A stretch of 34,424 nt of DNA. Source: Deltaproteobacteria bacterium (lineage in GTDB: Bacteria > Desulfobacterota > Syntrophia > Syntrophales > UBA5619). This document shows positions 1 through 34,424 of the stretch, piece after piece (within the stretch, counting starts at the first letter, position 1; each line of letters opens with the position of its first letter). The stretch is from positions 1 to 34,424 of the forward strand of contig JAKAFS010000041.1 in assembly GCA_021817825.1 (NCBI GenBank). The letters run 5' to 3'. A program made the position numbers and the translations under genes. Under the pieces are notes generated by a model that saw only the letters and a program-made list of their open reading frames with translations, made no database searches and was not told the origin of the DNA.

Positions 1-1059
1 TCCGATCTTCATGTTTTGCACCTCTTTGTCCATTCGGGCCAAAATTACGATTATGAATTGAATGACATATTCTTTCAGGATCTTGGCATCAGGAAACCGG
101 ATTATTTTCTAAATGCCGTCGGTGAAAACGCAGCCCATACGATAGGAAATGTAATTTCCCGAACCGATGAACTGCTGGCTGCGGAATGTCCGGATGCATT
201 TCTTTTGCTGGGTGATACGAACAGCTGTCTTTCTGCTATTGCCGCAAAACGCCATAAAATTCCAATCTTTCATATGGAAGCCGGAAATCGCTGTTTTGAT
301 CAGCGGGTGCCCGAAGAAATAAATCGTAAAATCATCGATCATATCAGCGACATCAACATGCCCTATACGGAGCATGCACGTCGCTACCTTCTTGCCGAAG
401 GCTTGAAGCCGGACCTGGTCATCAAGACCGGGTCACCCATGAAAGAAGTGCTTGCCTATTATGGGTCTCAGATTGAAGCGTCGAATATTCTGGATCGGCT
501 GCAAATTGAGCAGGGTCAGTACTTCGTCGTTAGCGCCCACCGAGAAGAAAATATTGACAGTGAAACCAATTTTTCCGATCTGATGGCTTCTTTGAAGGCC
601 ATAGTCGAAAAGTACAATTTGCCTATGATTGTATCAACCCATCCGCGAACCAAAAAACGCATGGAGAGCATGACAATTGGAGAGTTTGACCAGCGCATCC
701 GTTTTTTAAAGCCTCTTGGGTTCTTTGATTATGTGAAGCTGCAGATGAATGCTTTCTGTACCGTATCCGATAGTGGAACGATTACAGAGGAATCTTCCAT
801 TTTGAACTTTCCTGCCATAACGATCCGGCAGGCGCATGAAAGGCCGGAGGGGATGGACGAAGGAACCCTGGTGATGTGTGGACTCAAGAAAGAAAGGGTT
901 CTGGAAGCCATTAACCTGGTGCGGTCACATTTTGTCGAGAGCGCAGGGGCCTTCCGTATTGTCCAGGATTATGATGTGGAAAATGTTTCAAAAAAGGTAT
1001 TGCGCATCATTTCCAGCTATACGGACTATGTAAACAGGACCGTGTGGCACAGATATTAA
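1..1059 (+). CDS. fnlC: UDP-N-acetylglucosamine 2-epimerase, FnlC/WbjD type (5' end cut by window)
   Basis: The reading frame is open from base 1, so the N-terminus lies outside the window; 352 residues are visible. The protein belongs to the non-hydrolysing UDP-GlcNAc 2-epimerase family: it has HSGQNYDYE near the visible start, LLGDTNSCL, the HMEAGNRCFDQRVPEE segment, the SAHREEN motif and the late SDSGTITEESS nucleotide-binding motif. MEAGNRCFD, in place of the MEAGLR of WecB, is typical of the FnlC/WbjD/Cap5G branch, which performs the last step of UDP-L-FucNAc synthesis. The next gene resembles WbuB, the L-FucNAc transferase that follows fnlC in known loci, and this supports the call. A UDP-ManNAc-forming WecB role is the alternative. 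Base composition is AT-richer than the genes further right. The enzyme would be cytoplasmic. Confidence 0.85.
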   Translation, partial: SDLHVLHLFVHSGQNYDYELNDIFFQDLGIRKPDYFLNAVGENAAHTIGNVISRTDELLAAECPDAFLLLGDTNSCLSAIAAKRHKIPIFHMEAGNRCFDQRVPEEINRKIIDHISDINMPYTEHARRYLLAEGLKPDLVIKTGSPMKEVLAYYGSQIEASNILDRLQIEQGQYFVVSAHREENIDSETNFSDLMASLKAIVEKYNLPMIVSTHPRTKKRMESMTIGEFDQRIRFLKPLGFFDYVKLQMNAFCTVSDSGTITEESSILNFPAITIRQAHERPEGMDEGTLVMCGLKKERVLEAINLVRSHFVESAGAFRIVQDYDVENVSKKVLRIISSYTDYVNRTVWHRY

Positions 1060-1084
1060 TGTCAATGATTTCCTGATTGGTGCC

Positions 1085-2275
1085 ATGCGAATTTTAATTT
1101 TGGTCGTTTACTACTTGCCGAGCACCAGTTCTGCTGCAAAGCTCATCAGTGATCTTGCCCTAGAACTTGCAAAAGGGGGCCATGATGTGACTGTTTTGGC
1201 ACCTGATCACACTGCCAAGGCAGATCTTCAATGCGATCATGATGACAAGATACGGGTAGTGCGGGTTAGAACTGGTGAAATAAAGAACGTATCAAAGTTT
1301 CTCCGCGGTTATCGAGAGATCTCTCTATCCGGAATTCTTTGGAAAAGGGCAAAAAGTTTTTTCAATGAAAATTCATTCGACCTTATCATCTATTACTCTC
1401 CTACCATATTTTTTGGTCCCCTTGTCAAACGTCTGAAAGGTCTATTTGGTTGCCCTGCATATCTCATCCTCCGAGATATCTTCCCCCAGTGGGCGTTTGA
1501 TGCCGGGATTGTAAGGAGAGGATTGCTTTACAGGCTGTTGAAGCACTTTGAAAAGATTAATTATGATGCTGCTGACATCATAGGTATTCAGTCGCCGGCC
1601 AACAAACTTTATTTTTCCGAGAGAGGGCTTGATCAGAAGTATCGGATCGAGGTTTTGTACAACTGGATGTCTCCCCGTGATCACGACAGTTCATCTGGTC
1701 AATTCCGCGAGAAACTCGGTTTGGATGGCAAGGTCATATTTTTCTATGGCGGAAACATCGGTGTCGCCCAAGACATTGACAATCTCGTAAGGGTTGCCAC
1801 GCGACTGCAAGATGTGCCGGAAGCGTACTTCTTGCTCGTCGGCGAAGGGAGCGAAGTCCCTCGTCTGAAGAGAGAGATTCAAAGACTAGGTTTGAAGAAT
1901 TTCGTGATTCATCCAGCGGTGGAGCAGCGGGACTATCTGAGAATGATCGCTGATATCGATATTGGGATGATTTCTCTGGATCGCAATTTAAAAACCCATA
2001 ATTATCCTGGGAAAATGCTTGGTTACATGTATCACGCAAAGCCCATTTTGGCCAGCATCAATCCTGGAAATGACTTGCAGGCAATTCTGCAGACCCATAA
2101 AGCGGGTTTGGTCTGTCACAATGGCGATGATGACGTCCTCTACAATCAATGCCTTCAGTTGATAAAGAATGCCTCTCTTCGTGTACAGATGGGAATGAAC
2201 GGAAGAAACCTGCTCGAAGATACATTTTCCACATCCACAGCGGCTTCTCAGATTTTGTCACATTTTTCGAATTGA
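1085..2275 (+). CDS. wbuB: Glycosyltransferase family 4, WbuB-like (probable L-FucNAc transferase)
   Basis: A 396-residue GT4 glycosyltransferase with two Rossmann-like halves. The N-terminal part (MRILILVVYYLPSTSSAAKL) binds the acceptor. The C-terminal half contains the FFYGGNIGVAQDIDNL strand-loop, LLVGEGSE, and a donor-binding stretch with NYPGKMLGYMYHAKPILAS. It starts 25 nt after the epimerase stop, and the ATG at 1085 has only a weak ribosome-binding site. Family knowledge: WbuB/WbjE transferases add L-FucNAc to the lipid-linked first sugar on the cytoplasmic face of the inner membrane, and their gene normally follows fnlC/wbjD. Donor specificity is inferred from that neighbourhood, not from residues. 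The gene is AT-rich like its left neighbour. Confidence 0.75.
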   Translation: MRILILVVYYLPSTSSAAKLISDLALELAKGGHDVTVLAPDHTAKADLQCDHDDKIRVVRVRTGEIKNVSKFLRGYREISLSGILWKRAKSFFNENSFDLIIYYSPTIFFGPLVKRLKGLFGCPAYLILRDIFPQWAFDAGIVRRGLLYRLLKHFEKINYDAADIIGIQSPANKLYFSERGLDQKYRIEVLYNWMSPRDHDSSSGQFREKLGLDGKVIFFYGGNIGVAQDIDNLVRVATRLQDVPEAYFLLVGEGSEVPRLKREIQRLGLKNFVIHPAVEQRDYLRMIADIDIGMISLDRNLKTHNYPGKMLGYMYHAKPILASINPGNDLQAILQTHKAGLVCHNGDDDVLYNQCLQLIKNASLRVQMGMNGRNLLEDTFSTSTAASQILSHFSN

Positions 2276-2283
2276 TTCGATCT

Positions 2284-3300
2284 ATGAGCAACCATACATA
2301 TAAATCCTCTAGGGTATTGATCACCGGCGCCACGGGCGCTATCGGGCCGCGTGTTGTCCAGGAGTTGCATCAAGCCGGCTATCCAATTCGCACCTTTTCC
2401 GTCGATGCGCCTTCGGCAGGGATGTCCCCTCGGGATGTAGAGGTTGTCATTGGCGATATTACGAACGAGGAGGCTGTCCAATCGGCTATGCAAGGTGTAG
2501 GTGCCGTCATTCATATGGCAGCGCTCCTGCATATTGTGGATCCACCGCCGGAAATGCGTGCAAAGTACGAGCGCATCAACGTTGGTGGTACTGCAACGGT
2601 AGTGAATGCTGCCCGGCACACAGGCGTCAATCGGGTTGTCTTATTTAGCACGATTGCCGTATATGGAGAGGCAAATGGGTCTATAATAAACGAGAAGTCA
2701 ACCACTCGTCCGGACACTTTTTATGCTCAGACCAAACTTGCTGCCGAACAGATCGTCTTGAATGCGCAGAATGCCGCCGGTCAGCCCTTGGGAACGGTGT
2801 TGCGTTTGGGTGCGGTGTATGGTTCGCGCATCAAGGGAAACTACGAACGGTTGACCCATGCCTTGGCGCGCAATCGTTTTATCCCGATCGGATCGGGTCT
2901 CAACCGACGGACGCTGGTTTATGATAAGGACGTCGGTCGAGCGGTTGCGCTGGCTGTTTCGCATCCCGCCGCAGCAGGGAGAATCTTTAATGTAACCGAT
3001 GGCACGTTTCATACATTGAATGATATTATCGATGCCATTTGCGCTGCTCTCGGTCGCAAGCCGCCCCGATTGTCACTGCCCCTGGGGCCGACACGGGGAC
3101 TGGTTGGCTTAATCGGAAAGATGGGCCAGGCCATCGGTTTAAAACCGCCGGTGACCCAGGCCATGATCGACAAATATACGGAAGATATCGCCGTGGACGG
3201 CAGCCTCATTCAACAAGAACTGGGTTTTGTTCCCCAGTATGGTTTAACGAAGGGTTGGCAAGAAACGGTCAAAGAGATGCGGGAAGGTGTCGCTCTTTGA
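2284..3300 (+). CDS. NAD-dependent epimerase/dehydratase family protein (possible nucleotide-sugar 4-reductase, WbjF/WbpV/WreQ-like)
   Basis: An extended short-chain dehydrogenase of 338 residues. The nucleotide-binding GATGAIG lies at residues 15-21, the catalytic Tyr-Lys pair is YAQTK (Y147, K151), and Ser/Thr is at 122-123. I chose ATG 2284, 8 nt after the glycosyltransferase stop; the frame stays open further upstream, but only inside the previous gene. Members next to WbpM-type dehydratases (WbpV, WreQ, WbjF) reduce or epimerise the 4-keto sugar from that enzyme to UDP-QuiNAc or UDP-FucNAc, and a WbpM homologue lies two genes downstream. Product stereochemistry cannot be read from the sequence. 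A plain UDP-GlcNAc 4-epimerase remains possible. Confidence 0.8.
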   Translation: MSNHTYKSSRVLITGATGAIGPRVVQELHQAGYPIRTFSVDAPSAGMSPRDVEVVIGDITNEEAVQSAMQGVGAVIHMAALLHIVDPPPEMRAKYERINVGGTATVVNAARHTGVNRVVLFSTIAVYGEANGSIINEKSTTRPDTFYAQTKLAAEQIVLNAQNAAGQPLGTVLRLGAVYGSRIKGNYERLTHALARNRFIPIGSGLNRRTLVYDKDVGRAVALAVSHPAAAGRIFNVTDGTFHTLNDIIDAICAALGRKPPRLSLPLGPTRGLVGLIGKMGQAIGLKPPVTQAMIDKYTEDIAVDGSLIQQELGFVPQYGLTKGWQETVKEMREGVAL

Positions 3301-3857
3301 AACGCATTGGCGATGTTTTGCTGAGTTTTTTCCTAGCCTGCTTTTTATGCATTCCCATGGCATTTATTGCCTTGGTTGTCAAACTAACTTCCCAAGGACC
3401 GGCGCTATACTGGTCCGATCGGGTGGGTCAAAACAACACCCTATTCAAAATGCCCAAGTTTCGGACGATGAGCCTTGACGCTCCTCAAGTTGCAACTCAT
3501 CTGATGAAGAATCCCGACCGCTATCTGACACCCGTCGGATCCTTTCTCCGCAAGTTCAGCCTTGACGAACTTCCGCAAATATGGAGCATTTTAAAGGGTG
3601 ATATGAGTTTCATCGGTCCACGGCCCGCCTTGTATAATCAGAATGACCTTATCGAGCTGAGAACAAAAAAAGGAGTTCATCGGCTTACGCCTGGTGTCAC
3701 GGGATGGGCGCAGATTAACGGTCGTGATGACATCCCTATTCCACTTAAAGTCACATATGATGAATATTATTTGGAAAATAGATCGTTCTTGCTTGACTTG
3801 AAGATACTGTATATGACAGTGATAAAGGTCATAAAGGCCGATGGCGTTCAACATTAA
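3297..3857 (+). CDS. Monotopic phosphoglycosyl transferase (undecaprenyl-phosphate sugar-1-phosphate transferase, PglC/WreU-like)
   Basis: A 186-residue bacterial sugar transferase (PF02397-type) that starts a lipid-linked glycan by moving a sugar phosphate from a UDP-sugar to undecaprenyl phosphate. Visible are the N-terminal basic residues followed by a reentrant hydrophobic helix with Ile-Pro at 19-20, the KFRTM motif, the catalytic Asp-Glu dyad in [10 protein letters not shown] (D90, E91), [12 protein letters not shown] and [14 protein letters not shown]. The length matches the minimal PglC form, with no WbaP-like N-terminal membrane domain. The frame is open far upstream inside the preceding gene, but the family start fits TTG 3297, which overlaps the previous stop (TTGA) with GGGAAGG about 10 nt before it. 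Its position between the putative 4-reductase and the 4,6-dehydratase suggests a QuiNAc- or FucNAc-phosphate donor. Confidence 0.88.
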
Positions 3858-3877
3858 TCCTTCACCCTAGGTTGCCT

Positions 3878-5779
3878 ATGCATCGCCAGTTAAAAAATCC
3901 GAAATTCTACTTCATGATTCTAAGTGATATGGCGCTTTTTGGGTTGGCGTACATTATCGCTTATCTCTTGCGGTTTGATTTTTCTATTGATCAAGATCAA
4001 ATCCAGAAAATTCGGCTAACCCTTCTGTGGATTGTTCCGGTGAAGGCCGGCATCTTTCTCGTTTTCGGTTTATACAGGGGTATGTGGCGGTACACCAGTG
4101 TTCGGGACTTCTGGCATTTGTTGCAGGCATGCGTTTTTTCGATGCTTCTGAACATGGCAGTTATCCTTTATTTATATAGATTTGAAGGTTACTCCCGCGC
4201 CGTGTTTCTGATGGATGGCATATTGACACTCCTTCTCGCCGGAGGACTGCGGTTGTTTATAAGGATCTTTTTTTCAAACGGCTTACATTGGAGTGGGATC
4301 CACCTCTTGAGCAGGGGGGAAAGAAACCGAAAACCGGTATTGATTATCGGCGCCGGCGATGCGGGAGAGAAAATCCTGCGCGAGATTTCCGAAAACGGGC
4401 GGTTGCACTATCACGTCGTTGGTTTTGTCGACGATGATCCTCACAAGCAGGGCAGGTCGATCCATGGCATCCCCGTAATGGGTGATATTGACCATTTGCC
4501 TTATCTATCGCTTAAGTGGAACATCCAAGAGGCGCTCATTGCGATTCCCTCGTTGAAGGGGGCGCGGATGCGGAAAATCTTGGATGTTTGCAAAAATTGC
4601 GGCATTGAATACAAGACCCTGCCGGGAATGGGTGAGATCATCGACGGCCGGGTCAGCGTAAAAAAACTGAGAGATGTCAACTATGAGGACCTGCTGGGGC
4701 GAATGCCCGTGCAACTCGATAAAGAAGGGATCAGTCAGTATATCCAGGGTCGGACGGTTCTGATTACCGGTTGCGGCGGATCCATCGGGTCGGAGTTGTG
4801 TCGTCAGGTTGTCCGTTTTCAACCGCAAAACCTCATTCTCGTTGACGCCGGAGAGGAAAATCTCTTTAAGATCCAGATGGAACTGCATCATGAGCTGTAT
4901 TTTAACCATTACCGGACAGTTTTGGGGCCTGTCCAGGATAAGGCCCTCATCGATGAGGTATTCCGGAAATATCGTCCGGCGGTCGTGTTTCATGCGGCTG
5001 CCTACAAGCATGTGCCGATGCTGGAGAAAAATCCATGGGAGGCGGTTTTTAACAACATCATCGGAAGTTCGGTCGTCATGGAGGCGGCCATCAGCCATGG
5101 CGTCGAGCGGTTTGTGCTTGTTTCTACAGACAAAGCGGTGCGCCCCACGAATGTGATGGGGGCGTCGAAACGGATCACGGAGCTCCTGCTGCAATCCTAT
5201 CAGGGAAATGGCCGAAAATTCATGGCCGTACGGTTCGGAAATGTGGTGGGTTCTTCGGGGTCCGTCATCCCGCTTTTCCGGAGGCAAATCGAACAAGGAG
5301 GCCCCGTGACGGTTACGCACCCGGAGGTGACCCGCTATTTTATGACCATCCCGGAGGCTGCGCAGCTGATCATTCAGGCGGGGGCCATGGGCGAAGGGGA
5401 CGAAATCTTTATCCTGGAGATGGGCACGCCCGTGAAGATTGCCGATATGGCCAGGGACCTCATTACCCTCTCCGGAAAAGAACCGGATAAGGATATTCAG
5501 ATTGTTTACACGGGGCTCAGGGAAGGTGAAAAACTCTATGAGGAGCTCATTACCGTAGGGGAAGGAATCGTGACCACCAAACACGAAAAGATCATGGTGC
5601 TTCGCCCTAACGGAGGGGATCATAGGACCGGCAACTCACCATCGTTTCGTGAAAAACTGGTTGCCAATCTCGAAGTCCTGTATGATGCGGCGAACCGGCA
5701 TGATGCCCGGGCCATCAAAAAGACGCTCCAGGACATCGTTCCCGAGTATAAACCGCAGGATTCGGAAAGCATCTTATGA
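3878..5779 (+). CDS. wbpM: Membrane-bound UDP-GlcNAc 4,6-dehydratase, WbpM/PglF/CapD family
   Basis: A 633-residue polysaccharide biosynthesis protein. The N-terminal ~130 residues carry four or so membrane helices. A first Rossmann domain begins at VLIIGAGDAGEKI (about 154-166) and a second at TGCGGSIGSE (297-306). The active site is S-T-D-K (416-419) followed by NVMGASKR, where Met427 replaces the usual SDR tyrosine ahead of Lys431. That MxxxK signature marks the large membrane 4,6-dehydratases (WbpM, PglF), which make the UDP-4-keto-6-deoxy sugar used for QuiNAc, FucNAc or bacillosamine. ATG 3878 is preferred over TTG 3872 because TAGG lies about 7 nt upstream. It follows the phosphoglycosyl transferase by 20 nt, probably as the last gene of the O-antigen unit. 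Confidence 0.92.
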   Translation: MHRQLKNPKFYFMILSDMALFGLAYIIAYLLRFDFSIDQDQIQKIRLTLLWIVPVKAGIFLVFGLYRGMWRYTSVRDFWHLLQACVFSMLLNMAVILYLYRFEGYSRAVFLMDGILTLLLAGGLRLFIRIFFSNGLHWSGIHLLSRGERNRKPVLIIGAGDAGEKILREISENGRLHYHVVGFVDDDPHKQGRSIHGIPVMGDIDHLPYLSLKWNIQEALIAIPSLKGARMRKILDVCKNCGIEYKTLPGMGEIIDGRVSVKKLRDVNYEDLLGRMPVQLDKEGISQYIQGRTVLITGCGGSIGSELCRQVVRFQPQNLILVDAGEENLFKIQMELHHELYFNHYRTVLGPVQDKALIDEVFRKYRPAVVFHAAAYKHVPMLEKNPWEAVFNNIIGSSVVMEAAISHGVERFVLVSTDKAVRPTNVMGASKRITELLLQSYQGNGRKFMAVRFGNVVGSSGSVIPLFRRQIEQGGPVTVTHPEVTRYFMTIPEAAQLIIQAGAMGEGDEIFILEMGTPVKIADMARDLITLSGKEPDKDIQIVYTGLREGEKLYEELITVGEGIVTTKHEKIMVLRPNGGDHRTGNSPSFREKLVANLEVLYDAANRHDARAIKKTLQDIVPEYKPQDSESIL

Positions 5780-5810
5780 TTTCCTTCCGCCTCCTTCACC
5801 GACACCTGTC

Positions 5811-6971
5811 ATGACCGCAAATGCGATCAACGCTAAGGGCCGCCCTCCTGTCTCTTTGCCCCGCCGTATCCTGATCATCCAGCTTGGCGACATCGGCGAT
5901 GTGGTCTGGTCGCTGCCCGCCCTCCGGGCTGTCCGGGAGGCCTATCCGGAAGCGACCATCGCCGTTTTGCTCCGCGAAGGAAACGGGTCATTGCTGACGG
6001 CCGATGCCTGCCCTCCCGAGATTTTCGAGGTTCGCAAAGGGTCGGGAGGCTTCTTGGGGCGCCTGGCGGCCTCCCTGGGCCTCATTCGCGCCCTTCGCCG
6101 GCAACGGTTCGATATCGTCTTCGATCTTAGGGGAGACGAGCGGGGGGGCTACATGGCCTTTGCGACCGGAGCGCCGATCCGCGTCGCCCAGCATTACCCC
6201 GACATGACCTGGCCGCGCAACAGCCTCTTCACCCATCTATTGACATACCCTCTTTCCGATGTCTGTACGCCCGAAAAAGCAGCCGCGCCGTCGCTGGGGA
6301 TCCTCAGGGCCTTCGGAATCAAGGTCGGCAGCGCCGTTCCCGAGTTGCACCTGTCCGACGAGATCCGCCGGCGGGCCGCGGCGCTTCTCGCTGTAGAGGG
6401 AATTGCCCCGAATCGAAAGACCGGGAATGCCGAAGGGGAAAAAGAGACCGGGACCGGGTCGAACCCTGGACCGGGTTGGGTCACCTTGAACCCCTTTTCA
6501 CGTTGGTCCTACAAGGAATGGAGCCCGAAAAAATGGGTGCAGGTGATCGACTGGCTCTGGCGGGAGCATGGCCTCGCATCGGTCGTTGTCGGTTCCTCCG
6601 CCGAGAGGGAAAAGGCTCGTGAGATAACGGAAGCCTGCCGAGGGAAGGTCTGCAACCTGGCCGGGAAATCGACGCTTGCGGAGCTGGCGGGAATCCTTGC
6701 CCAAAGCCGTCTCCAGATCGGCGTCGACAGCGCTGCGCCGCACATTGCCGCCGCCGTGGGAACCCCCACGGTGACCCTCTACGGTCCCTCCGACGGGCAG
6801 TATTGGGGGCCTCCCGGTGACCGCCACCGCATCGTCGCTCCCGAAATGGCCTGCGCCCCCTGCCACCGGAAGGGGTGCGATGGCAAAGGCATCAGCCGCT
6901 GCCTTGACCTGCTGGATGTCGCCCGGGTGCAGGCGGCCATTGGCCAGGCCCTGGCCGGGAGGCTTGGCTGA
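5811..6971 (+). CDS. Glycosyltransferase family 9 (heptosyltransferase-like)
   Basis: A 386-residue GT9 protein. It has the N-terminal LIIQLGDIGDVVWSLPALRAV (seen here as an ADP-heptose-type acceptor loop), FDLRGDERGG in the middle, NPFSRWSYKEWSPKKW, and the donor-site stretch GVDSAAPHIAAAVGTPTV followed by TLYGPSD. Near the C-terminus is a Cys-rich CAPCHRKGC loop common in heptosyltransferases. I took ATG 5811; the longer open frame runs back into wbpM and its residues look like a shadow. There is no clear Shine-Dalgarno. It is 31 nt after wbpM and on the same strand, so it could be co-transcribed. It converges with the Trm112 gene, leaving only 11 nt between stops. A RfaQ-like core heptosyltransferase is possible; its acceptor is unknown. 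Confidence 0.85.
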   Translation: MTANAINAKGRPPVSLPRRILIIQLGDIGDVVWSLPALRAVREAYPEATIAVLLREGNGSLLTADACPPEIFEVRKGSGGFLGRLAASLGLIRALRRQRFDIVFDLRGDERGGYMAFATGAPIRVAQHYPDMTWPRNSLFTHLLTYPLSDVCTPEKAAAPSLGILRAFGIKVGSAVPELHLSDEIRRRAAALLAVEGIAPNRKTGNAEGEKETGTGSNPGPGWVTLNPFSRWSYKEWSPKKWVQVIDWLWREHGLASVVVGSSAEREKAREITEACRGKVCNLAGKSTLAELAGILAQSRLQIGVDSAAPHIAAAVGTPTVTLYGPSDGQYWGPPGDRHRIVAPEMACAPCHRKGCDGKGISRCLDLLDVARVQAAIGQALAGRLG

Positions 6972-6982
6972 ACGACCTCGTT

Positions 6983-7156
6983 TTATCGAGCGAGCGGTTT
7001 GGCCTCGTCGATGAGCATGATTGGGATGTCCTCCCGGATCTCATAGACGAGGCGGCACTTTTCGCAGACGAGGCCGTCTTCAGCCGGTGTCAGGTGCAGG
7101 TCGCCCTTGCACTTCGGGCAGGCCAAGATCTCCAGCAACTCCTTACTTATTCCCAT
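6983..7156 (-). CDS. Trm112 family zinc-ribbon protein (YcaR-like)
   Basis: A 57-residue gene. It starts at ATG 7156, with a GTG one codon earlier as an alternative. The N-terminus reads MGISKELLEILACPKCKGDL, and the two zinc-binding pairs are CPKC (13-16) and CEKC (31-34), ending in EIREDIPIMLIDEA. This is the usual size and layout of the bacterial Trm112/UPF0434 family, whose relatives activate methyltransferases; the bacterial role is poorly known. In E. coli the homologue ycaR sits between lpxK and kdsB, so its place at the end of this lipid A/heptose operon is conserved context. It lies 127 nt after waaC, separated by a palindromic repeat. Confidence 0.9.
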   Translation of the reverse strand: MGISKELLEILACPKCKGDLHLTPAEDGLVCEKCRLVYEIREDIPIMLIDEAKPLAR

Positions 7157-7201
7157 CACTCTTCAAGACACCTTTGAATTTCTCCGCATAAGGTCTCCGT
7201 T

Positions 7202-7268
7202 GTCATTCCCGCGGAAGCGGGAATCCAGTCCTTGCTTACTCATGGATTCCCGCTTTCGCGGGAATGAC
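7202..7268. repeat. Dispersed palindromic repeat, 26-bp inverted arms
   Basis: Arms at 7202-7227 (GTCATTCCCGCGGAAGCGGG...) and 7243-7268 are inverted repeats with one mismatch, around a 15-bp spacer. The GTCATTCCCGCG/GCGGGAATCCA sequence is a REP-like palindrome familiar from many proteobacterial genomes. It lies between waaC and the Trm112 gene and could fold in either transcript. There is no T-run, so it is not an obvious terminator; it may attenuate or protect the operon mRNA. Confidence 0.85.
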
Positions 7269-7283
7269 AAAGCAGGGGGATTT

Positions 7284-8426
7284 TCAAAGGGCTCTTTTCC
7301 TCCTTTCATCAGTTATTTCAAAAACCTCCCGCACCGCCGCAAAAACATCTTCCACGGTAATTTCACGCATGCAGTGTTGAGTCTCACAATGCTTCTTCAG
7401 ACAGGGGCTGCAAGTTAACTCTCGCCTGATGACCCGATGACCGGCTCCGTAGGGACCCGTGCGGACGGGGTCCGTCGGCCCGAAAAGGGCGACGACCGGA
7501 GTCCCCATGGCGGCGGCCAGGTGCATGGGCCCCGAATCGGTGGTCACGAGAAGGGCCGCCTGCTGATAGAGGCAAGCCAACTCCCGGAGCGACGTCTGCC
7601 CGCCCAGATTGACGGCCTCTGTCTCCATTTGCCCTTGAATCCTGTCCAGGGGACCCGCATCGCCTCCTGTCAGGACGACGCCGACCTTAAGCTCCCGGCG
7701 GATCCGGTCGCAAAGTTCGGCAAACTTTCCCTCCTCCCAGAGCTTCGTTTCCCAGAAGGCCACGGGATTGACGGCCACAAAAGGGTTGGCCGTTTCGCTT
7801 TTCCCGCCTGCTGAACCCACTCCTCCGGTTCCCTCTTCCCCTTCCATTTTCAGGATGCTCGCATAGCGGTCCAGAAGGGCCGCCACGTTGCGCCGTTCCT
7901 GCTCGCCGACGGCAACGGTGAACTCCGGCGTTGCCAGAGACGGCGTCAGCTCCTGCGCCTCCTGTCCCCCGGCCAGATAACGGACAAAGTCCAGATAACG
8001 GTCCACGGCATGCTTCCCCATTGCTTCGGGGATTTTTTCGTTATAGAAAAGGCCGCTCAACTCCTGGAGACTGTCGTAACCGAGCTTGCGTTTTCCGCCG
8101 CTTAAGGCGACGATCACGGCGCTCTTCAGCAGGCCGTGGAAGTCGATGACCAGATCGTAAGGCCGTCTCCGCAGCTCTTGGTAAAAGTGCTTCATCTCCT
8201 GAAGAGGTTCCGCAAGACGGCCCTGGCAAAATTCCCTGATCCAGGTTTTCCGGCGGGAGACGATGACCCGGTTCAGGGCCGGGTGTCCGACAAGCAGGTC
8301 GGCGGCGGCCTCCTCGACCACCCAGGTGATGTCCGCCGCGGGGTAGCAGCGTCTTAAGGCAGCCAGGGCCGGCAGGGTGTGGATCACATCGCCGATGGCG
8401 CTCAATTTGACGATCAGGATGTTCAC
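7284..8426 (-). CDS. waaC: Lipopolysaccharide heptosyltransferase I-like (GT9)
   Basis: 380 residues from GTG 8426. It begins MNILIVKLSAIGDVIHTLPA, the acceptor-site signature of heptosyltransferase I, which adds the first L-glycero-D-manno-heptose to Kdo on the inner-membrane face. Other landmarks are VIDFHGLLKSA, NPVAFWETKLWEEGKFAEL, the donor-site TTDSGPMHLAAAMGTP with ALFGPTDP, and a C-terminal CSPCLKKHCETQHC loop. The frame is open for 93 codons further upstream, but that part is a shadow of gmhB. The chosen GTG overlaps the gmhB stop as GTGA, which implies coupled translation. WaaC versus another GT9 acceptor class is inferred from the N-terminal motif and from the presence of a separate WaaF-like gene. 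Confidence 0.85.
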   Translation of the reverse strand: MNILIVKLSAIGDVIHTLPALAALRRCYPAADITWVVEEAAADLLVGHPALNRVIVSRRKTWIREFCQGRLAEPLQEMKHFYQELRRRPYDLVIDFHGLLKSAVIVALSGGKRKLGYDSLQELSGLFYNEKIPEAMGKHAVDRYLDFVRYLAGGQEAQELTPSLATPEFTVAVGEQERRNVAALLDRYASILKMEGEEGTGGVGSAGGKSETANPFVAVNPVAFWETKLWEEGKFAELCDRIRRELKVGVVLTGGDAGPLDRIQGQMETEAVNLGGQTSLRELACLYQQAALLVTTDSGPMHLAAAMGTPVVALFGPTDPVRTGPYGAGHRVIRRELTCSPCLKKHCETQHCMREITVEDVFAAVREVFEITDERRKRAL

Positions 8427-9031
8427 GGCGTCTCTTTCCTCAGAATCCACTTGACTGCTGCAAGGAGGTTTGCGGCCATGTGCGCGGGCCGGACCAGCGC
8501 CCCTTCCTGTCCGTTGGCGCCGCCATCGCCCAGTGCCGCCGCTGTCCTGTTCCCATAGCCCGTCCGGACCAGGATCCCCCTGATACCGGTCCTGGTCCCC
8601 GCCTCGAGGTCGCTCAGCGTGTCTCCTACCATGTAGGAACGGCTGAAGTCGATACCCAGTTCCTGCTGTGCCCGAAGAAAGAGGCCCGGGGCGGGCTTTC
8701 GACAATCGCAGGTCCTGAGGTAGGGCTCCCGGCCTTCCGTCGGATGGTGGGGGCAGTAGTAGATTCCGGCGAGAAAGGCCCCTTCCTGCCGGAGCATTTC
8801 CTCCAGGCGTGCATGAAGATCGGCGATGAAGGCCTCGTCGAAAAAACCGCGGGCCACACCGGACTGGTTGGTGACGACGATCGCCTTCATCCCGCTTGCA
8901 TTGAGCCGGCGGATCGCCTCGGCGGCGCCGGGAATCAGGCGCAGCTTTTCCAGGCGGTCCAGATAGCCCACCTCTTCGTTGATCGTTCCGTCGCGGTCCA
9001 GAAAGACCGCCGCTCCTGTTTTTTCTTCCAT
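8423..9031 (-). CDS. gmhB: D-glycero-D-manno-heptose 1,7-bisphosphate 7-phosphatase
   Basis: A 202-residue HAD phosphatase that removes the 7-phosphate during ADP-heptose synthesis. The catalytic motif is FLDRDGTIN (D12 nucleophile, D14). VTNQSGVARG forms motif II, the zinc loop has Cys93, His95, Cys108 and Cys110 (CPHH...CDC), and MVGDTLSDLEAG is the last HAD motif. ATG 9031 is preferred over TTG 9043: GAGG (9038-9041) lies 6 nt upstream of it. That Shine-Dalgarno directly abuts a REP element beginning at 9042. The following gene, waaC, overlaps by 4 nt. Together with WaaC and WaaF it supplies and transfers inner-core heptose; the other ADP-heptose enzymes (GmhA, HldE) are not in the window. 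Confidence 0.93.
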   Translation of the reverse strand: MEEKTGAAVFLDRDGTINEEVGYLDRLEKLRLIPGAAEAIRRLNASGMKAIVVTNQSGVARGFFDEAFIADLHARLEEMLRQEGAFLAGIYYCPHHPTEGREPYLRTCDCRKPAPGLFLRAQQELGIDFSRSYMVGDTLSDLEAGTRTGIRGILVRTGYGNRTAAALGDGGANGQEGALVRPAHMAANLLAAVKWILRKETP

Positions 9032-9041
9032 CAATCGCCTC

Positions 9042-9067
9042 AAAAAAGGGGGACAGCTACCCTATTT
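9042..9067 (-). repeat. REP-like palindrome upstream of gmhB
   Basis: Top strand reads AAAAAAGGGGGACAGC and then TACCCTATTT; on the operon strand this is the same AATAGGGTAGCTGTCCCCC unit found around waaF. It is orientated opposite to the copy at 9336-9359 and ends exactly where the gmhB ribosome-binding site begins. Confidence 0.85.
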
Positions 9068-9130
9068 CCAGATTCTTTCACCTCATAATGCCACAACGTC
9101 GCTTAGCGGAGGCTCGTCCCTGATCCCTCG

Positions 9131-9230
9131 AGTCCGGTTCGGGAAGGGGGCTTCGGGAGGGCCGCATTGGAGATTTTCGCTGCGAAAATATCCAGCGGAC
9201 CGGCGAAGCCCCCGCCCACGAACCCGGGCC
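9131..9230. repeat. ~100-bp imperfect inverted repeat between waaF and gmhB
   Basis: The stretch is symmetric about 9180/9181. The centre ATTTTCGCTGCGAAAAT (9173-9189) is almost perfectly palindromic. Outer arms match: GGTTCGGGAAGGGGGCTTCG on the left against the complement of CGAAGCCCCCGCCCACGAAC on the right, with a few mismatches. The transcript would form one very long hairpin. It carries no credible gene; the short frames across it are palindrome by-products. With the REP copies at either end it fills most of the 322-nt gap between gmhB and waaF, so it looks like a MITE-like insertion. No transposase is nearby. Confidence 0.7.
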
Positions 9231-9335
9231 ATACAAACTTTGAAACGTCGGGTCTTCCTCTGGCGGGCGATGTCCCACCGGGCGGATGCACTTATTTCGG
9301 CTCTACCGTTGAACCGTTCAGAGAAATAGAAAATA

Positions 9336-9359
9336 AAAATAGGGTAGCTGTCCCTATTT
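9336..9359 (+). repeat. REP-like palindrome overlapping the waaF stop codon
   Basis: Top strand AAAATAGGGTAGCTGTCC followed by CTATTT: inverted arms AAATAGGG/CCCTATTT around TAGCTGT. The waaF stop codon (TAG on the minus strand, 9354-9356) lies inside its right arm. Confidence 0.85.
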
Positions 9360-10430
9360 CTGGCTCAGGAGCTTCCGCGCGGCCTGATAGACCTCCTCGA
9401 CGCCGATCAGCTCCATGCACTGAAAATCGGTCGGGCAGACCGGTTTCAGGCAGGGGCCGCAGGCCACCGGATGGTGGACGACGACGCTCCTGGCTCCCAC
9501 GGGCGATGTCGCCGCAGGGTTCGTGGAGCCGAAGATGGCGATCGTGGGGATGCCCAGCGCGCCGGCGACATGCATGAGCCCGGAATCGTTCGACAAAAAC
9601 AGGTCGCAGCGGGACATCAGCGCAATCGCCTCCTGAAGGTTCGTCTTTCCGGCCACATCGATCAGGGGATGGCGGGCGCTTTTGGCCACTGCTTCGGTGC
9701 TTGCCCGGTCGCTGTCGCTGCCGAAGAGAATCCCCTGTCCTCCTCCGTCATCGATCAGACGATCGGCCACGGCTGCGAACCGTTCGGGAAACCATTTCTT
9801 GGCCGGTCCGTAGGCAGCCCCCGGGGCAATGCCGATCAGCGGCCGGCCTGCTTCTTTTGAGATTCCGAAGGCGGCCAGCAGTTTCGTCGCCGTATCCGCG
9901 TATGCGGCGTCCGGTTGAAGACATACGTCGCGTTCGGCAGCCGCGCAGCCCAGCGCCCGGACCATCTCGACATAGTAGTCGATCTGATGGACCCGGCGGA
10001 TCGCCTTTGTCCGTCGGACCGAATGGGTGAGGAGCGGTCCGCGGCCGTCGCTGTTGTACCCGGCCCGAATAGGGATGCCGGCGAGCCGCGTGATGATGGC
10101 CGCCTCGATCGCGTTCTGGAGGAGGATGGCGCAATCGAACCGGCGTTCTTTAAGTTCCCCGGCCAATCGCCACTTGCCCCGGATGCCGCCGTGCCGTCCG
10201 GGTTCCTCAAAGGCGATGACCTCGTCCACCGCGGGACTGAGGCGATAGACCTCGGCCACCCATGGCTTGGCGAGAACGGCTATCCGCGCCTGCGGCCAGG
10301 TCTTGCGGATGGCGGCAACGGCGGGGAGGGTCATGACCACATCGCCGATCCAGTTCGTTCCCCGGATCAGGAGCTGCTCGATTCCCTCGCTGGGGAGCTT
10401 TTTCCCTCCTCTGACCTGCAATGGCATCAT
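9354..10430 (-). CDS. waaF: Lipopolysaccharide heptosyltransferase II-like (GT9)
   Basis: 358 residues from ATG 10430; GTG 10436 and ATG 10427 are alternatives and no Shine-Dalgarno decides. LLIRGTNWIGDVVMTLPA is the ADP-heptose:LPS heptosyltransferase II signature. RAGYNSDGRGPLLTHSV follows, then IGIAPGAAYGPAKKWFPERF, the donor site SNDSGLMHVAGALGIPTIAI with FGSTNP, and CGPCLKPVCPTDFQC at the end. The enzyme adds the second heptose to the inner core. The frame terminates (LLSQK) in a TAG contributed by a REP palindrome, so the native C-terminus may have been slightly longer or shorter. REP units flank the gene on both sides. Confidence 0.88.
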   Translation of the reverse strand: MMPLQVRGGKKLPSEGIEQLLIRGTNWIGDVVMTLPAVAAIRKTWPQARIAVLAKPWVAEVYRLSPAVDEVIAFEEPGRHGGIRGKWRLAGELKERRFDCAILLQNAIEAAIITRLAGIPIRAGYNSDGRGPLLTHSVRRTKAIRRVHQIDYYVEMVRALGCAAAERDVCLQPDAAYADTATKLLAAFGISKEAGRPLIGIAPGAAYGPAKKWFPERFAAVADRLIDDGGGQGILFGSDSDRASTEAVAKSARHPLIDVAGKTNLQEAIALMSRCDLFLSNDSGLMHVAGALGIPTIAIFGSTNPAATSPVGARSVVVHHPVACGPCLKPVCPTDFQCMELIGVEEVYQAARKLLSQK

Positions 10431-10510
10431 CTTCACTCTATTGGCTCACGAATTTATTCCTCCGGCAAAACAGAGCAAATGTTGTCCTGCCGGATTAATC
10501 ATCGGGGAAT

Positions 10511-10560
10511 AATAGGGTAGCTGTCCCCCTATTTTAATAGGGTAGCTGTCCCCCTATTTT
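10511..10560 (+). repeat. Two tandem 25-bp REP units between lpxL and waaF
   Basis: Two identical 25-bp units, 10511-10535 and 10536-10560. Each begins AATAGGGTAGCTGTCCCCC and ends TATTTT, and each is an imperfect palindrome (AATAGGG/CCCTATT). The right unit overlaps the lpxL stop codon at 10554-10556. The unit matches the repeats at 9042-9067 and 9336-9359, making four copies in 1.5 kb. Confidence 0.9.
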
Positions 10561-11435
10561 GGTATTTGACACTTCTTCGTCTTCCAACGCTGGTGGAGCC
10601 AGAGCCACTGGTCGGGATACTGCCGGACCGTTTCTTCGATCACCTTCGTGAAGCGCTGGGTGTTGGCAAAGATATCGGCATCCTTGTCGCCGGTCTGGGT
10701 GAGTTCCACCTCCGGGCCGATGACGAAACGATACCGTCCGTCCGGGAGCCGTACCATGGTGCTGGGCAGGACGGGCGCTTCGGTGTGGAGGGCCAGCAAC
10801 GCGAGGCCGTCCGTCGTGCAGGCCGGCCGGTCGAAGTAATTGACGAAGCACCCCTCATACCAGTCGACATTCTGATCGATCAGGATCCCCAGGATCTCGT
10901 TGTTCTTGAGACTCCGGAGCATCGGCCGCATGGCGTGCTCCTTGGCCAGGGGCCTGTTGCCCGTCGCCGACCGGACCGATAAGACCAGGCGGTCCAGAAG
11001 CGGGTTGTCCAGGGGACGGTAGATGGCGACCACGGGCTTGAGCAAAAGGGCTGCCGCCGCGGCCCCCAATTCCCAGTTGCCGAAATGGGCGCTGAAAAGC
11101 AGGACCCCCCGTCCCTTTGCGAGGGCCTTCGTGCAGTTTTCCAGCCCTTCCGCCTCGACCCATGCGCCGACGTTTTCCCGTGTCAGCCGGGGAATGTCGA
11201 AAAATTCCGCCGCCACGATCCCCAGGTTCCGGTAGACCTTCCGGACAATCCCGAGGATCTCTTCGCTGGATTTTTCCGGGAAGGCCCGCCGCAGGTTATA
11301 GGTGGCGATCAGGCGCTGACGGGCAGAAAGATAGTAGAAAAGGCGAAAAAAGCCGATGAACAGGGCTTTGCGCAGCGGGGCGGGGATCGCTCCCAGAATT
11401 TTCACGAGGGCATCGGCAATAAACTTTGTCGTCAC
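10554..11435 (-). CDS. lpxL: Lipid A late acyltransferase (LpxL/HtrB family)
   Basis: A 293-residue lysophospholipid-acyltransferase-family protein. Such enzymes add a secondary acyl chain to Kdo-lipid A precursor at the inner membrane. The catalytic HX4E motif is AHFGNWE (H117, E122). Other features are an N-terminal hydrophobic stretch (about 21-36), YNLRRAFPEKS near 46-56, IYRPLDNPLLDRL and ILIDQN, and a C-terminal WLWLHQRWK. The start is GTG 11435, with GAGGG about 12 nt upstream, so it is not firmly fixed. The last residues (CQIPK) are followed by a TAG from a REP unit. It is the only late acyltransferase here; LpxM-like activity is not excluded. Confidence 0.88.
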   Translation of the reverse strand: MTTKFIADALVKILGAIPAPLRKALFIGFFRLFYYLSARQRLIATYNLRRAFPEKSSEEILGIVRKVYRNLGIVAAEFFDIPRLTRENVGAWVEAEGLENCTKALAKGRGVLLFSAHFGNWELGAAAAALLLKPVVAIYRPLDNPLLDRLVLSVRSATGNRPLAKEHAMRPMLRSLKNNEILGILIDQNVDWYEGCFVNYFDRPACTTDGLALLALHTEAPVLPSTMVRLPDGRYRFVIGPEVELTQTGDKDADIFANTQRFTKVIEETVRQYPDQWLWLHQRWKTKKCQIPK

Positions 11436-11525
11436 CGCCGGTGCCCTCTGAATCTCAAAACCTGCATCGATTATTTTCTCCAGTCGCGCCGGGGTGATGT
11501 CGGATGTTCCGCCGGCCGGCCATAC

Positions 11526-12608
11526 TTAATACGCAAGGCGGGAAAAAATCAACTCCCTAAATGGCTCGGCAGGAGCGATCTCCATTCCGATCCGCAGCAG
11601 CAAGACGTGGGGCAGGAAGTCCGGAAAATCGGCGAGGCGGACGCCGTCCTTTTCCGTCGTGACGATCCGGTCGGCGCCGGTTTCACCGGCCAGTTGGCGC
11701 AGCAGGTCCAGATCGGCGGAGGCGTAGGGATGATGGTCGGGATAGGCCCTAAAGGCCTTGATGTCCGCCCCCAATTCGGTCAGACTCTTTCGGAAGGACT
11801 CGGGGCGGCCGATCCCGGCAAAGGCGCAGACCTTCCTGCCTTGGAGGTCCGCAAGGGGGCGCACCCGCCCCGTATCGGCTTCGACCAGGGCGACGGGCTG
11901 ATGGGTTCCCCGGAAGCTGGGGAGGGGCAGATCGGGAAGGAGAGATGCGTCCACACTTCCTTCAGCCGATCCGGTCCGGACGATGAGATGGGCGCGGCGC
12001 AACTCCTGCGGGGATTCCCGCAGCGGTCCCCGGGGGAGAATGTAACCGTTGCCGAAGGGGCGGGCGGCGTCAATCAGCACTATATCGAGGTCCCGGTGCA
12101 GGGCCCGGTGCTGGAAGCCGTCGTCGAGGATCAGGCAGTCCGCTCCGAACCTTTCCAGGGCGGTACGTCCCGTAAGTGCTCTTGCAGGGCCGGTGAGGAC
12201 CGGGACCCCCTCGATCGCGCGGGCGATCAGGGCCGGTTCGTCGCCGGCCTCCCGCCAATTCATGCAAATCCGGTTTCCGTCGGAAACGACGTTGACGGGG
12301 CCTTGCGCGCTGCCTCCGTAGCCGCGGCTCAGCACCGCCGGCCGCCGGCCCCTGGTCTTCAGCAGGTTGGCCAGGAAGATCACCATCGGGGTCTTGCCGG
12401 TGCCCCCTACAGTGAGATTGCCGACGCTGATGACCCGGCAGGGGAGTCGCTCCTGACGCAGAATCCCCCCGTCGTAGAGACGGTTTCTTGCGGCCATGGC
12501 GATTCCGTAGGGGAGGGAAAGGAGGTGCAGGATACTCCGGAGGATCCGGTCGCGGCCGCCCGGTTGTTCTTCTTTCCATAACCTCTGGATCGTTTCCTCA
12601 GCAGCCAT
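11526..12608 (-). CDS. lpxK: Tetraacyldisaccharide 4'-kinase
   Basis: A 360-residue LpxK, which phosphorylates the 4' position of the lipid A disaccharide. The P-loop is SVGNLTVGGTGKTP (61-74), preceded by an N-terminal membrane-associated helix (about 21-45). VLSRGYGG and the family motif LILDDGFQH follow. GTG 12611 and ATG 12608 are adjacent; ATG with GGAGAG 8-10 nt upstream is preferred. It lies 42 nt after msbA. In E. coli the msbA-lpxK pair is also adjacent. Between lpxK and lpxL is a 90-nt gap without a gene. waaA, often found in this part of such operons, is absent. Confidence 0.95.
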   Translation of the reverse strand: MAAEETIQRLWKEEQPGGRDRILRSILHLLSLPYGIAMAARNRLYDGGILRQERLPCRVISVGNLTVGGTGKTPMVIFLANLLKTRGRRPAVLSRGYGGSAQGPVNVVSDGNRICMNWREAGDEPALIARAIEGVPVLTGPARALTGRTALERFGADCLILDDGFQHRALHRDLDIVLIDAARPFGNGYILPRGPLRESPQELRRAHLIVRTGSAEGSVDASLLPDLPLPSFRGTHQPVALVEADTGRVRPLADLQGRKVCAFAGIGRPESFRKSLTELGADIKAFRAYPDHHPYASADLDLLRQLAGETGADRIVTTEKDGVRLADFPDFLPHVLLLRIGMEIAPAEPFRELIFSRLAY

Positions 12609-12650
12609 CACCAGGATCTCTCCACATCAACGGTTCACCGGAACCGGCCT

Positions 12651-14402
12651 TCAGTTTTCCGTTTTCTCCTCGCCGTCCCGGCCGTTGTCTTTGAACTGCA
12701 TGTGATGAAGGCGGCAGTACTCTCCCTGACAGGCCAGGAGGGAATCATGGGTTCCCTCTTCCCGGATCTCCCCGTTGACCAGAACGACGATCCGGTCGGC
12801 ATTCCGGATCGTCGAGAGGCGATGGGCGATGACCAGGGTCGTTCTGCCTTTCATGAGGTTTTCCAGGGCATCCTGCACTTCGATCTCCGCCTCCGAATCG
12901 AGGGAGGACGTCGCCTCGTCGAGGATCAGGATCGGGGCATCCTTCAAAAGGGCGCGGGCGATGGAGATCCTTTGCCGCTCTCCGCCGGAGAGCTTCGTCC
13001 CCTGCTCGCCGATGAGGGTGTCGTAGCCTTCGGGCAGCCGCATGATGAACTCGTGGGCATTGGCGGCCTTCGCCGCGGCGACGATCTCCGCCTCGGTCCG
13101 TTCGATGTCGCCATAGGCGATGTTGTTCCGCACCGTGTCGTTGAAGAGAATCGTCTGCTGGGTCACCATGGCGATCTGCCCCCGGAGCGATTCCACGGTG
13201 ACGGTGCGGATGTCCCGGTCGTCGATGCGGATCGCTCCTTCCGATACATCGTAGAAGCGGGGGATCAGGTTGACGAGCGTCGTCTTGCCCCCGCCGCTCA
13301 TTCCCACGAAGGCGACCACTTCCCCGGCCCGGATCGTCAGGTTGATGTTCCGCAGGACCGGCGCTTCTTCATAGCGGAAGGTGACGTCCCGGAGGGCGAT
13401 TTCCCGGGAGATCCGCGGCAGGGGGGCGGCGTCGGGAAGGTTGCGGATCTCGGGGACCAGGTCGATGATGGCAAAGACCCGCTCGGCCCCGGCAATCCCC
13501 TGCTGGATCGTGTTGTTCACGTTGGTCAGCCTCTTTACCGGCTCGTAGAGCATGATCAGGGCCGTCAGGAAGGAAAAGAAGGTCCCCGGCGTCGAATGGC
13601 CGTGGATCACCTGATAGCCGCCGTAGAAGATGATCGCCGAGATGCCGAGCCCCCCCAGGAATTCCATGAGCGGGCTGGAGATGGCGTTGATCGAAACGGC
13701 CTTGAGGTTGAGGCGGAACAACCGTTCGTTTTCTCCGGCAAAACGCCGGTTTTCATATTCCTCCATGCTGAAGGCCTTGACGATCCGGGTGCCCGAGATC
13801 GTCTCCTGTAGCAGGGTGGTGAGGCTTCCCACGGTGACCTGGGTCCGCCTGGCGATCTGCCGCATCTTCTGACCGAACTTGGCGATCGGGTAGATGGCGA
13901 TCGGGAAGACGAGCATGGCGATGATGGCCAGCTGCCAGTCCCGGTAGAAGATGACGAAGACGAGACAAACCAGGGTCGAGCTGTCCTTGAGGAGCGCCGT
14001 GACCGCCTCCGAGACGGCCCCCTGAACATAGCCCACATCGTTCGTGATCCGGGACATGAGGACCCCGGTCGGGTTCTTCGTGAAGAAGGAAAGCGACTGG
14101 GTCTGGATCGTCCGGTAGAGTTTCTCCCGCAGGTCGGCGACGACCCGCTGGCCGATGAAGTTCATCAGGACCGTCTGGGCGTAGTTGCATCCCCCCTTCA
14201 AAAGATAGATGACGATGACCGCCAAGGGAATCCACTTGAGCATCTCGGCGTTTTGTTTCAGAAAAATTTCGTCGAGGGCCGGCTTGACCAAAAAGGCGAG
14301 CGCCGAGGTCGTTGCCCCGACGACGAGCATGCAGAGCATGGCGATAAAAAACTTGACTGCATGCGGTCTGGCGAGCGTCAGCAGCCGCTTGAAGATATCC
14401 AC
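12651..14402 (-). CDS. msbA: Lipid A export ABC transporter, ATP-binding/permease MsbA
   Basis: A 583-residue half-transporter that flips core-lipid A across the inner membrane. The N-terminal ~310 residues form the six-helix exporter domain. The nucleotide-binding domain follows with Walker A GMSGGGKT (367-374), Q-loop Q415, signature LSGGERQR (471-478), Walker B ILILDEATSSLD (491-502) and the switch His in IAHRLST. The GTG start at 14402 has GGAGAG about 6-7 nt upstream. It begins 12 nt after lpxB. Length and order are ordinary for MsbA; a general multidrug exporter is possible by sequence, but the lpx neighbours argue for lipid A. Confidence 0.94.
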   Translation of the reverse strand: MDIFKRLLTLARPHAVKFFIAMLCMLVVGATTSALAFLVKPALDEIFLKQNAEMLKWIPLAVIVIYLLKGGCNYAQTVLMNFIGQRVVADLREKLYRTIQTQSLSFFTKNPTGVLMSRITNDVGYVQGAVSEAVTALLKDSSTLVCLVFVIFYRDWQLAIIAMLVFPIAIYPIAKFGQKMRQIARRTQVTVGSLTTLLQETISGTRIVKAFSMEEYENRRFAGENERLFRLNLKAVSINAISSPLMEFLGGLGISAIIFYGGYQVIHGHSTPGTFFSFLTALIMLYEPVKRLTNVNNTIQQGIAGAERVFAIIDLVPEIRNLPDAAPLPRISREIALRDVTFRYEEAPVLRNINLTIRAGEVVAFVGMSGGGKTTLVNLIPRFYDVSEGAIRIDDRDIRTVTVESLRGQIAMVTQQTILFNDTVRNNIAYGDIERTEAEIVAAAKAANAHEFIMRLPEGYDTLIGEQGTKLSGGERQRISIARALLKDAPILILDEATSSLDSEAEIEVQDALENLMKGRTTLVIAHRLSTIRNADRIVVLVNGEIREEGTHDSLLACQGEYCRLHHMQFKDNGRDGEEKTEN

Positions 14403-14414
14403 GCGTTTCTCTCC

Positions 14415-15551
14415 TTAATTCATCATCTCAAAGGCGATCCTGGCCGTCCGTTGCGCCGCCCCGGGCGTTCCCAATTTTCCCCGGAGCTCCGCCAGCGCCG
14501 CTTTCATCTCCCGGGTCCTTCCCTGCCGGCCGATCATGTCCCTGATCTCGGCGGCGATCCGCTCCGGATTCGCTTCGTCCTGGATCAGTTCGGGGACGAC
14601 GGCCCGTCCGGCGATCAGATTGACCAGGCTGATATGGTCCACGCGGATGCACCGGCGGCCGACGGCGTAGGAGAGGCCGGAGACCTTGTAGAGGACCACC
14701 ATGGGGGTCTCCAGCAGCGCCGTTTCCAGGGTGGCCGTCCCCGAGGCGACCATGGCCGCATCGGCGACGGCGATGACGTCGTAGATCTCCTCCCCGATGA
14801 CGTTGATCCGGAGGGGGAACTGCCGCAGGATGTCCCGGACGAATTCGGGATTCAGCGTCCCGGCCAGGGGGAGAACGAACTGGAGCGGGGAGATCTTCTC
14901 TGTCAGGATCCGGCAGGCGCCGAGCATCGCCGGCAGAAGTTTGGCCACCTCGGACTGCCGGCTTCCGGGGAGGATGGCGACGGTCACGGCCTCCTCTTTC
15001 AGGCCGAAACGTTTCAGCGCCTCGCTGCGCGGATACTTTTTCTTCACCTCGTCCAAAAGCGGATGGCCCACGAAGGTGACGTCCACGCCGCTGTTCCGGT
15101 AAAATTCCGCTTCGAAGGGGAGGATCACCGCCATCCGGTCCACGGACTTGCGGATCGTGTTGACCCGGCCCTTGCGCCAGGCCCACACCTGGGGGCTGAC
15201 ATAATAGAGGACCTTGATCCCCCGCTTCCGGGCGGCCCGGGCGAGCGGGAGATTGAAGTCGGGATAGTCGATCAGGATGAGGAGCTCCGGCGGATCGTTT
15301 TTCAGGATCGCCTTCAGCCGGCGCATGACCTTGAGGATCATGGCCAGCTTGAAGATCACTTCCGTCAGCCCCACGACGGCCATGTCGGCCGCATCGGCCA
15401 GCAGTTCGACCCCGGCGGCGCGCATCCGGTTTCCCCCCACCCCCGAAAAGGACAGCTGCGGATCGAGCCGAACCATCTCCCGGACCAGGTTGCCGCCATG
15501 CAGGTCGCCGGAGGCCTCGCCGGCGACGATCATGACCTTGCGCGGCTTCAC
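14415..15551 (-). CDS. lpxB: Lipid-A-disaccharide synthase
   Basis: A 378-residue GT19 enzyme that joins UDP-2,3-diacylglucosamine to lipid X. Recognisable family blocks are VMIVAGEASGDLHGGNLV at the N-terminus, FSGVGGNRMRAAGVELL, ILIDYPDFNLPLA, YYVSPQVWAWRKGRV, the VGHPLLDEV block, ILPGSRQSEV and the C-terminal SGTATLETALL. GTG 15551 overlaps the stop of the upstream oxidoreductase (GTGA), indicating translational coupling. Its substrate supply needs an LpxH, LpxI or LpxG pyrophosphatase, and none is in the window. Confidence 0.96.
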   Translation of the reverse strand: MKPRKVMIVAGEASGDLHGGNLVREMVRLDPQLSFSGVGGNRMRAAGVELLADAADMAVVGLTEVIFKLAMILKVMRRLKAILKNDPPELLILIDYPDFNLPLARAARKRGIKVLYYVSPQVWAWRKGRVNTIRKSVDRMAVILPFEAEFYRNSGVDVTFVGHPLLDEVKKKYPRSEALKRFGLKEEAVTVAILPGSRQSEVAKLLPAMLGACRILTEKISPLQFVLPLAGTLNPEFVRDILRQFPLRINVIGEEIYDVIAVADAAMVASGTATLETALLETPMVVLYKVSGLSYAVGRRCIRVDHISLVNLIAGRAVVPELIQDEANPERIAAEIRDMIGRQGRTREMKAALAELRGKLGTPGAAQRTARIAFEMMN

Positions 15552-16555
15552 GGCGACCTCCGACCTCCCGCCGGCGATGGTTCCCGGGAGGGGGGGGCGG
15601 GCAGATCCCGCGAGGAGCGCGCCCGGCTGCGGTCGATGGCGTCATTGATCTTGAGCGCCAGCGCCAGGGCGTCGCGCCCTTCCTGGCCCGAGACGGCAGG
15701 CTCCGTCCGCTCGGCCACGGAACGGACGAAGGCGCGGATTTCCGCCTCCAGGGCATCGTGCATGACGATTTCCACGGGATTCTGGACAATCGCCACCTGC
15801 CCGTCGGGTCCCCGTTTCCGGGCCAGGGAGACCAACTCCTTCTTCTGGTAGTTCACGGCATGGTAGCCCTCGGGTCCGAAGAAGCGGATCTTCTGTAGGG
15901 TCTTGGCCGAGACCCGGCTCGCGGTGATATTGGCGACGCAGCCGTTCTGGAAGGTGAGGCGGGCATTGGCGATATCCACCTTGTCGGAAAGGACCGAAAT
16001 CCCCACGGCCTCGACCGCTTCGACGGCCGAATGGACGAAGTGCAACAGGAGGTCCAGGTCGTGGATCATCAGATCGAGAATGACATCCACATCGGTGCCC
16101 CGTTCGAAGAAGGGGTGGAGACGGTGGGATTCGATGAACAGGGGCTGGCTCATCACGCTCTCCAGCGCCACCACCGCCGGGTTGAACCGCTCCACGAGGC
16201 CGATCTGGAGGATCAGGTCCTTGGCCTTAGCCAGGGACAACAGGGCGTCCGCCTCGGCGAGGGTGACCGAAATCGGTTTTTCCAAAAGGACGTCCACGCC
16301 CGCCTTCAGGAAGACCGAGGCGACCTCGTAATGGGCGCCCGTCGGCACGGCGACCGAGACGGCGTCGACCGATTCCGCCAGCTCGCTGAAGTTTGTGAAG
16401 GCCTTGCAGCCGTAGCGCTCGGCCGCTTCCCGGGCCCGTTCCGGCATTTCGTCGGCGACGCCGACGATCCGGCAGCCTTCGATCTGCGCGTATTTCTGGA
16501 GGTGGTAACTGCCGAGATGGCCGATCCCCACCACGCCGATGCGGATTTCTTTCAT
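15548..16555 (-). CDS. Gfo/Idh/MocA family oxidoreductase between lpxA and lpxB (GnnA-like position)
   Basis: 335 residues. The Rossmann motif is GVVGIGHLGSYH (G10, G12, G15). The family signature LEKPIS is at 91-96, and DLMIHDLDLLLHF is the active-site helix. The frame is open for another 230 codons upstream across lpxA, but the ATG at 16555, 5 nt after the lpxA stop, gives the full domain. Known relatives: GnnA of Acidithiobacillus oxidises the 3-position of UDP-GlcNAc, and with the aminotransferase GnnB yields the diamino sugar of amide-rich lipid A. GnnA-like genes in this operon position are also known in other deltaproteobacteria. No GnnB is visible here, so GnnA activity is only a possibility; NAD(P)-linked sugar oxidation is the safe call. 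Confidence 0.82.
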   Translation of the reverse strand: MKEIRIGVVGIGHLGSYHLQKYAQIEGCRIVGVADEMPERAREAAERYGCKAFTNFSELAESVDAVSVAVPTGAHYEVASVFLKAGVDVLLEKPISVTLAEADALLSLAKAKDLILQIGLVERFNPAVVALESVMSQPLFIESHRLHPFFERGTDVDVILDLMIHDLDLLLHFVHSAVEAVEAVGISVLSDKVDIANARLTFQNGCVANITASRVSAKTLQKIRFFGPEGYHAVNYQKKELVSLARKRGPDGQVAIVQNPVEIVMHDALEAEIRAFVRSVAERTEPAVSGQEGRDALALALKINDAIDRSRARSSRDLPAPPSREPSPAGGRRSP

Positions 16556-16560
16556 AGGCT

Positions 16561-17334
16561 TTACCGGCAGATGCCTCGTTCCGAGGCCCGGATGAAATCC
16601 AAGAACTGCCGGACCTCGGGCAGATCTTCCACCTCCTGCTCGACCTTCTGGAGCGCCGCGGACAACAGCAGCGAGGAGCGAAAGACGATCCGGTAGGCCT
16701 TCTTGAGGGCCTGGATCGTTTCGTCGGTGAACCCCCGCCTCTTGAGGCCGATCAGGTTCAGGCCGAAGAGCTTGGCGAAATTGCCGGAGGCGGTGACGAA
16801 GGGGGGGATATCCTTGTTGACCGCCGAGGCGCCGCCGATGATGCAGTGGGCGCCGATCCGGGTGAACTGGTGGATGCCCGTCATCCCGCCGATGATGGCA
16901 AAGTCCTCCACGTGGATGTGGCCGGCCAGGTTCACCCCGTTGGACATGATGACGTGGTTGCCCAGCTTGCAGTTGTGGGCCACATGGCAGTAGGCCATGA
17001 TGAGGTTGTCGTCGCCGATGACGGTGACCCCGATGTCCGAGGTGGTCGACCGGTTGATCGTGACGTACTCTTTGATGATGTTGCGGTTGCCGATCACGAC
17101 CCGTGTCGGTTCCCCCTTGTATTTCAGATCCTGGGGCGGACCGCCGAGGGAGGCGAACTGGGAGATCCGGCATTCCTCGCCGATGTCGGTCTGGGAGTCG
17201 ATGACCACGTGGGGGCCGAGGGTTGTGTTTTTCCCGATATGGCAATCGGGACCGACGATGCTGTAGGGACCGACCTCGACCCCTTCGGCGAGCGTGGCGT
17301 CGGGGGCGATGATGGCGGTGGGGTGTATGTTCAT
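16561..17334 (-). CDS. lpxA: UDP-N-acetylglucosamine O-acyltransferase
   Basis: A 257-residue left-handed beta-helix acyltransferase for the first step of lipid A synthesis. Hexapeptide repeats run from residue 1 to about 185, followed by the helical C-terminal domain ([20 protein letters not shown]). Aligning by eye with E. coli LpxA, the catalytic His125 matches His120 in YCHVAHNC. The acyl-chain ruler Gly173 matches Gly168 in CIIGGAS, which would fit a C14-like hydroxyacyl donor. ATG 17334 overlaps the lpxD stop (ATGA). Upstream residues in the same frame belong to the lpxD shadow. Confidence 0.96.
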
Positions 17335-18377
17335 AAAGGTTCCTTCTTTTCTATTTTTTTCTCCAGCGCTTCCAGCCGTCGCTGTAGGGCGGCCAGGGTC
17401 GTTCGCATCTCCGGCAGTTTGGGGAGGCAGGCTTCCATCTTCAGCCACTCCCGGTGGGGCAGATGGGGCGCGCCGGCGACGATCTGGCCGGGCGGGATGT
17501 CCTTGTGCACCCCCGATCCGGCGGCCACCATGGTGTGGTCGCCGATCCGGATATGGCCGACGATTCCTGACTGGCCGCCGACAATGACCCCTTGCCCGAG
17601 TTGGGTGCTCCCTGAAATTCCGACCTGGGCGACGACGATCGAATAGGCGCCGATCACCACGTTATGGGCGATCTGGACGAGATTGTCGATTTTCGCTCCC
17701 TGCTGAATCCAGGTCTTGCCGAGGGTGCCTCGGTCGATCGTGGTGTTCGCCCCGATCTCGACGTCGTCGTCGATCTGGACAATGCCGATCTGGGGAATCT
17801 TCACGTTTTCCCGTCCGGGTCGGGCAAACCCGAAGCCGTCGCTGCCGACGACGACGCCGGCGTGCAGCACCACCCCTTTGCCGACGACGCAACGGCGGTA
17901 CAGGGTCACCCGCGGATAGAGGATGGACCCTTCGCCGACGACGGCTTCCCGGCCGATGAAGACCCCCGGATAGAGCACCGCCCGCCGCGCGATGCGCGCC
18001 CCGCGGCAGACATGGACGCCGGGGTAGACGACGGCTTCGGGAGAAACGTCGGCGCCGGCCTCGATGTGGGCCCCGGGCTGGATTCCCGCCGGGGCCTCTT
18101 CCTCGGGATGAAAGAGGGCCAGCAGCCTTCCAAAGGCGGCATAGGGATCCGAGACGACGAGGAGGTTTTTCCCCGCGCAGGTCGTTCCCGGGGCGACGAG
18201 AACGGCGTCGGCCGCCGTGGTTTCCAGCTTCTTGCGATATTTGGCATTGGCCACGAAGGTCAGATCCCCCGGGCCGGCCTCGTCGATCCCGCTGATCCGC
18301 TCGATGACCACCCCGCCGTCGCCGCTGACCTCTGCGCCCAGAAAGGCGGCGATCTCGTTGAGTGTCTTCTTCACCAT
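17331..18377 (-). CDS. lpxD: UDP-3-O-acylglucosamine N-acyltransferase
   Basis: A 348-residue enzyme of the third lipid A step. The N-terminal uridine-binding domain (about 1-100) includes [18 protein letters not shown] hexapeptide beta-helix follows (about 100-310) with GSDGFGFA and the catalytic His238 in DNLVQIAHN (E. coli His239 by eye). The C-terminus is a charged helix, [10 protein letters not shown]. The start is ATG 18377, 10 nt after skp. There is no fabZ between lpxD and lpxA, unlike many proteobacterial operons; instead the two genes overlap by 4 nt. Confidence 0.96.
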
Positions 18378-18387
18378 ATTCCGTCCG

Positions 18388-18921
18388 TCATTTTTTGGGC
18401 TTGTAGGTCTTGTTGAACTCGTCGGTGACCCTTTTGGTCAGGTCGTTCTCCTTGGCGTAATAGGCCACGGGGATGGCGCCGACATCGATAATCAAACTGT
18501 ATTTCTCCTTTTCGCCGATCGCCTGCACCAGCTTCAGGATTTCGGGGACCATCTGCTTGGTCAGTTCCTGTTCCTTCGCCTGGAGCTCCTCATTGGAATC
18601 CTTGACCAGGAGCTGATAGTCGCGGAATTTTTTCTGGGCGGCCAGTTCCTTCTCCTTGAACGCCTCTTCCTTGAGGAGCGGCCGCTGCTTTTCCAACTCG
18701 TCCTTGAGCTTTTTCAGCTCATTTTCCTTTTCCTGAAGCACCGTTTTGGTCTTGTCGTAGGTCTTCTTCATCTCATCGGCGCCTTTTTTCCCGGCCGCGG
18801 AGGAGAGCATGACCTGCTGGACGTTCACGAATCCCGTTTTTTCGGCCGCGGCGGCCCATGATCCCGTGAAGGTCAGTGCCAAAACCACCAACCCGGCGAC
18901 TATCAACCTCTGTATTTTCAT
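18388..18921 (-). CDS. skp: Periplasmic chaperone Skp/OmpH family
   Basis: A 177-residue secreted protein. A signal peptide occupies residues 1-26 (basic MKIQR, hydrophobic core, cleavage after SWAAAA is likely). The mature protein starts [19 protein letters not shown]. Then comes a long coiled coil rich in Lys and Glu (about 48-128), as in the tentacles of the Skp trimer, which holds unfolded outer-membrane proteins in the periplasm. The start ATG 18921 has AAGGGG about 8 nt upstream. It follows bamA by 79 nt and precedes lpxD by 10 nt, the order seen in many proteobacteria. Confidence 0.92.
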
Positions 18922-18968
18922 CTAATGGTCCCCTTTCCTTATCGTGCACAAAAAGTTATTTCGCTAGG

Positions 18969-18994
18969 CCGCAACGTCGCAAGCGACCTTGCGG
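18969..18994 (-). other. Stem-loop between bamA and skp
   Basis: CCGCAA-C-GTCGC-AA-GCGAC-C-TTGCGG forms two stacked perfect stems with a two-base loop. There is no T-run, so it is more likely an mRNA processing or stability element than a terminator. It could set different levels of bamA and skp. Confidence 0.5.
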
Positions 18995-19000
18995 TTCTTC

Positions 19001-21655
19001 CTACATGAACATTCCGATGGTGAATTCAAACCGGCTCGGGGTTTCGTTCTCTTTTCTGTCCAGAACGTATCCCCATTCCAGCCGGAGAGGTCCGATCGGC
19101 GAATACCAGCGGATCCCCACCCCGGCGGTTCTCCGCATGTCGCCTACGTGATAGCCGCTTTCCCAGGTATTGCCGGTGTCGAAGAAGACGACCCCCTTCA
19201 TCCCGGCGCTCTTGATCAGCGGGAAGATGTAATCGACGTTGAAGTTCAGCATCGTCAACCCCCCGATGACGTCTCCCGTCGCGGGGTCCTTCGGCCCCAC
19301 ATCCCGAAGCCCCCGCAGGGAACTGATGCCTCCCAGATAGTAGCGTTCGTAGATGGGAACATCCTTGCCCTCATTGGGGTGCATGTAACCGATCCGTCCC
19401 CGGACGGCAAAGACGTTGTCCAGGATCAAGGGAAAGAACCAGGCGGAAGTCAGCCCGTAGCGGGTGAAGCTGACGTCGCCCATCAGCGGACCGCCGGTGT
19501 ATTCGACGGTGGCGCTGTTCTTCGATCCCTTGGAGGGAAAGACGGTATCGTCCGTCGTGTCCCGGGTCAAGGTGAACGACATGCCGCTGCTGGTGGTCTG
19601 GCCCGCCTGCTTCTTGACGTAGTACGAGGCCGTGCTCAGGACGTCCTTTACGTTGTCCACCGAGAGGCGGTAACCCACATAGCCGATCACCTTCTCGAAG
19701 AGGGGATAGCCGAGGGTGGTGCTGAACCCCTTGGAGTCGAGATTGTAGCTGTCGTATTCGCGCTTGAGGTTCCAGAGATCGAACTTGCTCCAGAGGGGCA
19801 TATCGAAGAGCCACGGTTCCGTGAAGGAGAGATCGTAGAGCTGCGAAGAAGAACCGAGGCTGGCTTTGAGGCTCAGGGTCTGTCCCCGGCCGAAGAGGTT
19901 CTGCTGGGAAACCGAGCCGGAGATGACCGCCTTATCCACGGCGCTGTAACCGGCGCCGATGCTGAACATGCCGGTGGCCTTCTCTTTGACTTTGATGTTC
20001 ACGTCCGTCAGACTCTCATCGGGCCCTTTTTCCGACTGGAATTCGATCTCCTCGAAGTACCGCAGCCGGTTCAGGGCCGTGTAGCTGTCCTTGAGCTTGG
20101 TCCGGCTGTAGAGATCCCCTTCGACGACGGCCAATTCCCGGCGAATGACCTTGTCGCGCGTTTTGGTGTTTCCGAGGATGTTGATCCGGTTGAAATAGAC
20201 CAGATTTCGCTTCGTGATCTGATAGGTGATGTCGACCGTCTGGGTCGCTTCGTTCGGCTCGGTGCGGGGGAGCACGTCGGCATTGGCGAATCCTTCATCG
20301 TTGCAGGCATTGGTCAGAAGATCCATATCCTTCATGATGGCTTCGCGGTCGTAGAAGTCCTTTTTCCTGATCAGGAGCTTGGCCAGCAGTTCCGCTCGGG
20401 AAAGTTTCAACTCGTCACCGGCGATTTCCACCTTGCCGACCCGAAACTGCTTGCCCTCCGAAACGGGAATCTTGATGGTCAGACCGTTCCGGTCGGGAAT
20501 GATCTCCGGTTCGCCGATCTGGGCATTGATGAAACCGTTGTTCAGATAGAAGGCGCTGAGCTTGCCCGTATCCTGCTTCAGCTGTTCCTTCTTGAGAAGC
20601 CCCGAGTCCGTGAAAAAACTGAAGAGCCCCTTTTCGTTGGTGGTCATCATGTTTTTCAGTTCCTTCGAGGTGAAGGCGCGGTTGCCCTCGAAGAGGATCT
20701 GGCGGATATAGAGCTTGGTGTTTTCGACGACGGTCACGACGATATGGACATCCCGCTCGCCGTCCTTCTCGACGGTGTAGCCGACCTCGGCGTTGTAGTA
20801 TCCCTTGGAATCGTAAAGGGCTTTGATCTTTTCCATGTCCCCTTTGAGCTTCTCGGGATTTACCGTCTGGCGGGTCCGGACGGACATGGCGCCCTCGATC
20901 TCTTCTCTTTTCAGGACTTTGTTGCCTGTGATGCGGATTTCCGTAATCAGCGGTTTTTCGATCACGTTGAAGGTGACGACCTTCCCTTCGGCGGTCTCTG
21001 TCACATCGGCCGCGACATCGTCGAAATAGCCCATCCTGAAAATGGCCTTGATATCGGCCGAAAGGTCTTCCTCGGAGAAGGGCATGCCCGGCGTGCTTTT
21101 CAGGACCTGACGAATGGCATTGCCCTCGATCTTGCGGTTGCCCGCAAATTCGATGCGGGCAATCTTCTGCCCCGGGGCGGCGATTCGGGTCATGATGTCC
21201 AGGCGCAGCTGGGCGAGGATGGCGCCGAGATTCGCCCGACCGCGGCCCTGAACGTAAACCCCCGGCAGGACCTTCGCCGCGGCGATGTCCGTCAGGCGGA
21301 CATCCACGCTGATCTGGTCGCCGAACTCCGTGATGCTGCCCGTGACGGCGTAAGCGGCCCCGGTCTGCCTGCCCACCTCCAGGGCCAGAGCATCGTCGAC
21401 GCGCTTTCCCGCGACGGCATCGAGAATGGTTTTTCCCTCAATAATCAGGATGTTTTTCGTTTTCAGAAGTTCTTCCCGGAGTCCCGCGCGGACCTGGGCG
21501 CTCAGTCCCGCCGCGTCCGGTGCGGTGCTGTTGATTTCAAAGGGGAAAAGCGCGATTTTCCGGGCCGAATCTGCCGCGCTGCCCGAAGCGGGCCAAAGAA
21601 GGAAGATCGTGGTCAGCCACCATGCGGCGCAGGCAAAAAACCGTTTCCTATTCAC
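19001..21655 (-). CDS. bamA: Outer membrane protein assembly factor BamA with an extra N-terminal domain
   Basis: 884 residues from GTG 21655, which has GGAAGGA 9 nt upstream; ATG 21661 and GTG 21676 also fit the frame. A signal peptide ends near residue 28. Residues ~31-157 (from [13 protein letters not shown] to [10 protein letters not shown]) form an alpha/beta domain not found in E. coli BamA; its pattern recalls FlgO/CsgG/TolB-N domains. Five POTRA repeats follow, beginning [15 protein letters not shown] (164), [40 protein letters not shown] and [17 protein letters not shown]. The last ~310 residues are the beta-barrel that inserts outer-membrane proteins. The L6 motif reads LRGL (780-783) rather than VRGF/Y, and the C-terminal residue is Met. 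It overlaps lolD by 8 nt. Confidence 0.95.
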
Positions 21656-22355
21656 GGGCATAAATCCTTCCGTCACGCAAACCGATCTGGTGAGACATCC
21701 GATCGGCCAGTGACTGGTTATGGGTGACCACGATGAGCGTGATCCTTTTTTCCCTGTTGAGTGTAATCAGGATCTCTTCTATCTTCTTTCCCGTTTCCGT
21801 GTCAAGATTTCCCGTCGGTTCGTCGGCCAGCAGGATTTCCGGCTCGAGAACCAGCGCCCGGGCGATGGCGACCCGTTGCTGCTCGCCGCCGGAAAGCTCC
21901 CCGGGTTTGTGGTTCAGCCGGTGGCTCAGCCCGACCTCGCAAAGCAGGGCCTCCGCCTGTCGCCGGGCTTCGGCTTTCGGCAGGCGTCTAATCAGGGCGG
22001 GCATCATGACGTTTTCGAGGCTCGTGAATTCGGGCAGGAGATTGTGAAACTGGAAGACGAAACCGATCTTCCGGTTCCGGAAGGCGGCAAGCTTCGGCTC
22101 CGGCCAGGCAAAGACCTCGACGCCGTCGAAAAGGACCGCTCCGGCCGTCGGATGGTCCAGGGTCCCTAGAATATGGACGAGCGTACTTTTCCCGGAGCCG
22201 GAAATCCCCACGACGGCCAGGGAATCGCCCCTGACGATGCGCAGGTTCAGTCCTTTGAGGACCTCGATGCGCAGGCCGTCCTTGATGAAGGTCTTGTCGA
22301 GGTCCCGGACTTCGATCAGGGGGGCGGGGTTGTTTCCAGCGATGTCCTCAGTCAT
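21648..22355 (-). CDS. lolD: Lipoprotein-releasing system ATP-binding protein LolD
   Basis: A 235-residue ABC ATPase of the MacB/LolD type that powers release of lipoproteins from the inner membrane. Walker A is GISGSGKST (50-58), the signature is [15 protein letters not shown], Walker B is [12 protein letters not shown], and the switch His is in [11 protein letters not shown] 22355 overlaps the lolC stop by 8 nt, and its own 3' end overlaps bamA by 8 nt. Its partner is the single permease gene just upstream. A FtsE- or MacB-like ATPase is the alternative, but the pairing with a LolC/E permease and bamA favours LolD. Confidence 0.92.
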
Positions 22356-23628
22356 AGCGCAACGCCTCCGCGGGGTCGAGGCGGGAGGCCCGCCAGGAGG
22401 GGTAGATCGTCGAGAGAAAACAGATCAGCATCGTGCCGGCGATGATGACCCCCACGTCGCCGAAGTTGACCTGCGAGGGGAGTTCGCTCAAGTAGTAGAC
22501 ATCGCCCGGCAGGATCTTGAATCCGAAAAGCTTTTCCACAAAGCGGGAGATCCTCTCCAGGTTGAAGGCGACGGCCAACCCCGCGACGGTGCCCGTCAGG
22601 GTGCCGATGGCCCCCACGACGAGCCCCTGGAAGATGAAGATCTTCATGATGCCCACCCGGGTGGCGCCCATCGTTTTCAAGATGGCGATGTCCTTGTTCT
22701 TCTCCATGACGATCATGATGAGGGCGCTGATGATGTTGAAGGCGGCGACCAGGACGATCAGCGAAAGGATGATGAACATGACCCTTTTTTCCAACCTCAG
22801 GGCCGAAAAAAGGTTTTTGTTCATCTCCATCCAGTTGCGCCCCCAGTAGGGGTAGCCCAGCTTCTTCTCGATGGCCTTCGCGATCTTATCGGCTTGGTAG
22901 ATGTCGTCGACGCGGATCTCCAGACCCGTCACCCCCTCGCCCATGTTGAGAAATTCCTGACAGGTCTTCAGGGAGATGTAGGCGAGCGTCGAGTCGTATT
23001 CGTAGAAGCCGGACTCGAAGATGCCGACGACGATAAAGGGCTTCATTCGCGGCACCATTCCCATCGGCGTGGCGATGCCGGTCGGGGAGACGATATGGAC
23101 CGTATCGAAGAGAAAGACGCCCAGGTTCTTGGCCAGTTCGCGGCCGATGACGATTCCCGGGGTTGCCGCCGCCAGATCCGGCCGCCGGCCGGAGAGGTCC
23201 CGTTTGCCTTCTTTCAGGCCCGCAAGGCTTCCCTCCCGGATCTTCCCCAGGTTGATCACCTTCAGGCCGTCTTCCAGCGAGAGGCCCCGCAGGACGATGC
23301 CCGTCACGCTGCTGCCGCTTTTCAGCATCGCCTGGCTGTAAATAAAGGGGGTGGCCGCGACGACGCCTTTGACCTGGGCGACCTCCTTCATCACCGCGGC
23401 GTGGTTTTGCATCCCGCCGCCGTATTCCATGACGATGACGTGGGAGTTGATCCCCAGGATCTTGCTGCGCAGGTCCGTCTCGAAGCCGTTCATGACGGCG
23501 ATGACGATGATCAGCGCCGCGACGCCCAGAAAGATCCCGGCGATGGAGATGAAGGTGATGATGGAAACGAAGACCTGTTTCCGTCTGGCCCGCAGGTAGC
23601 GCAGGCTGGTGAAGAGTTCATAGGGCAT
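22348..23628 (-). CDS. lolC: Lipoprotein-releasing ABC transporter permease, LolC/LolE family
   Basis: A 426-residue inner-membrane permease. It starts [20 protein letters not shown], then a first membrane helix (about 20-48, ending [10 protein letters not shown]), a large periplasmic domain (about 50-265), and a C-terminal FtsX domain with three helices, the last followed by [18 protein letters not shown]. Those ends are diagnostic for LolC/E. ATG 23628 shares one base with the lysS stop (TGATG). Only one permease accompanies lolD, so the complex could be a LolF-like homodimer, or a second permease may lie elsewhere. Frame extension above 23628 is a shadow of lysS. Confidence 0.92.
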
Positions 23629-25160
23629 CACTGATTCGTTTCCATGACCTTCTTTTCTGCCGCTTCCTCCCGGGCGCTCTCCCGGTTTCTCAGGAGCGGG
23701 AAGAGGATGACGTCCCGGATCGACGCCGAGTCGGTGAAGAGCATCACCAGGCGGTCGATGCCGATCCCCTCTCCGGCCGTCGGCGGCATCCCGCATTCGA
23801 GGGCGCCGATGTAATCCTCATCCATTTCGTGGGCCTCCAGATCGCCCGACTCCCGCTCCTTGAGCTGCATCTCGAACCGCCCGCGTTGATCGACGGGGTC
23901 GTTGAGTTCCGAAAAGGCGTTGGCGATCTCCTTCCCGCAGATGTAAAGCTCGAACCGGTCGACCAGGGAGGGGTCGGCGGCGTTCCGCCGCGAGAGGGGC
24001 GAAACATCGACGGGATAGTGGGTGACGAAAGTCGGCTGGATGAGCTGGTGCTCCACCGTCTCGTCGAAGATGGCCATCAGGACCTTCCCCGGCGGATCGC
24101 TTTCCTTGACCTCAATTCCCAGCGCCCGGGCATGGGCGGCCTGCCGGTCGGCGTCGTCGAGCACTTCCGGCGCCACGCCGCCGATCTCGATGACGGCGTC
24201 GCGGACCGTGATCCGTTTCCAGGGAGGCGCCAGGTTGATCTCTTTGCCCTGATAGCGAAGTTCGAGGGAGCCGGAGAGGCTCCGGCTGAGGCCGGCGATC
24301 AGTTCCTCCGTCATCGCCATCAGGTCCTCGTAGGTGGCATAGGCCTGGTAGAACTCCATCATCGTGAATTCGGGATTGTGAAAGGTGTCGATCCCCTCGT
24401 TCCGGAAGCTCCGGTTGATCTCGAAGACCCGTTCCATCCCGCCGGTGATCAGCCGCTTGAGGTAGAGTTCCGGGGCGATCCTTAAAAAGAGGTTCATCCC
24501 CAGGGCGTTGTGGTAGGTCTTGAAGGGACGGGCGACGGCGCCGCCGGCCCGGGGCTGCATCATCGGCGTTTCCACCTCGAGAAAGTCCCGCTCCTCCATG
24601 AAACGGCGGATAAGACTGATGATTTTGCTTCGCTTCTGAAAGACGTCCCGGACCTCGGGGTTCACGATCAAATCGAGATGGCGCTGCCGGTAGCGGATCT
24701 CCACGTCCGTCAGGCCGTGCCACTTTTCCGGCAGGGGGTGCAGCGATTTGGACAAGAGACGGAGGCCCTTTTCTTCCACGTCGATCGTCAGTTCGCCGGT
24801 CCTGGTCTTGAAGACCCTGCCGGCAATCCAGAGGATATCGCCCATATCGAGTTTTTTGAAAAGGGAAAAGGTCTGTTCCCCGACCCGGTCCTTGCGGAGG
24901 AAGGCCTGGAGACGGCCTTTCCGGTCCTGGATGCTGATGAAGGCCCCCTTGCCGAAGTCGCGGACGGCCATCAACCGTCCGGCGAGGGTGAAACGTTCCG
25001 TCATCTTTTCCAGCTCTTCCGGGGGCAGGGCTCCGAACCGCGCGTTGATCGCCGCCGTGGTTTCCCCGACCCGGGAATCGTTGGGATAGAGGTCGATCCC
25101 GTCGGCTTTCAGAGAGTCGATCTTTTCCCGGCGTTTTTTCAGAAGTTCACTTTCTTCCAT
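23628..25160 (-). CDS. lysS: Lysyl-tRNA synthetase, class II
   Basis: 510 residues, the usual LysS length. An OB-fold anticodon-binding domain occupies about 57-150 (FTLAGRLMAVRDFGKGAFISI). The class II catalytic core has motif 1 around FLEVETPMMQ, motif 2 FRNEGIDTFHNPEFTMMEF, and motif 3 GEGIGIDRLVMLFTD. It charges tRNA-Lys in the cytoplasm. ATG 25160 has only a short AGG close upstream. It heads the sixteen-gene envelope operon and shares a base with lolC, so protein synthesis and envelope assembly would be co-transcribed. A possible promoter lies at 25203-25232. Confidence 0.97.
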   Translation of the reverse strand: MEESELLKKRREKIDSLKADGIDLYPNDSRVGETTAAINARFGALPPEELEKMTERFTLAGRLMAVRDFGKGAFISIQDRKGRLQAFLRKDRVGEQTFSLFKKLDMGDILWIAGRVFKTRTGELTIDVEEKGLRLLSKSLHPLPEKWHGLTDVEIRYRQRHLDLIVNPEVRDVFQKRSKIISLIRRFMEERDFLEVETPMMQPRAGGAVARPFKTYHNALGMNLFLRIAPELYLKRLITGGMERVFEINRSFRNEGIDTFHNPEFTMMEFYQAYATYEDLMAMTEELIAGLSRSLSGSLELRYQGKEINLAPPWKRITVRDAVIEIGGVAPEVLDDADRQAAHARALGIEVKESDPPGKVLMAIFDETVEHQLIQPTFVTHYPVDVSPLSRRNAADPSLVDRFELYICGKEIANAFSELNDPVDQRGRFEMQLKERESGDLEAHEMDEDYIGALECGMPPTAGEGIGIDRLVMLFTDSASIRDVILFPLLRNRESAREEAAEKKVMETNQ

Positions 25161-25202
25161 AACCTAAAATGCTCCGTTGTGTTCCGATGATATAAAGCGA
25201 AT

Positions 25203-25232
25203 TTGACTATATTTTTTTTCGATATTAGTCAA
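25203..25232 (-). promoter_or_regulatory. Possible lysS operon promoter within a dyad
   Basis: On the minus strand TTGACT is followed after 15 nt by TATAGT. The two lie inside an imperfect inverted repeat, TTGACTA...TAGTCAA, with an A/T-rich centre (eight consecutive T on the plus strand). The spacer is short for sigma70, so this is a weak promoter call; the dyad could be an operator. Confidence 0.4.
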
Positions 25233-25304
25233 GCACGAATTCCGACGGCGGGGTTCCCCCTGCGGTCGCCGCGACATTCCCTGCGCTCCTTGGGTCGAAG
25301 GAAA

Positions 25305-26804
25305 TCAGATCGCCTCGTTGGGGTCCTGCTGCCGGATGTAGGCGAGGATTTTCGTCGCCAGCGGCGCATAGGTCTGGACCTTGTTGTAATCGCAGACCAC
25401 ATTGTTCAAATACTGAAGGATCAAGGCGTCCCCGGCCTTTTCCTCGGGCATGATCCCGGCGAAGAAGAAGCCGAGCTTCTCGAATTCGGGCCCCATGAAC
25501 CAGGTGGCGGCATCCTCGAGGGGCAAAAAGAGCTGGACCGCCGCGATCTGCCGGAGGCACAGCTCCCGCAGAATCCGCCGGACCTCGCGAACCGCCTGAG
25601 CCCCGTAACGGACGATCCGGACCTCGGCGCACCCCTCGGGTCCGAAGAGCTCGGTGTCGATCTCCGAAGGTCCTTCCGGCAGCTCCGGCGGGCCCGCAGG
25701 TTCGCTGAAGCGGTGCGCGGCCGAGAGCTCTCCGTAGATTTCCCGGACCAGGTCGCGGTGGGCTGCCGGGACGTAGAGGTCCTTTGTCTCGGGGGGCAAC
25801 AGATACCGGAAGCTCAAGACCACGCCGAGCCGCTGGCTGGTGTCTCCCTCGATCCCCTTGAAGTGCCAGGAGGCGGGACTCGTGGCCAAGAGGATGCCGC
25901 AGTCGGCAAGCCCCATCTTGGTCATGACCTTCTGGGTGAAGAGATGGTTCGTCACCGAGTAGTCGTAGATGCCTTTGAGCGGAACGGGCTTGTCGACCTC
26001 CTGGAGAAAGCGGCAGAGGCGATCCATGCACCCCTGGCCCCGGTATTCGATGTTCACGAAGATGTAGGTCAGCTCGGCGATCCGGCTTCCCTCGTAGGGG
26101 TAGACCAGGGCGCCGTGACCCATGAATTTCCCCTCGGCAGTGACGGCCACGGCGGAGAGCATGTGGCCGGTCCGGTTCATCTCCACGATCTGGTCGGGAT
26201 AATAGATGTAGTCCGTAAAGAAGGTGAAGCCGTGGGAGCGGTAGGCTCCCCGGGAGATTTCGATCGCCTCTTCGGGCGCCATGAGGCGGACCTCGTAGGC
26301 GACGCGCTCCGGCTTGCCCGCCGTCGGCAGCGCGTCCGCGGCCACCTCGGCCACCTTCCCGGGCTGTGCTGCCGGGACCCCCTTGAAATGCTTCACGAAG
26401 CGGGTTTCCTTGCCGCCGGACCCGAGATTCGTGAAGGTCACCTCGTCCATCACCTCCTGCATCAGGAAGATTCCCATTCCCCGGTCCGAGCGGTCGTCGA
26501 AACCGGCCTCGGCGTCGTAGCGGGTCAGCCGGGTGGGATCGAAGGGGAGCCCCTGTTCCCGGATGGACACGCCGATCCCGTCAGGGAGCGGATCGCAGAT
26601 CAGATCGAAGGTCGAGGTCGCGTCGGACTCGAAGGCATGCTCGATCAGGTTGGTCACCGCCTCTTCGATGACCAGATCGAAGCGGTAGAGATCGCCTTCG
26701 GGGCAGCCCCAGATCCGGGCGGATTCCCGGACGAAGAGCTGGGCGATGGGCAGGCAGGAAAGGTCGCTGGGCAGGGTCATTTTCATGGAGCGATTCAGGG
26801 ACAT
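25305..26804 (-). CDS. HATPase (RsbW-like) - GNAT acetyltransferase fusion protein
   Basis: 499 residues from ATG 26804, with GGAGGAAG 7 nt upstream. Residues ~1-140 look like an anti-sigma-type histidine-kinase-like ATPase: N-box EEAVTNLIEHAF (E48, N52), a G1-like segment REQGLPFDP (82-90) and G2 DRGMGIFLM (107-115). The usual Asp of the G1 box is Glu here. A GNAT-like domain follows (about 165-340), with the acyl-CoA loop VNIEYRGQGCMDRLCRF. The last ~130 residues are unassigned. No partner sigma factor, STAS antagonist or phosphatase gene is adjacent. It is divergent from the amidohydrolase across a 343-nt gap. The function is not known to me; a regulatory or protein-modifying role is only inference. 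Confidence 0.72.
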   Translation of the reverse strand: MSLNRSMKMTLPSDLSCLPIAQLFVRESARIWGCPEGDLYRFDLVIEEAVTNLIEHAFESDATSTFDLICDPLPDGIGVSIREQGLPFDPTRLTRYDAEAGFDDRSDRGMGIFLMQEVMDEVTFTNLGSGGKETRFVKHFKGVPAAQPGKVAEVAADALPTAGKPERVAYEVRLMAPEEAIEISRGAYRSHGFTFFTDYIYYPDQIVEMNRTGHMLSAVAVTAEGKFMGHGALVYPYEGSRIAELTYIFVNIEYRGQGCMDRLCRFLQEVDKPVPLKGIYDYSVTNHLFTQKVMTKMGLADCGILLATSPASWHFKGIEGDTSQRLGVVLSFRYLLPPETKDLYVPAAHRDLVREIYGELSAAHRFSEPAGPPELPEGPSEIDTELFGPEGCAEVRIVRYGAQAVREVRRILRELCLRQIAAVQLFLPLEDAATWFMGPEFEKLGFFFAGIMPEEKAGDALILQYLNNVVCDYNKVQTYAPLATKILAYIRQQDPNEAI

Positions 26805-26906
26805 GGCAACGCTTCCTCCAGAAGGCTGATGTGAACAAAGAAGGATTCCGGGACCGGCGGTCGCCGGACAGGGAAAAGGGTTCATAAAACCGCGGAGGAT
26901 CAAGGC

Positions 26907-26957
26907 GGTAACGGATGACCATCGCGGTCATTACCCCATCCGGGACGACCCTGTCAA
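26907..26957 (-). promoter_or_regulatory. Probable promoter of the HATPase-GNAT gene with an overlapping dyad
   Basis: On the minus strand a perfect TTGACA (26952-26957) is followed after 16 nt by GGTAAT (26930-26935). The -10 forms the left arm of a dyad: GGTAATGACC-gcgat-GGTCAT-ccg-TTACC, plus-strand 26907-26935. A protein binding this dyad would block the promoter. Predicted by eye only. Confidence 0.5.
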
Positions 26958-27055
26958 GGGCCGAAGAATCGGGGTGGGCCGTCCGCGTGAGACATCGGCA
27001 TTCCCACTGCCCCATTGCCCCGGAATCGGCTTAGCGCTGTGGCAGCGAAAGGCGG

Positions 27056-27084
27056 TTGACATCGGCCTCCCTTATCCGTATCCT
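27056..27084 (+). promoter_or_regulatory. Sigma70-like promoter of the amidohydrolase gene
   Basis: Perfect TTGACA (27056-27061), a 17-bp spacer and TATCCT (27079-27084). This places transcription about 55-60 nt before ATG 27148. The rest of the 26805-27147 gap holds the divergent promoter and dyad and no gene. Confidence 0.65.
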
Positions 27085-27147
27085 TCCGGCGTAATGAACT
27101 TTCCGCAAAAATTTACGATGACATTTTCGAGGGATAAGGGAAAAAGC

Positions 27148-28797
27148 ATGGGCGTTCGCGAACCGGCGGAGATCGTTTTTCGCAACACGGCTATCCATAC
27201 CGCCGATCCGCAGCGGCCCTGGGCCGAGGCCCTGGCCGTGGCGGCCGGGCGGATCGCCTGCGTCGGCGATCAGGCCGACGTGGATCACTGGATCGGGCCC
27301 GCGACGGAGCTCTTCGACCTGCCCGGGAAGCTGGTCCTGCCCGGGTTTCGCGACAGTCACATCCATCCCCTGGCCGGAAGCTTCAACCTCCTGGAATGCC
27401 GCCTGGTCGGTCCGGCCGACGCCGCCTCCTACCTCACGCAAATCCGGGCCTACGGCCGGGCGAACGGGGATCAGCCCTTCCTCCGCGGCGGCGGCTGGCA
27501 GCCCGACGCCTTTTCTTCCCACGGCCCCGACCGCAAGGCGCTCGATGCCGTCGTTTCCGACCGGCCCGCGCTCCTGAAGTCCCTGGACGGCCACAGCGCC
27601 TGGGTGAACAGCCGGGCGCTGGAAATGGCCGGGATCGGGAAGGGTAGCCCCGATCCTCCCGGCGGCCTCATCGTCCGGGACCCCGTCACCGGGGAGCCCA
27701 CCGGGACGCTGCGGGAATGGTCGGCCATGGATCTGGTGGAAGCGAGGCTGCCGAAGCCGGCGGTACGGGACCTGGTGACGGCCGGCTGGGCCTTCCTGGA
27801 GAGGGCGGCCCGGCTGGGCATCGTCTCGGTCCATGAAGCCATGGCCGGGGAGGCGGAACTGGCCGCTTACCGGGAGCTCGAACGGAGCGGCGAACTCACC
27901 CTGCGGGTCCAGGCCGCCATGCTCTGCGAGCCGCCGGGGGGGGAAGAGGCCGTTCACCGTCTCGTTCGCATGCAGCGGGAATTCCGGGGCAGGCTGCTTG
28001 CGCCCCAGGCGGTAAAGATCTTTCTCGACGGCGTCGTGGAGGGGCACACGGCCCGACTCCTTTTTCCCTACGCGGACCGGCCCGGGTTCCGGGGGGAACT
28101 GCTCTGGACGCCCGCAGATCTCGACCGGACGGTCCGGGCCCTCGACCGGGCGGGCCTACAGATCCATTTCCACGCCATCGGGGACGGCGCCGTCCGCCTG
28201 GCCCTCGATACCCTGGAGAAGAACCTGAAAACCGGGGGGCGACGCAACGGCCGCCACCTGATCGCCCACTGCGACCTGGTGGACGCCGCGGACATTCCGC
28301 GCTTCGGTACGCTGGGCGTCACGGCCGTCCTTCAGCCGGCCTGGTTTTACCGGGAGGCGAACTTTGACCGGACGGCCCTTCCCTTTTTGGGCCGGCAACG
28401 GGCCTACGGCCTCTATCGGATGCGGACGCTCCTTGCCGCCGGAGGGGCCGTCGCCTGCGGCAGCGACTGGCCCTTCAGCGGCGAACTCAACACCTTCAAT
28501 CCTCTGGATTCCATCCAGGTGGGCGTCACCCGGGCAGGCCTCGACGCCGATCCGGAGCAACCCTACCTGCCCGAGGAGCGCCTGGAACTGTCCACCCTGA
28601 TCGACGGCTTCACCATGGCCGGCGCCCGGGCCGATTTTCAGGAAGCGATCACCGGGTCGCTCACCGCCGGCAAGTCGGCGGATCTGGCGGTGCTGGACCG
28701 GAATCCTTTTCACCTTCCCGCAGAAGAGATCTCCCGCGCCCGGGTCCTTTTGACCCTCTTTGCGGGGCGGACCGTCTTTCGCGCCGATTCCCTCTGA
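27148..28797 (+). CDS. Amidohydrolase family 3 protein (YtcJ-like)
   Basis: A 549-residue metal-dependent hydrolase. The N-terminal beta-sandwich carries NTAIHTADPQRPWAEALAV and GRIACVGD. The metal site begins at VLPGFRDSHIHPL, followed by HFHAIGDGAV, LIAHCDLVD and the Asp of CGSDWPFSG. The C-terminal GSLTAGKSADLAVLDRNPF closes the sandwich. ATG 27148 is chosen because AAGGG lies 8 nt upstream; in-frame ATGs at 27094 and 27118 lack a Shine-Dalgarno. Members of this family hydrolyse diverse amides and esters and their substrates are rarely known; none can be assigned here. There is no signal peptide, so it is cytoplasmic. Codon use is strongly GC-rich. Confidence 0.88.
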   Translation: MGVREPAEIVFRNTAIHTADPQRPWAEALAVAAGRIACVGDQADVDHWIGPATELFDLPGKLVLPGFRDSHIHPLAGSFNLLECRLVGPADAASYLTQIRAYGRANGDQPFLRGGGWQPDAFSSHGPDRKALDAVVSDRPALLKSLDGHSAWVNSRALEMAGIGKGSPDPPGGLIVRDPVTGEPTGTLREWSAMDLVEARLPKPAVRDLVTAGWAFLERAARLGIVSVHEAMAGEAELAAYRELERSGELTLRVQAAMLCEPPGGEEAVHRLVRMQREFRGRLLAPQAVKIFLDGVVEGHTARLLFPYADRPGFRGELLWTPADLDRTVRALDRAGLQIHFHAIGDGAVRLALDTLEKNLKTGGRRNGRHLIAHCDLVDAADIPRFGTLGVTAVLQPAWFYREANFDRTALPFLGRQRAYGLYRMRTLLAAGGAVACGSDWPFSGELNTFNPLDSIQVGVTRAGLDADPEQPYLPEERLELSTLIDGFTMAGARADFQEAITGSLTAGKSADLAVLDRNPFHLPAEEISRARVLLTLFAGRTVFRADSL

Positions 28798-28967
28798 AAT
28801 TCCGGTCGGCTTTCCGGCGTCCCCATCGGCATCCCCATGTATGGGGAGATTGTGCCCACCAGCGGGCCAGGGCATGGGCCGTTCGTGCCGCACAGCAAGC
28901 ATTTGCGTCTCTCCTCCGGGCGCGACCACCGCCACCGGCGCTTTCCAGGGATGATCCTTTTTTCACG
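28798..28967. other. Intergenic stretch after the amidohydrolase
   Basis: 170 nt without a credible gene. It holds a small hairpin TCCCCAT-gt-ATGGGGA (28832-28847) about 35 nt after the stop. No T-run follows, so termination there would have to be factor-dependent. Nothing else recognisable. Confidence 0.5.
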
Positions 28968-28996
28968 TTGCGGCCTCCGGATGACTTGTGTATGAT
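28968..28996 (+). promoter_or_regulatory. Sigma70-like promoter of ssb
   Basis: TTGCGG (28968-28973), a 17-bp spacer and TATGAT (28991-28996), about 37 nt upstream of the ssb ATG. Confidence 0.6.
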
Positions 28997-29032
28997 CCGC
29001 CGAAATGCGGTTTTTCACGAAAGGGGGAGGAC

Positions 29033-29452
29033 ATGATCAACAAGGCGATTCTGGTAGGCAGGCTGGGGAAGGATCCGGAGGTCCGGTATATGCCGGACGG
29101 GACAATGGTCACCAATTTCACGATAGCGACCGATGAACAGTGGAAAGACAAAAACGGGGAGAGGGTGCAAAAGACCGAATGGCACAAGATCGTCACCTAT
29201 CGGAAGCTTGCGGAGATCTGCGGAAAATTCCTCAATAAAGGCAAACTCGTTTATGTGGAAGGGCGCATCCAGACCAGGTCCTGGGATGACAAGGAAGGGA
29301 TCAAACACTATACGACCGAAATCGTCGCCTCGGATATGAAGATGCTGGAGTCCCGAGGTCAGCGGGGGGGCGATGGCTATCCCGAAGAGTCTCCTGCCGC
29401 GTCGCATCAGCCTGCGGACGGTCCGTTGCCCGACGATGACGTCCCCTTTTAG
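29033..29452 (+). CDS. ssb: Single-stranded DNA-binding protein
   Basis: 139 residues. The OB-fold starts [20 protein letters not shown] and includes [29 protein letters not shown] and [13 protein letters not shown] low-complexity linker follows and then the acidic tip DDDVPF, which recruits replication and repair partners. The start ATG 29033 has GGGGGAGG immediately upstream; the in-frame codons before it are non-coding. Size and tail are standard for SSB. The LysR-type gene begins 95 nt downstream. Confidence 0.96.
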
Positions 29453-29547
29453 CGTCTGCCTGGAAGCCGATTGTTGATGATGACCGACACGACTAAGAAG
29501 GATGAAGAGAATCTTTGTCGTTATGACTGCGGAAGTGGAAAGAAGCT

Positions 29548-30576
29548 GTGATCGATAAGATTTCGGGAGATTTTTTGCAGTGGATGCGGGGATTCTACTG
29601 CGTCGCCGAGACGGGGAGCGTCCGGCGGGCGGCGATCGCCATGGGGCAGGGACAGCCGACCATCAGCCGCCAGATCAAGCTTCTGGAAAAGGAACTGGGA
29701 GTCACCCTCTTCGACCGCTCTTCCGGCAACATGCTGATCACGCCGGAGGGGAAAAAACTCCAGGAAGATGCCGTCACCCTCTTCGAGTACGTGAAGCATA
29801 TCAAGGGCGAATTCAAGAATGAACAGATAAACTACGGAGGAAAGATCTCCATCGCCGCGACGACAGGCGTCACCTACTCCATCTTGCCGCCCTATATCGA
29901 CCAGTTCCGCAGGCTGCATCCCGACGTCACCTTTCAATTCGAAGGGATCACCCGGGAGACGGTCTATGAAAAGGTCGAATCCGCGGAGGCGGATTTCGGG
30001 ATCGCGGTTTTCGACAAGAGTCACAGCACGCTCGTCTGTCACGACCTCTTCGAAGCCGGCCTGATCATGATTGCCCCCAAGAACAACCCCTACTTCTCGG
30101 GAAAGGCCCTCCCCACCCTCCAGCAGATCGCCAAGGTTCCCCTTATCCGTCTGGCGCACCATGGTGTGTTTGCCCCGCTGATTGAGGAGCGCTTTGCCAA
30201 AGACGGGTTGAAACCCAATGTGGTGATGACCCACAACAACTACTTCAACATCAAACAATATGTGGCTCTGGGAATGGGCGTCGCCATCATCGGCGAGCAT
30301 GCCGTTTCCCAGGAGGACGAGCAGAGCTTCGACATCTACAACATGGAGCCCTACTTCCCGAAATTGAAGTATGTGATTATCCTGAAGAAAAAGAAATACC
30401 TCGCGCCGATGGTCAAGGAATTCATCCGGACCATCAAACCGGATATCGAGTTTTCCGCCAATCTGGAGCCCTCGGACGTGCCGGCCCTGTCCCTGACCAA
30501 TCTTCTCCAGAAACGGGTAGGGATGAACCAGGCGGAGTCGTCGCCGGTCAAGACCGGCAGGGGGAAGAAGCGCTGA
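29548..30576 (+). CDS. LysR-type transcriptional regulator
   Basis: A 342-residue regulator. The N-terminal winged helix-turn-helix (about 10-68) reads FYCVAETGSVRRAAIAMG and QPTISRQIKLLEKELG, then VTLFDRSSG. A linker helix and a two-lobed effector domain follow (about 95-300: GKISIAATTGVTYSILPPYI, YVALGMGVAIIGEHAV). An unusual charged C-terminal tail of ~30 residues ends TGRGKKR. The GTG start at 29548 has GGAAAGAAG just upstream. No metabolic gene is adjacent or divergent, so the target and ligand cannot be inferred. It converges with tatA. Confidence 0.9.
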   Translation: MIDKISGDFLQWMRGFYCVAETGSVRRAAIAMGQGQPTISRQIKLLEKELGVTLFDRSSGNMLITPEGKKLQEDAVTLFEYVKHIKGEFKNEQINYGGKISIAATTGVTYSILPPYIDQFRRLHPDVTFQFEGITRETVYEKVESAEADFGIAVFDKSHSTLVCHDLFEAGLIMIAPKNNPYFSGKALPTLQQIAKVPLIRLAHHGVFAPLIEERFAKDGLKPNVVMTHNNYFNIKQYVALGMGVAIIGEHAVSQEDEQSFDIYNMEPYFPKLKYVIILKKKKYLAPMVKEFIRTIKPDIEFSANLEPSDVPALSLTNLLQKRVGMNQAESSPVKTGRGKKR

Positions 30577-30789
30577 CGGCGTCACAGCCCGGCGGCGCGA
30601 CTCGTCAATCCGCTCCGGCCGGTTCAACGCAGTCTCGCTTCGGCACTTACTTTATGGAATTAGGAGAGGGAAAACGCCATAGATGCGCTATGGCCCGGGA
30701 ATGGCAAACCGGCACTGCCGCGGCGGAATTCCCGCCATCCGGCAGCCTGCGAGCCTCTGTTTTCAACCCCTGTCCGGAGCGCCGGGAGG
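30577..30789. other. Structured convergent intergenic region (lysR/tatA)
   Basis: 213 nt with no gene. Two clear hairpins are present: GCCATAG-atgcg-CTATGGC (30676-30694), and a two-part stem with outer TGCCG/CGGCA and inner GGCGG/CCGCC (30716-30744). Neither has a T-run. As the gap lies between convergent genes, bidirectional termination is plausible; a small structured RNA is not excluded. Confidence 0.45.
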
Positions 30790-30984
30790 TCAGGACTTTT
30801 TTTCGTCGCTCTTCTTGTCGTCCGGAGGCGTGACATCGATCTCGTTCGGCTCGTGAGTGGCTTTTTTGAAGTTCTTGATGCTCCTGCCGATGGCGCCGCC
30901 GATCTCGGGGAGCTTGCCGGCGCCGAAGATGATCAGGATGATCACCAGGATGATCAACAATTCAGGCATGCCTATTCCAAACAT
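30790..30984 (-). CDS. tatA: Sec-independent protein translocase TatA/TatE
   Basis: A 64-residue protein. One N-terminal membrane helix (about 6-20, [14 protein letters not shown]) is followed by the hinge [21 protein letters not shown] amphipathic helix and a short charged tail. This is the pore-forming subunit of the twin-arginine system for folded proteins. ATG 30984 has GAGGTGAT upstream. A good promoter sits at 31021-31049. No tatB or tatC is adjacent. Confidence 0.94.
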
Positions 30985-31020
30985 GATCTCATCACCTCGT
31001 TAAAGGGTTTCTTGCCAATA

Positions 31021-31049
31021 TTTGTAAATCATCATCACTGCCTTGTCAA
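31021..31049 (-). promoter_or_regulatory. Sigma70-like promoter of tatA
   Basis: On the minus strand a perfect TTGACA (31044-31049), a 17-bp spacer and TACAAA (31021-31026). It lies in the 77-nt gap after the RodZ-like gene, so tatA can be transcribed on its own. Confidence 0.6.
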
Positions 31050-31061
31050 AGGGTAAATGGA

Positions 31062-31934
31062 TCAAGGCGTCGCGGTCGTCGGCGTCTCTTCGGGCAGGCG
31101 GAGGTGGACAACCTCGCCCGGCTTTCCCAAGCTGCCCAGTGCTTTTCCCTGGTAGGTCACGTTGATCCCGCCTGCGTTGCCCACATCGAGCCGGAAATAT
31201 TCGGCGGCCGACCGTTCGATCTTTTCCCCCGGTTGCAGCAGGACCTGGTGGGTGTCGCCATCCTGGGTGATCCGCACCCAGGTGAGTTCGCGGGCTTCGA
31301 TGACCAGGAGATGTTTTTTCCCTGAGACTGCCGGCGGCGGAGCGACCAAAGCCGGCGCTTTCACCGGTGAAGCCGCCGGCTCCCGCGCTTCGAAGACCGT
31401 CGCAGGCGCTTCTGCGGCCGGAGCGGCTGTTTCCGCGGCCGGGGCCTGCGGTTCAGCGGTCACCGCTGGCGGTGTGGGTGGTGCGGGGGCCGGGGGGGGT
31501 GCCGATTGGTCATAGAGGAAGAGGGTGTAGACCAAGATGCCGGCGACGATGACGGCGCCGAGCGTCGAAAAGAGAAAGCGATAGCGCCCGCCGTTTTCCG
31601 GCCAGGGTTTGCGCACCTCCGCTTCTTCCTGCGGCGGCTTCAGGCTTTCCAGATACTTGTCATAGCGGGCCATGAGCGGTTGTTCGTCAATGCCGACGGC
31701 CCTGGCGTATTTGCGAATATAATCACGAGCATATACCGGCGGAGGGAGACGGTAGAACTCCCCGCTTTCCACGGCCGCAAGGTTGATGACGCTGACCCGC
31801 GTGGCCGTGAAGATGTCATTCAGGGAGAGCCCTCGCGACTCTCGGGCGGCCTTCAGGTTCTGGACAGTTTCTTGACTGGCCGCGGGCGTTTTCTCCTTGG
31901 CCGGAGTTGCCTTTTCCTCGTTCATCGAATCCAT
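31062..31934 (-). CDS. RodZ-like helix-turn-helix membrane protein
   Basis: 290 residues with the RodZ layout. A cytoplasmic helix-turn-helix occupies about 24-90 (LKAARESRGLSLNDIFTATR, then VYARDYIRKYARAVG). A single membrane helix follows at about 118-141 (FLFSTLGAVIVAGILVYTLF). Next is a Pro/Ala-rich periplasmic linker (~142-205) and a C-terminal beta domain of the DUF4115 kind (HLLVIEARELTWVRITQDG to EVVHLRL). RodZ tethers MreB to the envelope in rod-shaped cells. ATG 31934 has GGGGGG 4-5 nt upstream; ATG 31925 is an alternative start. mreB is not in the window. The divergent neighbour is the phosphatase gene at 32124. Confidence 0.82.
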   Translation of the reverse strand: MDSMNEEKATPAKEKTPAASQETVQNLKAARESRGLSLNDIFTATRVSVINLAAVESGEFYRLPPPVYARDYIRKYARAVGIDEQPLMARYDKYLESLKPPQEEAEVRKPWPENGGRYRFLFSTLGAVIVAGILVYTLFLYDQSAPPPAPAPPTPPAVTAEPQAPAAETAAPAAEAPATVFEAREPAASPVKAPALVAPPPAVSGKKHLLVIEARELTWVRITQDGDTHQVLLQPGEKIERSAAEYFRLDVGNAGGINVTYQGKALGSLGKPGEVVHLRLPEETPTTATP

Positions 31935-32123
31935 AATTCCCCCCGTAAACGGTCGATACCATTAGCACCATTTCATCGGCCATGCAACAGCAAAGATGAA
32001 CAAGAGGAGCGGGATCTTTCGTCCGGCGAAAATTTGGGGCTGGTTTTTTACCCCTCTTTATGGTGGTATGGCATCCGTTTCGGCAATGGCCGGAGATGAG
32101 CAGGTGAGACGAGGGGATGGACG

Positions 32124-32939
32124 ATGGATGAAAAAGAGCTGCAACTGGTAAAGGATGCCCGATTGTTTATCGAGGCGTTGGCCCTGGATGCGGGAGCGCT
32201 GCTCCGGGAGAGGCTCCACGAGTGCCATCGGGTGGAGTACAAAGGGGAGATCAACCTCGTTACGGAGGCCGATCACCTTGCAGAGGCGCTCATCGTGGAG
32301 CGGATCGGACGGTTCTATCCCGGTCATGACATTCTGGCGGAGGAGTCTGCCGCAACGGCGAACGGTTCGGCCTTTCGTTGGATCATCGATCCCTTGGACG
32401 GAACCACAAACTATGCCCACGGCTTTCCGGTCTTCTGCGTTTCCATTGCCCTAGAAGTGGCGGGGGTCATCCAACTGGGCGCCGTTTACAACCCGATGCT
32501 GAAGGAGCTGTTCACGGCCGAGAGGGGGCAGGGGGCCTTTCTGAACGGCACCCGCCTTGGGGTCTCCCGGACCCGGGATCTCAACAAAGCGCTCCTGGCG
32601 ACCGGTTTCCCCTATGACTTGCGACAGGACCGGAACAACAACATCAATTACTTCCGGGCGTTGGCCAAGAGCACCCAGGCGGTGCGCCGGGCCGGCTCGG
32701 CCGCTCTCGACTTGGCCTATGTGGCGGCAGGCCGCTTCGACGGTTTTTGGGAGCTGAAACTCATGCCCTGGGATACCGCGGCGGGCTGGCTTTTGGTCGA
32801 AGAGGCCGGCGGCCGGATCACCGATCTGGGAGGCGGTTCCTATGACCTGCGGGCGCCGCACATCCTGGCTTCGAACGGAATTATCCACGACCGGATGCTA
32901 GGCATCCTGGCCGCGACGGATCCTCTGGAAAATCCCTAG
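32124..32939 (+). CDS. Inositol monophosphatase family protein (SuhB-like)
   Basis: A 271-residue metal-dependent sugar phosphatase. The metal and substrate residues are visible: D50 in LVTEADH, E73-E74 in LAEES, IIDPLDGTTNYAHGFP (D89, D92, T95) and the C-terminal LMPWDTAAGWLLVEEAGG. Length and motifs are those of SuhB/IMPase. Relatives hydrolyse inositol-1-phosphate, and some act as 3'-phosphoadenosine or fructose-bisphosphate phosphatases; the substrate cannot be told here. ATG 32124 has GAGGGG about 7 nt upstream. A perfect palindrome follows 31 nt after the stop. Confidence 0.9.
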   Translation: MDEKELQLVKDARLFIEALALDAGALLRERLHECHRVEYKGEINLVTEADHLAEALIVERIGRFYPGHDILAEESAATANGSAFRWIIDPLDGTTNYAHGFPVFCVSIALEVAGVIQLGAVYNPMLKELFTAERGQGAFLNGTRLGVSRTRDLNKALLATGFPYDLRQDRNNNINYFRALAKSTQAVRRAGSAALDLAYVAAGRFDGFWELKLMPWDTAAGWLLVEEAGGRITDLGGGSYDLRAPHILASNGIIHDRMLGILAATDPLENP

Positions 32940-32970
32940 CCGGCGAGTGACCGGCTGTTTGTCCGCCTGA

Positions 32971-33000
32971 AGGAGGGTCCTCTTTAAAGAGGACCCTCCT
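32971..33000 (+). terminator. Perfect 30-bp palindrome, probable terminator
   Basis: AGGAGGGTCCTCTTT is followed at once by its exact complement (centre 32985/32986). Only a pyrimidine-rich ATCTCTTT follows, so intrinsic termination is likely but not textbook. It lies 31 nt after the phosphatase stop. The rest of the 32940-33261 gap holds a small hairpin (33058-33071), the hsp20 promoter and its leader. Confidence 0.65.
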
Positions 33001-33111
33001 ATCTCTTTGCCGTTCCGCTTTTCCTCCTTCGCTCCTGCGGTCGAAGCTTTGCCCTTCTGCCTGCATAGGCATCTTTAAAATGAAGAGGCCCGACTCCCGG
33101 TTCCGATCGGC

Positions 33112-33139
33112 TTGACAACCGAAATTGGGTGCATATATT
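33112..33139 (+). promoter_or_regulatory. Promoter of the hsp20 pair
   Basis: Perfect TTGACA (33112-33117), a 16-bp spacer and TATATT (33134-33139). The -35 reads CTTGACA, close to the heat-shock sigma32 form CTTGAA, but a CCCCAT-type -10 is not clear. No CIRCE operator is seen. Confidence 0.6.
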
Positions 33140-33145
33140 ACGGCC

Positions 33146-33261
33146 GAAACGGGATTGAACTGAATGATAACAGCTTGTTAGTCTCAGCGATGTTTGGAAC
33201 GAGCTGTTCCGGCTTTTCCCCCGGAGAGAGGTTATAAAACACTTTTTAGGAGGTGAGCGAT
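33146..33261 (+). promoter_or_regulatory. Long 5' leader of hsp20, possible RNA thermometer
   Basis: About 115 nt separate the predicted start of transcription from ATG 33262. The leader contains hairpin GGAAC-gagct-GTTCC (33196-33210) and a TTTTCC tract (33214-33219) that can pair, with G-U pairs, with the GGAGG of the Shine-Dalgarno AGGAGG (33248-33253). That is the logic of fourU/ROSE thermometers found upstream of Hsp20 genes. Not folded computationally. Confidence 0.35.
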
Positions 33262-33702
33262 ATGTTTGGTACGGGATTGTGGAGATTTGGCGGAGCGGAC
33301 TCGCTGCGGGAGATGCAGCGATTGCAAAGGGAGATGAATCAGGTTTTTTCAGGACTGGAACATCCGCTCACCCAGGAGTTTCCACCGGTCAACGCCTGGG
33401 TGGGGGAGGGGGATGTCATCGTCACGGCAGAGTTGCCGGGCGTGGATCCGCAGAAGGTGGACGTCTCCGTTGTGGGCGATACGCTGACGATCAGCGGCTC
33501 CCGGGAGGGAGAACCGCTGAAGGAAGGCGAGAGTTATCACCGCCAGGAGCGCAGTCACGGTCGTTTTACCAGGACGTTGCAGCTTCCCTTCCCCGTCGAG
33601 GTCGGGAAGGTCGATGCCCGGTACGAAAAGGGCGTCCTGAAAATGACCCTGCCGCGCGCGGAAGTGGATAAGCCGAGAAAAATCGCGGTACAGAGCGAAT
33701 AG
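33262..33702 (+). CDS. Small heat shock protein, Hsp20/alpha-crystallin family
   Basis: 146 residues. A short N-terminal arm (FGTGLWRFGG, LREMQRLQREMNQVF) precedes an alpha-crystallin domain (about 42-137: VNAWVGEGDVIVTAELPGVD to GVLKMTLPRAE). The C-terminal I-x-V anchor is in RKIAVQSE. Such proteins form oligomers that hold unfolding proteins for refolding. ATG 33262 is chosen because AGGAGG lies 8 nt upstream; the GTG at 33253 overlaps that site. The second Hsp20 gene starts 14 nt after its stop, and the two probably form one heat-inducible transcript. Confidence 0.93.
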   Translation: MFGTGLWRFGGADSLREMQRLQREMNQVFSGLEHPLTQEFPPVNAWVGEGDVIVTAELPGVDPQKVDVSVVGDTLTISGSREGEPLKEGESYHRQERSHGRFTRTLQLPFPVEVGKVDARYEKGVLKMTLPRAEVDKPRKIAVQSE

Positions 33703-33716
33703 AGGGAGGTGTGATC

Positions 33717-34118
33717 ATGGAACAAGCCGTAGAATATCAAAAAAAGTCAGCTCAGAATCCGGTGGCGACGGAGCGGACCCGAAACCGCAAGGTCTACGTG
33801 CCGAAGGCGGATATTGTCGAGACGGTCGATGCCATGGTGCTTTATGCGGATATGCCCGGCGTGGACGAAAAATCGGTCGAGGTCACGTTGGAGAAGAATA
33901 TCCTGACGATCAAGGGCGGTGTGGAGCCCGAGGCTTTTGCCGGGCGGAGCATCTGCTATGCCGAGTATGATGTCGGCGACTACGAGCGGGCCTTTACCAT
34001 CTCCGATGAAGTGGATCGCGACCGGATCGAGGCCGCCGTCAAGAACGGCGTTCTGAAGCTCATCCTGCGCAAGGCTCCGCAGGCGGAGGTCAGAAAAATT
34101 ACGGTTCGGACAGAGTAA
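33717..34118 (+). CDS. Second Hsp20/alpha-crystallin family protein
   Basis: 133 residues. A charged N-terminal arm (EQAVEYQKKSAQNP) is followed by an alpha-crystallin domain (KADIVETVDAMVLYADMPGVD to GVLKLILRKAP) and an I-x-V anchor in RKITVRTE. It differs clearly from the first copy in its loop (VEPEAFAGRSICYAEYDVGDYERAF), so the pair are diverged partners, not a recent duplication. ATG 33717 has GGGAGG 7-8 nt upstream. The transcript ends in a strong terminator at 34132-34165. Hetero-oligomers with the first protein are possible. Confidence 0.92.
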   Translation: MEQAVEYQKKSAQNPVATERTRNRKVYVPKADIVETVDAMVLYADMPGVDEKSVEVTLEKNILTIKGGVEPEAFAGRSICYAEYDVGDYERAFTISDEVDRDRIEAAVKNGVLKLILRKAPQAEVRKITVRTE

Positions 34119-34131
34119 ACTGGGTTTCCCG

Positions 34132-34165
34132 TCACCCGGAGGGTTCTCCCTCCGGGTGATTTTTT
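34132..34165 (+). terminator. Rho-independent terminator of the hsp20 pair
   Basis: TCACCCGGAGGG-ttct-CCCTCCGGGTGA, a perfect 12-bp stem with a 4-nt loop, followed by TTTTTT. Its T-run reaches the stop codon of the convergent YjbQ-family gene. Confidence 0.93.
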
Positions 34166-34424
34166 AATCCGCCGTCAGTTTGACCAGCGCCTTTCTCGTC
34201 CGTGGTCCGTCAAATTCACAAAAAAAGAGGGATTGCCATTGCCCCAGGACCAGTTGCCCCGCTTCGATGAAGAGCGTCTGCGAGGCTCCGAAGAGCGACG
34301 CCTTGATATGGGCCGCCGAGTTTCCTTCGCCGTGCCGATAGCCGGCGGAAAGGGGGATGATCCGATCCAGGCCCGTCAGGATGTCCTGCGGAACGTCCGG
34401 ATCGGCGTTTTCCTGCAGCGTCAC
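34164..34424 (-). CDS. YjbQ/UPF0047 family protein (3' part, cut by window edge)
   Basis: The C-terminal 86-87 residues of a gene whose start lies beyond the right edge; the family is usually about 135-140 residues. Conserved pieces are NADPDVPQDILTGLDRIIP, YRHGEGNSAAHIKASLFG, the LVLGQWQSLFFCEFDGPR block and the ending VKLTAD. YjbQ proteins are small trimeric enzymes with thiamine-phosphate-synthase-like side activity; their physiological role is unsettled. The last codon at the edge reads GTG, but it is probably internal. It converges with the hsp20 transcript. Confidence 0.88.
   Translation of the reverse strand: MTLQENADPDVPQDILTGLDRIIPLSAGYRHGEGNSAAHIKASLFGASQTLFIEAGQLVLGQWQSLFFCEFDGPRTRKALVKLTAD

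Follow-up and report, generated by a model that had tools for sequence, protein, structure and literature searches.

An RsbW-type ATP-binding domain fused to a GNAT module in the Desulfobacterota: a candidate partner-switch-gated acyltransferase predicted from domains and gene context

The window, a 34,424-nucleotide stretch of DNA from a deltaproteobacterium of the order Syntrophales, carries a gene for a protein (P0001) that combines, in one chain, an RsbW-type ATP-binding domain and a GNAT module, the latter comprising, in the predicted structure, a complete GNAT fold followed by a GNAT-like half. The fusion of HATPase and GNAT domains recurs through the window's phylum and is not a lone oddity, and part of the family shows genetic linkage of its GNAT modules to STAS, HATPase and SpoIIE genes. 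Based on its domains and gene context, P0001 is predicted, with somewhat better than even confidence, to be a partner-switch-gated acyltransferase. Most likely, the HATPase would be a protein-interaction switch that gates the GNAT module through STAS binding and phosphorylation. Its catalysis, substrate, STAS partner, use of ATP and direction of control are what we infer from these data.

Domain architecture of the fusion protein

The initial annotation had described a single 499-residue chain joining an anti-sigma-type ATPase to a GNAT domain, and this was borne out by the open reading frame (minus strand, start codon ATG at position 26804), by Pfam and by the predicted fold. The motifs on which it was based, the N-box EEAVTNLIEHAF, the G2 box DRGMGIFLM and the acetyl-CoA-loop-like segment VNIEYRGQGCMDRL, are all present in the chain. 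A domain search and a structure prediction, which had been proposed as checks, both agree with it: the two domains score above their Pfam cut-offs (GNAT barely so), and the predicted structure supports an RsbW/SpoIIAB-like ATPase plus a complete GNAT fold. The AlphaFold model, made with a 13-sequence alignment, has a mean pLDDT of 82.1 and consists of three parts and a linker (Table 1).

Table 1. Features of the fusion gene and its divergent neighbor, with positions in the window
Feature	Position	Strand	Remarks
HATPase-GNAT-GNAT-like fusion gene (P0001)	25305..26804	-	499 aa + stop; homologues along entire length elsewhere
HATPase_c_2 (RsbW/SpoIIAB-type) domain, residues ~7-139	26388..26786	-	N-box E48/N52, G1 E83, G85, G2 G109/G111
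Low-confidence linker, residues 143-164	26313..26378	-	pLDDT < 50
GNAT domain, residues ~168-341	25782..26303	-	R-G-Q-G loop (255-258) between strand and helix 259-269
C-terminal GNAT-like part-domain, residues ~342-475	25380..25781	-	by eye without acetyl-CoA loop
Divergent neighbor, Amidohydro_3 family protein	27094..28797	+	relatives just downstream, same strand, of 8 fusion genes

Full-length relatives in other genomes are 71, 52 and 51% identical to P0001, and homologues spanning its entire length rule out a chance motif or a wrong frame. That two genes were joined artificially, by assembly or gene calling, is likewise ruled out by open fused frames in many genomes, and is also contradicted by the single split between fused and unfused forms on the trees (see below). 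P0001 matched no Pfam or NCBIfam family over its full length. A role in anti-phage defence was considered and rejected, as neither P0001 nor the one unfused module searched with it matched PADLOC at E 0.01.

The HATPase_c_2 profile (PF13581) matches residues 12-138 over profile positions 2-127 of 127 (E=3.4e-21, 76 bits versus a cut-off of 27.4), establishing membership in this family, and structural alignment of the predicted model places residues ~3-141 with SpoIIAB and RsbW structures at Z 17-18. P0001 shares with RsbW and SpoIIAB (PDB 6m37, 1th8 and 1l0o) the HATPase fold (Z about 18 over 115-131 residues), the N-box and the G2 box; it differs from them in its fused GNAT module, in the Glu at G1 and in falling below the RsbW and SpoIIAB family cut-offs. 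Domains that align with the P0001 HATPase are also found within the longer chains of Rv1364c, which has RsbU and RsbW domains (PDB 3ke6, Z 15.2), and, by fold alignment, of the response regulator LvrC (PDB 9qih, Z 15.5). However, the titles of these structures set them apart, as they refer to a phosphatase domain or to response regulators, and name no acyltransferase.

The replacement of the G1 Asp by Glu, pointed out by the initial annotation, is real (E83, within SIREQGLPFDP) but not peculiar to P0001. Among 68 fused relatives, this position is occupied by Asp in 39 and by Glu in 21 (Asp or Glu in 60/68), so the Glu is shared by part of the fused clade, and its standing as a special feature is weakened. 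E48 is retained in 61/68 fused forms, N52 in 54/68 and G109 in 52/68; key residues seem to have been lost from many fused HATPases, although part of this loss may reflect misalignment.

The Pfam model Acetyltransf_1 matches residues 213-269 with a score barely above the cut-off (E=3e-4, 21.5 bits versus 20.7). This weak call is strengthened by the predicted structure, in which residues ~168-341 match GNAT enzymes with Z about 13-14, mostly over 140-165 residues. Both the fold and the acetyl-CoA pyrophosphate loop (R-G-Q-G-C before helix 259-269) place the domain in the GNAT superfamily. In the fused and unfused forms, respectively, R255 is retained in 67/68 and 97/102, H287 in 67/68 and 96/102, Q291 in 68/68 and 101/102, and E244 in 60/68 and 101/102. 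Near fixation of these four residues suggests a conserved active site. R325 is also conserved in the domain, and G258 of the acetyl-CoA loop is less constant (56/68 fused, 75/102 unfused). One unfused module, that of locus L127, gave no Pfam match at E 0.001.

The remaining ~130 residues, left unassigned by the initial annotation, now have an assignment: the tail is predicted to be a GNAT-like part-domain. The C-terminal 164 residues, modelled alone with 55 sequences, reached a pLDDT of 95.8. The Foldseek matches listed for the tail are GNAT enzymes, the top one (E 2e-4) being the only listed match below 0.001, and in most matches listed, 82-98 residues align with part of the GNAT fold. In a second structural comparison, the best 18 matches had Z about 8-9 over 82-91 residues, about half of the tail, and among these 18, plant NUDT7, human NUDT6 and antizyme fragments scored level with or slightly above the GNAT enzymes; because of this, the term "GNAT-like half" is a statement about the fold only.

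Distribution of fused and unfused forms

A match at 1e-10 was obtained in 17 of 61 genomes, the window genome included. When a 13-row profile was used at 1e-20, 52/155 genomes of the window's order and 83/395 genomes sampled from its phylum were matched, both counts including genomes that have stand-alone HATPase matches only. Besides P0001, the window genome itself encodes one full-length relative at 33% identity, two proteins that match the HATPase part and stand alone, and four that are related to the GNAT-plus-tail part only.

From the fetched regions, 170 GNAT-plus-tail frames were extracted, 68 fused to a HATPase and 102 unfused, the latter forming a sister clade of ~340-aa proteins composed of GNAT and tail. 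Fused and unfused forms are parted by one change, both on the FastTree tree of all 170 and on the IQ-TREE tree of 74, in which the separating branch has an SH-aLRT of 100. Either one fusion or one split would be the simplest history. At one locus (L158:5646-9773), four unfused GNAT-plus-tail genes are arranged in tandem on one strand.

Searches beyond the window's phylum consisted of one peptide-pattern scan and a tblastn search of plasmids. The scan of genome contigs yielded a single match (L035), apparently the same as L009 of the window's genus. Spread by plasmids was considered and set aside: the plasmid search returned two matches, both partial, confined to the HATPase part and short of 80% query coverage.

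Partner-switching and other neighboring genes

The fetched regions were searched with home-made profiles for STAS, SpoIIE, HATPase and GNAT-plus-tail, and 1054 other genes of the same regions, located more than 1.2 kb away, served as the background. Six of the regions contributing to it (L041, L042 and L066-L069) had been fetched for stand-alone HATPase matches, which raises the background and thereby makes the linkage test stricter. Chance linkage to STAS and HATPase genes was rejected against this background: 9/102 unfused loci have both genes on their strand at distances of up to 1.1 kb, versus 6/1054 background genes. A same-strand STAS gene within 600 nt was found at 10/102 unfused loci versus 7/1054 (p=2e-7), and a same-strand HATPase gene within 620 nt at 11/102 versus 6/1054 (p=1e-8), these p-values treating related loci as independent and thus overstating independence.

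The nine unfused loci (L058, L127, L129, L131, L132, L133, L134, L162 and L164) have the order GNAT, STAS, HATPase, and in six of them (L058, L127, L129, L133, L134 and L162) a SpoIIE gene is also present within about 3.2 kb. The full partner-switching module (HATPase, STAS and PP2C/SpoIIE together) is found for part of the family only, in L127 and L129 by Pfam, which confirms STAS, HATPase_c_2 and SpoIIE with Cache and HAMP domains, in the other four by home-made profiles, and also at the fused locus L199 described below. Two further loci (L128 and L130) have HATPase and SpoIIE genes, with no STAS match to these profiles. An NMT1-like gene is common to L058, L127, L129 and L133, and is confirmed by Pfam in L127. 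Among the rows from the fetched regions, the SSxGL serine motif is retained in 25/26 STAS sequences, and the SpoIIE sequences carry GGD in 20/21, DDx(S/T) in 21/21 and the narrow DVxGHG motif in 4/21.

Taken over the whole family, 13/102 unfused and 8/68 fused loci have at least one STAS, canonical HATPase or SpoIIE gene on the same strand no more than 1.1 kb away; the other 89/102 and 60/68 have no such partner-switch gene in this range, some contigs ending nearby. Related though the loci are, the partner-linked label requires 8 changes in the unfused group and 4 in the fused group on the 170-row tree. For the fused loci, a STAS, SpoIIE or second HATPase gene within 1.1 kb (8/68) compares with 21/1054 in the background (p=2e-4) and a SpoIIE gene within 600 nt (4/68) with 9/1054, and neither STAS alone (2/68, p=0.099) nor HATPase alone (2/68, p=0.08) is significant.

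The order is STAS-HATPase-fusion in L135 and L176; in L173 the fusion is followed by a 406-aa gene starting with STAS; and in L199 it is followed by STAS, a weak HATPase (61 bits) and SpoIIE, with STAS and SpoIIE recognized by Pfam. Four relatives of the window gene (L043, L204, L244 and L245) have a SpoIIE gene directly upstream and an amidohydrolase gene downstream. By Pfam, L043 reads CheW, CheR, CheW, CheA, CheB, REC-SpoIIE, fusion, Amidohydro_3. L244 and L245 both read CheA, CheB, REC-SpoIIE, fusion, amidohydrolase (the Pfam runs for L244 covering its CheA, CheB and REC-SpoIIE), and the REC-SpoIIE of L245 is 78% identical to that of L043. L204, cut by a contig end, retains SpoIIE, fusion and amidohydrolase. 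The REC-SpoIIE proteins of L043 and L244 score 116 and 105 of 700 bits with the RssB model, far below the cut-off, and owing to this likeness their mode of action might be binding and not dephosphorylation.

The window gave no STAS or SpoIIE match with the home-made profiles. The earlier remark that no antagonist is encoded nearby thus holds for the window but not for the family as a whole. Elsewhere in the window genome, STAS-HATPase pairs are located on contigs C46 and C60, STAS matches on C60, C46, C113 and C87, and SpoIIE matches on C161 and C29. The amidohydrolase next to the window gene is 62% identical to that of L043, and its relatives occur in the regions of 9/15 members of the window gene's subclade, in 8 just downstream of the fusion. 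The gene is divergent in the window and in the 71% identical orthologue L009, which lies outside the 15-member count. Given the operon order in the subclade and the divergent amidohydrolase, the window gene may have belonged to a chemosensory/partner-switch operon and have been relocated, keeping its amidohydrolase neighbor. On the other side of the fusion gene, a lysyl-tRNA synthetase (lysS) look-alike, judged by eye, is found ~145 nt downstream (23628-25160, minus strand), and the two may be co-transcribed.

Transporter genes recur as well: one MFS cluster lies within 3.5 kb of 37 unfused loci and 1 fused locus (its L129 member is MFS by Pfam), and another, MFS by eye, is near 8 fused loci. 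The partner-switch genes of L129 are accompanied by genes that family searches recognize as a HisC-type aminotransferase, an MFS protein and a molybdenum hydroxylase. One recurrent locus (L040:6227-10940, L062:7027-11677, L060:6204-10897 and L065:6062-10849) combines an unfused GNAT-plus-tail gene with genes for an apparently HisC-like aminotransferase, an MFS-like protein and a ~440-aa protein whose HATPase-like N-terminus is decayed; the L040 copy of the ~440-aa protein has no Pfam or NCBIfam match.

Proposed mechanism, alternatives and relation to known systems

In the mechanism we propose, the HATPase domain would bind ATP and a STAS protein and would phosphorylate the latter, and this phosphorylation would be undone by a SpoIIE phosphatase controlled by Cache or response-regulator input. 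Whether STAS is bound to the HATPase or not would gate the GNAT domain, which would transfer an acyl group to a protein or a small molecule. At the unfused sister loci, separate genes would supply these components, with the signal presumably passing from STAS to GNAT by protein contact, and in the fused clade it would pass within one chain. In the window genome, the STAS (C46, C60) and SpoIIE (C161, C29) partners would act in trans. The broader proposal, that the family represents a branch of partner switching with an acyltransferase output, in which Cache-SpoIIE or chemosensory/REC-SpoIIE signals would reach GNAT through STAS and set protein or metabolite acylation, is a tentative one, to which we give somewhat less than even weight. 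The link between nucleotide-dependent partner switching and acylation suggested in the initial annotation has gained from the domain anatomy and from the neighborhoods of fused and unfused genes, the acylation itself being what we infer.

Several observations count against a gated acyltransferase: the window has no STAS or SpoIIE gene, most loci have no partner genes nearby, the Pfam GNAT score is marginal, HATPase residues appear to have been lost in many fused forms, and DVxGHG is found in so few SpoIIE sequences. Moreover, the amidohydrolase and MFS neighbors fit a metabolic enzyme equally well. The GNAT domain might then acetylate a small molecule handled by these genes, with the HATPase being structural or vestigial, as the loss of HATPase residues in part of the fused clade would allow. 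However, the window HATPase retains E48, N52, G85, G109 and G111, the acidic G1 residue is kept in most fused forms, and the linkage to STAS, HATPase and SpoIIE genes would be left unexplained, all of which makes a purely metabolic role quite unlikely.

That linkage would be explained equally well if the GNAT domain were a sensor, binding acyl-CoA or acyl-ACP non-catalytically or as a slow timer, with the ligand controlling the HATPase kinase and with STAS or its target, instead of acylation, as the output. The second GNAT-like half, which shows no acetyl-CoA loop by eye and is already non-canonical, and the inconstant G258 are in line with such a sensor. Yet the near-fixed H287, Q291 and R255 (and, nearly so, E244) are more easily explained by an active site, and most unfused modules lack a same-strand canonical HATPase gene at a distance of up to 1.1 kb; we therefore regard the sensor as unlikely. 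It is highly improbable that P0001 is an anti-sigma factor whose HATPase sequesters a sigma factor like RsbW or SpoIIAB, with the GNAT as an accessory, even though the best-scoring solved structures include the SpoIIAB-sigmaF and RsbV-RsbW complexes. P0001 remains far below the NCBIfam equivalog cut-offs for RsbW (46.1/145 bits for NF003144 and 37.8/155.05 for TIGR01924) and SpoIIAB (30.3/135 bits for TIGR01925), and no sigma-factor gene was seen among the recurrent neighbor clusters, read by eye.

Regulated GNATs (PMC6434083) and partner switches with other outputs (PMC8256260) are already known, as described in the excerpts of these sources. The class I-beta protein acetyltransferases covered in the excerpt of the former include the cAMP-binding MtPat/MsPat, the NADP-sensing MxKat and the ACT-domain AAPatA. 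As in P0001, their GNAT domain carries a fused regulatory domain; whereas theirs binds a small molecule, that of P0001 is RsbW-type and ATP-binding, and a GNAT-like half follows the GNAT domain (PMC6434083). By the HATPase-GNAT order, P0001 has the class I-beta feature of a regulatory domain fused to a GNAT, the regulation by the HATPase being putative. Gram-negative partner switches include V. fischeri SypA, R. capsulatus RbaV and Bordetella BtrU/BtrW, in which the switching is STAS-centred and the output is unknown or outside the classic sigma factor (PMC8256260, excerpt); the excerpted text of this review names no GNAT partner, and "acetyl" occurs 0 times in the review.

No account of a HATPase-GNAT fusion or of a GNAT-STAS-HATPase operon was found among the papers listed by searches of the open-licence PMC literature, and nothing on the fusion was found in the literature on acylation in syntrophs. 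Small molecules (cAMP, NADP, amino acids) control the GNATs in the excerpt of PMC6434083. If the partner-switch-gated reading is true, a GNAT controlled by a phosphorylation-dependent protein switch would bring acylation and serine phosphorylation together in a single pathway. The split operons would provide ready three- or four-protein sets (GNAT, STAS, HATPase and SpoIIE), of which the fused gene would be the one-polypeptide version.

Other genes of acyl metabolism were seen near members of the family. Unfused GNAT-plus-tail genes lie beside acyl carrier protein look-alikes, judged by eye, at three loci (L039:6676-9534, L059:6146-9222 and L061:4052-5282), and in L039 and L059 acyl-AMP ligase look-alikes, also by eye, adjoin them as well; the acyl donor of some GNAT-plus-tail proteins may be acyl-ACP. 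At L045:5198-7072, a fused gene is preceded, at a distance of about 10 nt, by the gene for a CoA-transferase to which Pfam assigns a C-terminal GNAT domain; the nearest NCBIfam model for this protein is butyryl-CoA:acetate CoA-transferase, below the cut-off. A by-eye look-alike of this CoA-transferase is encoded in the window genome near a STAS-HATPase pair (L042:1319-3190).
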